From contig NZ_VTFU01000004.1 of the NCBI RefSeq assembly GCF_009192735.1, positions 248,001 to 312,000 of the forward strand: DNA of 64,000 bases. Reading direction: 5' to 3'. Under the pieces are notes generated by a model. It did not search any database and was not told where the DNA came from. It saw nothing but the letters and a program-made list of their open reading frames with translations. This DNA is from Arthrobacter gandavensis (lineage in GTDB: Bacteria; Actinomycetota; Actinomycetes; Actinomycetales; Micrococcaceae). A program made the position numbers and the translations under genes. Shown piece after piece: positions 1-64,000 of this stretch (position 1 is its first letter; every line of letters starts with the position of its first letter).

Positions 1-87
1 AGGCCTATTCCTACGGATGTGGCGGGCCTGTCCGGGATGCTCCGGATCCCAAGGCTGCCGACGACGGATGGTGAAGGGAAGTGCGGA

Positions 88-2430
88 GTGGCACGGAAGG
101 AACCACGCGTTGAAAACGTGGATGAAAAGGACATAAAGGTCAAGTCCCCCAAATCATGGGCGGCGGGAGTGCCGGGGGTCTACAACTCGCTGAAGCCGGC
201 AATCCAGCACATGGGCGTGAAGCGGACGCTCGAAGCCACGTTCAAGATGAACCAGAAGGACGGCTTCGACTGCCCCAGCTGCGCGTGGCCGGATCCGAAC
301 CACCGCAGCAATTTCGAGTACTGCGAAGAAGGCGTCAAAGCAGTCACTTGGGAGGCCACCCCGGTGGTCATCTCCTCGGATTTCTGGGCGGACCACAGCA
401 TCAGCGAGCTTCGCGGCCGAACGGAATACTGGCTGGGCATGCAGGGCCGGCTAACGGAGCCGGTCTACAAACCTGCGGGAGAGGACCACTACCATCCCGT
501 CAGCTGGGACGAGGCGTTTCGGATTGTGGCGGACAAGCTCAACAGCTTGGATTCACCGCACGAGGCAGCCTTCTACACCAGCGGCCGCACCTCCAACGAG
601 GCAGCCTTCCTGTACCAGCTCATGGTGCGGGGCTTCGGGACCAATAACCTTCCGGACTGCTCCAACATGTGCCATGAGTCCTCCGGATGGGCCATGGGCC
701 AGACGATCGGAATCGGCAAGGCCACCGTGACCTACGATGACTTCGGCGAGGCGGACCTCATCATCCTGATGGGACAGAACCCCGGGACGAACCATCCGCG
801 CATGCTCACCGCCCTCGAGGGCTGCAAGCGCAACGGCGGCAGCATCGTCGCGGTTAACCCCCTCCCCGAAGCCGGCCTGCGGCGGTACAAGAACCCGCAG
901 AAGGTCCGCGGAATCGCAGGCAAGGGCACGGAGCTGGCCGATCAGTTCCTGCAGATCCGCCTCGGCGGGGACATGGCGCTGCTGCAGGCCATTTCCAAAC
1001 GGGTTCTGGAAGCTGAGGAACGCAACCCCGGCACGGTCCTGGACCACGACTTCCTGGAAAAGCACTGCGAGGGCCTGGAAGACCTTAAGCAGCACCTTGC
1101 TCACCTTGATGACGCGACAGTGGTGGAGGCCACGGGCCTTCCGATCGAGCAAATCAACGAACTGGCCGAGCGGTATCTGAAAGCCGAAAAGGTCATCATC
1201 ACCTGGGCCATGGGCATCACCCAGCAGAAAAAAGCCGTGCCCACCATCAAGGAAATGATCAACCTGCTGCTGCTGCGCGGAAACATCGGCAAGCCGGGCG
1301 CCGGAGCGGCTCCCATCCGCGGCCACAGCAACGTTCAGGGCGACCGCACCATGGGCATCTGGGAACAAATGCCCCCAGCCTTCCTTGATGCGCTCGGAAA
1401 GGAATTCAACTTCGATCCGCCGCGGGACCACGGCACCGACGCCGTCGAAACCTTTTACCGCATGCACGAAGGACGCATCAAGGTTTTCGTGGCCCTTGGA
1501 GGCAACCTCATTTCGGCGATCTCGGATACGCAGTTCGCTGAAGCCGCCATGCAGAAAACCGACATGACGGTCCAGATCTCCATCAAGCTCAACCGGTCAC
1601 ATCTCATCACGGGACAGGAAGCACTCATTCTCCCCACCAAGGGCCGGACAGAACTGGACATCCAGGAGACCGGGCCGCAGTTTGTCTCAGTGGAGGACAC
1701 CGTGTGCGCAGTTCACGCCTCGCGCGGAAACCTGACGCCGGTCTCCGACAACCTGCTGTCCGAACCGGCCATCGTATCCCGGCTGGGCGCGCTGATCGTC
1801 GGCGACAGGATCGACGCCGACTGGGCAGGATACGAGAAGGATTATGACCTGATCCGCGACCACATCGGCCGCGTGGTGGAAGGCTGCGACAACTACAACG
1901 AGAGAATCAGGCACGAAGGCGGGTTTGTGCTGCCCAACGGTCCCCGGGATTCGCGGACGTTCCACACGCCCACGGGCAAGGCGGTGCTGACAGTCAATGA
2001 TCTGGAAGCCGTGGAACGCCCCGAAGGCACCCTCATCCTCCAGACGCTGCGCTCCCACGACCAGTGGAACACCACCATTTACGGACACAACGACCGGTAC
2101 CGCGGTATCCGCGGCGGACGTCATGTGCTGTTCATGAACGCGGAGGACATCACCGAACTGGGCCTGAGCGACGGACAGTACGTGGACATCCACGGTGTCC
2201 ACCACGACAACAAGGAGCGGGTGCTGCGGAAATTCCGCGTCGTCTCCTATCCCACACCTCGGGGATGCGTTGCCGCTTACTATCCCGAGGCCAACGTGCT
2301 GGTACCCATGGATCACGTCGCTGAGGGCAGCCGCACTCCCGTGTCAAAAACCGTGCTGGTGCGGGTGGAACCAAACCTCGACCCGGCCGCGGAGCAGTCC
2401 GAGGACTTCAAGACACGGACCCCGGTCTAG
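88..2430 (+). CDS. FdhF/YdeP-type molybdopterin oxidoreductase alpha subunit
   Basis: Predicted cytoplasmic molybdopterin-dependent oxidoreductase of about 780 residues, the usual size of the FdhF/YdeP subgroup of formate-dehydrogenase-like proteins. A CPSC pair followed by AWPDP near residues 62-70 is typical of this subgroup. Further on are the Mo-bisMGD fold segments: NMCHESSG, LMGQNPGTNHPRM, RGHSNVQGDRTMG, and a C-terminal dinucleotide-binding domain. The frame is open from a GTG at 19, but GTG 88 is preceded by GAAGGGAA at the right distance and gives the more normal length. It faces a DUF6457 gene often found with molybdoenzymes. The real substrate is unknown; formate is not assured for the YdeP subgroup. 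Confidence 0.88.
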   Translation: MARKEPRVENVDEKDIKVKSPKSWAAGVPGVYNSLKPAIQHMGVKRTLEATFKMNQKDGFDCPSCAWPDPNHRSNFEYCEEGVKAVTWEATPVVISSDFWADHSISELRGRTEYWLGMQGRLTEPVYKPAGEDHYHPVSWDEAFRIVADKLNSLDSPHEAAFYTSGRTSNEAAFLYQLMVRGFGTNNLPDCSNMCHESSGWAMGQTIGIGKATVTYDDFGEADLIILMGQNPGTNHPRMLTALEGCKRNGGSIVAVNPLPEAGLRRYKNPQKVRGIAGKGTELADQFLQIRLGGDMALLQAISKRVLEAEERNPGTVLDHDFLEKHCEGLEDLKQHLAHLDDATVVEATGLPIEQINELAERYLKAEKVIITWAMGITQQKKAVPTIKEMINLLLLRGNIGKPGAGAAPIRGHSNVQGDRTMGIWEQMPPAFLDALGKEFNFDPPRDHGTDAVETFYRMHEGRIKVFVALGGNLISAISDTQFAEAAMQKTDMTVQISIKLNRSHLITGQEALILPTKGRTELDIQETGPQFVSVEDTVCAVHASRGNLTPVSDNLLSEPAIVSRLGALIVGDRIDADWAGYEKDYDLIRDHIGRVVEGCDNYNERIRHEGGFVLPNGPRDSRTFHTPTGKAVLTVNDLEAVERPEGTLILQTLRSHDQWNTTIYGHNDRYRGIRGGRHVLFMNAEDITELGLSDGQYVDIHGVHHDNKERVLRKFRVVSYPTPRGCVAAYYPEANVLVPMDHVAEGSRTPVSKTVLVRVEPNLDPAAEQSEDFKTRTPV

Positions 2431-2469
2431 GCTGTGCCGGGCCGGCCAGAGCCGGGGCGGGGCGACAAA

Positions 2470-2496
2470 CCCCGGGCCGGAGTGCCCGGCCCGGGG
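2470..2496. terminator. GC-rich hairpin between convergent genes
   Basis: Perfect 9-bp inverted repeat CCCCGGGCC / GGCCCGGGG with a 9-nt loop, lying between the ends of the oxidoreductase (+) and the DUF6457 gene (-). Without a T-run it is a plausible but unproven bidirectional terminator. Confidence 0.55.
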
Positions 2497-2504
2497 TCGG
2501 TTCG

Positions 2505-2822
2505 CTACTGGGCCGAGTCTTTCCACCCCGGCTGGTCCGGCCCGTCCAGGCCGGTGGCCGCCAACTGGAAAGCCGTGTCCGCTGCGCTGCGGACGGCGTC
2601 CTCCGCTGCCTTCCGGCCACTGGTCTTGGACAGCCCGGCCGCATACCCCACCACAAACGTGCTGATCAGCCCGGCGTTGGATCCCACCGTCTTGGAGGAC
2701 TTTTCCGCCAGTTCCACGAGCATCTTGTGGTCAACTTCCAAGTCCAGAATCTGCAGGGCCTGGGTCAGGCGCCGGCTCCATTCACTCAGCGTGCGTTCTT
2801 CTGTGTCAGGGTTCGAACTCAT
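2505..2822 (-). CDS. DUF6457 domain protein
   Basis: A 105-residue, soluble, mostly helical protein. The pattern LSEWSRRLTQALQILDL, then a conserved block ending in STFVVGYAAGL, matches the DUF6457 family, which in actinobacteria is encoded beside or fused to molybdenum-cofactor genes. Here it faces the molybdopterin oxidoreductase, so a role in cofactor supply or enzyme maturation is inferred, not shown. The frame is open further upstream, but ATG 2822 follows AGGAGATGCC-like sequence (GGAG with good spacing), and the upstream extension is low-complexity repeat translation. Confidence 0.75.
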   Translation of the reverse strand: MSSNPDTEERTLSEWSRRLTQALQILDLEVDHKMLVELAEKSSKTVGSNAGLISTFVVGYAAGLSKTSGRKAAEDAVRSAADTAFQLAATGLDGPDQPGWKDSAQ

Positions 2823-2907
2823 GGCATCTCCTTCGGTGCGGACTCGTGCATCAAGGATTAGCACCGGCCGCCGCATTGCACAACGCCTGCGCCTCCCGCG
2901 CGTCGCT

Positions 2908-2954
2908 GTGCTGAATCCCGTCGTCGTGCTGAATCCCGTCGTCGTGCTGAATCC
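2908..2954. repeat. Short tandem direct repeat, 18-nt unit
   Basis: Two full copies and one partial copy of GTGCTGAATCCCGTCGTC stand head to tail in the gap between the DUF6457 start and the type VII locus. No function is visible; replication slippage is the simple explanation. Confidence 0.85.
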
Positions 2955-3046
2955 GTGAGTTATCCCCAGACCGTGAATCCCCCGGGCGGGACAGAGCCGC
3001 CGGTGCAAGGATGTACGCAACGTGTCCAAAGGGCGAGGGGACCTCA

Positions 3047-3325
3047 ATGGCCAGCGACTATGACAACCAGCTCATCGAGTCCGTCACCGTGCGCCGGCAT
3101 CGGCTGCTGACCGCCCTGCTCTTCGGGGAGAATCCCCATGAGCGGCGCTGGATGGACAGCATGCGGCTGTTTATCCTCAGCTTCGCAGCCGCCGCGGTCA
3201 TCGCCACCGTCTGCGTCGGATACTCCTTCGTCAGCAACCTGCTGGCCGAGAACCGCACCAAACAGGAACAATCCCCGGCCCCCGCCGCGGTAAGCGTTCC
3301 GCATGGGTACCCGGCAGGTGCATAG
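3047..3325 (+). CDS. Short single-pass membrane protein, EccB-like anchor (T7SS locus)
   Basis: A 92-residue protein: basic N-terminal cytosolic stretch (RRHRLLTALLFG, then NPHERRW near residues 28-35), one membrane helix at about residues 41-63, and a Pro/Ala-rich outer tail. This layout resembles the N-terminal anchor of EccB, but the large periplasmic repeat domain of EccB (family length near 480) is missing. ATG 3047 is preceded by GGGCGAGGGG; the open frame from 3011 lacks this support. It is the first gene of a tightly packed type VII secretion cluster. It may be a reduced EccB or an unrelated membrane component; homology by search was not possible. Confidence 0.6.
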   Translation: MASDYDNQLIESVTVRRHRLLTALLFGENPHERRWMDSMRLFILSFAAAAVIATVCVGYSFVSNLLAENRTKQEQSPAPAAVSVPHGYPAGA

Positions 3326-3329
3326 CGAT

Positions 3330-4667
3330 ATGGCCCACGCCTTCACCCGGGTCACACTGGTTGGCCCACGCACCCATGTTGATCTGCTGCTGCCCTCCCA
3401 CCAACCCGTGGGCCTGCTCCTGCCGCAGGTGCTGAACATCCTGGAGGACCAGCCCGCCGAGGCGGTCGCCGCCAAGGTCCTGGTATCGGCCGACGGCACG
3501 GAACTGAGCGCCGATGCTTCACTAAACCAGTCCGGCGTCATGGACGGAACTTCTTTACTGCTGTGCAATGCTTCCGAAGCCCCTCCCGCGGCAGTCGTGT
3601 ACGACGTCAATGATTTGGTGGTCGGGGAGACGGAAACTGTTGCCGGCCGGTGGGACCGCCGCTGGCGGGACCTCACGGCGGGAGCCTTCGCTGCGGCCGG
3701 ATTCTGGGCGGGGGCGGAGATCATGCTGTCCTTCCTGGAACCGGAAGCGGCCTGGTGGATGCTGTTCCTGCTGTCCCTGCTCGGGCTGGCCGCAGGGTGC
3801 GCGGCAAACCTTCGTCCGCGCCGCTCGCCCATCGGCTCAACGTTTCTTGCGGCCGGCTGGCTGACCGGTCTGGGCGGAGCTGTCCACCTGTACGACGGCG
3901 TGCCGGAACGTCTTGCACCGGCCGTCATGGCTGTGGCGGGGCTGTCCGTCCTGACTCTGGCCGCTTTCGCAGCAGGTGCCGCCCAACCCCGCGCCTGGTT
4001 TAGCGGCGCCGCCACGCTGGCCCTGGCCGCCGGATGGTGGACTGCCGCCGGCGCGTTCACCGGCGATTCCGTTCGAGCCGCGGCCATCGCGGCGCCGGCG
4101 AGCCTGCTGCTCCTGGGGCTGCTGCCCAAACTGGCCCTGGCCTCATCCGGACTTGCCACGCTGGATGATCAGCGCGCCAAGGGCGGTTCCGTCGCACGCG
4201 GCAATGCCGTGGAGGCGATCGCAGCGGCTCACCGCAGCCTGACCCTCGGAACAGTTGCCGCTGCATGTTCCCTTGCGCCCGGCCTGTGGCTGCTGGGCAC
4301 TGACACCGACAGCCAACGGTGGACGCTTCCCCTGCTCCTGGCACTGACGCTGGCGGTTTTCCTGCGCACCCGGTCCTTTCCGCTGGCGGCACAGCGAACC
4401 GCCCTGTATCTGGCTGTCGCCGTGGGCCTCAGCGCCGCAGCGCTGGCAGCGCTGCGGTTCCTCCCCGGTCAGCCTTGGGTGGTGGGTCTTGCTGTCCTGG
4501 GAACCGCGGTTTCCGCTGCCGCGGCGCTGACCCTCGTGTTTCCGGACCACACGCTTGCCCGCTTCCGACTGGTGGCCAAACGAATGGAATCAGTGGCCAT
4601 TCTGGCGTCGATTCCGCTGACTGCCGGGCTATTTGGTGTCTTCGCCCAGCTGCTGGGGAGCTTTTAG
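3330..4667 (+). CDS. eccD: EccD, type VII secretion integral membrane protein
   Basis: 445 residues. Residues 1 to about 85 form a YukD/ubiquitin-like domain beginning FTRVTLVGPRTHVDLLLP, followed from about residue 112 by roughly eleven hydrophobic helices. This is the classic architecture of EccD, which forms the membrane vestibule of the ESX/type VII channel. An in-frame ATG at 3303 exists, but ATG 3330 sits behind GCAGGTG and makes the N-terminus match the family. It starts 4 nt after the short membrane gene and its TAG directly abuts the ATG of the next gene, so the cluster is probably one transcript. Confidence 0.9.
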   Translation: MAHAFTRVTLVGPRTHVDLLLPSHQPVGLLLPQVLNILEDQPAEAVAAKVLVSADGTELSADASLNQSGVMDGTSLLLCNASEAPPAAVVYDVNDLVVGETETVAGRWDRRWRDLTAGAFAAAGFWAGAEIMLSFLEPEAAWWMLFLLSLLGLAAGCAANLRPRRSPIGSTFLAAGWLTGLGGAVHLYDGVPERLAPAVMAVAGLSVLTLAAFAAGAAQPRAWFSGAATLALAAGWWTAAGAFTGDSVRAAAIAAPASLLLLGLLPKLALASSGLATLDDQRAKGGSVARGNAVEAIAAAHRSLTLGTVAAACSLAPGLWLLGTDTDSQRWTLPLLLALTLAVFLRTRSFPLAAQRTALYLAVAVGLSAAALAALRFLPGQPWVVGLAVLGTAVSAAAALTLVFPDHTLARFRLVAKRMESVAILASIPLTAGLFGVFAQLLGSF

Positions 4668-5852
4668 ATGAGCGGGGTCTTCAACCCACTTCCACCCGAG
4701 GCGTACGGCGACCCGGCGAAGGACTCCGCCGAAGGCTTTGAGTCCGCTCCGCAGCTGATGCGGCGTGCGCTGCGGACCCGTCCGGCGCAATCGCCCCTGC
4801 ACCGCCTCCTGACCGGTTCCGCCGATCTCTTCCGCGGCGACGACTATCCGCAGCGCTTGGCGGAACAAGCCGCGGGAACCCAGCTGCCGGTGACCACAGG
4901 GCGCCGCATCGCCTTGGTGGGCACCCGCGGCGGAGCCGGCAAAACCACGGTCGCCGCACTGCTGGCGCGGATCTATGCGGCCATGCGCGCCGACACCGTC
5001 GCCGCCGTCGACCTCGCTCCTGGAACCGGAACTCTTGGGCTGCGCCTCGGAGTTCCCCATGCGCCGCCCTTGGAGAGTGCAGCCGCCCGGCTCCAGGCGG
5101 GAACTCCCGATTCGCTGCGCGGGCTCACAGCGCTCCTCGCCGTGGCGGAGCCGGGAAACCTGCTGGTAGCCGGGCGGCGCCGGGTCACGGATATCAGTGG
5201 AGCCGGTGGGACGGAAGCGTCCGCCGCTCACGTTTGGACTCCCGCAGGGCCGCATTCGCCGGATTGGACTCCGGGCGGCGGAGCCGGTTCCCTCTCCCTC
5301 CGGCCCGGAGAGGGCCACACTGGACAGGACCAGGACCACCCCGGGCAGAACATTCCGCTGGAAGTGCCCGACGGCGTTTCCCGGATGGCCCGGAATATCT
5401 CCCGCTACTGTCCCATCACCATCTTCGACTGCAGCACAGGGCTGACCGATCCTGCCACGCGGTGGGCGGCCAGCCACTCACATGTTGCTGTCTTCGTGAC
5501 GCCGGCCAGCGTTGCCGGCTTGGAGGACGCGCTGGAATACGCTGCCGCATGGCGGGGCAATCCCCTGTTCGCCGGCACTCCCCTGCTGGTTCTGGTGGTC
5601 CAGCCCCCGTCCGACAGGACTTTCAGCGCGTCACGGGAGGCCGGCAGGCTAAGCCGCGCCGGTGCGCCGGCCATCGCGTTGGGCCATGACCGGCATCTGG
5701 CCGCCGGCGTTGAAGTGAGTCCCTCCCTCTTATCCCGGCGCTCACGCCTCGAAGCTGTAACTGTGGCATCACGGGTCCTGTCCGCGGCCATACCCAGCCC
5801 CATGCCGCAGCCGGCGGCACATCAGCCAACCCGTCGAAACGCACACGCATGA
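4668..5852 (+). CDS. MinD/ParA-like P-loop ATPase of the T7SS locus
   Basis: 394 residues. After a Pro-rich N-terminus, residues 84-93 read GTRGGAGKTT, a deviant Walker A motif of the MinD/ParA (SIMIBI) class, followed by AAVDLAPGTGTLGLRLG (switch region). A central segment (about residues 170-230) is low-complexity. MinD-like ATPases with this place in the operon (compare EspI in ESX-1) are thought to regulate or energise type VII assembly. The ATG directly follows the eccD stop and the end overlaps eccC by the 4-nt ATGA, so translation is coupled. Specific role inferred only from context. Confidence 0.85.
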   Translation: MSGVFNPLPPEAYGDPAKDSAEGFESAPQLMRRALRTRPAQSPLHRLLTGSADLFRGDDYPQRLAEQAAGTQLPVTTGRRIALVGTRGGAGKTTVAALLARIYAAMRADTVAAVDLAPGTGTLGLRLGVPHAPPLESAAARLQAGTPDSLRGLTALLAVAEPGNLLVAGRRRVTDISGAGGTEASAAHVWTPAGPHSPDWTPGGGAGSLSLRPGEGHTGQDQDHPGQNIPLEVPDGVSRMARNISRYCPITIFDCSTGLTDPATRWAASHSHVAVFVTPASVAGLEDALEYAAAWRGNPLFAGTPLLVLVVQPPSDRTFSASREAGRLSRAGAPAIALGHDRHLAAGVEVSPSLLSRRSRLEAVTVASRVLSAAIPSPMPQPAAHQPTRRNAHA

Positions 5853-8800
5853 GCACGAGAATCCTGCACCGGCCCGCGCGCACCACCGCCCCCGCCCGAA
5901 CCATGGAGGCCTTCACCCTCGACGCACCTCCGCCGCTCGAAGGCGGCAAGACCGGCATGAACATGATGTCCCTCGTTCCCCTTCTGGGGGCTGGGGTCTC
6001 GATGACGGTCATGATGCTCTTCCGCGGATCTCCCCTGGCAGCCGTGGGAGCGCTGATGATGGTCGTCACCATCATCGCGTCGGTAATCATGATGCTCAGC
6101 CAGCGGGGCCGACAGGGAAAGCAGCGCCGGGAGCAGCGGGAAAATTATTTGGAGTACTTGGAGCGCTCACGGGCCACCCTTCGAGCCGACGAGCTTGCGG
6201 CCCTTGCCGTGGCCCGCGCCGCCAGTCCGCCGCCGGATGCGCTCTTCGACATCCTCCGCAACCCGCGGCGGATCTGGGAACGCCGCCGCACCAACGAGGA
6301 TTTCCTGCACGTGCGGATCGGCACCGGTCCGCGCCGCAACCGCGACATCAACATCATGAATGCCGGATCGGCGCTCGCCCAGACGGACGCTTTCATGACC
6401 ACCGAACTGGAAATCCTCAAACGCCGTTACGAGTCCAGCCCCGAGCTGCCGCTCACCGTGCCGCTGGACTGCGCCGGCAACGTGTCAGTGGTGGGTTCGC
6501 GCAGGTTTGTGACCACAGTCGCGCGGCTCCTGCTGACTGAAGGCACAGCATTCCATTCCCCCGAGGATCTTCGCCTGGCCATGATTCTTCCGGAGGATCG
6601 GCGGGACGATTGGGAGTGGACAACGTGGCTGCCGCATTTGGCGGACCAAAAGAATGTGCATCACACCGGGCCGGTCCGCCGGCTCGCTCCCTCAGCCGCT
6701 GCATTGGCAGAGGTCCTCGCCGAGGATCTGGATCTCCGCTCTTCCCTGGCCGCGGAATCCCGAAAGAACTTCCTGCGCGGCGGCGTGGGCACCTCACTCC
6801 CCCGGCTGTTGGTGCTCAGTGACTCGTACGGCCTGCTGCCGGAGGAGCTGCAGCTGCCGGACCAACAGGCCTCCGCCGCGTCGCTGGGCATCACGACGCT
6901 CTTTCTCGTCGCCGACCGGGAGCAGGAACCGGGCGAGGTGGCGGTGCGCATCAGCGAGGAGCCCGGCGGAGGGTTCCTGCTGGAAAACTACCGCGCGGAC
7001 CCGGTCAGTCCCACCGTCGAATACGGCAACCTGGATACCATCCCCGTGCCGCTGGCCCAGGCCCTGGCCCGGGAACAGGCTCCCCTGCGGCTGGCACCTG
7101 ACTCCCTTGAACACGACACCGCCGAGAATGCCCAGGGTTTCCTTGAAATGCTGGGGCTATCGGCCAACCTGGATGCGGCGGACATCCGGCGGCTGTGGAA
7201 GCCCCGCGGCGAAGTCGATTTCCTTCGGGTGCCGCTGGGCCCCGATGACCGCGGCCGGCCGACGCTGCTGGACCTGAAGGAGTCGGCACAGTTCGGCCAC
7301 GGGCCGCACGGTCTCTGCGTGGGTGCCACCGGCTCGGGCAAATCGGAGATGCTGCGCAGCATGGTCGTGGGGCTGCTGGCCACCCACTCCCCCGAGGTCC
7401 TGGCCATGGTGCTGGTGGATTACAAGGGAGGGGCCACCTTCGCACCATTTGCCTCCGCACCGCAGGTAGCCGGTGTCATCACCAACCTGTCCGACGACGT
7501 CAGCCTGATAGAGCGCGTCTATGCAAGCCTCGCCGGGGAGATCCAAAGGCGCCAGGAGGTGCTCAAGGCAGCCGGTAACCTGGCCAACATCACCGACTAT
7601 CAGCTGCACCGGCAGGAACTGAAAGCCGCCGGCCGCGACCTGGCGCCCCTGCCTCACCTGGTGGTGATCATTGACGAGTTCGGCGAACTGCTGACAGCCC
7701 GCCCCGATTTCATCGAGTTGTTCCTCTCCATCGGCCGCATCGGCCGCTCAATCGGGGTACACCTGTTGCTCTCCAGCCAGCGGATTGAAGGCGGAAAGCT
7801 GCGCGGACTGGACACCTACCTCAGTTATCGGATTGGACTGCGCACCCTCTCCGAAGCGGAATCCCGAACTGTCCTGGACACCCCCGATGCCTTCCATCTG
7901 CCGCCGGTGCCCGGGTTCGGCTACCTGAAGGTGGACACCACAACGTATACCCGGTTCAAGGCCGGGTACGTGTCCGGTCCGCTGGAGTCCGCACAGCAGG
8001 CCGACGAACCGGACGGAACAGACGATTCTCCCCTTGTCCTGCCGGTTCCGCGCTACGCGGCTTCCCTGACGGTTCCAGCCGCTGCCGGGAACTCCGACGC
8101 CGGAACGGGAACCGGGCCCGGCGTTGCCGCATCTGCGCCGTCGTCCACCCCGTCCTCCAAACGCACCACCGGGCCCACGGTCCTGTCCACGCTCATGGCC
8201 ACCCTCTCCACCTTTCCGCGTGCAGTGGCTCCCATCTGGCTGCCGCCGCTGCCGCGGGGAATCTCCCTGGACCAGGCAGCCGGCGGACTGACCCGGGTTA
8301 AAGGGCTGAGGCTCGCCAGCGGCGGATCACTGCGGGTCCCGGTCGGTTTGCTGGATGATCCGGCCAAGCAGTGGCAGGGAATATGGGAACTGAATTTAAC
8401 CGCAAACGGCGGCAACGCGGCCATCGTTGGCGGGCCGCAGACCGGAAAGAGCACCGCCCTGCGCACCATAGTGGCGGCCCTGGCGCTGACGCACAGCCCG
8501 GCTGAGGTGGGTGTCTATGCCATTGACCTGCTCGGCAGCAGCCTGCTGCCGCTGGATGGGCTGCCGCAGGTGGGCGGGGTGGCGGTGCGGACAAACCGCG
8601 AAGTGGTGCGCCGGACCGTGGACGAGCTCCTAAGCATGCTCGCCCACCGCGAGCACGTGTTCGAAAAGTATCAGGTGGATTCCCTTCCGACGCTGCGCCG
8701 GCGGTGTGCGGCCGGGGAAATCCCCGAGTTGCCCAGCGCTGACATCGTGCTGGTTTTGGACGGATACGGGCAGCTCAGCGATGAGTTCGAGGACATTGAA

Positions 8801-9886
8801 AAAGCGGTCCACACGCTGATCAGCCGGGGCGCCGGGTACGGCATCCATGTGATCGCCACCTGCTCGCGGATGAATGAGATCCGGATCTCCCAGCAGAGTT
8901 TCTTCGGCAACCGCATCGAACTCAGGCTCGCCGATCCGGGCGAATCAGCCCACGGGCGCAAACTCGCCGAGGCGGTGAGCACGGACAGCCCGGGCCGGGC
9001 GCTCATGGACCGAAAGCTGCAGGGACACTTCGCCCTGCCGCGGCTTGATTCAAAGTCCGACGGCGGTTCGGCCACCGAGGGCCTGCGCGAACTGGTGAGT
9101 GCGGTGGCTGCGTCCACAACGGAACGGGCAATGCAGGTCAGGGTTCTTCCGGCGATGGTCTCCGCCGCCGCTGCTCCCACCCCCGACGCTGCGGCAGCCG
9201 TGCCGCTGGGTCTCCGGGAAAGCGACTTGGGGACGGAAATCCTGGATCTGCACGGCCGGGAACGGCACCTGCTGATCATGGGAGACGATGGCTCCGGCAA
9301 GACGAACGTCATGCGGTCGGTGATCCGCCGGGTCCTCGGGCAGCACCGGCCCCAGGACGTCGTCTTCGCGGTCTTCGATCCGCGCCGCAGCCTGGCCGGC
9401 GAAGTCCCGGGCGATTCGCTCGGCGGCTACGCCACCAGCGCCGCGTTGGCTGACCAGCTCGCCGCCGCTGTCGCCGGGGAACTGCAGAAACGCAGCACGG
9501 CAGCACCGGAAGAGCTGGCGGGCCTGCCGCGCATCGTGCTCGTCATCGACGACTACGACGTCCTGACCGCCGGAGGAGCGTCACCGCTGAGCCGGCTGAC
9601 GCCGTTCCTGCCGCTGGCACCGGAAATCGGCCTGCACGCGGTCCTGTCCCGGAGAGTCCGTGGAGCCAGCCGCGGCATGTACGAGGCGTTTTTCAGTTCC
9701 CTGCGGGATTCCGGCAGCGCTGCCCTGATCCTGTCCGGAGACCGCGCTGAAGGAACGCTGATTAATGGTGTCAGGGCCCGCACGCTGCCCCCGGGACGCG
9801 CCCAACTGGTGCAGCCGGGCAGGCCCGTCCAGGTGCTCCAGCTGTTCCACAACGACGACGAGAGCCGAATTCCCGCAGGCTCTTGA
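5849..9886 (+). CDS. eccC: EccC, FtsK/SpoIIIE-type ATPase of type VII secretion
   Basis: 1345 residues, a single-chain EccC (EccCa and EccCb fused). Two membrane helices lie at about residues 33-80. Three ATPase domains follow: the first has GATGSGKS near residue 492 and VVIIDEFGEL near 604; the second has GGPQTGKS near 862 with a Walker-B-like VLVLDGYG; the third has GDDGSGKT near 1145 and VLVIDDYD near 1230. The first domain keeps its DE pair and is likely the active motor. A Pro/Ser/Thr linker separates the first and second domains. ATG 5849 overlaps the MinD-like gene. EccC powers and recognises secreted WXG100 substrates, none of which is encoded in this window. Confidence 0.93.
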   Translation: MSTRILHRPARTTAPARTMEAFTLDAPPPLEGGKTGMNMMSLVPLLGAGVSMTVMMLFRGSPLAAVGALMMVVTIIASVIMMLSQRGRQGKQRREQRENYLEYLERSRATLRADELAALAVARAASPPPDALFDILRNPRRIWERRRTNEDFLHVRIGTGPRRNRDINIMNAGSALAQTDAFMTTELEILKRRYESSPELPLTVPLDCAGNVSVVGSRRFVTTVARLLLTEGTAFHSPEDLRLAMILPEDRRDDWEWTTWLPHLADQKNVHHTGPVRRLAPSAAALAEVLAEDLDLRSSLAAESRKNFLRGGVGTSLPRLLVLSDSYGLLPEELQLPDQQASAASLGITTLFLVADREQEPGEVAVRISEEPGGGFLLENYRADPVSPTVEYGNLDTIPVPLAQALAREQAPLRLAPDSLEHDTAENAQGFLEMLGLSANLDAADIRRLWKPRGEVDFLRVPLGPDDRGRPTLLDLKESAQFGHGPHGLCVGATGSGKSEMLRSMVVGLLATHSPEVLAMVLVDYKGGATFAPFASAPQVAGVITNLSDDVSLIERVYASLAGEIQRRQEVLKAAGNLANITDYQLHRQELKAAGRDLAPLPHLVVIIDEFGELLTARPDFIELFLSIGRIGRSIGVHLLLSSQRIEGGKLRGLDTYLSYRIGLRTLSEAESRTVLDTPDAFHLPPVPGFGYLKVDTTTYTRFKAGYVSGPLESAQQADEPDGTDDSPLVLPVPRYAASLTVPAAAGNSDAGTGTGPGVAASAPSSTPSSKRTTGPTVLSTLMATLSTFPRAVAPIWLPPLPRGISLDQAAGGLTRVKGLRLASGGSLRVPVGLLDDPAKQWQGIWELNLTANGGNAAIVGGPQTGKSTALRTIVAALALTHSPAEVGVYAIDLLGSSLLPLDGLPQVGGVAVRTNREVVRRTVDELLSMLAHREHVFEKYQVDSLPTLRRRCAAGEIPELPSADIVLVLDGYGQLSDEFEDIEKAVHTLISRGAGYGIHVIATCSRMNEIRISQQSFFGNRIELRLADPGESAHGRKLAEAVSTDSPGRALMDRKLQGHFALPRLDSKSDGGSATEGLRELVSAVAASTTERAMQVRVLPAMVSAAAAPTPDAAAAVPLGLRESDLGTEILDLHGRERHLLIMGDDGSGKTNVMRSVIRRVLGQHRPQDVVFAVFDPRRSLAGEVPGDSLGGYATSAALADQLAAAVAGELQKRSTAAPEELAGLPRIVLVIDDYDVLTAGGASPLSRLTPFLPLAPEIGLHAVLSRRVRGASRGMYEAFFSSLRDSGSAALILSGDRAEGTLINGVRARTLPPGRAQLVQPGRPVQVLQLFHNDDESRIPAGS

Positions 9887-9939
9887 TTCGGGAGAACCAC
9901 AGGTAGCCACGGATTAACCACCTGCGGCCTGCCAGCCAC

Positions 9940-9968
9940 GCCCCGGGCTTCCCTAGAGGGAGCGGGGC
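9940..9968. terminator. Hairpin between eccC and PP2C gene
   Basis: GCCCCG ... CGGGGC outer stem with an inner TCCC/GGGA stem around a TAGA loop, in the 107-nt gap between convergent genes. Probable bidirectional terminator; no T-run. Confidence 0.5.
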
Positions 9969-9993
9969 CGCTGAGGGCTGGACGGACCAGGTG

Positions 9994-10830
9994 TCACGAG
10001 TCTGAGTTACCTGGGGCTGGTTCGGTGTCGCCTAAGCCGGGAACCGTTGCAGCGGCCGGCACGCTGCCTTGAAAAGAGCCCTCAACATCGACGACCAGAA
10101 CGGTGACGTTGTCGCGGCCACCCGAACGCAGCGCCGCCTCCACCATGGAAGCGCAGGCATCCTGGGGATTGGCGATGGAGGTGAGCATCTGCTGCAGTTG
10201 CCCGTCGCTGACCTCACCGGTCAACCCGTCGGAGCACACCAGCAACCGGTCGCCGGGTTCCACCGGAATCAGCCAGTAATCGGCTTCGGTATCGCTTCCG
10301 GTTCCCAGGGCGCGGGTAACCACGTGGCGGCGGGGGTGGATCAACGCTTCATCCGGCGTAATCTGGCCCATATCCACCAGTTCCTGAACCTCGCTGTGGT
10401 CCACGGTGATCTGTTCCAGCACGCCGTTGGTCAGGCGGTAGGTCCGGGAATCGCCCACGTTGAAGACCAGCCAACACGGCCGGGCGGCATCATCACGGAC
10501 AAGGACGGCTCCGGTCAGCGTGGTTCCGGCGCGGCCGCCGGTCGCTTCCCGGATCCTGTCGTCGGCCTCGCGGAGCAGGAGCCGGAGATCCGAAGCACTG
10601 ACGCAGGGCAGGTGCTCCCCCACAAAAGGCGCGTCACCCAGTGTGCGGACGCAAATGCTGCTGGCCACTTCCCCGGCTTCGTGGCCTCCCATGCCGTCCG
10701 CGACGGCAAAGACCGGATCCGCGGCGATCAGCGAGTCTTCATTCTGGTCACGGCGAAGGCCGCGGTCGGAGGCGTAGCCAAAGACGGCACGGACCTCCAG
10801 GTCCGGGGATGTCGTTTCGTCGGAGTTCAT
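9994..10830 (-). CDS. PP2C-family serine/threonine protein phosphatase
   Basis: 278 residues, cytoplasmic, no membrane segment. Metal and phosphate site motifs are intact: RDQNED at residues 27-32, VADGMGGHEAGE from residue 43, GDSRTYR, SDGLTGEV and the final GGRDNVTVLVVDV. It should dephosphorylate Ser/Thr on proteins using two Mn/Mg ions. A -10-like TAATAT lies on its strand at 10882-10887, about 50 nt upstream of the start. It faces the type VII core; PP2C enzymes are often linked with FHA/kinase control of such systems, but no kinase or FHA gene is present here. Confidence 0.93.
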   Translation of the reverse strand: MNSDETTSPDLEVRAVFGYASDRGLRRDQNEDSLIAADPVFAVADGMGGHEAGEVASSICVRTLGDAPFVGEHLPCVSASDLRLLLREADDRIREATGGRAGTTLTGAVLVRDDAARPCWLVFNVGDSRTYRLTNGVLEQITVDHSEVQELVDMGQITPDEALIHPRRHVVTRALGTGSDTEADYWLIPVEPGDRLLVCSDGLTGEVSDGQLQQMLTSIANPQDACASMVEAALRSGGRDNVTVLVVDVEGSFQGSVPAAATVPGLGDTEPAPGNSDS

Positions 10831-10881
10831 TCACGCCCTATCCGGAAAGCTGCCCGCTGTGGTGGTTCACAGTAGTGACAC

Positions 10882-10887
10882 ATATTA
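10882..10887 (-). promoter_or_regulatory. Candidate -10 box for the PP2C gene
   Basis: TAATAT on the minus strand, about 45 nt from a possible start point to the ATG at 10830. No convincing -35 element is visible. Confidence 0.35.
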
Positions 10888-11024
10888 CGCATTTCTCCTG
10901 CTTACCCTAGCGGAATGCGCCGCACCTATGCCCCATGCCGGGTGGCAAGCCTCCCTGGCACTGCCCCCGGGACCCGGATGTCCGGATCACCGGGACAGCC
11001 GGACCGCCGGACCGCCCGGAAGGA

Positions 11025-12173
11025 TCAATCGAGGATTAGTCCCGGGCCCGTTCCCCGGGCCAGAGTCACAGGATGGATTTCCCCGAACCCTCGGACGTTG
11101 CGCGGTTGGTGCGGAATGAGCACAAACCGATCATTGTTGCGCAGGGCAGCTGCCGTCGAGGCATCCGTCAGGACCGTGCCCGGTTCCGCCAGCGAAGTCA
11201 GCCTTGAGGCAAGGTTCACGGTGGGTCCGTAAATGTCGCCAAGCCGTGACAGGACCCTTCCCCAAACCAGGGAAACGCGGGCGGCCGGCAACAGCTCATC
11301 CTCGGTGAATGCCTTAGCCAGGGCCAGCGAAATCTCAGCACCCGCTTCCGGGGTCTCAGCGTTGAACAGCACTTCATCGCCGATGGTCTTCACGAGCCTG
11401 CCGCCACCCACCGAAATGATCTCAGCGCACTTGTGCTCGAAGCGCTGCACCATTTGGGCCAGGGTCTTTTCATTCATTTGGCGCGACAGCGAGGTGTAGG
11501 ACACCAGATCCGCGAAGCCGACGGCGCGGGCCAGCGGGAGCGGATTGTCGTCGGAGGCGGATCCGTCGTGGCTCGCCAGTCCGGCCTCAGCCCGCAGCGC
11601 CAACCGCTGCACAGCAGAGTTCATCTGCCGTTTCCAGGCATACACGAGCGTCTTTTCCAGCGGTTCGATCAGTGCCGGGAGGGCGGCCACCAGCGCTTTT
11701 CTGGCCTCGGCGTCCGGAATGCCGCGCTGGACAACCATTTCCTCCACCAGGGCTTCAACCTGCCACACGACCATGCGGTCCGTCATCTGCCCGATGGACC
11801 GCATGATGGAAATGGCCGCTTCTTCGGTCAGCTGCTCGTCGCGGACCAGTTCGATCACGGTGGTCAGGGCTTCGCGGTCCTGCTCGGTGAAAAATACGGC
11901 GTCGTCGTCAAGATTGGGAAAACCCATGGCCCGCCACAGCTTGCGGGCCGAGAGCAGTGAGACCCCCGCTTCGGCTGCCGCCTCGCGCCGCTTGAGGGTT
12001 CGCGGGCCGCCGATCAGCTGGGCTTCGAGCCTGCGCACGTCCTCACGGTCGATGGCCGCCGAGGACGGCGATCCGTCGGCTGGGGGCTGGACCCGGGGAG
12101 AAACGGTGGGCATGGACAGGGTCATGGGCTCAGGATCCGCTGTCGGGTCAGCGTCGCGGCGTTCCTCACTCAT
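11025..12173 (-). CDS. Class III adenylate cyclase, Rv1264-like (regulatory N-domain)
   Basis: 382 residues. The C-terminal cyclase domain keeps the required residues: metal Asp in VGFADLVSYT, adenine Lys and second metal Asp in KTIGDEVLF, substrate Asp in GDIYG, and the Asn/Arg pair in NLASRL, so it should make cAMP. The N-terminal ~190 residues are helical and resemble the autoinhibitory pH-sensing domain of M. tuberculosis Rv1264 (a winged-helix-like start, then helices). No membrane segment. ATG 12173 lies behind GGGAGGGGAA, and overlaps the end of the upstream PH-domain gene by 8 nt, so the two are translationally coupled. pH sensing is an inference from the family. Confidence 0.88.
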   Translation of the reverse strand: MSEERRDADPTADPEPMTLSMPTVSPRVQPPADGSPSSAAIDREDVRRLEAQLIGGPRTLKRREAAAEAGVSLLSARKLWRAMGFPNLDDDAVFFTEQDREALTTVIELVRDEQLTEEAAISIMRSIGQMTDRMVVWQVEALVEEMVVQRGIPDAEARKALVAALPALIEPLEKTLVYAWKRQMNSAVQRLALRAEAGLASHDGSASDDNPLPLARAVGFADLVSYTSLSRQMNEKTLAQMVQRFEHKCAEIISVGGGRLVKTIGDEVLFNAETPEAGAEISLALAKAFTEDELLPAARVSLVWGRVLSRLGDIYGPTVNLASRLTSLAEPGTVLTDASTAAALRNNDRFVLIPHQPRNVRGFGEIHPVTLARGTGPGLILD

Positions 12174-12741
12174 TTCCCCTCCCTTCGTAGTCGTAATCCC
12201 CATCTCCTTCAATATCTACACCATCAAACATGGCGGTCAGCGGCAGCTCTTCTATGGCGGCCAGCACAATGGCCTTGAACTTGTGGACCTCGGGAACGTG
12301 TTCGTAGTGGACCACCCGGTCATAGCCGACGTCCACCGCCAGTGTCCCCGAGCGCTGCATGCGGTCTGCAACGGTCTGCCATGCCTCCAGCTGAAAGACC
12401 GAGGCCAGCGCCAGTTCGCGTTCGCGCCGGCGCAGCACCCCCTGCCGGTGAATCAGGCGGCGGTTCGTCACGATGTACCGGGCGGAGGCCCAGCGCAGCA
12501 CCGGCGGCATGCTGAACCGGGCCAGCAGGACCAAGGCGACGGCGACGACGGCGGCCTGCAGGTAAGTGTGCCAGTCGGCGACCTGCCCGGGAAGGGAGTC
12601 ACGATCGAGATAGCCGTAGCCGAACCCGGCGGCGGCACAGATCAGCACTGCCAGGACAACAGGCCACACCAGCTGGCGGGCGTGCGGCCTGCTGGCCACG
12701 ATGATCCGTTCCCCCGGCGCCAGTTTCAGCCGGATGCTCAC
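12166..12741 (-). CDS. PH-domain membrane protein (YdbS/bPH2-like)
   Basis: 191 residues. Two hydrophobic helices (about residues 25-42 and 60-80) precede a bacterial pleckstrin-homology domain recognisable by RYIVTNRRLIHRQGVLRRRERELALASV. The C-terminus is acidic (DGVDIEGDGDYDYEG). Such proteins are membrane-bound and of unclear function. It overlaps BirA by ATGA at 12738-12741 and the adenylate cyclase by 8 nt, so birA, this gene and the cyclase form a coupled operon. Confidence 0.82.
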   Translation of the reverse strand: MSIRLKLAPGERIIVASRPHARQLVWPVVLAVLICAAAGFGYGYLDRDSLPGQVADWHTYLQAAVVAVALVLLARFSMPPVLRWASARYIVTNRRLIHRQGVLRRRERELALASVFQLEAWQTVADRMQRSGTLAVDVGYDRVVHYEHVPEVHKFKAIVLAAIEELPLTAMFDGVDIEGDGDYDYEGRGNE

Positions 12742-13652
12742 GCCTGCACGGGGCGCAGATGGACCACGTCGCCCGCCACGACCGCATGGCGCCCGCCGAG
12801 TTCGTCGACGAGGATCAGCGATCCGTAGGCGTCCAAAGCCACGGCCCGCCCCGCCAGGGTCTTTCCTCCGGGAAGCTCAGCCCGGACTTCCTGGCCCAGG
12901 GTGACCATGCGCGACGTGATTTTTTCCAGCAGCGAGGTCCCATCCGTCCAAGCCGCGGAGGCGTCGCCGTCAACGGCACGGAACTCATGGTATTTCGCGG
13001 CGAGTTCGCGCAGATAGTCCTCAAGGAGGATGTTGCGGTCAGTGGTGGCGGCATATTCCATCAGCAGGGAGGTGGCTGTGGGAACAGGCAGGTCTTCGTC
13101 TGTCAGCGAGACGTTCATGCCGGCGCCGACGACGACGGCCGGTGGAGCGCCGCTGGAGTCCATCACGAGCTGGGCCAGGACACCGGCGAGCTTGCGTCCG
13201 TCCACCATGACGTCGTTGGGCCACTTCAGGCGGGCTTCGACGCCCGTGCGGCGGGCCACTGACTCGGACAGTGCGAGGGCGGCAAGAAGGGACAGCCAAC
13301 CGTAGGACTGCGTGGGCAGGGGCCTGCCGGCGGAGTTGACCGGCCGGAGCAGAACACTGACAAACAGCGACGAGCGCGGCGGGGCCACCCAGGTGCGGCC
13401 CAGCCGCCCCTTGCCGGCGGTCTGCATTTCAGCGGTCAGGACTGAGAGGTCCGGAACGTCCAACGGGCGCAGCCGCGCCTCATCAGCCAGGTCCGAGTTC
13501 GTGGATCCGGTTTCGGTCACTACATCCAGTCGGGACAGGGGTCCCTGCGGCGCCACGAGGGCATCCCTCAGGCGCTCTTGGTCGAGCCCTGGTCTTTCCA
13601 TGCTGGAGTAACGCAAATGCATGCTTCCGATCTTACGCGGGGTGCCGGACAT
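12738..13652 (-). CDS. birA: Biotin--[acetyl-CoA-carboxylase] ligase
   Basis: About 304 residues. Catalytic motifs are clear: TETGSTNSDL, the biotinyl-AMP loop AGKGRLGRTW, RLKWPNDVMVDGRKLAGVL, and a C-terminal SH3-like BPL_C domain. There is no N-terminal helix-turn-helix, so it is a monofunctional (class I) ligase and not a repressor. It attaches biotin to the BCCP domain encoded at 25.5 kb. Start is uncertain: ATG 13652 has GGAG at good spacing; ATGs at 13622 and 13601 are nearer the conserved region but lack a ribosome site. First gene of the birA-PH-cyclase operon. Confidence 0.9.
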   Translation of the reverse strand: MSGTPRKIGSMHLRYSSMERPGLDQERLRDALVAPQGPLSRLDVVTETGSTNSDLADEARLRPLDVPDLSVLTAEMQTAGKGRLGRTWVAPPRSSLFVSVLLRPVNSAGRPLPTQSYGWLSLLAALALSESVARRTGVEARLKWPNDVMVDGRKLAGVLAQLVMDSSGAPPAVVVGAGMNVSLTDEDLPVPTATSLLMEYAATTDRNILLEDYLRELAAKYHEFRAVDGDASAAWTDGTSLLEKITSRMVTLGQEVRAELPGGKTLAGRAVALDAYGSLILVDELGGRHAVVAGDVVHLRPVQA

Positions 13653-13721
13653 TACAGGCTCCGCGGGCATCGGAACCGGAGGGAGCCGGTGATTCCGGCC
13701 GCCTCCGGCGAAGCATCCCCG

Positions 13722-14570
13722 TTAGAGGAAGAAGTCCTGCATCAATTTGTCCTCCGGCGCACCGAGGCTGTACGGACGGAAGTCGGTGACGCCCTCTTCG
13801 GTCAGCACCTGTTCGTCCGTGTAGAAGTTGCCGGTCGCCCCGCGGCTGGGGCGGGTCAGGATGGCATGGGCGGCATCGGCCATGATGTCGGTGCTGCGCG
13901 AGGCGGCAGCCATCGTTTCGCCGCCGAGGTTACGGATGGCAGCGGTGTCGATCGCGGTAACGGGCCAGAGCGAGTTCACGGCAATGCCGTCGTTCTTCAG
14001 TTCTTCCGCGAGCCCGAGGGTCGTCAGGGACATCCCGTACTTGGCCATGGTGTAGGCCAAGTAGGAGCCGGCCCACTTCGGATCGAGGTTCAGCGGAGGG
14101 GAAAGCGTGAGGATGTGCGGGTTTTCGGACCGGCGCAGGGCGTCGAGGGAGAATTTCGAGAGCATGAACGTGCCGCGGACGTTAATGTCCGCCATCAGGT
14201 CATAGCTCTTCATCGTGACGTCATCGGTGTTCCGCAGGTCGATGGCGGAGGCATTGTTGACCACGATGTCGATGCCCCCGAAACGCTCCACGGTTTCCGC
14301 CACGGCGCGGGCGACGTCGTCGTCGTTGCGCACGTCACCGATGATCGGCAGGGCCTTGCCTCCGGCTGCCTCCAGCTGCTCGGCCGCGGTGTAGACCGTG
14401 CCCTGCAGCTTCGGGTGTGGCTCGGCCGTTTTGGCCATGATCGCGATATTCGCTCCGTCGGCCGCAGCGCGCAGAGCTATGGCCAGCCCAATGCCGCGGC
14501 TGCCGCCGGACATCAGGATGGTGCGGCCGGCGAGTGAACGGGTCTGAGCATCAGGTGTGAGAGAAGTCAT
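13722..14570 (-). CDS. Short-chain dehydrogenase/reductase, HSDL2-like
   Basis: 282 residues, Rossmann fold. The cofactor loop SGGSRGIG is at residues 21-28, NNAS in the middle, and the catalytic YTMAK near residues 172-176; the usual Ser of the triad lies in ILTLSPP. The order and the tail NFYTDEQVL match the hydroxysteroid-dehydrogenase-like (HSDL2) subgroup, often annotated as NAD(P)-dependent oxidoreductase with unknown lipid or fatty-acyl substrate. It lies between birA and acyl-CoA carboxylase genes, which fits a lipid role. Substrate not deducible. Confidence 0.85.
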   Translation of the reverse strand: MTSLTPDAQTRSLAGRTILMSGGSRGIGLAIALRAAADGANIAIMAKTAEPHPKLQGTVYTAAEQLEAAGGKALPIIGDVRNDDDVARAVAETVERFGGIDIVVNNASAIDLRNTDDVTMKSYDLMADINVRGTFMLSKFSLDALRRSENPHILTLSPPLNLDPKWAGSYLAYTMAKYGMSLTTLGLAEELKNDGIAVNSLWPVTAIDTAAIRNLGGETMAAASRSTDIMADAAHAILTRPSRGATGNFYTDEQVLTEEGVTDFRPYSLGAPEDKLMQDFFL

Positions 14571-14705
14571 GGGAACAGGCTAATACATCTCCGGCACTTA
14601 TGTTACTGACCAGTAACATCGTGTTTCCACATCCGTTGGGTCCTGCGGCACAGGAGCTGTTATTGCTGCCCCGTGCCGATGGGCGGGCGGCGGATCCTGC
14701 GCCCG

Positions 14706-15560
14706 CTAGCTCCGCACGAGATACACGGCAAGCAGCACCGCAGCTGTTGTCAGTGCCAGCCGCAGCAGAAAGAAGCCCTGGGGAAAACGGCGTGCCGCCC
14801 GAAGCCACAGCCCGGATTCCCCTGCGGGCCAGGACCGGGATTCACAACGGATCACGGTGAGGGTAAAAACGGCTGCGCCGGCCACCCCGCACACCGAGGT
14901 CAGGGCACCCACCAGGTTGGCGTTGCCGGCCAGCCCTCCGGCCAGCAGAACGCCAACCGCCAGGCCGAGCGAGCTTCCGCGGCCGATAAAATCCAGGTAC
15001 CTTGCCATCCCCGGCAGGAAGGCCGCGAGAAAACGCCGTGGCACCTCGCGGCGCAGCAGCTTGCCGGCGGCAAGCTGCAGCACTTTCCGGGTGCGGGCAA
15101 GCTCCAGGACAGAGCCGGCGGCGGCGACGGCATCCACGACGCCCGAGATCGCCTCCTCGGTAACCTGCCGCCCGTTTGGACTCAGGTCGGGGCGGCGCAG
15201 CAGCTCAAGCAGCGCCCGCTGCGAGGCTGCACGCTCCGCCGGCGACGGCCGTGACCGCAGGGTGCGCCGGGTTCGGCGAAGATACTCTGCTTCCTTCCGC
15301 CCAAGGGATCCAGCCGATCCCCTGAGGAAGCCGACCGGCGGTGACCCGCCGCTGACCGTAACCGTCCGCAGTCCAGCACCGGCGGTGGGGCGCACCGCAC
15401 CCAACTCCTGCAGCCGGTCCTCGACCGCCTGCAGGTACGCATCCTGCACGGAGGGCATACCGGCGTAGTCCCAGCAGGCCCGCGCGAGGATCCACACACC
15501 GAAACCGGCCGTCACCAGGGCAGCAGTCTGGACCACCAGCCAAAAGTCCGTTTCAAACAC
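14706..15560 (-). CDS. Uncharacterised membrane protein
   Basis: 284 residues, no family recognised. One N-terminal membrane helix (about residues 8-28), then a long basic, Arg-rich helical cytosolic region (RRTRRTLRSRPSPAERA) and three or four C-terminal hydrophobic helices from about residue 195. GTG 15560 is the start: GGAGGAG lies 9 nt upstream on the minus strand. It is divergent from the carboxyltransferase gene and shares the 328-nt regulatory gap with it. No enzymatic motif is visible. Confidence 0.7.
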   Translation of the reverse strand: MFETDFWLVVQTAALVTAGFGVWILARACWDYAGMPSVQDAYLQAVEDRLQELGAVRPTAGAGLRTVTVSGGSPPVGFLRGSAGSLGRKEAEYLRRTRRTLRSRPSPAERAASQRALLELLRRPDLSPNGRQVTEEAISGVVDAVAAAGSVLELARTRKVLQLAAGKLLRREVPRRFLAAFLPGMARYLDFIGRGSSLGLAVGVLLAGGLAGNANLVGALTSVCGVAGAAVFTLTVIRCESRSWPAGESGLWLRAARRFPQGFFLLRLALTTAAVLLAVYLVRS

Positions 15561-15888
15561 GTACTGAGACTCCTCCAGCCAAGGACCGCACCCGCTGCGG
15601 CTGGAAGGATCCTTTCACGGCCCCCGCAGTGTTACGCGAAAGCGCCTTCACAAAGGTGCCTCGACAAGCCCCCGCCGGCATCCCCGTCCACACCTCATGG
15701 GGCGGTGAACGGACGCGCCCTCCGCCCCGGCACCTCCCACGACCAAGCACACCAGCACGAAATTGTAGGATCCCTACACCCGGACTCGGCAGGAGGCCTC
15801 ACTAGACTGGACTAGTTGCCGTGCGCTTTGTGCAGTTCCTACTTAACGCGCAGCAACCGCCCCATCCACTCAGCATTCCGGAGACCAG
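15561..15888. other. Divergent regulatory gap upstream of the carboxyltransferase
   Basis: 328 nt without a convincing gene. It holds a palindrome at 15764-15778 and a possible -10 TAGACT at 15803-15808, both placed to control the carboxyltransferase at 15889 and perhaps the divergent membrane gene. Confidence 0.5.
15764..15778. promoter_or_regulatory. Palindromic operator-like site, GntR-like
   Basis: TGTAGG-ATC-CCTACA, perfect 6-bp arms. It sits 25 nt before a candidate -10 (15803-15808) for the acyl-CoA carboxylase beta gene. The shape is like GntR-family operators; the regulator is not in the window. Confidence 0.4.
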
Positions 15889-17480
<1,592 letters not shown>

Positions 17481-17484
<4 letters not shown>

Positions 17485-17744
17485 CGGCCTGGGACCTGCC
17501 GGATCCGTGGAGCCGGACCCCGGAGCCGGCCGCACCGAAGCCGCCGCTGTTCTCCGTCCTGGGCGGCAATCCGTCGGCCGAGGAACTTGCTGCCCTCACC
17601 GCCGTCGTCATGGGCCTGAACTCCGCTGCGGAAGGCTCCACCGGCGCCACGCCGGAGTCCGCCCGCCGGACCTGGAACCGGCGGCGGATGCTCAGCCTTG
17701 CACCCAAGCCCGGACCGGGGTCGTGGCGGCGCAGTTTCCGCTGA
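17481..17744 (+). CDS. Acyl-CoA carboxylase epsilon subunit
   Basis: 87 residues. The signature [17 protein letters not shown] in the middle and a basic C-terminal end ([10 protein letters not shown] ... SWRRSFR) match the actinobacterial ACC_epsilon family, small accessory subunits that strengthen the alpha-beta carboxylase complex. GTG start overlaps the beta-subunit stop by 4 nt, so expression is coupled one to one. The N-terminus is Pro-rich. Confidence 0.88.
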
Positions 17745-17827
17745 TTCCGCCAGGCAACCCCCGCGCTGCGGCGGGACGAAGGTTACTTGTGTGACCAGTG
17801 GGAACTTTGTGCAGCCGGTGTTGGCGT

Positions 17828-17839
17828 TAGGCTTCACCT
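17828..17839 (+). promoter_or_regulatory. Leaderless promoter of the DUF885 gene
   Basis: TAGGCT followed by 6 nt and GTG 17840. The -10 to start-codon distance places the transcription start at the start codon. A weak TTGTGC-like -35 lies near 17807. Confidence 0.55.
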
Positions 17840-19564
17840 GTGACCCAACAGACTCCTTCATCAGATCCCCTGTCCTTCGCCGGCGCGCAGTACCGCCAGC
17901 CGACCGCCATCGACGCCGTTGCCGATGCCTTCACCGAGACTCTGCTGCAGCTGGATCCATCCCTCGCCACATCCCTGGGTATCCCGGGGCATGAGACCGA
18001 TTACGCCGATTACTCGCCCGCGGGCCAGGAATCAGGAGCCGAAGCCATCCGCGAGACGCTGGAACGGCTCGACGGGCTGCAGCCGGCCGACGACGTCGAC
18101 CGCGTTACCCTCGATGCGATGCACGAGCGCCTCGGCCTGGCGCTGGAAATCCACGAGTCCGGCTGGAACCTGTCGGACCTGAACAACATTGCCTCCCCCG
18201 CTCAGGAAATCCGCTCCATTTTCGACCTCATGCCCACTGCCACGGTGGAGGACTGGCAGAACATCTGCGGCCGGCTGCACAACGTTGACGACGCCGTGTC
18301 GGGCTACATCACTTCACTGCGGGCCGGCAAGGAGCGCGGCCTGCTGCCGGCAAGCCGCCAGGTCCAGATCGTGATGGAACAGACCGCCAAGTACGCCGAG
18401 GACGGCGGCTTCTTTGACGACTATGCCACCAGTGCCGCGCTGTCCGGCGGCGAGTCCCTTCCGGAGAACCTGGCGGCGGAGGTGCGTGCCGGCGCCGAAT
18501 CAGCCCGTGCCGCCTACCGCAGCCTTGCCGCGTTCCTGGAAACCGAGCTGCTGCCCGCAGCCCCCGAAAAGGACGCCGTGGGCAAGGAACGCTACTCCCT
18601 GATGTCCCGCCTGTTCCTGGGCTCGGCCGTGGACCTTGAGGAGACCTACCAGTGGGGCGTGGAGGAACTGGACCGCATCATTGCCGAGCAGGAGGCCGTT
18701 GCCGAGCAGATCAAGCCCGGCGCCACCGTCGAAGAGGCCATGGCCATCCTGGACGAAGATCCCGAACGGCAGCTGCACGGCACCGCTGAGCTGCAGGCCT
18801 GGATGCAGGGCCTCGCCGACCGCGCCGTCGCCGACCTCGCCGGAACCCACTTCGAGATCAACGGGCCGATGCGGCAGATCGAATGCATGATCGCACCCAC
18901 CCAGGAGGGCGGCATCTACTACACCGGCCCCAGCGACGATTTCTCCCGCCCGGGCCGCATGTGGTGGTCCGTTCCCGCCGGCGAGGACACCTTCACCACG
19001 TGGAAGGAAACCACCACCGTTTATCACGAGGGCGTTCCCGGCCATCACCTGCAGATTGCGACGGCGACCGCCGCCCGCGGGCTGCTGAACAACTGGCGCC
19101 GCAACATCTGCTGGGTGTCCGGCCACGGCGAGGGCTGGGCGCTGTACGCCGAGCGGCTGATGGACGAGCTGGGCTACCTCAGCGATCCCGGCGACAAGAT
19201 GGGCATGCTCGACGCGCAGCGCATGCGTGCCGCCCGTGTTGTCTTCGACATCGGCGTTCATCTGGAGCTGGAGGTTCCCGAGCGCTGGGGATCCGGCACT
19301 TGGACGGCGGACAAGGGCTATGAGTTCCTTCGGCAGAACCTTGCGATCTCCGAGGGACAGCTGAACTTTGAGTTCACCCGCTACCTCGGCTGGCCCGGGC
19401 AGGCTCCCGCCTACAAGCTGGGCCAGCGGCTCTGGGAACAGATTCGGGACGAAGTCCGCAGCCGTGAGGGTGAGGACTTTGACCAGAAGGACTTCCATAC
19501 CCGCGCCCTTGCCCTGGGCTCCGTAGGCCTGGACACCCTTCGGCGGGCGCTGCTGGACGCGTAA
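17840..19564 (+). CDS. DUF885 family protein, predicted zinc metallopeptidase-like
   Basis: 574 residues, cytoplasmic, no signal peptide. A metal-site pattern HEGVPGHHLQ at about residues 396-405, followed by a conserved GHGEGWALYAERLM segment, is typical of DUF885, a family distantly like M32/gluzincin peptidases. The peptidase activity is predicted by motif, not proven for the family at large. GTG 17840 is read from a leaderless-type promoter. It is monocistronic: a strong hairpin follows at 19609-19653. Confidence 0.85.
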   Translation: MTQQTPSSDPLSFAGAQYRQPTAIDAVADAFTETLLQLDPSLATSLGIPGHETDYADYSPAGQESGAEAIRETLERLDGLQPADDVDRVTLDAMHERLGLALEIHESGWNLSDLNNIASPAQEIRSIFDLMPTATVEDWQNICGRLHNVDDAVSGYITSLRAGKERGLLPASRQVQIVMEQTAKYAEDGGFFDDYATSAALSGGESLPENLAAEVRAGAESARAAYRSLAAFLETELLPAAPEKDAVGKERYSLMSRLFLGSAVDLEETYQWGVEELDRIIAEQEAVAEQIKPGATVEEAMAILDEDPERQLHGTAELQAWMQGLADRAVADLAGTHFEINGPMRQIECMIAPTQEGGIYYTGPSDDFSRPGRMWWSVPAGEDTFTTWKETTTVYHEGVPGHHLQIATATAARGLLNNWRRNICWVSGHGEGWALYAERLMDELGYLSDPGDKMGMLDAQRMRAARVVFDIGVHLELEVPERWGSGTWTADKGYEFLRQNLAISEGQLNFEFTRYLGWPGQAPAYKLGQRLWEQIRDEVRSREGEDFDQKDFHTRALALGSVGLDTLRRALLDA

Positions 19565-19608
19565 CCCCGGCAGTCTCAAGGGACATTCATCACAGTGATC
19601 CAGGGAAT

Positions 19609-19653
19609 AACCCCCGGGGTGCGGCCACTGCCCGCCACATTCCGGGGGTTTTG
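19609..19653 (+). terminator. Rho-independent terminator after the DUF885 gene
   Basis: AACCCCCGG ... CCGGGGGTT stem with a long loop, followed by TTTTGCCTTT. Well placed 45 nt after the stop codon. Confidence 0.75.
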
Positions 19654-19733
19654 CCTTTATGTGGCGCGGAACGCGCCGGTGGCTCCACGTAACATTTCGC
19701 AATAGGCAATCTTCTCTGGTAAGCGTCCCGGTC

Positions 19734-19746
19734 TAGTATTTTCACC
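19734..19746 (+). promoter_or_regulatory. Leaderless promoter of the DAACS symporter
   Basis: TAGTAT, 7 nt, then GTG 19747. No ribosome site precedes the GTG, which supports leaderless translation. Confidence 0.55.
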
Positions 19747-21285
19747 GTGACCTCACAGACTTCCTCCCCCAAGACCTCCACCGGCCGCAGGCTGCCCCGG
19801 TGGGTTACCGCCTTCGGACCGCAGATCATCGCCGCCCTCGTGGCTGGCCTGCTGCTGGGCCTGTTGGCCAAGAGCATGGGTACTGTCGGCGACGGCGAGC
19901 CCAACTGGCTGACCACAACCCTGAACACCATCGGCACGAGCTACGTCTCGCTGCTGAAGGCCGCCGTCGTACCCCTGATCTTCACCGCCGTCGTCAGCTC
20001 CATTGCCAACCTGCGCGCTGTCTCCAATGCCGCACGGCTGGCATGGCAGACCCTGCTCTGGTTCGCGATCACGGCTCTGATCAGTGTGGTCATCGGCATC
20101 CTGCTGGGCGTCATCCTGCAGCCGGGCAACACCTCAAACGTCCCTGAGAAGGAGTTCACCGGCAGCCAGGGCAGCTGGGTCGGATTCCTCACCGGTCTGG
20201 TGCCGGGCAACTTCCTCGGTCTGGGCGCCAGCTCCAAGGTTGCCGAGAGCGGTGACGTCAGCACCAGCATCAGCTTCAATGTGCTGCAGATCCTGGTCAT
20301 CGCCATCGCCGTCGGCATTGCCGCCCTGAAGGTGGGCAAGCCCGCTGAACCGTTCCTGGCCCTGAATGCCTCGGCCCTGGCCGTCATCCAGAAGGTCCTG
20401 TGGTGGATCATCCGCCTCGCCCCGGTCGGCACCATCGGCCTGATCGGCACCGCCGTGGCCACTTACGGCTGGGACACCATCGGCTCACTGGGAATGTTTG
20501 CCGTGACCATCTACGTGGGCCTGTTCCTGGTCCTGTTTGTTGTCTACCCGGTACTGATCAAGGCGCACGGCCTGTCCGTCCGCCAGTGGTTCTCCGGCGC
20601 CTGGCCCGCCATCCAGCTGGCCTTCGTCTCCCGTTCCTCGGTGGGCACTCTGCCGCTGACCCAGCGGGTCACCGAGCGCAACCTCGGCGTCTCTCGCGCC
20701 TACGCTTCCTTCGCCGTGCCACTGGGCGCCACCACCAAGATGGACGGCTGCGCCTCGATCTACCCGGCTGTCTCCGCGATCTTCGTGGCACAGTTCTTCG
20801 GAATCGATCTGGGCTTCACCGATTACCTGCTGATTGCCCTCGTTTCGGTGCTGGGTTCGGCCGCAACCGCGGGAACCACCGGCGCCGTCGTCATGCTGAC
20901 CCTGACATTGTCCACCCTGGGCCTTCCGCTGGCCGGCGTGGGCCTGCTGCTCTCCATCGACCCGATCCTGGACATGGGCCGCACCGCGGTCAACGTGGCC
21001 GGACAGACCGTGGTCCCGGCAATCGTCGCCAAGCGCAACGGCCTGCTGGACCTGGCGATGTACAACGCCAAGCGCAACGGCGACCCGTTCGCCGACGACT
21101 CCTCCGAGGTTGAGGCACCGGTGCTGGTCTCCGCCGGCGCTTCGGCTCCTGCCGCCGATGGTTCCGCCACTGACGGAACAACGACGGCCACTGCGGACGG
21201 AACGTCCGCTGCCGGCATCAACCTGCCCGGCTCAGCCGGGGGCGCGTGCGCAACCGGTCCGGCGCCGTCGTCCAACAGGCGCTAA
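19747..21285 (+). CDS. Dicarboxylate/amino acid:cation symporter (DAACS family)
   Basis: 512 residues, integral membrane protein with about eight helices and two hairpins. Family marks: the serine motif SRSSVGTLPLT near residue 295 and the TTKMDGCASIYPA block near residue 329, where the usual cation-binding NMDG reads KMDG. It should import glutamate, aspartate or C4-dicarboxylates with H+ or Na+. The last ~60 residues are a low-complexity Ala/Ser/Thr/Gly tail absent from the transport core. Start GTG 19747 is leaderless-type. Substrate and coupling ion are inferred from the family. Confidence 0.88.
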   Translation: MTSQTSSPKTSTGRRLPRWVTAFGPQIIAALVAGLLLGLLAKSMGTVGDGEPNWLTTTLNTIGTSYVSLLKAAVVPLIFTAVVSSIANLRAVSNAARLAWQTLLWFAITALISVVIGILLGVILQPGNTSNVPEKEFTGSQGSWVGFLTGLVPGNFLGLGASSKVAESGDVSTSISFNVLQILVIAIAVGIAALKVGKPAEPFLALNASALAVIQKVLWWIIRLAPVGTIGLIGTAVATYGWDTIGSLGMFAVTIYVGLFLVLFVVYPVLIKAHGLSVRQWFSGAWPAIQLAFVSRSSVGTLPLTQRVTERNLGVSRAYASFAVPLGATTKMDGCASIYPAVSAIFVAQFFGIDLGFTDYLLIALVSVLGSAATAGTTGAVVMLTLTLSTLGLPLAGVGLLLSIDPILDMGRTAVNVAGQTVVPAIVAKRNGLLDLAMYNAKRNGDPFADDSSEVEAPVLVSAGASAPAADGSATDGTTTATADGTSAAGINLPGSAGGACATGPAPSSNRR

Positions 21286-21303
21286 CCTCTCTGCACCACC
21301 TCT

Positions 21304-21336
21304 CGAAGGCCGCTCCGATGTCCGGGGCGGCCTTCG
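21304..21336 (+). terminator. Hairpin after the symporter gene
   Basis: CGAAGGCCGCTCC / GGGGCGGCCTTCG stem with a short loop, about 20 nt after the stop. No clear T-run. Confidence 0.6.
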
Positions 21337-21364
21337 GGCTGTCCGGGCCCTCCCCCGGGCGCAC

Positions 21365-21376
21365 TAGGCTGGAGAG
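21365..21376 (+). promoter_or_regulatory. Leaderless promoter of maf
   Basis: TAGGCT, 6 nt, GTG 21377. The spacer contains GGAGAG, but directly beside the start codon, too near for a normal ribosome site. Confidence 0.5.
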
Positions 21377-22009
21377 GTGACTGACCTGAACCTGATCCTC
21401 GCTTCCGCCTCCCCCGCCCGCACCAAGCTGCTAACCAACGCGGGAATAGCCCATTCCGTGCTCGTGTCCGACGTAGATGAAGACGCCGTGACCGCCCGAT
21501 ACGGCCTGACCGATCCGCACGACACGGCCCTGCTGCTCGCCCGGGCCAAGGCCGAAGCGGTGGCCTCCCTGCCCGAGGCTGACGGCTCCCTGGTCATCGG
21601 CTGCGACTCGGTCTTTGAGTTTGACGGCGAGGCGCACGGCAAGCCGTGGGAGCCCGAAGTTGCCCGCGAACGGATCCGCCGGATGAGCGGCCACGTGGGC
21701 GTCCTGCATACCGGGCACTGGCTGGTGGACTGCCGGGATACCGACGACGACGGATCGGGGGCAACTCTCGGCGGCGTCAGCTCCGCTTCGGTCCACTTTG
21801 CGAAGCTGACCGACGAGGAAATCGATGCCTACGTAGCAACGGGCGAGCCGCTCCAGGTGGCCGGTTCCTTCACGATCGACTCCCTCGGCGGCGCCTTCAT
21901 CGAAAAGGTCGACGGCGATCCGCATGCCGTCGTCGGGCTCTCCGTGTCGATGCTCCGCGAGCTGCTGGCCAGCGCCGGCGTGAAGATTACGGACCTCTGG
22001 GAGAAGTAG
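21377..22009 (+). CDS. maf: Maf-family nucleotide pyrophosphatase
   Basis: 210 residues. N-terminal LASASPARTKLL is the Maf phosphate-binding motif, and VIGCDSV near residue 74-80 carries the catalytic Asp. Maf proteins hydrolyse non-canonical NTPs such as dTTP/UTP or modified nucleotides. Family length and motif order are normal; an acidic insert (DTDDDGSG) lies near residue 120. maf is often close to acyl-CoA carboxylase genes in this bacterial group, as here. Exact substrate subclass not assigned. Confidence 0.9.
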   Translation: MTDLNLILASASPARTKLLTNAGIAHSVLVSDVDEDAVTARYGLTDPHDTALLLARAKAEAVASLPEADGSLVIGCDSVFEFDGEAHGKPWEPEVARERIRRMSGHVGVLHTGHWLVDCRDTDDDGSGATLGGVSSASVHFAKLTDEEIDAYVATGEPLQVAGSFTIDSLGGAFIEKVDGDPHAVVGLSVSMLRELLASAGVKITDLWEK

Positions 22010-22043
22010 CCCTGGTTTTATCTGTTTTCCGGTTCTGGTTCCG

Positions 22044-22176
22044 ATCCTTCGTGCAGATAACGGGCCCTCAACACATCCTTCGTGCAGATAACGGGACCAA
22101 GACCCCGGAAAACGCCCTTTTGCACCCCTGATCTGCACGAAGGATTCCGGGAAAGCCTCTGATCTGCACAATAGAT
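22044..22176. repeat. Clustered direct and inverted 15-nt repeats
   Basis: ATCCTTCGTGCAGAT occurs at 22044-22058 and 22075-22089, each followed by AACGGG. Its exact reverse complement stands at 22131-22145 and an imperfect one (ATCTGCACAATAGAT) at 22162-22176. The inner pair can fold as a 15-bp hairpin. The cluster fills the gap between maf and the tail-to-tail endonuclease-like gene. It may end transcription from both sides, or be a mobile palindromic intergenic element. Confidence 0.85.
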
Positions 22177-22212
22177 TCAGACCTCACCCGGAAGACCCCT
22201 CTCCCACTTCCA

Positions 22213-23154
22213 TCAGCTAGGTTCTGGACGCCAGCCGCCAAGAGCCAGACCACGACGAACTTTGGCCACGACGAACTCCCTTCCCCGCCGAAAATCGTCC
22301 CGGGCAATCTTCACCTGGACCCACCCTGCTTCGGCGGTTGCCAGATCCCGCTGATGATCGCTGGACTGCTGCGCCGGAGTCAGGTGGTGTCCACCGTCGT
22401 ACTCCAGACAAGTGCGAAACCCCACGCAGGCCAAATCCGTCCACACCACCGGCTGCCTGTTCCTGCCCATGACGGGGAAGTTCGGGACGAACTCGGGCAG
22501 TCCGGCGTGATGCAGAAGCAGCCGCAGCCGGGATTCCGGCGGCGAGTCCACCCCCACGCGCACGAGCCCGAGCGCGGCACGGGACCGTTGAAGGTTCGGC
22601 AGCCACCGTTTGGATTCCACGTAGGTGGTCAGTTCCGCGAGGGAAACAATGGCCCGCCGAGGCGGACCGAACGAGCGGCGAGACTCGCTGACAATATGGT
22701 CCCCCGCAACAACCAGCTCATCCACGGTGAGCATGGCTGCCAAGTCCAGCCAGGTCCGTTCGACCGACGTCACCGAGACTCCGGCGACCGGCACAACCTC
22801 GGAAGCGTCAAGCGCAAGCCGGTGGCCCTCAACACCGCGGCGCCGCGGCGGTGCCTCTGACGGAGCCCTGGAGAGGTGAATGGCTGCGTCAGCTTCCAGC
22901 CGGGCGGGCAGCGGTAAGTTGTGGATCCGGGCTGCGGTTGTGTGGCTGACCACTGCTCCGGGGAGGAGCTCAACGTACGGTCTGCAGTGTTCGGTGAGCG
23001 TGGGTTCGACGCCGAGCGGCACACGGATCGCCCGGCTCGTTGCGGCAAGGTCCCTGCCCCGGAGCCGGTCCCGGCTCAATCCTGCAGCCAGCCCCTGCGG
23101 CAGGGTAAAGGGCAAAGCCAGAGGTGGCGGAAGCGGATGGCGTCGGGCAGGCAT
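22213..23154 (-). CDS. AbiEi/DUF559-like protein with endonuclease-like C-domain
   Basis: 313 residues. The middle part (VVSHTTAARIHNLPLP ... VTSVERTWLDLAAML) resembles the actinobacterial AbiEi-antitoxin-like/DUF559 proteins. The C-terminal part (WTDLACVGFRTCLEYDGGHH, then RDLATAEAGWVQVKI) follows the Asp ... Glu-x-Asp pattern of a PD-(D/E)XK, Vsr-like fold. Many actinobacteria carry several such stand-alone genes; their function is unknown. ATG 23154 is chosen because the open frame upstream has no conserved character. Its ribosome site is weak. The clustered palindromic repeat lies just after its 3' end. Confidence 0.72.
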   Translation of the reverse strand: MPARRHPLPPPLALPFTLPQGLAAGLSRDRLRGRDLAATSRAIRVPLGVEPTLTEHCRPYVELLPGAVVSHTTAARIHNLPLPARLEADAAIHLSRAPSEAPPRRRGVEGHRLALDASEVVPVAGVSVTSVERTWLDLAAMLTVDELVVAGDHIVSESRRSFGPPRRAIVSLAELTTYVESKRWLPNLQRSRAALGLVRVGVDSPPESRLRLLLHHAGLPEFVPNFPVMGRNRQPVVWTDLACVGFRTCLEYDGGHHLTPAQQSSDHQRDLATAEAGWVQVKIARDDFRRGREFVVAKVRRGLALGGWRPEPS

Positions 23155-23233
23155 GCCTCTATTAGGCACCGGAACCGAGCCGCCTGCAGGCGATGTCCAC
23201 AGGCGCCGGAATCCACAGGTCCCGGCCGCAGTT

Positions 23234-23542
23234 TCAGGAGCTGCTGGTTTGCCCCTGAGCACTGCTGCCGGCCTTCCGGGACCTTTCGTTGTGCCGAATG
23301 ACCAACGAAGCTCCGACCAGGGCCGCGGAGAACGGCACACAGAGCTGCACCAGGAGGGAATAGACCGTCGTGACGGCCATGCCCACCGGCGCAATACCCC
23401 AAAGCTGGGCTGTGGAGGCCCAGGGATCCCCCATCCCGAAGTTCCTGATGATGAAGGGGCCAAGGATGGTCAGCGCCGCGCCGACTATGCCTAGGGCGAC
23501 GCCGAACCGCATGGTGGTAACCGCTGGGGACCGCTCAGACAT
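23234..23542 (-). CDS. Small membrane protein, unknown
   Basis: 102 residues, about three membrane helices (residues 12-33, 48-68, 70-86) and a short polar Ser/Gln-rich tail. No family recognised. ATG 23542 is preceded by AGAGGAG at ideal spacing. It lies 79 nt upstream of the endonuclease-like gene on the same strand, so they may be cotranscribed. Confidence 0.65.
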   Translation of the reverse strand: MSERSPAVTTMRFGVALGIVGAALTILGPFIIRNFGMGDPWASTAQLWGIAPVGMAVTTVYSLLVQLCVPFSAALVGASLVIRHNERSRKAGSSAQGQTSSS

Positions 23543-23832
23543 GACACTCCTCTGGTAGTACCGGACGTTGTCCGCACAGCCAACCACATATTCCATCCTT
23601 CAGGCCCTCACCAGTGCTTGACGTGTTGCGCCTGGAGGCACCCCGGTCCAAGTACAGGTGATCACTCGGCGAGCTTGCAAGGCGCGGAAACCCCAGCGGC
23701 GCAGACCGTTCCAATGTGCGTCTGTCTTGTAGGGTCCCCACAACGAAATGCCTCTTCCCACGCACAAACAGCACGCATTATGGCCGGAGACCACAAAACC
23801 GCGCTAGGCTCCGAAGAGATCAAAAGGAGCCA
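23543..23832. other. Divergent promoter gap before the biotin carboxylase gene
   Basis: 290 nt without a convincing gene. TAGGCT at 23805-23810 is a likely -10 for the biotin carboxylase-BCCP gene, leaving a short leader with AAAAGGAG at 23822-23829. Confidence 0.5.
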
Positions 23833-23841
23833 GTGCATTCA

Positions 23842-25683
23842 ATGAGCCAGTTCAACCCCGCGCCCGCCGGTGACCAGCAGCACCTGCAGCCAACCCGCAG
23901 CATCACCAAAGTCCTGATTGCCAACCGCGGTGAAATCGCGGTCCGCGTCATCCGCGCGGCGCGCGACGAGGGCCTGGCATCGGTTGCTGTCTACGCCGAT
24001 CCGGACCGCGATGCACTGCACGTCCGCCTCGCCGATGAGGCCTATTCCCTGGGCGGCAGCACCGCTGCCGAGTCCTACCTGGATATGGGCAAGATTCTCG
24101 ACGCCGCCCGCAAGTCCGGTGCCGACGCCATTCACCCGGGCTACGGTTTCCTCTCCGAGAACGCCGAGTTTGCCCAGCGCGTCATCGACGCCGGCCTGAC
24201 CTGGATCGGCCCGTCCCCGCACGCCATTTCCCAGCTCGGCGACAAGGTGCGGGCCCGCCACATCGCCGCGAAGGTCGGCGCACCGCTGGTTCCCGGCACC
24301 GCCGATCCGGTAAAGAACGCCCAGGAGGTCCTGGACTTCGCCGACGCCCACGGCTTGCCGCTGGCCATCAAGGCTGCCTTCGGCGGCGGCGGCCGCGGCA
24401 TCAAGGTTGCCCGCACCCGCGATGAAATCCCGGAAATGTACGAGTCCGCCGTCCGCGAGGCCACAGCAGCCTTCGGCCGCGGCGAATGCTTCATCGAGCG
24501 CTTCCTCGACGCCCCGCGGCATGTCGAAACCCAGTGCCTGGCCGATGCGCACGGCAACGTCGTCGTGGTCTCCACCCGCGACTGCTCGCTGCAGCGCCGC
24601 AACCAGAAGCTTGTGGAGGAAGCTCCGGCTCCCTTCCTCAGCGAGGAGCAGAACGAGCGCCTGTACACCGCGTCCAAAGCGATTCTCCGCGAGGCCGGCT
24701 ACCAGGGCGCGGGAACGTGCGAGTTCCTGGTCGGCACCGACGGCACCATCTCCTTCCTCGAGGTGAACACTCGGCTGCAGGTTGAGCACCCGGTGTCCGA
24801 GGAAGTCACCGGCCTGGACCTGGTCCGTGAGCAGTTCCGTTTGGCCCGCGGCGAAGAGCTCGGCTACAGCGATCCCGAGATCCGCGGCCACTCGTTCGAG
24901 TTCCGCATCAACGGCGAGGATCCGGGCCGCAGCTTCATGCCCGCCCCCGGAACGGTGGACACCTTCAAGGTTCCCTCCGGCCCCGGCGTCCGCGTCGATT
25001 CCGGCATCGAAGCCGGTGAGACGGTGGGCGGAAACTTCGATTCGATGCTCGCCAAGCTGATCATCACCGGCGCCACGCGAGAGCAGGCGCTGCAGCGTGC
25101 CCGCCGCGCCCTGGCCGAAATGGAAATCACCGGCATGCCCACCGTATTGCCGTTCCACGCGGCAGTGGTGGCACATCCGGATTTCGCCCCCGCGGCCGGA
25201 TCCTTCAAAGTGCACACGCGCTGGATTGAAACCGATTTCGACAACAAGATTCCGGCTTGGTCGGGTGAGCAGAACCCACGGCACGACGACGACGGCGGCT
25301 CCCGCCAGCGCGTCACTGTTGAGGTGGGCGGCAAGCGGCTCGACGTCGTGCTGCCGGCCGGCCTGGGCGGATCAAACGGAAGCAACGGGTCCGGACGCGC
25401 GGCCGGAGCCAACGGAAAAGCCCGCAAGTCCTCCCGCACCCGCGGCGGCGCCAACCCGGCTGCCACCGGGGATGACCTGACGTCTCCGATGCAGGGCACC
25501 ATCGTCAAGGTGGCCGTCCAGGAAGGCGCGCAGGTTGCCGAGGGTGATCTCGTCGTCGTACTCGAAGCCATGAAAATGGAGCAGCCGCTGACCGCGCACA
25601 AATCCGGCACGGTCACCGGCCTCACCGCTTCGCCCGGCGCAACAGTCTCCGCCGGGGCCGTGATCGCCTCGATCCTGGACTAG
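23842..25683 (+). CDS. Acyl-CoA carboxylase alpha subunit: biotin carboxylase-BCCP
   Basis: 613 residues. The biotin carboxylase part starts [20 protein letters not shown], contains the ATP-grasp segments [13 protein letters not shown] and [17 protein letters not shown], and [14 protein letters not shown]. After a Gly/Ser/Asn-rich linker (about residues 510-540) a BCCP domain carries EAMKMEQ, with the biotinyl Lys near residue 578. It carboxylates biotin with ATP and bicarbonate for the beta subunit at 15.9 kb; BirA at 12.7 kb charges it. ATG 23842 lies 12 nt from GGAG; in-frame GTG 23833 lies only 3 nt away, so the start is not certain. Confidence 0.94.
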
Positions 25684-25717
25684 GTCCCCGCCCGGACCGA
25701 AGCCGGTCCCGCAAATG

Positions 25718-25759
25718 CCAAACGGCCCGATCCCCGCATTCCGGGGTCGGGCCGTTTGG
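25718..25759. terminator. Strong bidirectional terminator
   Basis: CAAACGGCCCGATCCCCG / CGGGGTCGGGCCGTTTG, a near-perfect 17-bp stem with a 5-nt loop, between the convergent carboxylase and transporter genes. Confidence 0.85.
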
Positions 25760-25794
25760 GTTGTGCTCACTGGGGTTAGCTGAGCTGGAGACGC

Positions 25795-27198
25795 TTAGCT
25801 GGAGTGGTTCGTGTAGTCGACGTCCTTGGTGTCCTTGGTGACGAACAGTGCGATCAGCGTCAGCACCGCCATCGAGGAGAGATAGACACCCACCAGCCAC
25901 GGGCTTCCGTCGGCCGCCTGCCACAGGGCCACGGCAATGAACGGGGCCACGGCGGCACCGAGGATCGACGAAACGTTGTAAGCGATCGCGGAGCCGGTGT
26001 AGCGCACGTTGGTCGGGAAGAGCTCCGGCAGCATGGCGCCCATCGGCCCGAAGGTCAGGCCCATCAGCGTGAAGCCGATGATCAGCAGGGCCATGACCCC
26101 CACCGTTCCGCCGTCGAACAGCGGCGAGAAGGTGAAGCCGAAGACGAAGATTCCGGCGGTCACGGCCAGCAGCGTCTTGCGGCGGCCGAACTTCTCGGCC
26201 AGCGGACCGGAGACGAGCGTAAAGATTCCGAAGAACACGACACCGACGATCAGCATGATCAGGAAGTCGTTGCGGGCGTAGCCCAGGCCGGCGGCGAAGG
26301 TTTCCGGATCGAAGGCCTTGCCGGCCTTTTCGGCTGCGGCGCGCGCGGCTTCCTCGCTCTTGGCGGCGGTGCCGTAGGAAAGCGTGAACGTGGTCATCAG
26401 GTAGAACAGCACGTAGGTGGCCAGCATGATGAACGTGCCGGCAATCATCGGACGCCAGCTGTACTTGAAGGCACGGCTCAGCGGCAGCTTGCTCACTTCA
26501 CCGGAGTCCACAACCTTCTGGAAGGCCGGGGTCTCCACCAGCTTCAGCCGCACGTACAGGCCGATGATCACCATGACGGCGCTGGCCAGGAACGGAATGC
26601 GCCAGCCCCAGGCGTCGAACTGATCGGCATCCAGCTGGAAGCTCAGCAGCAGGAACAGGCCGTTGGCCAGGATGAAGCCGATTGGCGCACCCAGCTGCGG
26701 GAAGGTACCCCACACGGCGCGCTTGTTGGACGGCGCGTTCTCAGTTGCCAGCAGCGCTGCTCCGGACCATTCACCACCCAGGGCGAGCCCCTGGGCGAAC
26801 CGCAGAACCACCAGCATGGCCGGGGCCAGGATGGTCCAGCCGTCGACGGCGGTGGGCAGGCAGCCGATGAGGAACGTTGCGATGCCCATGGTCAGCAGCG
26901 ACGCCACCAGGGTTCCCTTGCGGCCGACCTTGTCTCCAAAGTGCCCAAACACGATCGAACCGAGCGGGCGGGCAATGAACGCCACGCCAAAGACAGCGAA
27001 GGAGCTCAGCAGCGCAGTGACGCCCTCGGCGTTAGGGAAGAAGAGCCGCGGGAACACGAGGACTGCTGCGGTGGCATAGACGTAGAAGTCATAGAACTCA
27101 ATGGAGGTTCCAACCAGGCTGGCGATGATCACCCGGCCCTTGGAATTGGCCTTGGCCGGCGCCGGTGCCGGATCCGTGGAGGGATTCGTAGTAGACAT
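25795..27198 (-). CDS. MFS transporter, metabolite:H+ symporter (MHS) type
   Basis: 467 residues, twelve membrane helices. GTSIEFYDFYVYATAA at the start of the first helix and GHFGDKVGRKGTLV in the 2-3 loop are typical of the MHS group (ProP, ShiA, KgtP relatives). It should import an organic acid, betaine or similar small solute with protons. ATG 27198 (MSTTNP) is chosen at the conserved N-terminus; no strong ribosome site is seen. A palindrome at 27271-27289 sits in its promoter region and suggests substrate-dependent control. Confidence 0.87.
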   Translation of the reverse strand: MSTTNPSTDPAPAPAKANSKGRVIIASLVGTSIEFYDFYVYATAAVLVFPRLFFPNAEGVTALLSSFAVFGVAFIARPLGSIVFGHFGDKVGRKGTLVASLLTMGIATFLIGCLPTAVDGWTILAPAMLVVLRFAQGLALGGEWSGAALLATENAPSNKRAVWGTFPQLGAPIGFILANGLFLLLSFQLDADQFDAWGWRIPFLASAVMVIIGLYVRLKLVETPAFQKVVDSGEVSKLPLSRAFKYSWRPMIAGTFIMLATYVLFYLMTTFTLSYGTAAKSEEAARAAAEKAGKAFDPETFAAGLGYARNDFLIMLIVGVVFFGIFTLVSGPLAEKFGRRKTLLAVTAGIFVFGFTFSPLFDGGTVGVMALLIIGFTLMGLTFGPMGAMLPELFPTNVRYTGSAIAYNVSSILGAAVAPFIAVALWQAADGSPWLVGVYLSSMAVLTLIALFVTKDTKDVDYTNHSS

Positions 27199-27270
27199 TT
27201 GGGAGTCTTTCGGAAGGTGGGAGTGACGTTCTCGACAATCGTAGGACTGCCGGTCCACCATCCGGACATT

Positions 27271-27289
27271 CTGTCCACTATGTGGACAG
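27271..27289. promoter_or_regulatory. Palindromic operator-like site before the MHS transporter
   Basis: CTGTCCAC-TAT-GTGGACAG, perfect 8-bp arms, 73 nt upstream of the transporter ATG. A second, looser GTCC ... GGAC motif lies at 27253-27266. No regulator gene is adjacent. Confidence 0.5.
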
Positions 27290-27307
27290 ATATCGTTTTG
27301 AGCGCAT

Positions 27308-27367
27308 AAAAAAATCCCGCCTCCGGACGGAACCACCAGGGAATCGGCGGTTCCGCCCGGAGGCGGG
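27308..27367 (-). terminator. Rho-independent terminator of the LpdA-like gene
   Basis: CCCGCCTCCGG / CCGGAGGCGGG with inner CGGAACC / GGTTCCG, followed on the minus strand by seven T. Textbook terminator just downstream of the gene ending at 27383. Confidence 0.9.
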
Positions 27368-27382
27368 CGGACAGGAAAAGCC

Positions 27383-28786
27383 CTACATGTGCACGTGCAA
27401 CCGGCGCGCTGCCTCGGAAATGGAACCGGTCAGCGACGGGTACACGGTGAACGTGTTCGCCAGGTCGTCGACATGCAGCTTCTGCGTCACGGCGATGGCA
27501 ATCGGGAAGATCAGCTCGGAGGCGCGCGGACCCACCACCACGCCGCCGATCACAGTGCCGGAGCCCTTGCGCGAAATGATCTTCACGAAGCCCTCCTTGA
27601 CCTCCATCATTTTGGCGCGTGCGTTAGTGTGCAGCGACAGCTTGATAACGTCGCCCTGGTACCGGCCATCAGCGATTTCCTGCTCGGACACGCCCACGGA
27701 TGCAATTTCGGGCGAGGTGAAGATGTTTGAGGCGACGTTCTTGAGCTTGAGCGGCTTGACGCCGTCACCCATCAGGTGTGCGATAGCGATGCGGCCCTGC
27801 ATGGCCGCCACCGATGCCAGGTTGAACACTCCGGTGCAGTCCCCCGCGGCGTAGACATTGGAGGCGGTGGTGCGGGACACGCCGTCAACCTTGATCTGGC
27901 CGCGCTCGTCCAGTGCCACTCCGGCCTCCTCCAGCCCGATGCCGGCGGTGTTGGGAATCGCGCCCACAGCCACGAGGCAGTGGCTGCCCTCCACCACACG
28001 GCCGTCTTCGAGGGTGACCACCACGCCGTCGCCAGTGTTCTTCACGGTTTCGGCGCGGGAGCGGTTGAGCACCGTCATGCCGCGGGCCTGGAACACGTCC
28101 TCCAGCACGACGGCGGCGTCTGCGTCTTCGCCTGGCAGCACGCGGTCGCGGCTCGAGATCAGGGTGACCTTGGTGCCCAGGCCGTTGTAGGCGGAGGCGA
28201 ATTCGGCGCCGGTGACGCCGGAGCCGATCACGATCAGGTGCTCGGGAACCTCGGTCAGGTTGTAAATCTGCTTCCAGGTGAAGATGCGTTCGCCGTCGGG
28301 CATTGACGTTTCGAGTTCCCGCGGCCGGGCGCCCACCGAAATCAGCAGCGCCTCCGCCTCAACCGTTTCGGTGCCGTTCTCGGTGACAACCTCGATGGTC
28401 TTGTTATCCAGCAACCGGCCTTCGCCAATCTTGACCTTCACGCCCACCCGCTCCAGCGTGCGGCGGATGTCGTTGGACTGTTCCTTCGCCAGAGCCAGCA
28501 GGCGGTTGTTGACCATCTTCAGGTCGGCCACCGCGGGCTGTCCGTTGTCGCGGAAATCAACGCCCAGGGAAGAGGCCGAAGCGAAGCGCGTCATCACGTC
28601 CGCGGTGGCGATCAGGGTCTTGGAGGGGACGACGTCGGTCAGCACGGCTGATCCGCCCAGCCCGTCGCGCTCCACGATGGTTACATCGGCGCCGAGGGAG
28701 GCAGCCACCATCGCGGCTTCGTATCCACCGGGGCCGCCGCCGAGGATGGCAATTTTTCGGGCAGTAAAATCAAGTTGGCTCGTCAC
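27383..28786 (-). CDS. lpdA: NAD(P)H-quinone dehydrogenase, LpdA-like flavoprotein
   Basis: 467 residues, pyridine-nucleotide disulfide oxidoreductase fold: FAD loop GGGPGGYEAA near residue 16, NAD(P) loop GSGVTGAEFASA, second FAD motif VYAAGDCTG, dimerisation domain. The redox Cys pair of lipoamide dehydrogenases is absent: the site reads GGSAVLTDVVPSK where CxxxxC is expected. This is the hallmark of the Rv3303c/LpdA type, which reduces quinones. GTG 28786 start. It is divergent from the nucleoside phosphorylase gene, the same neighbour relation I recall from other actinobacteria, with its own terminator. Confidence 0.88.
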   Translation of the reverse strand: MTSQLDFTARKIAILGGGPGGYEAAMVAASLGADVTIVERDGLGGSAVLTDVVPSKTLIATADVMTRFASASSLGVDFRDNGQPAVADLKMVNNRLLALAKEQSNDIRRTLERVGVKVKIGEGRLLDNKTIEVVTENGTETVEAEALLISVGARPRELETSMPDGERIFTWKQIYNLTEVPEHLIVIGSGVTGAEFASAYNGLGTKVTLISSRDRVLPGEDADAAVVLEDVFQARGMTVLNRSRAETVKNTGDGVVVTLEDGRVVEGSHCLVAVGAIPNTAGIGLEEAGVALDERGQIKVDGVSRTTASNVYAAGDCTGVFNLASVAAMQGRIAIAHLMGDGVKPLKLKNVASNIFTSPEIASVGVSEQEIADGRYQGDVIKLSLHTNARAKMMEVKEGFVKIISRKGSGTVIGGVVVGPRASELIFPIAIAVTQKLHVDDLANTFTVYPSLTGSISEAARRLHVHM

Positions 28787-28878
28787 AGTTGTCCATTCTG
28801 TCCCATCCCCGCCCGCCGCTCAAACGCCGGGACGGACCCCGGAGGTTCCGTGCTCCTGCAGAGCAGGCTAACTCGCGG

Positions 28879-28890
28879 TAGGTTGGATCA
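28879..28890 (+). promoter_or_regulatory. Leaderless promoter of the nucleoside phosphorylase
   Basis: TAGGTT, 6 nt, GTG 28891; no separate ribosome site. Confidence 0.55.
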
Positions 28891-29691
28891 GTGAACAACG
28901 ATCCCTTTGAACTAGCCCAGCAGGCCGCCAAGTACATTGCCGAGAAAACAGGCGTGCCCAACCACGACATCGCCCTGGTCCTCGGCAGCGGCTGGGGCGA
29001 AGCCGCCGAACTGATCGGTGAGACCACCGCAACCCTGGATGCGAGCGATATTCCCGGCTTCTCCGCTCCGGCCGTTCAGGGGCACGTGGGCACCATCCGC
29101 TCCGTGCTGACGCCGTCAGGCAAGCGCGCGCTGGTCCTTGGCGCCCGCACGCACTACTACGAGGGCAAGGGCGTCCGCGCCGTCGTCCACGGAGTGCGCA
29201 CCGCAGCGGCTGCCGGTGCCAAGGTGATGGTCCTGACCAATGGCTGCGGCGGCCTGAATCCGGACTGGAAGCCCGGCACGCCGGTGCTGATCAGCGACCA
29301 CCTCAACCTCACGGCCACGTCCCCGCTGGAAGGGGCCACGTTTGTGGACCTGACCGACCTGTACTCCTCCCGACTGCGGGATCTGGCCCGCACCGTGGAC
29401 CCCACGCTGGACGAAGGCGTGTACGCGCAGTTCACCGGCCCGCACTACGAGACGCCCGCGGAGGTCCGCTACGCCAAGACCATCGGCGCCGATCTGGTGG
29501 GCATGTCCACGGCCCTCGAGGCCATCGCCGCCCGGCACGCCGGCATGGAGGTCTTCGGCATCTCCCTGGTCACCAACCTGGCCGCGGGCATCAGCCCCGA
29601 ACCGCTCAGCCATGCCGAGGTCCTGGAATCCGGTGCTGCAGCCGGACCACGGATTTCCCGCCTGCTGGCTGACATCATCGGCAAGCTGTAG
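28891..29691 (+). CDS. Purine-nucleoside phosphorylase
   Basis: 266 residues, trimeric PNP type. [14 protein letters not shown] near the start is the phosphate-binding loop; [22 protein letters not shown] and [26 protein letters not shown]-like conserved blocks follow, with the catalytic Asn in the last one. It splits purine (deoxy)ribonucleosides into base and (deoxy)ribose-1-phosphate. The mutase 45 nt downstream would use the sugar phosphate, and deoC at 35.2 kb the deoxyribose-5-phosphate. GTG start is leaderless-type. Confidence 0.93.
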
Positions 29692-29736
29692 CCGGCTGCC
29701 GTTCCGTCCTCCATCCCCGATTCCTAGGTACACCCC

Positions 29737-31497
29737 ATGACGTTGAATCCCACCGAGCTTGACGAGCTCGTGACCGCAGCCCAGATGTGGGCCGATGAAG
29801 ATCCCGACGCGGCCACCGCCGCGGAACTGCGTGCACTCCTCGCCTCCGTGACGGCTGAAGGGGCCGCCGGAGCAGCCGCAGCCGAAGAACTGGAGGACCG
29901 TTTCGCCGGCACCCTGGAGTTTGGCACCGCCGGCCTGCGGGCCGCCCTGGGCGCCGGTCCGCGCCGGATGAACCGCGTGGTGGTGCGCCGCACCGCCGCC
30001 GGCATCGCGTCCTTCCTGCAGGACACCTCCGGCGACCGGTACACCCCCAGCGCCGTGATCGGTTACGACGCGCGGCACAACTCCCATGCGTTCGCACTGG
30101 AAACCGCCGCCGTCTTCAGCGCCGCGGGCATCGAAACCTTCCTGCTTCCCTGCACGCTGCCAACGCCGGTGCTCGCCTACGCCGTCCGCGCCCTGGACAC
30201 CGACGCGGGAGTGATGGTTACCGCCAGCCACAACCCCGCGGCCGACAACGGCTACAAGGTCTACTTGGGAGGGCGCACTGTAAAGGGCCCGGGCAAGGGC
30301 GCGCAGATCGTCGCGCCGTACGACGCCGAGATCGCCGCGCGCATCGATTACTCGACGCCGCTGAAAAGCATCGACACCGCGCCGGAGGGCTGGACCGACG
30401 TTTCGGAGTCCATCGTTGCGGACTACATCAATGCCGTGGACCGTCTGGTGGCCCGCGACCGTTTTCCGGAGCGGGACCTGAAGATTGTCCTGACCTCCCT
30501 GCACGGAGTCGGCGGGGAAACCATGAAGTCCGTGCTCAAGGACGCCGGCTTCCGCAAGGTCATTCCGGTGGCCGCGCAGGCGGAGCCGGACCCGGACTTC
30601 CCCACCGTCGCCTTCCCCAACCCGGAAGAGCCCGGCGCGCTGGACCTGGCGCTGGAGACCGCCGTCGAACACGATGCCGATCTTGTCATCGCGAACGACC
30701 CGGACGCCGACCGCGTGGCCGTGGCGGCGAAGAACCCCGCCGACGGACAGTGGCGGATGCTGCGCGGAGATGAGGTCGGCGCCCTGCTGGGCGGGCACCT
30801 GACCCGCCGGATTGCCTCCGGACACTGGAGAGTCCGGGGCGAAAAGACCCGCAGCGGCGTTGTCTTCGCCAACTCGATCGTGTCTTCACGGCTGCTTGCC
30901 CGCATCGCTGAAACTGCCGGGTTCGCCCATGTGGAGACCCTCACCGGCTTCAAGTGGATCTCCCGCGTGCCGCACCTGACGTACGGATATGAAGAAGCGC
31001 TGGGTTACTGCGTGGCGCCGGGCATGGTCCGCGACAAGGACGGGATTTCAGCCGGCCTGCTCGTCGCCGAGATGGCTGCGGCCCTGAAGGCCGCCGGCCG
31101 CACCCTCTTTGATGAACTGGATGATCTTGCGGTGCAGCACGGCCTGCACCTGACCGATCAGCTCTCCGTCCGGGTCTCGGACCTGGGGCTGCTGGGCTCC
31201 ATGATGGCGCAGCTGCGCGTGGAGCCGCCGGTGTCCTTCGCCGGATCTCCGGTGGAGAAGGCCGTGGACCTGTCCCAGGGCAGCGCCGAGCTGCCGCCCA
31301 CCGACGGCCTGTTGTACCTGACCCGGGACAACACCCGCGTGATCATCCGACCATCCGGCACCGAGCCCAAGCTCAAGTGCTACCTCGAAGTGATTGTTCC
31401 GGTCGAGTCGGCGGCGGACCTTCCCGCCGCCCGCGCCGCCGGGCGCGCACAGCTCGACGCAGTGCTCGCCGATGTGAACGCGGCCCTGGGGCTGTAG
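29737..31497 (+). CDS. Phospho-sugar mutase (phosphopentomutase/phosphoglucomutase-like)
   Basis: 586 residues, four-domain alpha-D-phosphohexomutase fold. Active Ser near residue 164 in VTASHNPAADNGYKVY; metal loop NDPDADRVAVAA; sugar loop near YGYEEALGY; phosphate loop RPSGTEPKLKCYLE. Following the phosphorylase, it likely converts (deoxy)ribose-1-phosphate to the 5-phosphate, though glucose-1-phosphate or mannose-phosphate activity is possible for this family. Cotranscription with the phosphorylase is likely (45-nt gap). It ends 3 nt before the convergent GGDEF-EAL gene. Confidence 0.9.
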   Translation: MTLNPTELDELVTAAQMWADEDPDAATAAELRALLASVTAEGAAGAAAAEELEDRFAGTLEFGTAGLRAALGAGPRRMNRVVVRRTAAGIASFLQDTSGDRYTPSAVIGYDARHNSHAFALETAAVFSAAGIETFLLPCTLPTPVLAYAVRALDTDAGVMVTASHNPAADNGYKVYLGGRTVKGPGKGAQIVAPYDAEIAARIDYSTPLKSIDTAPEGWTDVSESIVADYINAVDRLVARDRFPERDLKIVLTSLHGVGGETMKSVLKDAGFRKVIPVAAQAEPDPDFPTVAFPNPEEPGALDLALETAVEHDADLVIANDPDADRVAVAAKNPADGQWRMLRGDEVGALLGGHLTRRIASGHWRVRGEKTRSGVVFANSIVSSRLLARIAETAGFAHVETLTGFKWISRVPHLTYGYEEALGYCVAPGMVRDKDGISAGLLVAEMAAALKAAGRTLFDELDDLAVQHGLHLTDQLSVRVSDLGLLGSMMAQLRVEPPVSFAGSPVEKAVDLSQGSAELPPTDGLLYLTRDNTRVIIRPSGTEPKLKCYLEVIVPVESAADLPAARAAGRAQLDAVLADVNAALGL

Positions 31498-31500
31498 GAA

Positions 31501-33081
31501 TTATCCGGGAAGGCTGATGCCGGCCTGCGGGAGGGTCGTTCCCTCCCGCAGGAGGATGCTCACCTGTTCCGGAGGCAGTGGGCGGCTGAAATAGTAGCCC
31601 TGGCCGCTGCAGCAGCCCATTTTTTTCAGCTGCTCGGCCTGCGCGGCGGTTTCGATGCCTTCAAAGACAGCTTCCATGCCGGCGGACCGGATCAGGTTGT
31701 GGACGGCATCCACGAACCGCAGCTGGCCGTCGTCGTCGTTGATGTCCGCTATCAGCAACCGGTCCACCTTGACTGTGTCCACCGGCAGCCTGCGGAGGTA
31801 GCTGATGGAGGAATATCCGGTGCCGAAGTCATCGATTTCGAGTCCGACCCCCAGCGCGTGGAGGGACTTCAGCGAATAGGTCTCGACCTCGCCCCCGGTA
31901 ATGAACGCACTCTCGGTGATCTCCAGGATCAGGGCCGACGCCGGAACACCCGTCTCGCGCAGCGCCCGGCGCACGTAATCCACCAGATCCATGCTCTGCA
32001 GTTCGGAGGCCGCCAGGTTTACCCGCATCTGGAAGCCCCGGTGGACATGCAGCTTGTCCCGCCAGCTGGCCAGCTGTTCCAGGGCGGCCCGCAGCACCCA
32101 GCGGCCAATGCCGACAATGAGTCCGGTTTCCTCGGCGAGGGGAATGAAGGAGTCGGGCATGATCAGCCCGCGGACCGGATGTTTCCACCGGACCAGGGCC
32201 TCGACGCCCTGCACGACGCCTGTGTCCAGTTCCACGACCGGCTGGTACGCAAGCTCCAGCTCACTGCGCTCGACGGCGTGGCGCAGTTCCCCGGCCATTT
32301 CCCGGCGCAGCTGGCGGCTGTACAGCATGACGGGTTCGAAGAACTTGATCCGCTGCTGCGCGTCGTCCTTCGCCGCATACATGGCGGTGTCGGCCCGCAG
32401 CAGGATGTCGCTGCCGTCCTCCGCCGGGGCGGCCTGATGGATGCCGATGCTCGCGCGCGGCCAAACGTCCAGATCGTCAAGCTTGATCCGGCGCTTTAGC
32501 GCCTCCATGATTCTGACGGCCGTGGTCCGGGACTGCTGCGCGGTCGACACCGGCAGCAGCACCGCGAATTCGTCCCCGCCCAAACGCGCGACATCGGCGT
32601 CGGGTCCCGCCGCCGACACGAGCCGAACAGCGATTTCCATCAGGACCAGGTCTCCGGCGTGGTGGCCAAAGCTGTCGTTGATGTCCTTGAACCCGTCCAG
32701 GTCGATCATCAGCACCGCCGGACCAGGTGCCCCGTCCTTCCGGGCCTTTACGGCCGCGTCGAGCGCCTGCCGGAGGGAGGACCGGTTGCCGACGCCCGTC
32801 AGGGGGTCGGTCATGGCCATGTGCTGCATCTGTTCGTGGGCTTCGCGCAGCTCCTGGGTGCGGGTTTCCACCCGGTCCTCGAAATCGGCGTAGACCTCGC
32901 TGAGTTCCCCGGCGAGCAGGTTGATGCCGGTGATCACGGCATCCACCTGGTCCCGGGCCTTCGACGTCGGGATGTACGTGCTCAGATCTCCGGAAGCCAT
33001 CCGGATAATGCCTTCGACCACCTGGCTCAACCGGTCGTCGTCGGGCACCTGGAAGGCCGAGACGGCCGGATCAGGCAGCAT
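31501..33081 (-). CDS. GGDEF-EAL protein, c-di-GMP turnover
   Basis: 526 residues, no membrane helix. An N-terminal helical region (HAMP-like, then coiled coil around residues 70-95) leads to a GGDEF domain with intact RLGGDEFAV near residues 163-171 and an EAL domain: EALVRWKHP near 295, RVNLAASEL, LEITES, IDDFGTGYSS, VKVDR and EGIETAAQ. Most catalytic residues are kept, so both synthesis and breakdown of c-di-GMP are possible. Its ATG lies inside the end of the STAS-like gene (11-nt overlap), so expression is coupled to that partner, which may regulate it. Confidence 0.88.
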   Translation of the reverse strand: MLPDPAVSAFQVPDDDRLSQVVEGIIRMASGDLSTYIPTSKARDQVDAVITGINLLAGELSEVYADFEDRVETRTQELREAHEQMQHMAMTDPLTGVGNRSSLRQALDAAVKARKDGAPGPAVLMIDLDGFKDINDSFGHHAGDLVLMEIAVRLVSAAGPDADVARLGGDEFAVLLPVSTAQQSRTTAVRIMEALKRRIKLDDLDVWPRASIGIHQAAPAEDGSDILLRADTAMYAAKDDAQQRIKFFEPVMLYSRQLRREMAGELRHAVERSELELAYQPVVELDTGVVQGVEALVRWKHPVRGLIMPDSFIPLAEETGLIVGIGRWVLRAALEQLASWRDKLHVHRGFQMRVNLAASELQSMDLVDYVRRALRETGVPASALILEITESAFITGGEVETYSLKSLHALGVGLEIDDFGTGYSSISYLRRLPVDTVKVDRLLIADINDDDGQLRFVDAVHNLIRSAGMEAVFEGIETAAQAEQLKKMGCCSGQGYYFSRPLPPEQVSILLREGTTLPQAGISLPG

Positions 33082-33580
33082 TCCGCTTGCGCTTCAACCA
33101 CGCCAGGGCTTCGGACTCCGTGGAAAAGTAACGGGTGGGGCAGGGCTGGATGTTTCCTCCAAGCAGGAAGTTTGCAATGACCCGGTCCACCGGCGACACA
33201 CCGAGAACGGCAACGGCTGCAAGCGAGCCGGCACGGCTGAACACTGTTCGGGCGTCCCTGGTGATGGCCTCAACTCCAGTGAGAACCAGCAGCACCGGCA
33301 TCTCTCCTCGCCCGGCAAGGCGCTCCACCTCCGCAGCGGCGGCAGCTGCCATGGAACCAGTGATCACTTCCCCGGCAGGCAGCACGAGGTGGACGTGCCC
33401 CTCCGGCGCAATGCTCACCGCCGGAGAAGCAGCGGCGGCAACTTCCGGAATTTGGTCCGTCTCCAGTGTGCTAGCCAGGGCTGGCTTTGATGTGCACAGG
33501 TCCCCGATAGGATGGACCGTTGAGCGCCCGCCGGATAGAGCGTTGTTCACCTCTGGCATAGTCGATCGCTGCTGCGTCAT
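33071..33580 (-). CDS. STAS/SpoIIAA-like (DUF7793-type) protein
   Basis: 169 residues. The C-terminal ~110 residues (VLLVLTGVEAITRDARTVFS ... VIANFLLGGNIQPCPTRYFSTESEALAWL) have the SpoIIAA/STAS-like alpha-beta pattern found in small actinobacterial DUF7793 proteins. ATG 33580 follows GGGGGGAA. Overlaps the start of the GGDEF-EAL gene by 11 nt, which suggests a sensor or partner protein for that enzyme. No catalytic residues recognised; function unknown. Confidence 0.65.
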   Translation of the reverse strand: MTQQRSTMPEVNNALSGGRSTVHPIGDLCTSKPALASTLETDQIPEVAAAASPAVSIAPEGHVHLVLPAGEVITGSMAAAAAAEVERLAGRGEMPVLLVLTGVEAITRDARTVFSRAGSLAAVAVLGVSPVDRVIANFLLGGNIQPCPTRYFSTESEALAWLKRKRNAA

Positions 33581-33727
33581 GCTTCCCCCCAGAACAGACA
33601 ATTTGTTTGCTGCCTGCACTATTGTCGTCGCTGTCTTCATGAACCCCACCGACGCACCATACAGGCAATGAAGCGGTCTTAGGTTTTTCCGGATTCGTCT
33701 CTAATAACTTGGACGTTGAACAACGAA

Positions 33728-34759
33728 TTATCCGTTCAGCGCTTCGATGCTGTCAATCAATAAGCGAGCTTTTTGCGCTCTCCTGCCAGCGCCTAAGATT
33801 ATGAAGGTTTTTTCGCTGTGTTGGACCGCTCCCAATGCATCTTCATGCCTTCCAAGTTCGAAGAGCGCTAGCGCCAGGAGGTACTCGGTCTCCGCGTGCG
33901 TGTGGGTTGGCAGGAGATCACGCTGCTCAAGAATCTCAGTCAGGCGATCCACCGATTCCTGCGGTTCACCCGTCAAGAGCAACCAGTGGGCCCGGGCCAG
34001 CGCAATTTCCAGTTGATCGATTGGACTTCCACCCGTCACTGAAATCGCCAGCTCAGCTCTTTCAATGCACACCAATGTTGAAGGTTCCAGCAGGCCGGCG
34101 TCCAAGCGGACATGCGCCGATCCCTTATTGAACAGAGCCCAAAGATTCACGTCATTACTCGGCGAGAGCATCTCACTCGCGAGATCATGATGCTTGACGC
34201 CTAAGTCCCTCTCTTCCATTAGGAACGCAACATTGCCTATCGCCCAGTGGGCTAGGCCTGCTGTCCGTGCGGGAGTATGGGGCGTAATGAGCCTCTCCAT
34301 AGCTTGGGCCGCCACCCAAGCTCCGGAAAGATCACCGCATTCAGCCAAAGAAGCGACCAGTGCGTGATGGGTATCAAAATTGCCTTGCTCAGGGCTCCCA
34401 TCCTGAACATCAATCGCGGCAGCTTCCTGCGCCACGCTCAACGCTTCGCCCACCAGGCCAAGAGCATGTAAAGCCCTTGCATAGAGAGCTTTAGCCCTTG
34501 CTTCCATGGCTGGATCAGAACGAATCGATCGATCTTCGGCAAGTTGCTTAGCACTGATCGCGAACTCTTGGATAAGCCCCATCTCCAGCTGGCATTCGGC
34601 CATTAGGAGCGAAGTACGCAAATATGCGAGCTTATCACCAGTTCCCAGAGCTTTTTCTGCTGCAACTGCAGCTTGCTCCATGGCCTCTTTGTATTCCCGG
34701 CGCTCCCAAAATTGCCGAGCACTGTACTCGTTGATCATGTAATCTAGGGAGTTTTCCAA
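33728..34759 (-). CDS. TPR-repeat protein, possible RRNPP/Rap-like peptide receptor
   Basis: About 343 residues, almost all helical, with seven or eight degenerate tetratricopeptide repeats (e.g. AKALYARALHALGLVGEALS, ETEYLLALALFELGRHEDAL). No helix-turn-helix, membrane helix or enzyme motif is seen. Length and build resemble Rap/RRNPP peptide receptors. It is visibly richer in A/T than its neighbours. The frame is open to TTG 34783; TTG 34759 is chosen because AAGAAGGGG precedes it, and ATG 34738 is a third option. It is divergent from a secreted 45-residue peptide gene, the arrangement that suggests signalling. Function is inference only. Confidence 0.6.
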   Translation of the reverse strand: MENSLDYMINEYSARQFWERREYKEAMEQAAVAAEKALGTGDKLAYLRTSLLMAECQLEMGLIQEFAISAKQLAEDRSIRSDPAMEARAKALYARALHALGLVGEALSVAQEAAAIDVQDGSPEQGNFDTHHALVASLAECGDLSGAWVAAQAMERLITPHTPARTAGLAHWAIGNVAFLMEERDLGVKHHDLASEMLSPSNDVNLWALFNKGSAHVRLDAGLLEPSTLVCIERAELAISVTGGSPIDQLEIALARAHWLLLTGEPQESVDRLTEILEQRDLLPTHTHAETEYLLALALFELGRHEDALGAVQHSEKTFIILGAGRRAQKARLLIDSIEALNG

Positions 34760-34783
34760 ACCTAAGGCCCCTTCTTTACGCAA

Positions 34784-34975
34784 GTTATGCGTGTGTCCAA
34801 GATCAGAATACCCTCACCCAAGGGTCCCGCCCGGACATGAGATCAAACATGTCGTCGAGCCTTTCTGGATTCCAGGGAACGCCGACGGAACGGAGAATCG
34901 GAGTCCGAGGTTGCGTAGACACACTATGCTTCAGATTGTTCGATTAAACACCTATTCCACCCCCAGGAGAACATA
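34784..34975. promoter_or_regulatory. Divergent promoter region with GTGTGTC/GACACAC pair
   Basis: GTGTGTC at 34791-34797 and its reverse complement GACACAC at 34918-34924. Each, read on the strand of its own gene, stands directly before a -10-like hexamer: CATAAC for the TPR gene (34784-34789) and TATGCT for the peptide gene (34925-34930). This suggests a shared regulator or shared promoter element. Confidence 0.4.
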
Positions 34976-35113
34976 ATGAAAAAAGCAGGCATTACAGTAT
35001 TGCTCGCCGCGTCCATGGCCATCTTCGGTCTAGCTGCTCCTGCTTCCGCAGCTGCTGTGGATTCAAATGAAATCGCTAAGCCTTTGGTCGGTATTTGGCC
35101 GAACCCTCGCTGA
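34976..35113 (+). CDS. Small secreted peptide, 45 residues (candidate signalling peptide)
   Basis: ATG 34976 follows CAGGAGA at 6-nt spacing. The protein has a perfect signal peptide: MKKAG, a hydrophobic core of about 15 residues, then APASA as Sec cleavage site after residue 25. The predicted exported part is only 20 residues, AAVDSNEIAKPLVGIWPNPR, with no Cys and no domain. A 10-bp perfect terminator hairpin follows 7 nt after the stop. Gene, ribosome site and terminator together make this a real unit, although short. It is divergent from a TPR protein, like peptide-receptor pairs of Firmicutes. Alternative: an unrelated small exported peptide or bacteriocin-like product. Confidence 0.72.
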   Translation: MKKAGITVLLAASMAIFGLAAPASAAAVDSNEIAKPLVGIWPNPR

Positions 35114-35119
35114 CAGCTG

Positions 35120-35153
35120 TGGCCGGGAGGAAACTGCTGCTCCCTCCCGGCCA
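35120..35153 (+). terminator. Terminator hairpin after the peptide gene
   Basis: GGCCGGGAGG / CCTCCCGGCC, perfect 10-bp stem with a 12-nt loop, directly after the 45-codon gene. Confidence 0.75.
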
Positions 35154-35248
35154 CCGGTTCTCGCAGCCGGCACTAATCCGGCAACTGGCCTTTCCGATGG
35201 TCTTTCCGGCGCTCAGGGACAATCCTCCCCTGTGGCAAGATAGTGGGC

Positions 35249-35923
35249 ATGTCTACACCCATTGCGTCCTACATTGACCACACGCTCCTCAAGCCCGAGG
35301 CCAGCCGCGAGGACATCCTGAAAGTCTGCGCCGAAGCAGCCGAATACGGATTCAAGTCCGTCTGCGTGAACCCGCTCTGGGTCGGCACCGTGCGCAACGC
35401 GCTCAAGGGCAGCGGCGTCCTCACCTGCTCCGTCATCGGTTTCCCGCTGGGCGCCACGACCACTGAGGTGAAGGTCGTGGAGGCACGCGGCGCGCTGCAG
35501 GACGGCGCTGACGAGATCGACATGGTCATCGACATCGCCGCAGCCCGCCGCGGAGATCACGACGCTCTGGTTCGGGACATTGCGGCAGTCGCCGATGAGG
35601 TCCACACCGGCGGCGGCATCCTGAAAGTCATCATCGAAACATCCCTGCTTACGGACGAGCAGAAGGTCCTTGCCTGCCGGGCGGCTGTCGAAGCCGGCGC
35701 CGATTTCGTCAAAACCTCCACCGGCTTTAACGGCGGCGGCGCCACTGTGGAAGACATCGCACTGATGCGCCGGACGGTCGGTCCGGACCTGGGAGTCAAG
35801 GCTTCCGGCGGCGTCCGGTCGCGCGAAGACGCGCAGGCAATGATCGACGCCGGAGCCACGCGTATCGGGGCCAGCTCAGGTATCGCTATTGTTAAGGGTG
35901 GGAACGCCGCGTCGGACTACTGA
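35249..35923 (+). CDS. deoC: Deoxyribose-phosphate aldolase
   Basis: 224 residues, TIM-barrel class I aldolase of normal length. [10 protein letters not shown] at the start, KVIIETSLL, and FVKTSTGF with the Schiff-base Lys near residue 155 are all present, then [10 protein letters not shown] for phosphate binding. It splits deoxyribose-5-phosphate into acetaldehyde and glyceraldehyde-3-phosphate, finishing the route begun by the phosphorylase and mutase at 28.9-31.5 kb. ATG 35249 is preferred; an in-frame GTG lies 6 nt upstream. Confidence 0.95.
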
Positions 35924-35962
35924 TCCGCCGGCTACTGAAAACTTTTTGAAACGGAGAACACC

Positions 35963-36214
35963 ATGGCAGGAACACGGTCCAAGCAGCCCACGCACTCGGG
36001 TGAAGGGCACCTTGTCAGCAACCTCGTCACCTTTGTCATCTTCCTCGCGATCTTCCTGGTTGGGCTTTACTCCCTGACCTGGCTGACCCTGGACAACGTC
36101 TGGCCGATGGCCATCTGCCTGGCGCTGGGCACCCTGGCATACTTTGTTCCGTTCCTGATGGGACGCTCGGACACCGCCAAGGTCCTGGCCGAAGGCCGCG
36201 TACCGAGCGAGTAA
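35963..36214 (+). CDS. Small two-helix membrane protein
   Basis: 83 residues, two membrane helices (about 21-41 and 48-67) and polar ends. ATG 35963 follows ACGGAGA. It lies 39 nt after deoC and is probably cotranscribed. No known function; similar short proteins are common in Micrococcaceae. The tail ...KVLAEGRVPSE is hydrophilic and likely cytosolic. Confidence 0.72.
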   Translation: MAGTRSKQPTHSGEGHLVSNLVTFVIFLAIFLVGLYSLTWLTLDNVWPMAICLALGTLAYFVPFLMGRSDTAKVLAEGRVPSE

Positions 36215-36233
36215 ACACGCACCAGAGGGATTT

Positions 36234-36265
36234 CGTCCACGCAACCATGTCAGGTTGCGTGGACG
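36234..36265 (+). terminator. Hairpin after the small membrane gene
   Basis: CGTCCACGCAACC / GGTTGCGTGGACG, perfect 13-bp stem with a 6-nt loop, 20 nt after the stop. No long T-run, but very stable. Confidence 0.7.
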
Positions 36266-36337
36266 AGTGCTTTAACGAGTAGACCCCGCAGAGAAGGCAC
36301 GTACTGATTACGCTAAAACCGGGGTACCGGCCCGTTC

Positions 36338-36349
36338 TATATTCAACCC
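36338..36349 (+). promoter_or_regulatory. Leaderless promoter of the 48-residue membrane protein
   Basis: TATATT, 6 nt, ATG 36350: the best -10 box of the five leaderless-type starts in the window. Confidence 0.6.
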
Positions 36350-36496
36350 ATGAGTACCACTATGACGCGCCGCGAATGGCGCCAGGACCGGGCACGTCAG
36401 CAGCGGATCAGCCGCATCGGATATGGAATAGTGGTCGCCACGGCGCTGATGTGCGTAGCTGTCCTGATCGTTGCCCTCACGCAGGGCGCCGGCTAA
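36350..36496 (+). CDS. 48-residue single-pass membrane protein
   Basis: Short gene with an Arg/Gln-rich cytosolic N-terminus (TRREWRQDRARQQRISR) and one membrane helix at about residues 24-44. It begins 6 nt after a TATATT box, which fits a leaderless mRNA, and has no ribosome site. It ends just before the convergent mfd gene. Positive-inside topology and the promoter support a real gene; function unknown. Confidence 0.6.
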   Translation: MSTTMTRREWRQDRARQQRISRIGYGIVVATALMCVAVLIVALTQGAG

Positions 36497-36544
36497 TCCT
36501 CAACCGCCACCCTGCGCGCCGCCCCTATCCGACAAGTTCCGCGC

Positions 36545-39500
36545 CTATTCCTTGAAGACGGCGTCCACGACCTGCTGCGCCCAGGCCAGGATCTCGGCGT
36601 CGACCAGGTCCCGTCCGCCAATCCGGGCGGTCTTCGGCTTGGGAACAAGCACAGCGTTCAGTGCCGGCTTCACCTGCGCGCCGGGGTACATCCGCTGCAG
36701 GCGCATGGTCCGGGATTCGGGCAGGTCAGCGGGAGCGAACTTAATGAAGTTCCCCTGCAGCGCCACGTCGGTGAGGCCTGCCTCACGAGCGTTGACCCGG
36801 AACCGGGCCACCTCGATCAGGTTCTTCACGGCCTGCGGCGGCTCGCCGTAGCGGTCCACCAGCTCGGCGAGCACTTCGTCGATTGCCTCGTAAGTGACGG
36901 CCGACGCCAGCTTGCGGTACGCCTCCAGCCGGAGCCGCTCTCCCGGAACGTAGTCATGCGGCAGATGCGCGTTGACAGGCAACTCGATCTTCATTTCGGC
37001 TGCCTTTTCCTCGGCCTCGCCCCGGTAGTCGGCCACGGCCTCACCGACCAGCCGGATGTAAAGGTCAAAGCCCACACCGGCAATGTGTCCGGACTGCTCC
37101 CCGCCGAGCAGGTTGCCCGCTCCGCGGATCTCGAGGTCCTTCATGGCCAGCTGCATACCGGCGCCAAGCTCGTTGTGCGTGGCAACGGCCTTAAGCCGTT
37201 CCAATGCGACCTCGCCCAGCGGCTTCTCCGACGGGTACAGGAAGTACGCGTAGGCACGTTCGCGTCCGCGGCCCACGCGTCCGCGCAGCTGGTGCAGCTG
37301 GGACAGGCCAAAGTGGTCGGCGCGGTCCACAATCAGCGTGTTGGCATTGGAGATGTCCAGGCCGGTTTCGATGATGGTGGTACACACCAGCACGTCAAAG
37401 CGCTTCTCCCAGAAGTCCACAATGATCTGCTCCAGCTTGGACTCGCTCATCTGCCCGTGTGCGACGGCGATGCGCGCTTCCGGGACCAGCTCCTGCAGGT
37501 GCGCGGCCGTGCGGTCGATCGAGGATACCCGGTTGTGCACGAAGAACACCTGTCCTTCGCGCATCAGTTCACGGCGGATCGCAGCCGAGGCCTGCTTGTC
37601 CGTGTACGGGCCAACGTAGGTCAGCACGGGATGCCGCTCCTCCGGCGGCGTGGCCAGCGTGGAGGTTTCGCGGATGCCGGTCAGGGACATCTCCAGGGTG
37701 CGCGGAATCGGGGTGGCACTCATGGCCAGCACGTCCACGTTGGTGCGCATCTTCTTCAGCGCTTCCTTGTGCTCGACGCCGAACCGCTGCTCCTCATCGA
37801 CGATCACCAGCCCCAGGTCCTTGAACTGGACCTCCTGCGACAGCAGCCGATGCGTGCCGATCACCACGTCCACAGAGCCGTTTTTCACGCCTTCAATGGT
37901 TTCCTTGGCCTGCTTGGCGGTCTGGAAACGGGACAGCGATTCCACCCGGACCGGGAAACCGGAGAAGCGTTCCCCAAAGGTTTCCATATGCTGCTGGGCC
38001 AGCAGCGTGGTGGGCACCAGCACCGCCACCTGTTTGCCGTCCTGCACCGCCTTGAAGGCGGCGCGCACCGCAATCTCGGTCTTGCCGTAACCGACATCGC
38101 CGGAGACCAGGCGGTCCATCGGGACTTCCTTCTCCATGTCCGCTTTGACCTCATTGATGGTGGTCAGCTGGTCGGGCGTCTCCACGTACGGGAATGCCTC
38201 CTCCAGCTCGCGCTGCCACGGGGTGTCCTTCGCGAAGGCGTGTCCCCTGGAGGCCATCCGCGCCGAGTAGAGCCGGATAAGCTCGCCGGCGATCTCCTTG
38301 ACCGCCTTGCGCGCCCGGGACTTGGTCTTGGCCCAGTCGGACCCGCCCATCTTCGACAGCACCGGGGTTTCCCCGCCGACGTAGCGGGTGATCTGGTCCA
38401 GCTGGTCAGTGGGGACAAACAGCCGGTCGCCGGGACCGCCGCGTTTGGCCGGAGCGTATTCCAGCACCAAATATTCGCGCACGGTTTTGCTGGCCCCGGC
38501 GCCGGTGGCCCGCTGGATCAACTCCACAAACTTGCCGACACCGTGCTGCTCGTGCACCACAAAATCGCCTTCGTGCAGCTGCAGCGGGTCCACGGCGTTG
38601 CGCCGCTTCGATGGCATCTTGCGCATGTCGCGGGTGGAGTAGGCGCTGGCCCGGCCCAGCAGATCGGCCTCGGTCAGCAGCCCGGTCTTGAGCCCGTCAA
38701 ACACATAGCCGCGGCCGGCACTGGCGGTGGTGATGGAAATGATGCCCGGCACGGGTTCGGTGTCCAAGGATTCGGTGAGCGAGGCCGGGATGTCGTTGTC
38801 CTTGAACAGCTCGGCCAGCCGCGATGCCGGCCCGGGGCCTTCGGTGACCACGACGACACGCCATGCGTCACGGACCCGGGAGCCGATGAACTCCATCATT
38901 TCGGCCACGTCGCCCTGGTAGCCGCGGGGCTCGCGCGCGTTGATGGTGAGGGTGTCGATGTCCAGGACCGTCTCGTCGTCCGGGTTGAAGGAGGTGATGG
39001 ACCACCAGCCCACCGAGTTCTCCAGCGCTGCGGAGCGGGTGTCGGCCAGGGACCGGAAGCTGGCAGCCTCCAGGTCCGCACTGATGCCGGCGGACAGGTC
39101 CAAAGGCGCCGCACCGCCGTCGGAGGCGGTGGCCCAGGCGGCGGCGAGGAACTCCTCATTGGTGGCGGCCAGGTCGTGGGCGCGGGCTCGGACCTTCTCC
39201 GGCTCCACGACCACGGACAGCGATCCGGCGGGCAGCTGGGCCATCAGCGGCACCATCTCATCCACCAGCACCGGGGCCAGGGACTCCATGCCTTCAACGG
39301 CGATGCCGCCGGCGATCTTTTCCAGCATGTCAGCGGCGGCAGGCATCTGGCTCTGCAGTTTTGCGGCGCGGCTCATGACCGAGGGGGTGATGAGGATTTC
39401 CCGGCAGGGCGGTGCATACAGTTCCGTGGGATGCGTGATGTGCGGGCCGGTGAGGGTGCGCTGGTCCGCGACGGCGAACCAGCGCATCGAGTCCACCTCG

Positions 39501-40162
39501 TCGCCAAAGAAGTCGATGCGGATCGGATGGTCCTCGGTGGGCGGAAAAACATCGAGGATGCCGCCTCGCACGGCGAACTCACCGCGGTGCGAGACCATGT
39601 CCACCCGTGCGTAGGCGGCTTCGGAGAGCTGCTTGACGACGGCGTCGAACTGGCGCTCCTCCCCCACCTTCAGGGAAACCGGCTGCAGGTCACCGAGTCC
39701 GGCCACCAGCGGCTGCACGACGGCGCGTACCGGGGCCACGATCACGGAGATCGGGTGGCCTTCGGGATGGGCCAGCCGGCGCAGCACCGACAGGCGCCGG
39801 CCCACGGTGTCCGAGCGCGGAGAGAGCCGTTCATGCGGCAGCGTCTCCCACGAGGGGAATTCCTCGATCCCGGCCAGCGGCAGGTAGGAGCGCAGTGCTG
39901 CGGCCAGGTCCTCGGCCTCACGGCCCGTCGCGGTAATCGCCAGCACCACGGGAGGTGCCGTGCCCGCGTTCGTGGTTCCGGCGCCGTCGGCCGCTGCGGC
40001 GAGACCATCCACCATCTCCGCCAGCAGCGCCGCCCGCATGCCCTGCGGCGCGCCAATCTGCAGATCCTCGCTGCGCTGCTCGGGCGTGCGCGATGCGAGG
40101 GTTCGCACCCGTGCGTAGGACGGGTCTTCGGCCAGTGCGGCGCGCAGTCCGTTCAGGCTCAT
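36545..40162 (-). CDS. mfd: Transcription-repair coupling factor
   Basis: 1205 residues, full length. UvrB-like N-terminal modules come first, then the CarD-like RNA-polymerase interaction domain (LQLHEGDFVVHEQHGVGKFVEL), then a superfamily 2 translocase with Walker A SGDVGYGKTEIAVRAA and the RecG-like IVDEEQRFGVEHKE, SATPIPRTLEMSL and LRGRVGRGRERAYAY. A C-terminal TRCF domain follows. It displaces stalled RNA polymerase at DNA lesions and recruits UvrA. ATG 40162 lies behind AAGGAGA; the frame is open 66 nt further upstream without support. Confidence 0.97.
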   Translation of the reverse strand: MSLNGLRAALAEDPSYARVRTLASRTPEQRSEDLQIGAPQGMRAALLAEMVDGLAAAADGAGTTNAGTAPPVVLAITATGREAEDLAAALRSYLPLAGIEEFPSWETLPHERLSPRSDTVGRRLSVLRRLAHPEGHPISVIVAPVRAVVQPLVAGLGDLQPVSLKVGEERQFDAVVKQLSEAAYARVDMVSHRGEFAVRGGILDVFPPTEDHPIRIDFFGDEVDSMRWFAVADQRTLTGPHITHPTELYAPPCREILITPSVMSRAAKLQSQMPAAADMLEKIAGGIAVEGMESLAPVLVDEMVPLMAQLPAGSLSVVVEPEKVRARAHDLAATNEEFLAAAWATASDGGAAPLDLSAGISADLEAASFRSLADTRSAALENSVGWWSITSFNPDDETVLDIDTLTINAREPRGYQGDVAEMMEFIGSRVRDAWRVVVVTEGPGPASRLAELFKDNDIPASLTESLDTEPVPGIISITTASAGRGYVFDGLKTGLLTEADLLGRASAYSTRDMRKMPSKRRNAVDPLQLHEGDFVVHEQHGVGKFVELIQRATGAGASKTVREYLVLEYAPAKRGGPGDRLFVPTDQLDQITRYVGGETPVLSKMGGSDWAKTKSRARKAVKEIAGELIRLYSARMASRGHAFAKDTPWQRELEEAFPYVETPDQLTTINEVKADMEKEVPMDRLVSGDVGYGKTEIAVRAAFKAVQDGKQVAVLVPTTLLAQQHMETFGERFSGFPVRVESLSRFQTAKQAKETIEGVKNGSVDVVIGTHRLLSQEVQFKDLGLVIVDEEQRFGVEHKEALKKMRTNVDVLAMSATPIPRTLEMSLTGIRETSTLATPPEERHPVLTYVGPYTDKQASAAIRRELMREGQVFFVHNRVSSIDRTAAHLQELVPEARIAVAHGQMSESKLEQIIVDFWEKRFDVLVCTTIIETGLDISNANTLIVDRADHFGLSQLHQLRGRVGRGRERAYAYFLYPSEKPLGEVALERLKAVATHNELGAGMQLAMKDLEIRGAGNLLGGEQSGHIAGVGFDLYIRLVGEAVADYRGEAEEKAAEMKIELPVNAHLPHDYVPGERLRLEAYRKLASAVTYEAIDEVLAELVDRYGEPPQAVKNLIEVARFRVNAREAGLTDVALQGNFIKFAPADLPESRTMRLQRMYPGAQVKPALNAVLVPKPKTARIGGRDLVDAEILAWAQQVVDAVFKE

Positions 40163-40578
40163 GGGCAGAGAATCTCCTTGGCTGAGGCGCGCAGCCGGTG
40201 CGGCTGCAACGTGGATGTGGCTAAGCAACGCAAATACCCGAAGTTCACTAAGGAACCCCGGGGCTTTTCTTCCAGAGTACCCGCTGCGCAGCGGGTGAAA
40301 ATGCTCCGTCCGCTCCCGGCGGATGCGGCTGGCCGGGGGGCTGGGGTGGTCCCGGACGTCCCGGCCGGAGTGGCGCCGGATCGGCTACTGCTGCCGGTTT
40401 GGGTTTCTGCTGCCGTTTAGGGATTCTGCTGCCGTTGCGCAGTGGCAGCAGAATCCCAAACCGGTCGAATTAACCCCAAACGGAGACAGCAGCAGGCGGA
40501 AGGCCAACCTGCCCGGCCTTCCGCCTCCGGCCTCAAGGCCGACGTTCCCCCGCCCGTTGCCCGTGTTTCGCCCGACGG
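40163..40578. other. 416-nt gap with competing hairpins
   Basis: No gene is convincing here. The notable content is a triple repeat at 40394-40464 that can fold in two exclusive ways. The sequence next to mfd holds its ribosome site; no clear promoter box was seen. Confidence 0.5.
40394..40464 (-). repeat. Two direct copies and one inverted copy forming alternative hairpins
   Basis: GGGATTCTGCTGCC at 40420-40433 pairs perfectly with the inverted copy at 40444-40457 (10-nt loop). A longer copy, CCGGTTTGGGTTTCTGCTGC from 40394, pairs with 40445-40464 apart from one mismatch. The inverted copy can therefore join either partner. On the minus strand this lies downstream of the M28 peptidase gene, where it could act as terminator, and upstream of mfd. 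Confidence 0.8.
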
Positions 40579-42258
40579 TTACCTCAGCGCCTCGTCGCCC
40601 CGGAATTGCAGGTCGACGCCGGCCGGTGCCAGCCGCTTGGACCGAACGTCGCCGCCGCCGCGCAGGTCCGCGTCCGTCCGGGCGAAGGTCAGCACGGCAT
40701 GCGCCACGGCGTCGGACATCTGGTCCAGTCCGCGGCGGTTGATGTTCCCGAGGTCATCGCATTTCTGGTGGTAACAGGGGTCGTAGGCTTCCCCCGCCGT
40801 TCCGCCGAACAGCGCAGCTTCCTCCTCGGTCTTGAGGCCCTCGGCACCGCTGAACAGCCCGCCGGCCGGAATATCGTTGTTGATGAACGCCGAGTAGTCG
40901 GAGCGTCCGCTGAACTCAGTGGGAGCCGAGGCCAGCTCCTGTCCGGCAAAGTATTCTTCGAAGATCCTCTCAATCTCGTCCGAACCGACCGGCCGCGGAG
41001 CGGTACTGTCCGGGAACGCAGAGCCATCGCCGTCGTACACAAAGCGGACCAGGTTGGGCGAGCCCAGCATGTCAAAATTCAGGTTGGCCAGTGTGCCGTC
41101 CAGGCCTGCCTGATCGAGCTGCGAGACGTAGTGGTTGGAGCCCTGCAGCCCGTCCTCCTCCCCGCCCCAGAAGGCAAAGCGGACCCGGTTCTGCAGCGGC
41201 TGCCGCTTGGTGGACTGGGCGAGCTGGATGGCGGTTTCCAGGATGGCCGCGCTGCCGCTGCCGTTGTCATTGATTCCCGGGCCCACCGGCACGGAGTCCA
41301 TATGGGCGCCGACGACGACGGTGCGGTCTGCGGCGCCGCGGGTGTCCGCCAGGATATTGAAGGTTTCGATGGTCCGCAGGTTCGATTCAACGGTCATGCG
41401 CAGCTGTGCGCCCCCGGCGGCAGCCAGTGCCTCCCCCAGAGCGGTAGTGGCGCCGACAACGGGGATGGTTGACACCTCATCATCGCCCACCCCGTCGCTC
41501 AGGGTGCCGTTGAGCAGCCCGCTTCGGTCCTCCCCCGGTGCATCGCCCATGTTGAAGATGATGACGCCGGATGCGCCTGCCGCTGCTGCGTTGAGCGCCT
41601 TAATCTCAAAGGAGCAGCCCCCGCGCTGGATCAGCGCAATGTCGCCGGCGGCAAAACCCGCGAAGTCTTCAGCGCCGCAGCCCGAGGTGTTGACCGTCCG
41701 GTCGCCGGTGAGGATGAGGTCCACCGGGGCAACAGCCGCCGTCACGTCCCCGGAACCGGAGTAGCTCATGGTGGAAAAGTCGGTTCCCGCAGTGTAGACC
41801 GTGGGTGTTGGCGCGGTCTGTTCCAGGGCTTCGCTGTTCAATTCGAACTGGTCGTAGGAGAAGTCCTGGCGCACCGGGTTGTAGCCGGCCCGGCGCAGCT
41901 GGTCCTCGATGTACTGCCCGGATGCCTCGTAGCCGGGAGTGCCGGAAGCACGGTTGCCGTCATTGGCATCGGCGGCGTCCTGCAGCCCCTCCAGATGGTC
42001 GAAGACGTTGTGGAGGGTGACGGCGGCACGCAGCTTGGCGCTCTCGTCCTTCACGGGCTTGACCGGTTTACCCGGCTTGCCTGGGTGGCCTGGCTTGCTC
42101 GGGTGGCGCCCCTTGCCGCCGCCGTCCGTCGTGGAGGCGGTGCCATCCGTAACCGTAGTGCGGACCGAATCGGGCCCGGCGAACACCGGTCCGGCGGTTC
42201 CGGCGGTGAGGACAACAGCGGCTGCGAGCGCAGTTCCGCGGAGAATACGTGTTTTCAT
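40579..42258 (-). CDS. Secreted M28-family aminopeptidase with PA domain
   Basis: 559 residues. Signal peptide at residues 1-28 ending GPVFA, then a Gly/Lys/Pro-rich spacer (GKPGKPVKPVKD). A PA domain inserted at about residues 150-290 (AAGDIALIQRGGCSFEIKAL) is followed by the zinc peptidase part: GAHMDSVPVGPGINDNGSGSA, AFWGGEEDGLQGS, and the final YHQKCDDLGN His. All metal ligands and the catalytic Glu are visible. It resembles the secreted Streptomyces aminopeptidases that release N-terminal residues from peptides. ATG 42258 follows GAGGGGA. Confidence 0.92.
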   Translation of the reverse strand: MKTRILRGTALAAAVVLTAGTAGPVFAGPDSVRTTVTDGTASTTDGGGKGRHPSKPGHPGKPGKPVKPVKDESAKLRAAVTLHNVFDHLEGLQDAADANDGNRASGTPGYEASGQYIEDQLRRAGYNPVRQDFSYDQFELNSEALEQTAPTPTVYTAGTDFSTMSYSGSGDVTAAVAPVDLILTGDRTVNTSGCGAEDFAGFAAGDIALIQRGGCSFEIKALNAAAAGASGVIIFNMGDAPGEDRSGLLNGTLSDGVGDDEVSTIPVVGATTALGEALAAAGGAQLRMTVESNLRTIETFNILADTRGAADRTVVVGAHMDSVPVGPGINDNGSGSAAILETAIQLAQSTKRQPLQNRVRFAFWGGEEDGLQGSNHYVSQLDQAGLDGTLANLNFDMLGSPNLVRFVYDGDGSAFPDSTAPRPVGSDEIERIFEEYFAGQELASAPTEFSGRSDYSAFINNDIPAGGLFSGAEGLKTEEEAALFGGTAGEAYDPCYHQKCDDLGNINRRGLDQMSDAVAHAVLTFARTDADLRGGGDVRSKRLAPAGVDLQFRGDEALR

Positions 42259-42607
42259 ACTTCCCCTCATGGGTGCGAGTGATTCTCTGTGCCGGCGGCG
42301 CAGCAGCGTTCGCCGGATTCCGGCCCCTCCCCCGGAACGCCGTGCCGCAGACGGTAAGTTACGGAGCCGCCTATCGAAAGCGAAGACGGGGCCCCCGGCC
42401 CGCAGTCGGCTAAAAAACCCGGCCGTCGCCGTCGTACCCGTGACGCGGCATGCCGCCGCCCGCTAAGTTGCCGAGTTTTAGTCCCGCTCATCCCCCGGAC
42501 GGCCAAATGCGCGGGCCGCCCATGGATTTTCACCGGACCCCCTGCCACGCTTGAAAGGCACGGGCACTCACCAAGCTGCAGACCCCACGCCACGTAAGGA
42601 TCGGCCC
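42259..42607. other. 349-nt divergent gap, no gene seen
   Basis: Very GC-rich spacer between the divergent M28 peptidase and lipoprotein genes. Only the two ribosome sites at its ends could be supported; no recognised riboswitch or repeat. Confidence 0.4.
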
Positions 42608-43333
42608 ATGGCACGCAAAATTCTTCTGCTGATTTCCGCGCTTACCCTCTCGCTGATGGCCCTGACCGGGTGCAACAACGACAACGAGTCCGGGGGCAAC
42701 TCGTACTCAGCCGACAACGAAGAATCGAACCCAACCGCCAGCCCGGAGTCTTCCGGCAGGGACACGGCTGCGGCCTGCGCTTCCGCGTCTCCGGGCAGCG
42801 CGGCGCAGGAAAGCTGCGAGGCGCAGGGCGTGCCGGGAGTAACGGAGAACCCGGAGCGGTGCGGCAGCACCACTCCCAGCCCGATCGCCAGCGGCATCAT
42901 CCAGGGGACCTTCGGCCCGTGGTGTGAGAACGCCATTGCCAGCAGCTATGATTCCTCCGCCGTGCCGGATGGAGCGGACACCACCATCACGATCTCCGAA
43001 ACCGAGGCTGACACCACGCTGGAGATGATCGCGCGCGGCTTCGCGCCCAACACCGAGTTCAACGCCAGCTTGCGTGAGCGCCTGTGCGGCGCATCCCCCG
43101 CGGATGCAGGCGAGGAGTATGAAGACACCCGGAGCCAGGAGTCGGATGACCTGGACCTGGACTTCACCACCGATGAAACCGGCGGCTCCACTGCCAGCGT
43201 CACCGTGCCGTGGGTCCTGCCCGACGACGGCATTGGACGGTCGCTGCTGATCACCCTTGACGACGGCGAGACCCCGAGCCCGAATGCGACCGACGACGAC
43301 AAAGCCGTGGCCTGCGTGAGTTTGGAACGGTAA
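42608..43333 (+). CDS. Putative lipoprotein, Cys-rich and acidic
   Basis: 241 residues. Lipoprotein signal with lipobox LTGC at about residues 17-20, so it should be anchored outside the membrane. The mature part is acidic, rich in Ser/Thr/Glu/Asp, with several Cys (e.g. CASASPGSAAQESCEAQG, GPWCENA, RERLCGASP) that could form disulfides. No family recognised. ATG 42608 follows AAGGAT; an upstream in-frame start lacks a ribosome site and would spoil the signal peptide. Confidence 0.7.
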   Translation: MARKILLLISALTLSLMALTGCNNDNESGGNSYSADNEESNPTASPESSGRDTAAACASASPGSAAQESCEAQGVPGVTENPERCGSTTPSPIASGIIQGTFGPWCENAIASSYDSSAVPDGADTTITISETEADTTLEMIARGFAPNTEFNASLRERLCGASPADAGEEYEDTRSQESDDLDLDFTTDETGGSTASVTVPWVLPDDGIGRSLLITLDDGETPSPNATDDDKAVACVSLER

Positions 43334-43354
43334 CGGCCCGCCGGATCCGGAGTC

Positions 43355-44140
43355 TTACCGGCCCTCCCGGAAGGAAGCAATCATGGCCTGAATCTGGGCA
43401 TGTTCCTCCGTCCCGGCATAGGCCTGCGCTTCCCCGAGCGTCCCGAAGTCACGGGTGGAGGTAAAGAGGACGGTGCGGTAGGTGGTGCCGTTGCCGGCAA
43501 CCACGCCTGTTTCAACGAGTCCCAGCCCATACATCAGCCCCGGCATCAGGCGGGCGGGCGGCGCCTCGGTGTTGGAGGACAGCGAAGTAACAACCCGCAC
43601 GTTGTCGGTCCAGCTGTAGTTTGACCTGTCCTCTGGTGAGTCGGTCAGATCCATGGCCAGGGACCGCACGACAAAGGGCCCGGACCGTGTCAGCGGGGCT
43701 TGCCCTGGCACATCGCCAAAGTGAACGACAGGATTCCCTTCACAGTCGCCCATCGCGCACTCCGCGCCCCACGCAATCAGCACGCCCAGCGAAGCCAGCT
43801 GGGTTCCGTCCGGGCCCAGGACCGACACCGTCCCGGCTCCCTGTCCTTCGGCAGTTGTGTCCTCCACTGTCCAGTTCGAGGGATGGTCGAAGGAGTACTG
43901 CACGTCCTCCCACGACCCGGAAAAGGTACTCAGCGCCGCGGAGGACGCACCCGACGGCGGGGCGGACGGCGGCTCGGTGGTCGGCAGCGAGGCGGCCGGC
44001 GTTGCTGTAGCCGACGGTGAAGACCTATCGGGAAGTGCCGTGTCTGAAGGCTGGGAAGCGGTTGGGCCGCCGCACGAGCAAAGGGCAACTGCCAGGCCCA
44101 GGACGACCGCGGGTAAGACGGATTGGACATGACGTTGCAT
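43355..44140 (-). CDS. Putative lipoprotein
   Basis: 261 residues. Hydrophobic N-terminus with lipobox-like VALCSC (Cys near residue 22), a Ser/Pro/Thr-rich spacer, then a globular domain of about 190 residues (SFDHPSNWTVEDT, then PGLMYGLGLVETG, FTSTRDFGTLGEAQAY) that looks like a PsbP/Mog1-like or LpqN-like fold, by pattern only. ATG 44140 follows AAAGGAG. Convergent with the other lipoprotein gene. Function unknown. Confidence 0.68.
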   Translation of the reverse strand: MQRHVQSVLPAVVLGLAVALCSCGGPTASQPSDTALPDRSSPSATATPAASLPTTEPPSAPPSGASSAALSTFSGSWEDVQYSFDHPSNWTVEDTTAEGQGAGTVSVLGPDGTQLASLGVLIAWGAECAMGDCEGNPVVHFGDVPGQAPLTRSGPFVVRSLAMDLTDSPEDRSNYSWTDNVRVVTSLSSNTEAPPARLMPGLMYGLGLVETGVVAGNGTTYRTVLFTSTRDFGTLGEAQAYAGTEEHAQIQAMIASFREGR

Positions 44141-44327
44141 GAGGGGCTCCTTTGGCCCGTGGTAACCGCTCGAAGGCTAGCAGATTCGTGCCCCGAGGAT
44201 GCCGGACACACCGGTAGTACGCACGCCGTCGAGCTCCGGTACTGGTGCTCTCCAGCGCTGCCCGGGGTGCCGGGCCGTTTCGGAGCTGAAGGCCCGTGCG
44301 GATTAGGATGATTCCGGGCCGGTTGAA

Positions 44328-44345
44328 CTGTGCACCTGTGCACAG
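44328..44345. promoter_or_regulatory. Palindromic operator-like site before the DUF2505 gene
   Basis: CTGTGCAC-CT-GTGCACAG, perfect 8-bp arms, ending 37 nt before the ATG at 44383. Also lies in the divergent gap to the lipoprotein gene. Confidence 0.45.
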
Positions 44346-44382
44346 ACCGCCGGCAAACCGACATCCCTTATCTGGAGGACCC

Positions 44383-44886
44383 ATGGCCCTGAACGCCTCG
44401 ACCACCCTGCCCTACGACGCCCGGACAGTCACCGACACGTTCGCGAACGAGGATTTCCTGCGCTCCGTCAGTGAGCACGTGGGCGGTTCCCTGGTTTCGG
44501 TGACCGTCGACGGCGAGACGGCCGGCGCGTTTGTCCTTACCGCCGTGCGGACCCTGCCGACAGACCGCCTGCCCGACATTGCCAAAAAGTTTGTCGGCGC
44601 CACTTTGACCGTGACGCAGAAGGAGAACTGGGCGGCACCGGCTGCCGACGGCTCCCGCGAGGCCAGCATTGACCTGTCGGTGGGCGGGGTTCCGCTGAAG
44701 GTCAACGCCACGCAGCGCCTGGTCGCCGTCGGCGAAGGCACCCGCGTGGACGTTGATGGCAAGGTCAGCTCCTCCATCCCGTTCCTGGGCGACAAGATCG
44801 CCAAGCAGGCCGAGCCGATGATCGGCAAGGCCCTGACCATCCAGGCCGGCCAGGCCGGCAAGTGGATCGAAAGCCGCAAGGCCTGA
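44383..44886 (+). CDS. DUF2505 domain protein
   Basis: 167 residues, soluble. The order (STTLPYDARTVTDTFANEDF ... SFPFLGDKIAKQAEP-like SSIPFLGDKIAKQAEPMI near the end) matches DUF2505, an actinobacterial START-like family with a probable hydrophobic pocket and no known reaction. ATG 44383 follows GGAGG. A perfect palindrome just upstream suggests specific control. The SCO4848 gene starts 3 nt after its stop, so they form an operon. Confidence 0.82.
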   Translation: MALNASTTLPYDARTVTDTFANEDFLRSVSEHVGGSLVSVTVDGETAGAFVLTAVRTLPTDRLPDIAKKFVGATLTVTQKENWAAPAADGSREASIDLSVGGVPLKVNATQRLVAVGEGTRVDVDGKVSSSIPFLGDKIAKQAEPMIGKALTIQAGQAGKWIESRKA

Positions 44887-44889
44887 TCC

Positions 44890-45123
44890 GTGGATAACGG
44901 CATTGTCCTGCCCACCGCCCTGGCGGTCATCCTCATCATTGGCGGCCTGTGGTCCCTGATCGTTTGGCCGCCGTACCTGATCGAGGCCTACAAGAGCCCG
45001 AAGGCCCGCGATGAGACGGGCGCACCAACCCGGTACCTGACGGTGAACCTGATGAAGGTCACCACCTCCATGGTGTTCGGATTGGTGTCGATCATTGTCG
45101 GTTTCCGGGGGCTGATGGGTTAA
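44890..45123 (+). CDS. SCO4848-family small membrane protein
   Basis: 77 residues with two membrane helices (about 6-28 and 55-74) separated by a polar loop ([16 protein letters not shown]). GTG 44890 follows the DUF2505 gene by 3 nt. The arrangement and sequence match the conserved actinobacterial SCO4848 family of unknown function. Confidence 0.78.
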
Positions 45124-45178
45124 ACCCGCCGGGCGGTGCCAGAATGCGGATATCCCGTTTTTCTGTCTGAGGAGTTCC

Positions 45179-46570
45179 ATGGCACCGGATCATCAGCATC
45201 AGCACGACGGCGGCGCGCCCGTACCGCCCAAGGCCGCGGGCAGCACGATTCTGGGCCGCGCCAGCTATCCGGAAGTCCAGCGCATCGGAGAAATCCTGCG
45301 CAAGGAAACGGTCGGCGGGATCCTGCTGCTGATCGCCACGGTGGCGGCGCTGGTCTGGGCAAATTCACCGGCGTCGGACTCCTACTTCACGATCCGGGAT
45401 TTCGAGTTTGGCTACGAACCGTGGCATTTAAAGCTCAGTGTCGGCGAGTGGGCCGCTGACGGCCTGCTCGCCGTCTTCTTTTTCCTGGTCGGGCTGGAGC
45501 TCAAGCGGGAGTTCGTGGCCGGTGACCTGCGCCAGCTCAGCAAGGCGATTGTGCCCGTGGCTGCGGCGGCCGGCGGCGTCGTCGTTCCCGCAGTGATCTA
45601 TGCCGTGGTCAACGTGGTCTCCGGATCCGACGGGCTGCGCGGCTGGGCCATTCCCACCGCCACGGACATCGCCTTTGCCCTGGCCGTGCTGGCCGTCATC
45701 AGCTCGCATCTGCCCTCTGCGCTGCGGATTTTCCTGCTGACCCTGGCCGTGGTGGATGATCTGCTGGCCATCACCATCATCGCGTTCTTCTACACCGAAG
45801 ACCTGCACCTGCTCTATCTGGGCATCATGCTCGTGCCGCTGGCCCTCTTCCTGTTTTTGGCGCAGTCCAAGCGCCGGATCTTTGCCACGCATCCCGCGGC
45901 CGCCTGGCTGATCCTGTTGCCGGTCGGGGTGGTGGTGTGGGCGCTGATGCACGCGTCGGGGGTGCATGCCACAGTTGCCGGCGTGCTGCTGGGCTTCTGC
46001 ATTCCGGTGCTGCGCCGCGGCCCCGACGGCAAACCCGTGCAGCCGGAACCGGGCAAGCCGGGCCTGGCCGAGATTTTCGAGCACCGGTTCCGGCCAATCT
46101 CCGCCGGTTTCGCCGTTCCGGTGTTTGCGTTCTTTTCCGCCGGCGTCGCGATTGGCGGGATCAGCGGTCTCGGCTCGGCCCTGACCGACCCGGTGGCGCT
46201 CGGCATCCTGGCCGGGCTGGTGGCCGGCAAGCCGCTGGGCATCCTGGCCACCACCTGGATCCTCACCGCCGCCACCCGGGCGCGGCTTGATGCCACGGTG
46301 AAATGGATCGATCTGGCCGGCATCGGCATTTTGGCGGGCATAGGCTTTACGGTGTCGCTGCTGGTGAATGACCTCAGCTTCGATCCGGGCACTGAGCACA
46401 ATGACCACGCCAAGGTGGCAATCCTGGCGGCCTCGGTGACCGCTGCTCTGCTGGCCTCCATCCTGCTGCGGATCCGCAACCGGATCTACCGCCGCATCGA
46501 GGAAGAGGAAACCCGCGACGAGGACGCCGACGGGATTCCGGATGTTTATGAGGACGACGGCGGGCGGTAA
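45179..46570 (+). CDS. nhaA: Na+/H+ antiporter NhaA
   Basis: 463 residues, about twelve membrane helices. Motifs [27 protein letters not shown] (with the ion-binding Asp pair region [12 protein letters not shown]) and [10 protein letters not shown] are all present. It exports Na+ in exchange for H+ and helps alkaline and salt tolerance. ATG 45179 follows GAGGAG. The cytosolic C-terminus is unusually acidic and ends with [16 protein letters not shown], which looks like a calcium-binding thrombospondin-3-type loop; this tail is not part of the standard fold. Confidence 0.93.
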
Positions 46571-46583
46571 CCAGTCAGCTGCG

Positions 46584-47594
46584 TTACCAGCACTCGTGGC
46601 TGTTTTTCCCCCACTGGTAGGTGAGGTACAGCGGATCGCCGGCCGCGGCACCGATCATCGGCTGGACCCGGACGGTGTACCTGGCGAAATAGGGTGCGGC
46701 GTCATTCTCGGGCAGCGGCCGCATGACCCGGAACGCAGCCTGTGTTCCCGTTACCGACAGTTCTCCGCCGTAGCTCCTGTCCGCGTTCACCATCGTGACC
46801 GAGTAGCTGGTGGCACCGGACGAACGTGCCCAGCTCACCGGCAGATCGGAGTAGCCCCCGGCCCCGCGCACTGTTACAGGCGCGGCACAGACCAGCGGCG
46901 CAGCACTGCCCACGGGTGCGTTCCCGGTGGGTTCACTCCAATAGCAGTTGCTGCTGTTGTAGTGCTCGTACTCGTAGGTAAAGTACAGCGGATCTCCCGG
47001 CACGGTTCCCGCCATCGGCATCACCCGAACCGTGTACTTGGTGTAGAACGGGGACGATGTTCCCACCGGTTTCCCGTACTGATCGGACTTCAACCGTCCG
47101 AAGCGAAAGTCGGCTGTCTTGGTCTTGACTGTTTGGGTCTGGTCGTAGGAAAAGCCGTTGGTGCCCTTGACCGTAATGACGTAGCTCGTGGCGCTTGCTG
47201 CCCCTGCCCAGGAGAACCGGACATCCGCGAAATCCTGTGAGCGCATTTCCTCGTCACTGAGCAGCGCGGCACAGGCGGGCCCGGAAGGCGTGCCGGGTCT
47301 GGCCGCAAGGGCCGGCTTCGCCGTCAGTCCCGCTGTGTTGGCCGGGAGCGTGCTCGGCGGAGGCACGGGCGGCTGCTCGGGCCGTGTGGTTCCCGTGATT
47401 GCGGTGCTCGTGCTCTGGCTCCAATAGGCATACGCCGCGGTGCCGCCGATCCCCAGGACGACGGTAAGCACAAACGCCACAACCGCCGTTCGGAAACCCG
47501 GTTGGGTGCGCAGCCGTCCGTACCATCCGGGCTTCGTTCCCGCCTCCGGGCTGCCCTGCTCGCCCGGCGCAGCCCCCAGCTGCTTCTCTGTCAT
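46584..47594 (-). CDS. Membrane-anchored surface protein with two Fn3-like repeats
   Basis: 336 residues. A basic cytosolic start is followed by one membrane helix at about residues 36-57 ending in AYAYWSQ, like the SipW-cleaved signal region of TasA relatives. Then a Pro/Thr spacer and two similar ~85-residue domains, each with a SxSGATSYxVTxxN-like start and a closing YTVRVxPMxGxxxGDPLYxTYxY pattern. Last gene of the SipW locus; ATGA overlap with the previous gene. It may be an exported fibre-associated or adhesion protein. Cleavage by the local signal peptidase is inferred. Confidence 0.65.
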   Translation of the reverse strand: MTEKQLGAAPGEQGSPEAGTKPGWYGRLRTQPGFRTAVVAFVLTVVLGIGGTAAYAYWSQSTSTAITGTTRPEQPPVPPPSTLPANTAGLTAKPALAARPGTPSGPACAALLSDEEMRSQDFADVRFSWAGAASATSYVITVKGTNGFSYDQTQTVKTKTADFRFGRLKSDQYGKPVGTSSPFYTKYTVRVMPMAGTVPGDPLYFTYEYEHYNSSNCYWSEPTGNAPVGSAAPLVCAAPVTVRGAGGYSDLPVSWARSSGATSYSVTMVNADRSYGGELSVTGTQAAFRVMRPLPENDAAPYFARYTVRVQPMIGAAAGDPLYLTYQWGKNSHECW

Positions 47595-48496
47595 GCTCGC
47601 CTATTCCGTATACGAAGTGCCACTGCAGCGGTGAAAACCACAGACATTGCTATCAGGAGCGTACCGGAGAGCGAACGGATGATTGGTTCCACGGTGCTTT
47701 GAAAACCGGCCGCGACAATGCCCGGATCAGCATCCGGCGACGTGGCCGGTGCTGTGTCCGGTGCGGTGTCCGGGGACGGCTGTTCCTGCGGACCAGGGCT
47801 TTGGGGACTGCGCCCTGCCGGCGTGGTGCCGGCACCCTGGCTGACCGCAATGCCCGCATTATTCGATGCGCTCGACGACGGAGCCACCGTTCCGGGCAGG
47901 GTCTGCAGTTCCGCTGTTCCCGGCCCGGTTTCCGCCGGAGCCGCAGCGCAGGCACTGCGCGGAGCGATGTCCTTGGACTCCAGCAGGAAGAGCAGATCAA
48001 CGTCGGCAGTTTGGTTCATGGCCGCGTTGGGGGCGTCAATTGAGAGATCCATGACAAAGCTCAATTCGCGTGCCTCACCGGCGCCTAGTTCCCCGATGGG
48101 GCCAAGGTCCGTACAGGTGCCCTGCGGCCCCAGAGCCGCACGGTCCGATATGTCGGACGCCGGCCCGGCCTGCATGCCCAGGTAGTTGCTGAGTTCCGGC
48201 ACCGAACGAACAATTTCGGCTGCCAGGGAAAGGGACGCGGGTTCACTCCCGCTGTTTCGAACCCAGATGGTGGCACTGCTTGAGGCGCCGGGAACGTAGG
48301 AGACCGATTCATTAAAGACGGGGCCCCGGAGAGTGGTGGGCCAGGTTTGGCCGTCACGGCTGATCTGCAGATGGTCGTCGGCTGCGAATGCCGGAGGTGT
48401 TCCGGTGAAGAGCAGGGCGCCAGCAGCAGCACCCACGGCGGAGACACCCAGTATTCGCAGGCCCCACCCTCGTGTGGATGCTGGAAGCCGGCTCAT
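47591..48496 (-). CDS. Exported membrane-anchored protein of the SipW locus
   Basis: 301 residues. Classical signal peptide ending PPAFA near residue 38; an extracellular beta-rich domain of about 150 residues (ISRDGQTWPTTL, SATIWVRNSGSEPASLSLAAEI); a Pro/Ser/Thr-rich stalk; and a C-terminal membrane helix followed by RIRNRRA. This is the build of a wall- or membrane-anchored surface protein, without LPXTG. It shares ATGA with the next gene and TGATG with the signal peptidase gene, so all are coupled. Confidence 0.65.
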   Translation of the reverse strand: MSRLPASTRGWGLRILGVSAVGAAAGALLFTGTPPAFAADDHLQISRDGQTWPTTLRGPVFNESVSYVPGASSSATIWVRNSGSEPASLSLAAEIVRSVPELSNYLGMQAGPASDISDRAALGPQGTCTDLGPIGELGAGEARELSFVMDLSIDAPNAAMNQTADVDLLFLLESKDIAPRSACAAAPAETGPGTAELQTLPGTVAPSSSASNNAGIAVSQGAGTTPAGRSPQSPGPQEQPSPDTAPDTAPATSPDADPGIVAAGFQSTVEPIIRSLSGTLLIAMSVVFTAAVALRIRNRRA

Positions 48497-49269
48497 CAGA
48501 CGGTGGCATGCTTTCGGTCAGTGAACCGGTCATGTGCGTGGACGCGGTCATGCGGATGGTCGCAGCCGTCGCAGTCGGTGAGGATCAGGTCGTCACTGAT
48601 CAGGTCATCCTCGTGGGACAGCTCGGCTTCCCACTCCGTTGAGGCGCCGAAGCCCGGGAAGAGAAAGCCGTCGTCGTCTGCTTCCGGGCCGTGTCCTTCA
48701 GAGTCCTCGGTGCCGGCATCATTGTTGCGCTTCTTGGCAAGAGCGCCTCGGACCATACTGATGACTCCGTATCCCATCAGGGCAACGGCGCCCCACTGCG
48801 CCATGGCACCGCGGTCGGAATTCCCCAGACTGTTGGCGGCAAACCCGACAAACGGAACGGCATAGGAGAGCTTGCCTTTGACCTGGACCTCACGCACGGG
48901 CGCTTCGTCCGGGAGGTCGTTATTGTCGCCCTTGGTGATGAAGACAACCTCACCGCTCTGTTCCGCGCTGACAGCGGAAATGCGGTGGGTGATGACAGTG
49001 GGGGAACCCGAGTCGATCTGGTAGGTGATGATGTCGCCGACCTTCAACTCGTTGAAGGGCACGGGCTTGACGACGAGAAAGGTTCCGGGAGCGTATTTCG
49101 GAGCCATCGAGCTGGTGAGAACACTGTAGGTCTGGGATCCGGTGACCATGGGAATAACCACCAGTGCCAGCGCAGCCAGGGCGGCGACGCAGAGTGCAAT
49201 ATAGCTGACGCCGGTGCCGATGAAGCTCAGGGGGCTGGCTGGGGCTTTTGCTGTCCTGCGACCGCTCAT
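48496..49269 (-). CDS. Signal peptidase I, SipW (ER-type)
   Basis: 257 residues. One N-terminal membrane helix, then the serine site SVLTSSMAP (Ser54) and TVITHRISAV (His95) in place of the usual Lys, the Ser-His pairing of the SipW/ER-type signal peptidases. KGDNNDLPD follows as in the family. A second helix lies near residues 155-175. The last ~70 residues are an unusual acidic tail ending with a Cys/His/Asp-rich stretch (DCDGCDHPHDRVHAHD). Two small exported proteins with SipW-type signals are encoded just upstream, so they are the likely substrates. Confidence 0.85.
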   Translation of the reverse strand: MSGRRTAKAPASPLSFIGTGVSYIALCVAALAALALVVIPMVTGSQTYSVLTSSMAPKYAPGTFLVVKPVPFNELKVGDIITYQIDSGSPTVITHRISAVSAEQSGEVVFITKGDNNDLPDEAPVREVQVKGKLSYAVPFVGFAANSLGNSDRGAMAQWGAVALMGYGVISMVRGALAKKRNNDAGTEDSEGHGPEADDDGFLFPGFGASTEWEAELSHEDDLISDDLILTDCDGCDHPHDRVHAHDRFTDRKHATV

Positions 49270-49290
49270 GGGTTCTTTCCTATCCTCGTA

Positions 49291-49842
49291 TTACTTGGCT
49301 GCAGCGGGCGCAACCTGCGCCACGCTGAGGCTGACCGGAATTTCGACGTTTGCTCCGAGCAGTCGTGCCGGGGTGGCGCTGCTCAGTTCCACTTTGAAGC
49401 AGATGGTCTGTGTCGCTTTGATGCCCAACACCGGGAGCTGCGGGGCTCCTGCTGCGTACGGCAGGTCCGGGGTGCATGTTGCTGCGCCCTGGATGACGGC
49501 GGACTTGACCGTCAGATTTCCCTCGAAGGTGTTCACGGGATTAAGTCCAGTGACTGAGGCCTGCAGCACCAGTGGGGAATCGGCAGTCACGTTGACGGCG
49601 TTCGTCACCACCAGCGGCACGTAGGCCGGCTTTCCCCGGGTCAATTCACCAACGGTGAGGGCCGGCGTCGTTGCCATGTTGACGTTGTTGACCAAGATGT
49701 TGAAGTCTGCTGCCTGAACTGTTCCGGGGGTGACACTGAATGCCGCGTTCCACAGTGCGTAGCTTCCCTGGACCGTCATGAGTCCGAGTACCACGGCGGC
49801 GAGGATCAGACCTGCCGCTTTCAGTGCTCGAAGGCTCTTCAC
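49291..49842 (-). CDS. TasA/CalY-like exported protein, alternate-type signal peptide
   Basis: 183 residues. A basic start (VKSLRALKAAG), hydrophobic helix, then GSYALWNAAFSVTPGTVQAADFNI, the actinobacterial alternate-type (SipW-dependent) signal region. The mature part is beta-rich with two Cys and no charged core. GTG 49842 follows CTGGAGAC. It lies between the signal peptidase and the other small exported protein. Similar proteins include fibre-forming TasA and camelysin of Bacillus; fibre formation here is inferred. Confidence 0.75.
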   Translation of the reverse strand: MKSLRALKAAGLILAAVVLGLMTVQGSYALWNAAFSVTPGTVQAADFNILVNNVNMATTPALTVGELTRGKPAYVPLVVTNAVNVTADSPLVLQASVTGLNPVNTFEGNLTVKSAVIQGAATCTPDLPYAAGAPQLPVLGIKATQTICFKVELSSATPARLLGANVEIPVSLSVAQVAPAAAK

Positions 49843-49929
49843 GAAATTCGTCTCCAGGGGAACAGGCTGTGCGCGGAACGTGCGCACCGCGCACAGCCAG
49901 GGGTTGGAACAAGGTGGCGTTGGCCGGTA

Positions 49930-50481
49930 CTACGGAGCGGTCGGGAGCGTTGCCGTCGGCGCTACCTGGTCCAGCTTGAAGGTGACCGCCTGGAAGGTGG
50001 CCGCAGCGTTGACACTGCTCTGGGCCTGGTTCGCCCGGTTGTTGAAGGTGAACGACGCCGATGCGACGACTTCTCCCGAATCCTTGGGGAGCAGAGTCTC
50101 GGGAAGGGCCTTACCGTCCTTGGTGAGGGTGGGAAGCCCAACGGTGACGTCCGCTGAAGTGAAGGTGCTGGTGAAGGTGGGCTGCGTCATCGTCAGCTTG
50201 GCTGCCATCAGGTCACCGGTCAGCTTGACATCCAGTTTCTGGGTGTAGGTCAGGACATCGCCCGGAACAACTTTGTAGGTGGCCAGGTCAACGGTCTTGC
50301 CCTGCAGGTTGGTCCATTTGCCGGCACCATCCTTGGCTGTGGCCAGCTGCAGATCACCGGCGGCGATCTGGCCGGCCGCGGTGGTCTCGGCGTCGTTCCA
50401 GACTGCCAGGGTTCCGCCGCCGCCGAGGAGGAGTGCCGCGCCTACGCCGATCGCCAGTGCGCCTTTTGCCATCTTGTTCAT
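49930..50481 (-). CDS. TasA-like exported protein, alternate-type signal peptide
   Basis: 183 residues. MNKMAKGALAIGVGAALLLG, then GTLAVWNDAETTAAGQIAAG, a clear SipW-type signal with the W-N-D-A-E-T-T site. The mature part (about 150 residues) is Thr/Val/Ala-rich, lacks Cys, and is predicted beta-sheet, as in amyloid-fibre major subunits. ATG 50481 follows AAGGGGA. First gene of the minus-strand SipW locus and likely its most abundant product. Confidence 0.78.
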   Translation of the reverse strand: MNKMAKGALAIGVGAALLLGGGGTLAVWNDAETTAAGQIAAGDLQLATAKDGAGKWTNLQGKTVDLATYKVVPGDVLTYTQKLDVKLTGDLMAAKLTMTQPTFTSTFTSADVTVGLPTLTKDGKALPETLLPKDSGEVVASASFTFNNRANQAQSSVNAAATFQAVTFKLDQVAPTATLPTAP

Positions 50482-50723
50482 TGTGTTCCCCTTGTTCGTT
50501 TCAAGCTTTTCGGCCCAGGAAGGTTTTCCTTGCCGCTGGGTATTACTTTGCCGTCGCGCCCTCAAGAAACAACGCGTTCTTCCCGCAGGGTTCTTGCAAC
50601 GTTTAGCCAAGCCTCAAGGGGCACACAAGGTAGCCTCAACGAAAGCTCAATGAGTCGGGAAAACAGCCCGGAGACAGTGTGGCCAAGTACTGAAAGTCCC
50701 CACAACACATGGGAGTCCGATTG

Positions 50724-51197
50724 ATGGCAGCCCCGAGAGCACTTCCGGGACGTCCCCGTCCGCGCCCGCGGCGCGGCTATCTGGCACTGCTCTTCCTCCT
50801 TTATCTGGGGACTCTGGCGTTGATTGTGGTCTGGCCGTCCCCCGTGGACCGGGACTCCGCCCACGTGTTGGAGGCCGTCCTGCGCAGGCTGCAGGGTATT
50901 GGAGCGCCCGGGTGGATCGATTACGCATTCATCGAGAACCTGGCCAACATCCTGCTCTTTATTCCGTTTGGCCTGTTGGGAGCCGCGTGGCTGAGTGAGC
51001 ACCGAATCTGGTGGGCAGCAGTCTGGGGAATTGCCGCCTCGTGTGTGGTTGAATCCGCGCAGGCTGTCCTGCTGCCCAGCAGGTTTGCCACCATTTACGA
51101 CGTCACGGCTAATTCCCTCGGCGCAGCACTGGGCTGTCTGGCCATATATGCGTGGCGCTCCCGCCAAAGGGGCAGTAAGGGAAATTCTGACAGCTGA
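50724..51197 (+). CDS. VanZ-family membrane protein
   Basis: 157 residues, four membrane helices with the VanZ pattern: VVWPSP after the first helix, NLANILLFIPFGLLGA, VVESAQAVLLPSRFATIYDVTANSLGAALG. VanZ-like proteins are linked to teicoplanin resistance or envelope functions, mostly uncharacterised. ATG 50724 has GGGAG at good distance; ATG 50709 does not. Divergent from the TasA-like gene across 242 nt. Confidence 0.85.
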   Translation: MAAPRALPGRPRPRPRRGYLALLFLLYLGTLALIVVWPSPVDRDSAHVLEAVLRRLQGIGAPGWIDYAFIENLANILLFIPFGLLGAAWLSEHRIWWAAVWGIAASCVVESAQAVLLPSRFATIYDVTANSLGAALGCLAIYAWRSRQRGSKGNSDS

Positions 51198-51375
51198 GAC
51201 CTGCAGCTGCTGCCACTTCGCGGGTGGCGAAAGCCCTGTCGGAATCTTGCCCTGATCTTTCGGTTTCCCCGGGGCAGTTCCTGAGCTACCGCTGACAGGC
51301 TGATAGACATCAAGTTCCCTTACGATTCACCCGACCACGCCGCTCCGACAGCGGCCCGAGCGGAGGACCCCCCCC

Positions 51376-51438
51376 ATGGATCCGACAGCATCCGCTTTTC
51401 CCTGCCCGTTCCACCTCACCAACGGATTCCCTCAATGA
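51376..51438 (+). CDS. 20-codon leader ORF coupled to the Hpt-like gene
   Basis: ATG 51376 follows GGAGG at 9-nt spacing and encodes MDPTASAFPCPFHLTNGFPQ. Its TGA overlaps the ATG of the next gene (ATGA at 51435-51438), whereas that gene itself lacks a good ribosome site. It therefore probably delivers ribosomes to the Hpt-like gene. The peptide has no recognised function. Confidence 0.5.
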   Translation: MDPTASAFPCPFHLTNGFPQ

Positions 51439-51797
51439 TGGCCACCGCCCAGCACGGTCCCGATCTGGTGGCCCGCCAGCAGCTGCTGGCCCTGAGCGAC
51501 CAGCTGGGGCCGGCCACCTGCCGCGAGTTCATCAGCAATTACACCTCCCTGTGGGATTCCCGCTACGACCGCCTGTACCGGGCCGTAACGCTGGCGGACG
51601 ATGATTCCGCCATGGACGTGGTGCTCAGCATCAAGATCTCCAGCGAAATGGCCGGGGCACACCGCCTCGCCGAGTTGGCCCACGGCGCCCAGCAGAGGCT
51701 GGCGCACTACGGCGCCGCTGAGCTTGCCCCCATGCTCAACGCTTTTGCCGCCTGCGGCCGGGAAACCATGGCCTACCTTCTGTCGTCCCTGGACTAA
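51435..51797 (+). CDS. Hpt-like protein lacking the phosphoacceptor histidine
   Basis: 120 residues, all helical, no membrane helix. The segment SIKISSEMAGAHRLAELA aligns by pattern with the Hpt motif HxLKGSSxxxGAxxLxxLA, but the active His place is Leu (VLSIKISS). It could bind a response regulator or kinase without phosphotransfer. It lies 120 nt upstream of a sensor kinase gene. Start ATG 51435 has no good ribosome site; translation is probably coupled to the leader ORF. ATG 51438 is an alternative. Confidence 0.55.
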   Translation: MMATAQHGPDLVARQQLLALSDQLGPATCREFISNYTSLWDSRYDRLYRAVTLADDDSAMDVVLSIKISSEMAGAHRLAELAHGAQQRLAHYGAAELAPMLNAFAACGRETMAYLLSSLD

Positions 51798-51917
51798 CCG
51801 GCCGGAGCCCGCCACAAATCGGGCGGCGATGGATCAGCGCCCGGAAAATGACCCGTGAAATAGACGGGTACCCTGAGAACACGGCAGTAAGGCCAATCAG
51901 GGGGAAATTCACCAACA

Positions 51918-53654
51918 ATGTCACGGCTCGGCACGCGCATGCTCTCCCTGGTAGGGCTCGACTCGGATTTCCATGAGCTGACCCTCCCTCAGCGGGTGCG
52001 GATCAGCCAGGGCCCGCTGGTGGTTACGGTTGGCCTGCTCTGTATCATTTATGCGTCCCTGCTCCCGGCCATCATGACCCGGCCGCAGTTCCAGGCCGGG
52101 TTGGTGCTGCTGCTCCTGATCACCATTGCCACCGCCGTCATTCCATGGGACCGGCTCTGGTATCCCTCGTACTGGTTCGTGCCGCTGCTGGACTTCGCAG
52201 CCATTGGCCTGCTCTACCACGGTGGCTTTGGCCTGGCGACGGGCATCTACCTGCTCTGTGTTTTCCCCGTCTTCTGGCTGTCCTGGTCACGTGTTTCAGC
52301 AAAGGCCGCCCAGTTTTTCAGCTTCATCTGTCCGCTGATCATTGTCTGGTACCCGGTGTTTGCCTCCACGGAACCCATCACCGGGCAGCGTCTGGCTGCC
52401 CCGATCCTGGGGCCTCTTGTAACGCTGGCTGTCGCCGTCACTGTCACGGTTATCCGTCAGGACATGGACGCGCGGCAGCAAGCCCTGGCCTGCAAGGACC
52501 AACTTTTGGAAGACGCGCTGGCCGAAAGCACGGAGCGCTCCCAACTGCTCGACGTCGTCCTGAACGCAATTGACGTCGGTGTTCTCGTGGTCGGTCCGAA
52601 CGGTTCTCCCGTACATAAGAATGAACGGATGCGGGCTTTGGATGACCGGCTCCGGCCCAGCGGAATGAAACACACCCAAGAAGGGGACCTGCTCTTCTTC
52701 GGCTCGGACCGCACCACCGCCTTGACCCGGGAAGAGCGGCCCATTGGCCGCGCGATGAAAGGCGAAGCATTCCAGGACGTGCTGATTTGGGCCGGCGAGC
52801 CGGGAGACCTGATGGCGCTTTCCTGCTCCGCGCGCATCATTAGAAATGAGAACGGGTTCAACGGCGCCGTCATCGCCTTCAATGACGTGACCGCCCTGAC
52901 TGAAGCCCTGCGGGCCCGGGACGACTTCGTTTCCAATGTCTCTCATGAACTGCGCACCCCGCTGACCTCGATCATCGGTTATCTGGAGCTGGCGCAGGAA
53001 GAGGTCGAGGACAGCGGCCTCACCGGCACCATTCCGCACGCTGTGGAGGTGGCCCAGCGCAACAGCGAACGGCTGCTGCGGCTGGTTTCGGATCTCCTTG
53101 CGGCAGCGTCGGGGAGCGTAGCTTTAGAGCCCCATCGGTTGTCCGTGGAGGAAATCATCAGCGCGGGGCTCCGATCAGCCACTCCGCGGGCCGTCGCCGG
53201 CGGCGTCAAGCTCACTGCCGAGTATGCGCCTCACCTGACCGTGCACGGAGATCCGGTCCGCCTGGCGCAGGTGCTCGACAATCTGCTCTCCAACGCCATC
53301 AAATACTCACCCGAGGGCGGCACAGTCACCGTGCGTGCATGGTCCGAGCCCGGTAAATCCTTCCTCGAGGTCCAGGACGCCGGCATGGGCATGAGCGAGG
53401 AAGACCAGCGGGAACTGTTCACCAAGTTTTTCCGCACTGGCGCCGTACGCCGGGCCGGAATTCCCGGAGCCGGCTTGGGGCTGGCCATCACCAAGAACAT
53501 CATCGAGGCCCACGGCGGGACGATTTCGCTGGTCAGCGCCCCCGGCCAGGGGTCCACGTTTACGGTCTTCCTGCCGCAGCCGTCGTCCGGTGACGAAATG
53601 GACGTGTCTCCGGCCGACGTCGAAATTGCCGGAACTGCTTCGTCCCTGGAGTGA
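51918..53654 (+). CDS. Sensor histidine kinase, membrane-bound
   Basis: 578 residues. About six membrane helices (residues 30-185), a PAS-like domain (LLDVVLNAIDVGVLVVGPNG ... VIAFNDVTALTEA), then HisKA with FVSNVSHELRTPL (His343) and HATPase with DNLLSNAIKYSP, DAGMGM and GAGLGLAITKNI. Complete and probably active. It is a paralogue of the kinase at 56.4 kb, with the same helix pattern (IPWDRLWYPSYWFVPLLDFA versus VPWDRVFVPGYWVIPLLDFA). No response regulator lies directly next to it; the one at 55.4 kb is the nearest. Confidence 0.92.
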   Translation: MSRLGTRMLSLVGLDSDFHELTLPQRVRISQGPLVVTVGLLCIIYASLLPAIMTRPQFQAGLVLLLLITIATAVIPWDRLWYPSYWFVPLLDFAAIGLLYHGGFGLATGIYLLCVFPVFWLSWSRVSAKAAQFFSFICPLIIVWYPVFASTEPITGQRLAAPILGPLVTLAVAVTVTVIRQDMDARQQALACKDQLLEDALAESTERSQLLDVVLNAIDVGVLVVGPNGSPVHKNERMRALDDRLRPSGMKHTQEGDLLFFGSDRTTALTREERPIGRAMKGEAFQDVLIWAGEPGDLMALSCSARIIRNENGFNGAVIAFNDVTALTEALRARDDFVSNVSHELRTPLTSIIGYLELAQEEVEDSGLTGTIPHAVEVAQRNSERLLRLVSDLLAAASGSVALEPHRLSVEEIISAGLRSATPRAVAGGVKLTAEYAPHLTVHGDPVRLAQVLDNLLSNAIKYSPEGGTVTVRAWSEPGKSFLEVQDAGMGMSEEDQRELFTKFFRTGAVRRAGIPGAGLGLAITKNIIEAHGGTISLVSAPGQGSTFTVFLPQPSSGDEMDVSPADVEIAGTASSLE

Positions 53655-53699
53655 ACGCAGCCACAATGGCTGTGTTGCAGGAAACGAAGGAGAACCACC

Positions 53700-54107
53700 A
53701 TGGCCAAATACCTCTTGTTGAAGCACTACCGCGGCGCTCCAGCAGCCGTGAATGATGCGCCGATGGATCAGTGGACGCCCGAGGAAATCTCCGCCCACAT
53801 GCAGTACATGCAGGACTTCGCGGACCGGTTGACGGAAACGGGCGAGTACGTCGACGGTCAGGCGCTGTCGCCGGAGGGAACCTTTGTGCGGTACGACGGC
53901 GAGGGCCGTCCGCCGGTCACTGACGGTCCGTTCGCGGAGACCAAGGATCTGATCGCCGGCTGGATGGTGCTCGACGTCGACAGTTACGACCACGCTCTCG
54001 AACTCGCCGGTGAGCTCTCCGCGGCTCCGGGCCGGGCGGGTCAGCCGATTTACGAGTGGATCGAGGTCCGTCCCTTCCTCACCCCGCCGCTGACCGTCAC
54101 GGAGTGA
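53700..54107 (+). CDS. YCII/DGPF-domain protein
   Basis: 135 residues, small cytosolic alpha-beta protein. It starts KYLLLKHYRGAP and carries the DGPF signature in VTDGPFAETKDLIAGW. DGPF proteins are the standard genetic partners of ECF42 sigma factors, as here: the sigma gene begins 7 nt after the stop. Biochemical role unknown. ATG 53700 follows AAGGAG. Confidence 0.87.
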   Translation: MAKYLLLKHYRGAPAAVNDAPMDQWTPEEISAHMQYMQDFADRLTETGEYVDGQALSPEGTFVRYDGEGRPPVTDGPFAETKDLIAGWMVLDVDSYDHALELAGELSAAPGRAGQPIYEWIEVRPFLTPPLTVTE

Positions 54108-54114
54108 GGCCGTC

Positions 54115-55263
54115 ATGGCTGATGAGGTGCTGCTGCGCACGCTGACCCCTCAGGTGATAACCGTCGTCGTCCGCCGCGGAGCCAACTTTGCGGCTGCCGA
54201 GGACGCGGTGCAGGAAGCCCTCATCGAAGCCCTCCGGACATGGCCGCTGCAGCAGCCACGGGATCCCAAAGCGTGGCTGGTCACTGTGGCCTGGCGAAAG
54301 TTCCTCGACGCCGTACGCGCCGAGGACTCGCGCCGGCGGCGGGAGCTGCAGGTCCATGCCGAACGCGCTGCAGTTCCCTCCGGTGCAGCCGATGACAGCC
54401 TCCAGCTGTTTTTTCTCTGTGCCCATCCGGTGCTCAGCCCGTCGTCTGCGGTGGCGCTGACACTGCGGGCGGTGGGCGGGCTGACAACCCGGCAGATTGC
54501 TGCCGCCTATCTGGTGGGCGAGACGACCATGGCGCAGCGGATCAGCCGGGCCAAACGTCTGCTGGCCGGGCAGCGCTTTGATGCTCCCGGAGATGTGGCG
54601 ACCGTGTTGCGGGTGCTGTATCTGGTGTTCAACGAGGGGTACTCCGGCAACGTGGACCTGGCTGCCGAGGCCATCCGGCTGACGCGGCAGCTGGCCGCCG
54701 GAATCGACCATCCGGAAGCGCAGGGACTGCTGGCGCTCATGCTGCTGCATCACGCCAGGCGCCCCGCCCGCATTCGATCCAACGGACAACTGGTTCCGCT
54801 GGCCGAACAGGACCGCAGCCGCTGGGACACCGCGCTGATCGCCGAGGGGGTTCAGATCCTGCAGCGGGCGCTGGCCCGGGACCGGCTTGGCGAATTCCAG
54901 GCCCAGGCGGCGATTGCCGCCCTGCACGCCGATGCCCGGGCCGCCAACGAGACCGATTGGCCGCAGATCGTGGAGTGGTACGACGAGCTGGTGCGTCTCA
55001 CCGGCAGCCCGGTGGCCCGCTTAAACCGGGCGGTTGCGGTGGGCGAGGCGGACGGACCGCGCGCAGGCCTGGCGGCCCTGACCGCGCTGGACCCCGCGCT
55101 CCCCCGCCACACCGCCGCCCTGGCCTACCTGACCGAGCGCGACGGCGATCCTGCGGCTGCGGCGCGGCTCTATGCCGAGGCGGCCGGTGCCGCTGCCAAT
55201 GTGCAGGAACGGGACCACCTGACGCTGCAGGCGGCGCGGCTGAATGCTGCGCTGCGCGGGTGA
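54115..55263 (+). CDS. ECF42-type RNA polymerase sigma factor with C-terminal TPR domain
   Basis: 382 residues, twice as long as a typical ECF sigma. Region 2 (AAEDAVQEALIEALRTWP, then DPKAWLVTVAWRKFLDAVRAEDSRRRRE) and region 4 (LTLRAVGGLTTRQIAAAYLVGETTMAQRISRAKRLL) fill the first ~180 residues; a helical TPR-like extension (QDRSRWDTALIAEG, RLNRAVAVGEADGP) follows. This and the DGPF neighbour define group ECF42, which lacks an anti-sigma factor and is thought to be controlled through its own C-terminal domain. Start ATG 54115. Confidence 0.9.
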   Translation: MADEVLLRTLTPQVITVVVRRGANFAAAEDAVQEALIEALRTWPLQQPRDPKAWLVTVAWRKFLDAVRAEDSRRRRELQVHAERAAVPSGAADDSLQLFFLCAHPVLSPSSAVALTLRAVGGLTTRQIAAAYLVGETTMAQRISRAKRLLAGQRFDAPGDVATVLRVLYLVFNEGYSGNVDLAAEAIRLTRQLAAGIDHPEAQGLLALMLLHHARRPARIRSNGQLVPLAEQDRSRWDTALIAEGVQILQRALARDRLGEFQAQAAIAALHADARAANETDWPQIVEWYDELVRLTGSPVARLNRAVAVGEADGPRAGLAALTALDPALPRHTAALAYLTERDGDPAAAARLYAEAAGAAANVQERDHLTLQAARLNAALRG

Positions 55264-55387
55264 GGCGTCGACGCCGAACAGCCGGTTCAGTGACTCCAGG
55301 GCCAGCTCCGGGTCGTCGGTGAACGGTGCCGGCTGCGGCCGGAGCGTTCATCAGCATTCACGCCGGCCGGATGACTGAGAAGCGTTC

Positions 55388-56242
55388 CTAGCGCTGGGGC
55401 GCCATCCGGTATCCGACGCCGCGCACCGTTTCCAGCCATCGCGGCGAGCGGGAGTCGTCACCGAGCTTGCGGCGAACATTGCCCACGTGCACTTCAACGG
55501 TGCGTTCGTCGGCCTCGCTGATGAATCCGCCGGAGTCGTACTCATCTCCGCGCAGCCTCCGCACCAAATCGGTTTTGGTGCGGACCCGCCGTCCGCTTTC
55601 CATCACCGCGTGCAGCAGCTCAAATTCTGTCCGGGTCAGTTCCACCTGCACGCCGTCAACCTCGGTGGTCCGGGTGCCGAAATCAAGGCTGAGACCGTTG
55701 TGCCGGAAAAACCCGGGCTCGTCAATGGCTTCGACCGGACCTGTATATACGGGAGCCGCAGCGGGAGTCGTGCCGGGAGCCGTAACAGCGGGAGCCATGG
55801 CCGGTGCGTCAGCAACGGCACCCCCGCCGGCCGCTGCAGCCTGCGGGTCCGTTGTCGCCTCTTCCTCGCTTGAACGGGGGCGGCGCAGCATGGCTGAGAT
55901 GCGGGCGCGCAGCTCGCGGGGGCGGAAAGGCTTGGTGATGTAATCGTCTGCGCCGGCCTCCAGGCCCATGAGGGTATCCAGTTCCTCGGCGCGCGCAGTG
56001 AGCATGACGATGTAGGCATCGGAGAACAGGCGCAGCTGGCGGATGACTTCAAAGCCGTCAATATCCGGCAGGCCCAGGTCCAGGGTGACCACCGTGGGAT
56101 TATGCGTTCGGACGGCTTCCACACCTTCGGCCCCGTTGGGGCTGGTGAAAACCTTGAATCCGGACTGCTGCAAGACCGCGTTTAAGAGATCGCGGATATC
56201 CTTATCGTCCTCAATAATGACTGCAACGCGCTGTGTTTCCAT
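55388..56242 (-). CDS. Response regulator, OmpR/PhoB type
   Basis: 284 residues. Receiver domain with acidic pair at residues 11-13, phospho-acceptor Asp55 in TLDLGLPDIDG, and conserved TKPF; a long Ala/Pro-rich linker (about 130-180); then a winged-helix domain ending WLETVRGVGYRM. It binds DNA when phosphorylated. It is divergent from the kinase at 56.36 kb, its likely partner, and may also answer to the paralogue at 51.9 kb. Confidence 0.92.
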   Translation of the reverse strand: METQRVAVIIEDDKDIRDLLNAVLQQSGFKVFTSPNGAEGVEAVRTHNPTVVTLDLGLPDIDGFEVIRQLRLFSDAYIVMLTARAEELDTLMGLEAGADDYITKPFRPRELRARISAMLRRPRSSEEEATTDPQAAAAGGGAVADAPAMAPAVTAPGTTPAAAPVYTGPVEAIDEPGFFRHNGLSLDFGTRTTEVDGVQVELTRTEFELLHAVMESGRRVRTKTDLVRRLRGDEYDSGGFISEADERTVEVHVGNVRRKLGDDSRSPRWLETVRGVGYRMAPQR

Positions 56243-56318
56243 ACGGCTGTAATTTTTCCATCCTGCGAGACCTTCGAATAACCCGCTCCCCTACGCAGTG
56301 ATACTACAGGCTCCCCCC

Positions 56319-56324
56319 TATAAT
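56319..56324 (+). promoter_or_regulatory. Candidate -10 box for the second kinase
   Basis: Perfect TATAAT, 38 nt before TTG 56362, in the gap divergent to the response regulator. No clear -35. Confidence 0.4.
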
Positions 56325-56361
56325 CGCTGCTATAGCTACCAGGATTCCGGGGGTCCACTTT

Positions 56362-58047
56362 TTGTCGAGTTTCGAGCGCCGCGCGTTGGCTCTGTTGGGT
56401 ATTCAGCACGAATTCCACACATTATCCCTCCGCCTTCGCGTGGCCGCCAGCCAGTTACCGCTGGCGCTGTCCGTACTGGTTGCCCTTCCCCTTGTTGCCG
56501 TGGTCAGTCCGGCCACCTTCTCCCAGGATGCCTTCCAGCTGGGGATCCTGCTGCTCGCCGCCACCACTATCGCATCGATAGCCGTCCCCTGGGACCGGGT
56601 GTTCGTCCCTGGGTATTGGGTGATTCCCCTGTTGGATTTCGCAGTAATCGGCCTGCTCTATACGGGCGGCCGCGACTCGGTGACCGGGCTGAGCCTGCTG
56701 TGCGTATTTCCGGTTTTCTGGTTGGCCTGGTCCGGAGCGGCCAGCCGCTTGGCTGCTGCCCTGAGTTTCGCCGGCACGCTTCTGGCCGTCTGGGCACCGG
56801 CAATCATTGCCGGAACGGCGTCGCTGAATGATCTGGCCAGTCCGTTGCTTATCCCGTTCATCATGCTGGCGATCTTCACCACCGTGGCAATAGTGGAAAA
56901 AGACACCAGCGCCCAGCATGAGCGCCTCCTGGCCGCCGAAAACAACCTGCAGGGCAACCTCCAGGAAAGCCGGCTCCATTCGCAGCTGCTCAACGGTGTC
57001 CTGGAGACGGTGGACGTCGGGGTGACGGCACTGGATGCCAGCGGCCGCACCATCCTCATGAACAACCGGCAGCGGGTAAACCACGCCCTGGCGGGCCTCG
57101 ACGGTGATACGGACCCGGGAGGCGAGGCCCTGATCTACGCCCTGGACCAGGTCACGCAGCTGACACACGCCCAGCGCCCCACCCAGCGGGCGATGCGTGA
57201 GGAGTCCTTTTCCGACGTCATCGTGTGGGCGGGGGCTGGGAAAAACCAGCGCGCCCTGGCGGTGTGCGCCCGGGCGCTGCGGGACAACGGCAGGTTCGCC
57301 GGCTCGGTGCTGGCCTACAGCGACGTGACTGACGTGGTCAATGCCCTGAACGCCAAGGAGGACTTTGTCTCCAGCGTCTCCCACGAGCTGCGCACTCCCC
57401 TCACATCGATCATCGGCTACCTCGATCTCGCGCTCGATGACGCCGAGGACCAGAATCTGCAGGGGCCTGTCCGCACCGGGCTGCTGGTGGCCCAGCGCAA
57501 TGCCGAGCGGCTCCTCACCCTGGTCTCAGACCTGTTGACCACTGCCTCGGGCGTCATATCCCTCAGCAAGTCCACAACCGATCTGGCCGAACTCGTTACC
57601 ACGGGGCTGCACTCCGCAGCGCCGCGGGCTGAAGCCGCCGGGGTCCAGCTGCTCCCTCACGTCTCGGATGCGCTGCCCGTCACGGTGGACCCCGGGCGCA
57701 TCCTGCAGGTTCTGGACAACCTGCTTTCCAACGCCATCAAATACTCGCCCGACGGCGGCAAAGTCACTGTGCGCGCCTGGGCGGAACCTGACGGGGTGGT
57801 CATGGAAGTTGCTGACAACGGCATGGGCATGAGCGACGAGGACCAGATGGAGGTCTTCACCAAGTTCTTCCGCACCGGCCAGGTCAAGAAAGCAGCGATC
57901 CCCGGCGTTGGCCTGGGCCTGGTGATTACCAAGTCCATCGTGGAGGCCCACGGCGGGAAGATCACTTTCACGTCGGCCCTGGGGGCAGGCACCACTTTCC
58001 GGGTAAGGCTGCCGGCAGGCACTGTTCCCCAGCGGATATCCGCCTGA
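56362..58047 (+). CDS. Sensor histidine kinase, paralogue of the 51.9-kb kinase
   Basis: 561 residues. About six membrane helices, PAS-like domain, HisKA with FVSSVSHELRTPL (His341), HATPase with DNLLSNAIKYSP, DNGMGM and GVGLGLVITKSI. Same design as the kinase at 51.9 kb along the whole length, so the two come from a duplication. TTG start with weak ribosome site; the N-terminus (FERRALALLGIQHEFH) matches the paralogue, which supports it. Likely partner of the divergent response regulator. Confidence 0.9.
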   Translation: MSSFERRALALLGIQHEFHTLSLRLRVAASQLPLALSVLVALPLVAVVSPATFSQDAFQLGILLLAATTIASIAVPWDRVFVPGYWVIPLLDFAVIGLLYTGGRDSVTGLSLLCVFPVFWLAWSGAASRLAAALSFAGTLLAVWAPAIIAGTASLNDLASPLLIPFIMLAIFTTVAIVEKDTSAQHERLLAAENNLQGNLQESRLHSQLLNGVLETVDVGVTALDASGRTILMNNRQRVNHALAGLDGDTDPGGEALIYALDQVTQLTHAQRPTQRAMREESFSDVIVWAGAGKNQRALAVCARALRDNGRFAGSVLAYSDVTDVVNALNAKEDFVSSVSHELRTPLTSIIGYLDLALDDAEDQNLQGPVRTGLLVAQRNAERLLTLVSDLLTTASGVISLSKSTTDLAELVTTGLHSAAPRAEAAGVQLLPHVSDALPVTVDPGRILQVLDNLLSNAIKYSPDGGKVTVRAWAEPDGVVMEVADNGMGMSDEDQMEVFTKFFRTGQVKKAAIPGVGLGLVITKSIVEAHGGKITFTSALGAGTTFRVRLPAGTVPQRISA

Positions 58048-58077
58048 TAAAGGGGCGGCCCTGCCGGGCAGCCGGAG

Positions 58078-58551
58078 TCAGTTGGCCGCCAGCAATGCTT
58101 CCTCCAGCGCAACCCAAGCGAGCATCGCGCACTTGACCCGCGCCGGATAGCGGGAAACGCCGGAGAAGGCCGCGGCGTCGCCGAGCACCTCTTCGTCCGC
58201 CTCCACCGTGCCGCGGGAGCGCATGACCTCGCGGAAGTTATCCACCAGCGCCATAATCTCGTCCCGGGGCAAACCGGCGGCAAGATCGGTCAGGACCGAG
58301 GCCGACGCCATCGAAATCGAACACCCCTGCCCCTCCCAGCTGATCCCTTCCACGGAGGCTCCGCCGTCGGACTCCGGGCTGGAACCGGCCAGCACGGCGC
58401 GCAGGGTGATCTCATCCCCGCAGGTGGGGTTCAGCTGGTGGCTCTCCCCCGACTTCGCTCCGGCCGGAACCTCCGCCAGCCCGGCGCCGTGCCGGGCCTT
58501 GGCATGGTCCAGGATGATCTGCTGGTACAGCTGCTGCAGCTCGGCGCTCAT
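58078..58551 (-). CDS. sufU: SufU, Fe-S cluster assembly sulfurtransferase
   Basis: 157 residues, NifU/IscU-like fold. The three Cys of SufU are present: NPTCGD, GQGCSIS and RVKCAML. The extra residues between the first two Cys are as in the Gram-positive SufU type, which accepts sulfur from SufS through a zinc site. It starts directly after the sufS stop (adjacent codons), so the two are one operon. LYQQIILDHAKARHG at the start fits the family. Confidence 0.93.
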   Translation of the reverse strand: MSAELQQLYQQIILDHAKARHGAGLAEVPAGAKSGESHQLNPTCGDEITLRAVLAGSSPESDGGASVEGISWEGQGCSISMASASVLTDLAAGLPRDEIMALVDNFREVMRSRGTVEADEEVLGDAAAFSGVSRYPARVKCAMLAWVALEEALLAAN

Positions 58552-59868
58552 TTACTTCACTCCAAAGAACGGACGCACGCCGGCCACCGCGTGCAGGAAC
58601 GCGTCGACGTCGTCGGTGGTGTTGTACAGGTAGGTGCTGGCGCGGGTGGTGGAAACCAGGCCGAGACGACGGTGCAGCGGCTGCGCGCAGTGGTGGCCCA
58701 CGCGGACGGCAATGCCCTGGTCATCGAGGAACTGTCCGACATCGTGCGAGTGGACGCCGTCGACGTCGAACGCAGCCAAACCGATCCGTTCCACGCCGGC
58801 CCGGGGACCGAGCACCCGGATGCCGTCGATCGCTTCCAGGCCGGCGACCAGCCGCTGGCCCAGTGTGGCCTCCCACGCGTGGATCCGGTCCATGCCGGTT
58901 TCGCGCAGGTAGTCCACCGCCGTGCCCAGTGCCATGGCCTGCGAGATGCGCTGGGTTCCGGCCTCGAAGCGCTGCGGCGCCGGCAGGTACTCGGCCTTTT
59001 CCATGGTCACCGTGGTGATCATGGAGCCGCCGGTCAGGAACGGCGGCATCGCGTTGAGCAGTTCGGCCTTGCCGTAGAGGGCGCCGATGCCGGTGGGGCC
59101 CAGCATTTTGTGTCCGGAGAACGCGGCAAAATCCACATCCAGCGCCTTGAAGTCCACCGGCAAATGCGGCACCGACTGGCAAGCATCGAGTACGACGAGC
59201 GCACCCGCGTTGTGCGCAAGGCGCACCAGGGTCTCCACCGGGTTGATAGTGCCGAGCACGTTGGAGGCGTGGGTGAAGGCCAGGAGTTTGGTGCGCCCGG
59301 TAATCAGCCGCTCGGCTTCCTCCAGCCGCAGCCCGCCGTCGTCGTCAACCGGGATGAACCGCAGCGTCGCGCCGGTCCGCGCGGCCAGCTCCTGCCAGGG
59401 AATCAGGTTGGCGTGGTGCTCCATTTCCGTGACGAGGATTTCGTCGCCTTCGCGCAGCGCAAAGCGGCGGGCGGCCTCTCCGCCGCGGCCGGCGGAGGCG
59501 TTGGAGAAGGAGTAGGCGATCAGGTTGATCGCCTCGGTGGCGTTGGAGGTCCAGACAATCTCATCGGGCCTGGCGTTCACGAAACGTGCCACCTTGGCCC
59601 GAGCATCCTCGTACACATCCGTCGCGGCCACCGCCAGCGTGTGCGCGCCGCGGTGCACGGCGGAGTTGCGCTGTTCGTAGAACTCCTGCTCGGCTTCGAT
59701 CACGCTGAGCGGATTCTGCGATGTTGCTCCGGAGTCCAAGTACACCAGCGGATGGCCATTGACCTGCTGGTGAAGGATCGGGAAGTCGTTGCGGATGCGC
59801 AGGACCTCGGCGTTGTCCATCAGCTCCACTGCGGGCTTGAGGGTATCGGGGGTGGAAACCACAGGCAC
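58552..59868 (-). CDS. sufS: SufS cysteine desulfurase
   Basis: 438 residues, PLP fold type I. PLP Lys near residue 253 in FSGHKMLGPTGIGALYG; the reactive Cys in VGHHCAQPL; N-terminal YLDSGATSQNP. It takes sulfur from cysteine and passes it to SufU. GTG 59868 has AAGGAG 8 nt upstream; an open frame to 59931 lacks this. The rest of the SUF genes (B, C, D) are not in the window. Confidence 0.93.
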   Translation of the reverse strand: MPVVSTPDTLKPAVELMDNAEVLRIRNDFPILHQQVNGHPLVYLDSGATSQNPLSVIEAEQEFYEQRNSAVHRGAHTLAVAATDVYEDARAKVARFVNARPDEIVWTSNATEAINLIAYSFSNASAGRGGEAARRFALREGDEILVTEMEHHANLIPWQELAARTGATLRFIPVDDDGGLRLEEAERLITGRTKLLAFTHASNVLGTINPVETLVRLAHNAGALVVLDACQSVPHLPVDFKALDVDFAAFSGHKMLGPTGIGALYGKAELLNAMPPFLTGGSMITTVTMEKAEYLPAPQRFEAGTQRISQAMALGTAVDYLRETGMDRIHAWEATLGQRLVAGLEAIDGIRVLGPRAGVERIGLAAFDVDGVHSHDVGQFLDDQGIAVRVGHHCAQPLHRRLGLVSTTRASTYLYNTTDDVDAFLHAVAGVRPFFGVK

Positions 59869-60096
59869 GGGAAAAACTCCTTGGCTGGCCGTCGGGGATG
59901 CGTGCGGGTGTCCGACACCATTACGCAACACAAGTCTGTGCTAATCATCCCACTGCATGGCCCTGAGCGCACCTGAGCAGTGCCTTAGTTGTTCGGCCCA
60001 CCCACCGGGGGCCTTGCCAGGCGGTGAGCGGTTCGGGAATTTCGGTTACGTAATCCCCACGGATATGCCACGATTACGGCAATTAGAGGAGGAAGT

Positions 60097-61230
60097 GTGT
60101 CAACTGGGGACAATTCCGGCAGCGCGGGAAAACAGCGGTTAGCCTGGATCGATTTTTCAAAAGGTCTTTGCATGGTCTTGGTGGTTCTGTATCACCTGTC
60201 CCTGTGGATGGAGACGGAGATCCACAGCGGCCCAGGCTTCTGGTGGGTTATCAGCGATGCGCTCAATCCCCTCAGGATGCCGTTGTTCTTTTTTATCTCA
60301 GGCTATTTGAGCATCTCAGCGCTGCGCCGGCCGTTGGGCAGTTCCCGGTCCCGCACGCTCGGCTTGTACTACGTCTATGTACTGTGGACCGGGCTGTTCC
60401 TGCTGCGCAGGTGGCTGCCTTTCCTCTCCACCGACACCGAGCCGGAAGTGGGGCAACTGCTCCTGAGCCTGGTGCTCCCCACATCATTCTGGTATTTGTA
60501 CGCCCTGCCCGTGTTCTTCCTGTCGACGAAATTCCTCCTGCGGGTACTGCGGAGCCGCAGCGCCTATGCCCTCCTCCCACTGGCAGTGATGAGTGCGTTG
60601 TCTCCGCTGGTGCAGCCCTATACCCAAGGGCTGCTGACCGAACCGTTCGATGCCGCGAAAATCCCCTCAGTCATGGCCAACTTCCTTTGGTTCTATCTGG
60701 GCGTGCACGGCACTGCGCTGTGGGCGAGGTTCAGCCGCCGTCGGAGTTATACCCTCCTCGGGCTGTCAGCTGCCCTCTACATTGCTGTTTATGCGGTGAT
60801 GACGATGTTCCGTCTGGAGCTGCTGCTGGAAACTCTGCTCTCCTGCTTGGCCTTGTTCGTCACGGCGCAGCTTGTATCCCGGATCAACATGGACTCACGG
60901 GCGGGCCGCGGCCTGCGCCGGGTTGGTTCCCAGACGCTGCCCGTCTATATCTTCCATATTGTCCTGATTTCCGCGCTGAGCGCGGTGGTCAAATTGACCG
61001 GCCTCATGCCTGTGCTGCAGAGCGCACCGGGAGTGGCAGCCGCCATCGTGCCGCCCCTGCTGGTGCTGCCGACCATACTCCTTTGCCTGACCGCCGGATC
61101 GCTGATCAAGCGCTCGCCCTTCCCCTGGCTTCTTGATGCCCCGTCCTTCCTCATAGGGACACGAAAGCCCAAACAGGACATGGGTCGCGAACCGGCCGCC
61201 GACACCCCGAATGCGGGGCTGAATCGATAG
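60097..61230 (+). CDS. Membrane acyltransferase, acyltransferase-3 type
   Basis: 377 residues with about ten membrane helices. The start RLAWIDFSKGLCMVLVVLYH is the acyltransferase-3 motif with the conserved His, and PLFFFISGYLS follows in the third block. Enzymes of this family add acetyl or other acyl groups to exported sugars and exopolysaccharides. GTG 60097 follows GAGGAGGAA. It is convergent with the larger OafA-like gene, and both fit a surface polysaccharide region. Substrate unknown. Confidence 0.87.
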   Translation: MSTGDNSGSAGKQRLAWIDFSKGLCMVLVVLYHLSLWMETEIHSGPGFWWVISDALNPLRMPLFFFISGYLSISALRRPLGSSRSRTLGLYYVYVLWTGLFLLRRWLPFLSTDTEPEVGQLLLSLVLPTSFWYLYALPVFFLSTKFLLRVLRSRSAYALLPLAVMSALSPLVQPYTQGLLTEPFDAAKIPSVMANFLWFYLGVHGTALWARFSRRRSYTLLGLSAALYIAVYAVMTMFRLELLLETLLSCLALFVTAQLVSRINMDSRAGRGLRRVGSQTLPVYIFHIVLISALSAVVKLTGLMPVLQSAPGVAAAIVPPLLVLPTILLCLTAGSLIKRSPFPWLLDAPSFLIGTRKPKQDMGREPAADTPNAGLNR

Positions 61231-61264
61231 ATCTGCCGGGGCAGTTCCACCGATTCAGCCCCGC
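61213..61264 (+). terminator. Hairpin over the end of the acyltransferase gene
   Basis: GCGGGGCTGAATCG at 61213-61226 and its exact complement CGATTCAGCCCCGC at 61251-61264. The left arm includes the last codons, with the TAG in the loop. Possible terminator that overlaps the stop codon. Confidence 0.55.
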
Positions 61265-61326
61265 CGAAACATCGGGAAGAGCATTCCAGGTGTCTCTTTA
61301 AAGAGGTGTCCTTGGATCCGGGTGCC

Positions 61327-63546
61327 CTACTCGGACATGGTGCTCAGCAGCACCGGTGCCAGGAAGCGGGAATATGCCGGCGTGATGTGAGAGGTGTCCA
61401 CGCGTACCGGGGTGGTTCCCACAAATCCCGGGCACTCACCTGAAGCGTCGCAGAACCACCTGTCGGTGGCGACGTAGCGTGCACCTGTGGATCCCGCGGC
61501 GCCCTCCTGCGCCTCCTGCATCTCGCGCCACTGTTCGGAGACAGTGCTCACGCAGTCATCCGGGGCTCCGACGCGCGTTACACAGTCCTGAAGGTTCCGG
61601 CCGGCGGGCGGCGGGGCGAGCACCAGCACCTCGCCAACGCTGTCCTGAACCGCGGCAATGGTGTCCGACAGCCCATCCTCCACCTCTTTAACCGCGGACG
61701 GAGTGCCGTCCCCGCCCGAACCGGAGGCTAGACGGGAAAGGGTGTTGTCAGCGTCCGCAAGGATGAGGAGGTCCGGCTTGATCTCCCTGACTTGATCCAG
61801 GGCCCATTCCCGGTGCTCACCGCACTCCGGATAATCCGTGCCGCCGTCCCGGGTCACTCGGACCGATGCTGCCGGGCACTGGCCTTTGGTCAGCGGTACC
61901 ACCCGGTAGTTGGCGCCCTCGGCAGCCGCACGGATGCCAGGCATCCAGGCGATCGCATAGGAATCGCCCAGTACGGCGATGGTCTTGACCGGCGTGGGAG
62001 GTCCTTCGGCGCACCCGTCGAAGTTTCGGGCAGTGATCTCGGCACAGCCCTCGCTGTTTACCTCGTCAATCCATGCTGAGGTGCCAAGGGACTCGACCGA
62101 TGGCGAAAACTCAGGGAACTCTCCCACAGCCAAAGCGGCTGACACGGCTGCTGCAACGTCCGCTGCAGGTTCTGGCTTGGCAGCGGTGCCGGCGGAGGTG
62201 CCGGCGGAGGCAGTCGCCGTAGGCGTGCCCGTGACTGTGTCCGCTGCCAGTGACGAACTTGAAGAGGCGTCAGCTCCGGGACCGGCGGGGTTCAGGAGCA
62301 GGGCAACGGCAAGCACGGCCGTGAACACGCCTTGGCAGGCAAGGGCAACGGGCTTCCAACGGGGAGGTGCCCAGCTGGACATGCCCCGCCGCGCCTCGGA
62401 TACCCGGGCTGACCCCGCCCGGCCGGAACGCCGGATGGGATCCTCGACGAGATGGAAGGAAAGGATTGAAAGGACAGTGGTGACAGACAATACGGCGAGC
62501 GCGTAAGCCGTCCCCGAATCGGGGAAGAAAACGCGCAGCAGGATGATGGCGGGAAAGTGCCAGAGATACAGTGAGTAGGATATCCGGCCGAGGTATTGGG
62601 ACACCGGGTTGGTCAGGAGCAGCATGCTTCGTGAAGTGTGTCCTGTTCCACCTGCAATCACCAGGACGGCCCCGAGCACGGGAAGTGCAACCCCGGGAGC
62701 TGGAATCCCGCTTTCCGGATGGACAACGAACAGGCTGGCCAGGATCATCATCAGCCCTACTACTGCCAATCCGCTGCGCATCCTGGTGGTCAGCCGTCCG
62801 AAGAGCGGCAGGGCCAGCGCTGCCAGTGCACCGGCCGCGAGTTCCCAGGTGCGGGTGAACGTCGAGAAGTAGGCCCAGGTGGGTGCGGCCGCCACCTGCC
62901 ACAGCGCATAGCCAAACGATGCTGTTGCCACGAGCACCATCAGCCCAGCCGTAACGGAAGTTGGGGAACGGCGGCCCGTCCTCATTCCAATATACGCGGC
63001 GGCTATGATCAGCCACGGCCAGAAGAGATAGAACTGTTCCTCAACCGCCAGCGACCAGTAATGCTGCAGGGGAGACACCACGCCGTCGGTCTGCCAGTAG
63101 TCCGTTCCGACGGCCGCGAAATGCCAGTTCGCGGCGAACAATGCAGCGAAAATGCCGTCCGTCCGCACGGATGCTCCCCTGGCTGAGTTGTAGAGCAGAT
63201 ATGTGGCCGCCACCGTGACCACCACCACCAAAAGCGCCATGGGAAGAATTCTTCGGGCTCGCCGGACGTAAAAGGCGACAAAGTCGATCCGGCCGCTCGC
63301 AGCGACCTCGCGCACCAGCAGTCCCGAGATGAGGAAGCCGGAGATGACAAAGAAGACGTCTACTCCGACAAAGCCGCCCACAGGCCACTCGAAAAGGTGG
63401 TTAAGGATCACGGCTACAACAGCCAGGGCACGCAAGCCCTGGATATCGCGCCGTTGCCGGGAGGCCCGGTGGGTTCCCGCCGGACCGGACATCCCGGCTT
63501 TGCCCTTTTGGGATTTATGCGATCCGGACAGTGCATGGCTATTCAT
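61327..63546 (-). CDS. OafA-type acyltransferase with SGNH C-domain
   Basis: 739 residues. N-terminal acyltransferase-3 domain with about ten helices (RDIQGLRALAVVAVILNHLF, VDVFFVISGFLISGLL, WSLAVEEQFYLFWP). After a Ser/Thr/Ala-rich linker (about 430-470) comes an extracellular SGNH hydrolase-like domain: VLGDSYAIAW (catalytic Ser) and DTSHITPAYSRFLAP (Asp-x-x-His). Such fused enzymes O-acetylate surface or secreted glycans. ATGA overlap at 63543-63546 with the glycosyltransferase gene means coupled expression. Confidence 0.9.
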   Translation of the reverse strand: MNSHALSGSHKSQKGKAGMSGPAGTHRASRQRRDIQGLRALAVVAVILNHLFEWPVGGFVGVDVFFVISGFLISGLLVREVAASGRIDFVAFYVRRARRILPMALLVVVVTVAATYLLYNSARGASVRTDGIFAALFAANWHFAAVGTDYWQTDGVVSPLQHYWSLAVEEQFYLFWPWLIIAAAYIGMRTGRRSPTSVTAGLMVLVATASFGYALWQVAAAPTWAYFSTFTRTWELAAGALAALALPLFGRLTTRMRSGLAVVGLMMILASLFVVHPESGIPAPGVALPVLGAVLVIAGGTGHTSRSMLLLTNPVSQYLGRISYSLYLWHFPAIILLRVFFPDSGTAYALAVLSVTTVLSILSFHLVEDPIRRSGRAGSARVSEARRGMSSWAPPRWKPVALACQGVFTAVLAVALLLNPAGPGADASSSSSLAADTVTGTPTATASAGTSAGTAAKPEPAADVAAAVSAALAVGEFPEFSPSVESLGTSAWIDEVNSEGCAEITARNFDGCAEGPPTPVKTIAVLGDSYAIAWMPGIRAAAEGANYRVVPLTKGQCPAASVRVTRDGGTDYPECGEHREWALDQVREIKPDLLILADADNTLSRLASGSGGDGTPSAVKEVEDGLSDTIAAVQDSVGEVLVLAPPPAGRNLQDCVTRVGAPDDCVSTVSEQWREMQEAQEGAAGSTGARYVATDRWFCDASGECPGFVGTTPVRVDTSHITPAYSRFLAPVLLSTMSE

Positions 63547-64000
63547 GCTTTCTCCTTAGCGAAGGTGCCATCGGACGGCAACAAATGCGTGGCAATTCTG
63601 CTCCGGTACAGCTCCGGGCTGTGGCGGCTGGCCGCCAGAACCGCATCCGCAGCGGCAAGGCCGGAGTACCGGTCCCACTGGGCCAGCATCTTGTCCACAG
63701 CCTCGGCGATGGCCGAAGGGTCCGACGGCGGCACCAGCCGCACACTGGTGTAATTGCCGGCAGCCTCCCGCAACCCTGATGTGTCGCTGACCACGGCCGG
63801 CCGCCCGGCGAGAATCGCTTCGACGGCAGTGTTGCCAAACGGTTCATCAGCACGGGAGGGCACCAGCACAATGTCCGCCTCGGCCAAATACGGCCAAACG
63901 TCAGGTTGGAATCCGTGCAGGTGAACACGGTCCTGCAGTCCCAGATCCCGGACGGTCAGACGGAGCTGTTGCTCATACCCCTCATTGCCCGGATAGACAG
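63543..64000 (-). CDS. Glycosyltransferase family 4, C-terminal part (partial)
   Basis: Open at the window edge; the N-terminus lies beyond 64000. The visible ~152 residues are the GT-B C-domain: DRVHLHGFQPDVWPYLAEAD, then IVLVPSRADEPFGNTAVEAILAGRPAVVSD-like donor-binding segment with the conserved Glu pattern (EPFGNTAVEA). It should transfer a sugar from a nucleotide sugar in cell-envelope or exopolysaccharide synthesis. Overlaps the OafA-type gene by 4 nt. Confidence 0.85.
   Translation of the reverse strand, partial: VYPGNEGYEQQLRLTVRDLGLQDRVHLHGFQPDVWPYLAEADIVLVPSRADEPFGNTAVEAILAGRPAVVSDTSGLREAAGNYTSVRLVPPSDPSAIAEAVDKMLAQWDRYSGLAAADAVLAASRHSPELYRSRIATHLLPSDGTFAKEKA

Follow-up and report, generated by a model that had tools for sequence, protein, structure and literature searches.

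Divergent genes for a small Sec-exported peptide and for a TPR protein, located in a 64-kb window (the whole stretch of DNA that was analysed) of an Arthrobacter gandavensis genome, very likely encode a pheromone and its receptor, the link between receptor and ligand being inferred. The pair recurs throughout the genus and in many other Micrococcaceae, with a W-P motif in the peptide (F-P in three congeners), and we consider it likely that the whole represents an RRNPP-like pheromone family in Actinomycetota, in which binding, import and output are inferred. An earlier note on the window had proposed this interpretation from sequence alone, reading a secreted pro-peptide plus a TPR receptor as the RRNPP pattern. 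The results described here support it, and the physical contact of receptor and ligand is still an inference.

The peptide gene and the divergent TPR gene

The putative pro-pheromone gene (34976-35113, + strand) begins with ATG and has 45 codons, and its product is MKKAGITVLLAASMAIFGLAAPASA|AAVDSNEIAKPLVGIWPNPR, where the bar separates the signal from the exported part. The Sec signal, recognized in the sequence, ends in APASA (34976-35050, +) and leaves an exported part of 20 residues, AAVDSNEIAKPLVGIWPNPR; a ribosome site, AGGAG, is found at 34965-34969 (+). All of these elements had been claimed in the earlier note, and they held. The note had also assigned the gene its own terminator, which held only in part. 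Folding showed a strong 12-bp hairpin 3' of the gene (35119-35154, +; -32.7 kcal/mol, z -4.2), but the terminator scan found no standard terminator at this site, and no T-run follows the stem. The region of the mature pheromone is inferred to be GIWPNPR (35090-35110, +), which contains the G-x-W-P motif and whose exact ends are unknown. This region was assigned because conservation in 27 congener rows is anchored at the right, and because tandem G-x-W-P units are found elsewhere. Among the 56 signal-like small ORFs of the window, the W-P motif is unique to this peptide.

The proposed receptor is an HTH-less TPR protein encoded on the other strand (33728-34783, -), divergently from the peptide gene as had been claimed. 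Its frame has 351 codons from the first TTG, and since homologues begin near codon 9, the TTG at 34759, which gives a protein of 343 aa, is the likelier start. The match to Pfam TPR_12 exceeded its cut-off, and the AlphaFold model was an all-helical TPR superhelix (pLDDT 91.3, pTM 0.85). The protein meets the receptor criterion for RRNPP(A) systems, a TPR superhelix of about 250-500 aa, and lacks the N-terminal XRE HTH that is a criterion for non-Rap members of RRNPP.

The TPR gene is indeed A/T-richer than its surroundings (G+C about 0.55 vs. 0.65). The earlier note had taken this to fit gain by transfer, and a recent transfer is not supported. Across the genus the G+C of the gene ranges from 0.543 to 0.617 and is below that of the adjoining deoC and GGDEF genes in 29/29 genomes, at an identical location. 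Composition is therefore no argument for a recent gain, and recent horizontal acquisition was rejected. A mobile or phage origin was rejected as well: the viral-contig scan gave no relative, phages gave only two short matches, limited to the HTH region, and the plasmids searched held no relative of the receptor and none of the pro-peptide.

Pairing of the proposed receptor and the peptide gene across the Micrococcaceae

We surveyed 59 genomes, the window's own and relatives, and matched the receptor protein in 31: the window's genus was represented by 29 genomes, every one with a match, and the rest of the family by 8, of which 2 matched. The TPR gene and a divergent Sec peptide gene of MKK type were present at one location in 29/29 genomes of the genus, the own genome included; a peptide pattern restricted to ATG recovers 28 of these loci, and the 29th (L002) has a GTG start. 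Peptides were compared in 27 congener rows, omitting L018 and L019, which are near copies of L017. W-P was found in 24 rows and F-P in 3, followed by 0-4 residues, and the linker varied. The receptor is the fast-changing component: its mean identity to the window protein over 28 congeners is 44%, whereas the GGDEF-EAL protein reaches 65% in its aligned part and deoC 91%. The receptor frame is broken in Arthrobacter sp. ATA002 (L008, identical to L048), and the peptide gene there is apparently whole; a signal-only strain and a sequencing error are both possible.

The genome collection was then scanned by receptor pattern only, and the best 80 of 213 relatives were kept as named loci. All 80 of these Micrococcaceae loci encode, divergently from the receptor, a pro-peptide that contains a W-P motif. 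The peptide counts were obtained with loosened filters; the stricter first filters had missed real peptides. Precursors with one motif copy occurred in 10 loci, all of them of the window's group, and the remaining 70 of the 80 were tandem, with two copies in 34, three in 14, four in 17, five in 2, six in 1 and eight in 2. The unit GNWPDPM was represented by 176 copies, which are spelt in 49 different ways at the DNA level; every degenerate codon shows synonymous change, and near variants of the unit were few (GNWPDPA 8, GNWPDPV 5, GIWPDPM 3). Other genera showed units of their own (GNWPDG, GWWPN, GEWPH, GNWPN, NNWPL, GLWPY and GNWPY, as well as GNWPDR x5). Motif-bearing signal-like ORFs of 40 loci numbered 26 in 116 kb near receptors vs. 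3 in 322 kb elsewhere.

A sample of the family had the receptor (E<=1e-20) in 220/395 genomes and 17/32 genera, while a sample of 396 genomes of the phylum gave five matches at 1e-10, two within this family and three, all weak, in other families of the phylum. Two receptors and two peptides per genome were seen in G059 (GNWPDPM and GWWPH), G068 (GIWPNS and GWWPK) and G078 (GNWPN and GWWPN), and tandem receptors with two precursors in G146, G233 and G357. At L217, L228 and L229 two HTH-less receptors stand in tandem, and each of these loci encodes two different pro-peptides. The window's own genome has two words, GIWPNPR and VGDWPD. Two peptide words in one cell would be expected if pairs had been duplicated and had then diverged.

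The second of these words lies beside a second receptor, a match to which is present in 29/29 genomes of the genus. An XRE HTH is in frame in 13 of the 14 second-receptor loci read; in L044 the open frame starts behind the HTH. The strict peptide filter recovered nothing at these loci (0/14). A looser look showed, in 9/14 (L031, L032, L034, L035, L036, L043, L044, L045 and L046), a divergent mini-ORF that has 19-23 codons and ends in VGDWPD or VGNWPD; wherever its distance from the start of the HTH could be measured, this was about 125 bp. The mini-ORFs have no clear Sec signal. As a control, 6 of 2000 random 450-bp stretches gave an ORF with a ribosome site that ended in G-x-W-P. The example in the own genome, outside the window, is MKTIERLAAASTAVGDWPD (L031; about G000:C7:354618-354677, -), which has a GGAAGG site, and it is divergent from an XRE-HTH+TPR receptor at G000:C7:355011-355985 (+). 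The view of the second receptor as a solo, without a peptide, was dropped after these leaderless ORFs were found.

Fifteen further HTH-bearing loci were read among L231-L249. Sec-type W-P precursors were found in 5 (L233, L238, L239, L247, L249), and unusual or leaderless-looking candidates in 3 (L236, L241, L245). A small ORF beside the receptor at L241 (L241:3031-3273) has GIGDWPLG x3, and one at L245 (L245:3690-3824) ends in GGIGDWPHAA; neither has a clear Sec signal, and both are possibly leaderless variants.

The earlier note had proposed asking whether a gene for a Sec peptide always accompanies Micrococcaceae homologues of the TPR protein, in a divergent or adjacent position, and whether the C-terminal motif of the peptide is conserved. 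The answer was positive for the genus genomes and the named loci alike, and W-P or F-P was retained while the linker varied. Homologues of the TPR gene without a peptide gene were to count as refutation, and this was partly met: no peptide gene was found for 7 of the 15 further HTH-bearing loci, and the looser look found no mini-ORF at 5 of the 14 loci of the second paralogue (L033, L037, L038, L039, L040).

Receptor forms, the operator-like element and the GGDEF neighbourhood

An N-terminal XRE HTH was present in 70/80 named receptors and absent in the 10 of the window's group. Both HTH-bearing proteins that were scanned gave Pfam HTH_31 and HTH_3 above the cut-offs, and the model of an HTH-TPR protein (L109) had a pLDDT of 86.4. 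A quick tree of 78 rows, with peptide labels taken from the strict filter and some therefore missed, needed a single HTH change, indicating that the HTH was lost in one event. The contrast in HTH, GGDEF gene and operator is thus a single origin that has been kept and not a set of independent repeats; independent origins of the link between HTH and GGDEF were rejected on this ground. A search of PDB sequences with the family profile gave PlcR over the HTH and part of the TPR region, weakly (E 2.2e-4). Foldseek with the HTH-TPR model returned PlcR, pLS20 Rap, the Rap-CSF complex and PrgX in the top 50, below generic TPR proteins, and with the window model RapF reached rank 37, again outranked by generic TPR proteins. 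That the family works like RRNPP is well supported and likely, subject to the inferred steps of binding, import and output, but common ancestry with RRNPP is not settled.

The element TTGACA-N28-TGTCAA lies between receptor and peptide gene in 68/80 named loci, all HTH-bearing, and is missing from 2 of the 70 HTH-bearing named loci (L119, and L123 from A. rhombi). It is absent together with the HTH, being found in 0/10 HTH-less named loci and in 0/25 other HTH-less loci. Only 3 of the 15 further HTH-bearing loci have it and 12 do not, and it was seen in 0/14 second-receptor loci of the genus. We scanned 24 genomes for the element, 21 chosen as HTH-bearing (7 of them known to have it) and 3 of the window's genus. 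The exact element was present in 21/21 HTH-bearing genomes, once in 19 and twice in G195 and G069, and in 0/3 genomes of the genus, and the reversed control pattern gave 0/24. It was found at the receptor locus only in 19/21 HTH-bearing genomes. A regulon could not be drawn from the operator, the exact sites being almost confined to the locus. A one-mismatch scan of 8 genomes gave 31 sites vs. 11 for the reversed control, or 22 vs. 11 when the 9 exact sites are subtracted, and because of this mild excess further operator targets are not excluded. Two mismatches in the own genome gave 67 sites vs. 57.

Inspection of 22 loci by eye showed that in most of them the reverse half of the element could plausibly serve as promoter of the peptide gene (TTGACA-N17-TTTAC). 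TTGACA is also the -35 consensus, which is a caveat to reading the element as an operator, and there are no DNA-binding data. The operator of AimR consists of two 6-bp inverted boxes 25 bp apart, of which positions 4-5 (AC) are key, and AimR affinity is similar for spacers of 23-28 bp (PMC6458997). The likeness of TTGACA-N28-TGTCAA to this operator, drawn by analogy, is a possible lead and not a test.

On the window strand that carries the TPR gene, three genes are consecutive. Directly downstream of the receptor gene lies a DUF7793/SpoIIAA-like gene (33071-33580, -), identified by domain scan, and next to it a gene for a GGDEF-EAL protein with a HAMP-like N-terminus (31501-33081, -). Domain scan and genome search found no second GGDEF protein in this genome, and one other protein with an EAL domain. 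GGDEF genes make the messenger c-di-GMP. A GGDEF gene adjoins the HTH-less receptor in 29/29 genomes of the genus and is the sole GGDEF match in each. HTH-less loci of other genera had a GGDEF gene within about 5.5 kb in 24/24 cases, one of which (L213) is a fragment that matches residues 15-170 of 526. Nineteen of these genes lay inside the fetched stretch and 5 just beyond it (G371, G213, G357, G080, G072). Selection of the loci deserves attention here: 14 of the 24 were picked without prior sight of a GGDEF gene, and 14/14 have one, the fragment included, and the remaining 10 were chosen to widen the range of genera or once GGDEF neighbours had been seen in the genus. No GGDEF gene was found within 3 kb of the receptor in the 70 HTH-bearing named loci (0/70), nor in stretches of 10.5-11 kb around the 15 further HTH-bearing receptors (0/15), and five genomes of the HTH-bearing set (G060, G067, G069, G074, G089) are without any GGDEF protein. 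With the loss of the HTH placed at one event by the tree, receptor and GGDEF gene form one association, kept over deep divergence.

When window ORFs of at least 140 codons between 24 and 46 kb were tested, only the TPR, DUF7793 and GGDEF-EAL genes recurred beside the receptor outside the genus. The GGDEF gene is on the other side of the receptor in L223, L224 and L227. Many HTH-less loci, in other genera too, have a DUF7793 (SpoIIAA-like) gene accompanying GGDEF-EAL.

Eight HTH-less loci have 4-5 kb between the receptor and DUF7793-GGDEF, holding a gene of ~780 codons and one of ~520-560 codons; contact of receptor and enzyme is an inference because of these two intervening genes. The ~780-codon gene was recognized by a start motif common to six loci and by size in L228, and the ORF picked in L229 was a shadow frame. 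Insert genes in L211, L214, L215, L228, L235, L237 and L240 are of GT2 (cellulose-synthase-like) and CBM5/12 type: the larger was a family-2 glycosyltransferase with weak likeness to cellulose synthase in 4/4 scanned, and the smaller a CBM5/12 protein in 3/3 scanned, of which one also gave a GH18 match below threshold. In G172 and G248, too, a relative of the glycosyltransferase is encoded only a few kb from both the receptor and the GGDEF gene; in G035, G081, G127 and G366 it is found elsewhere in the genome. These genes point to a possible exopolysaccharide output in some genera. For the window's genus the synthase was rejected as output, with no match in the 12 genomes searched (0/12), the own genome included.

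Interpretation, rival explanations and known systems

We propose that the small gene gives rise to a Sec-exported pro-peptide, which would be cleaved outside the cell to a short G-x-W-P peptide and re-imported by an oligopeptide permease. The own genome encodes nine SBP_bac_5 proteins as import candidates, so that import is possible. Once inside, the peptide would bind in the groove of the TPR protein, whose gene is divergent from that of the peptide. Where the receptor carries an XRE HTH, as it does in much of the family, it probably regulates the promoter region between the two divergent genes, using TTGACA-N28-TGTCAA in one large group. The window's lineage has neither HTH nor operator, and there the receptor would most likely act in a Rap-like manner, by protein contact, on the DUF7793/GGDEF-EAL module; if it does, cell density would set c-di-GMP. 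Whether c-di-GMP is the output of the window's branch could go either way on present inference. Observed directly are the genes, the motif, the constraint on the peptide, the pairing, the neighbourhood, and the operator-like element with its absence where the HTH is lacking. Maturation, import, binding, DNA contact and output are all inferred, and there are no data on binding, secretion or phenotype.

A bolder reading would see a G-x-W-P language across the Micrococcaceae with two kinds of RRNPP-like receptor. The peptides would often be tandem in one exported precursor and, for some receptors, a leaderless mini-peptide. The receptors would be either DNA-binding, one large group having an AimR-like operator about once per genome, or HTH-less and tied to a c-di-GMP enzyme. 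Since the window's genus has only one GGDEF protein, one pheromone would then set the c-di-GMP of the whole cell. Taken jointly, these claims fall a little short of an even chance.

The most serious rival retains the peptide as a pheromone and makes the HTH-less receptor a decoy or antagonist of the second, HTH-bearing receptor system, the GGDEF neighbour being old and idle. The presence of the second receptor match in every genome of the genus, with the HTH form in 13/14 loci read, is in its favour, and VG(D/N)WPD is close enough to the G-x-W-P of the Sec peptides for cross-talk to be conceivable. Yet DUF7793-GGDEF stays near the HTH-less receptor in other genera despite differing neighbourhoods, the GGDEF neighbour is the only such protein in the window's genus, and the second receptor apparently has a ligand of its own in the leaderless peptides. 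We regard the decoy as unlikely. Still less probable is the idea that the cell secretes the repeat peptides as antimicrobials or surface peptides, with the TPR protein serving in immunity or processing. The pro-peptides are indeed exported, Trp-bearing, often multi-copy and encoded beside a dedicated gene, but an XRE HTH in 70/80 partners and an operator-like element in 68 fit regulation better than immunity, and a 7-residue unit that is constant across many species is unlike a weapon under diversifying selection.

Signalling by the peptide outside the cell through a membrane receptor, with the TPR protein merely regulating the peptide gene, is likewise very unlikely. Import of the peptide has not been shown, and the confinement of the exact operator to its own locus in 19/21 HTH-bearing genomes scanned would suit this rival. 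Against it, no other tested window gene belongs to the conserved neighbourhood outside the genus, and the window receptor, for want of a DNA-binding domain, cannot regulate the peptide gene by binding to DNA itself. Finally, chance or general synteny might keep a small ORF and a TPR gene together, and deoC and other neighbours are also syntenic within the window's genus. This explanation is contradicted by the results and all but excluded: the pairing holds across genera in other neighbourhoods, and the pheromone unit shows many synonymous and few amino-acid changes.

The pheromone-receptor reading, which we prefer, has no counterpart that we could find in the open-access literature searched; preprints and most subscription papers were not covered, and priority is unsure. 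GNWPDPM does not occur in that literature either. Signals of Actinobacteria are typically small molecules (PMC10075063), and a review of actinobacterial quorum sensing treats cyclic or modified peptides and butyrolactones and names TPR among the domains of some genera (PMC4748050); no comparable pair was found in the sections of either that bear on it. The corresponding sections of a 2026 review contain no actinobacterial case (PMC13220807), and a paper on Arthrobacter treats LuxR genes (PMC9659744). A peptide-receptor gene pair adjoining the only GGDEF gene of a genome suggests a peptide language that we did not find described for Actinomycetota in the literature searched. A receptor family in 17 of 32 sampled genera would extend linear-peptide signalling to a major phylum of the soil, and it offers ready synthetic ligands, GNWPDPM and others. 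It also makes it possible to ask how control by a receptor shifts from DNA to a second messenger when the HTH is lost.

RRNPP surveys cover Firmicutes/Bacillota and viruses, whereas the present system is from Actinomycetota (PMC10075063, PMC9765709, PMC12700828); further RRNPP literature is likewise on Firmicutes/Bacillota and their viruses (PMC10518010). Small W-P ORFs that lack a clear export signal, as found with the second receptor and at L241 and L245, resemble the leaderless communication peptides (LCPs) of RopB-type receptors. Reports of LCPs concern Firmicutes (PMC10518010), and the peptides here differ in sharing G-x-W-P with their Sec-type relatives. Likeness to AimR-AimP lies in the relatives' operator, which has two 6-bp inverted boxes with a spacer of 28 bp vs. 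25 bp for AimR, and in each system AC occupies positions 4-5 of the boxes (PMC6458997). Unlike AimR, the family is chromosomal; the window's own locus is without the element, and binding data are lacking.

Further parallels are the XRE HTH + TPR receptors of RRNPP/RRNPPA (PlcR-PapR, NprR-NprX, Rgg-SHP, PrgX), in which, as here, the receptor adjoins the gene of an exported pro-peptide. Their layout is common to 70 of the 80 named relatives but not to the window receptor, which has no HTH, and the family profile aligned with PlcR across HTH and TPR. Rap has an N-terminal helix bundle before its TPR domain, and the window model begins instead with paired TPR-like helices, without a separate bundle. 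The targets of Rap are response regulators, while the neighbours here are DUF7793 and GGDEF-EAL, and phr genes lie downstream of rap, in contrast to the divergent peptide gene of the window. Multi-copy Phr pro-peptides have been reported in Bacillus (PMC11343458), and the window locus shares with Rap-Phr the combination of an HTH-less TPR receptor and a secreted pro-peptide.
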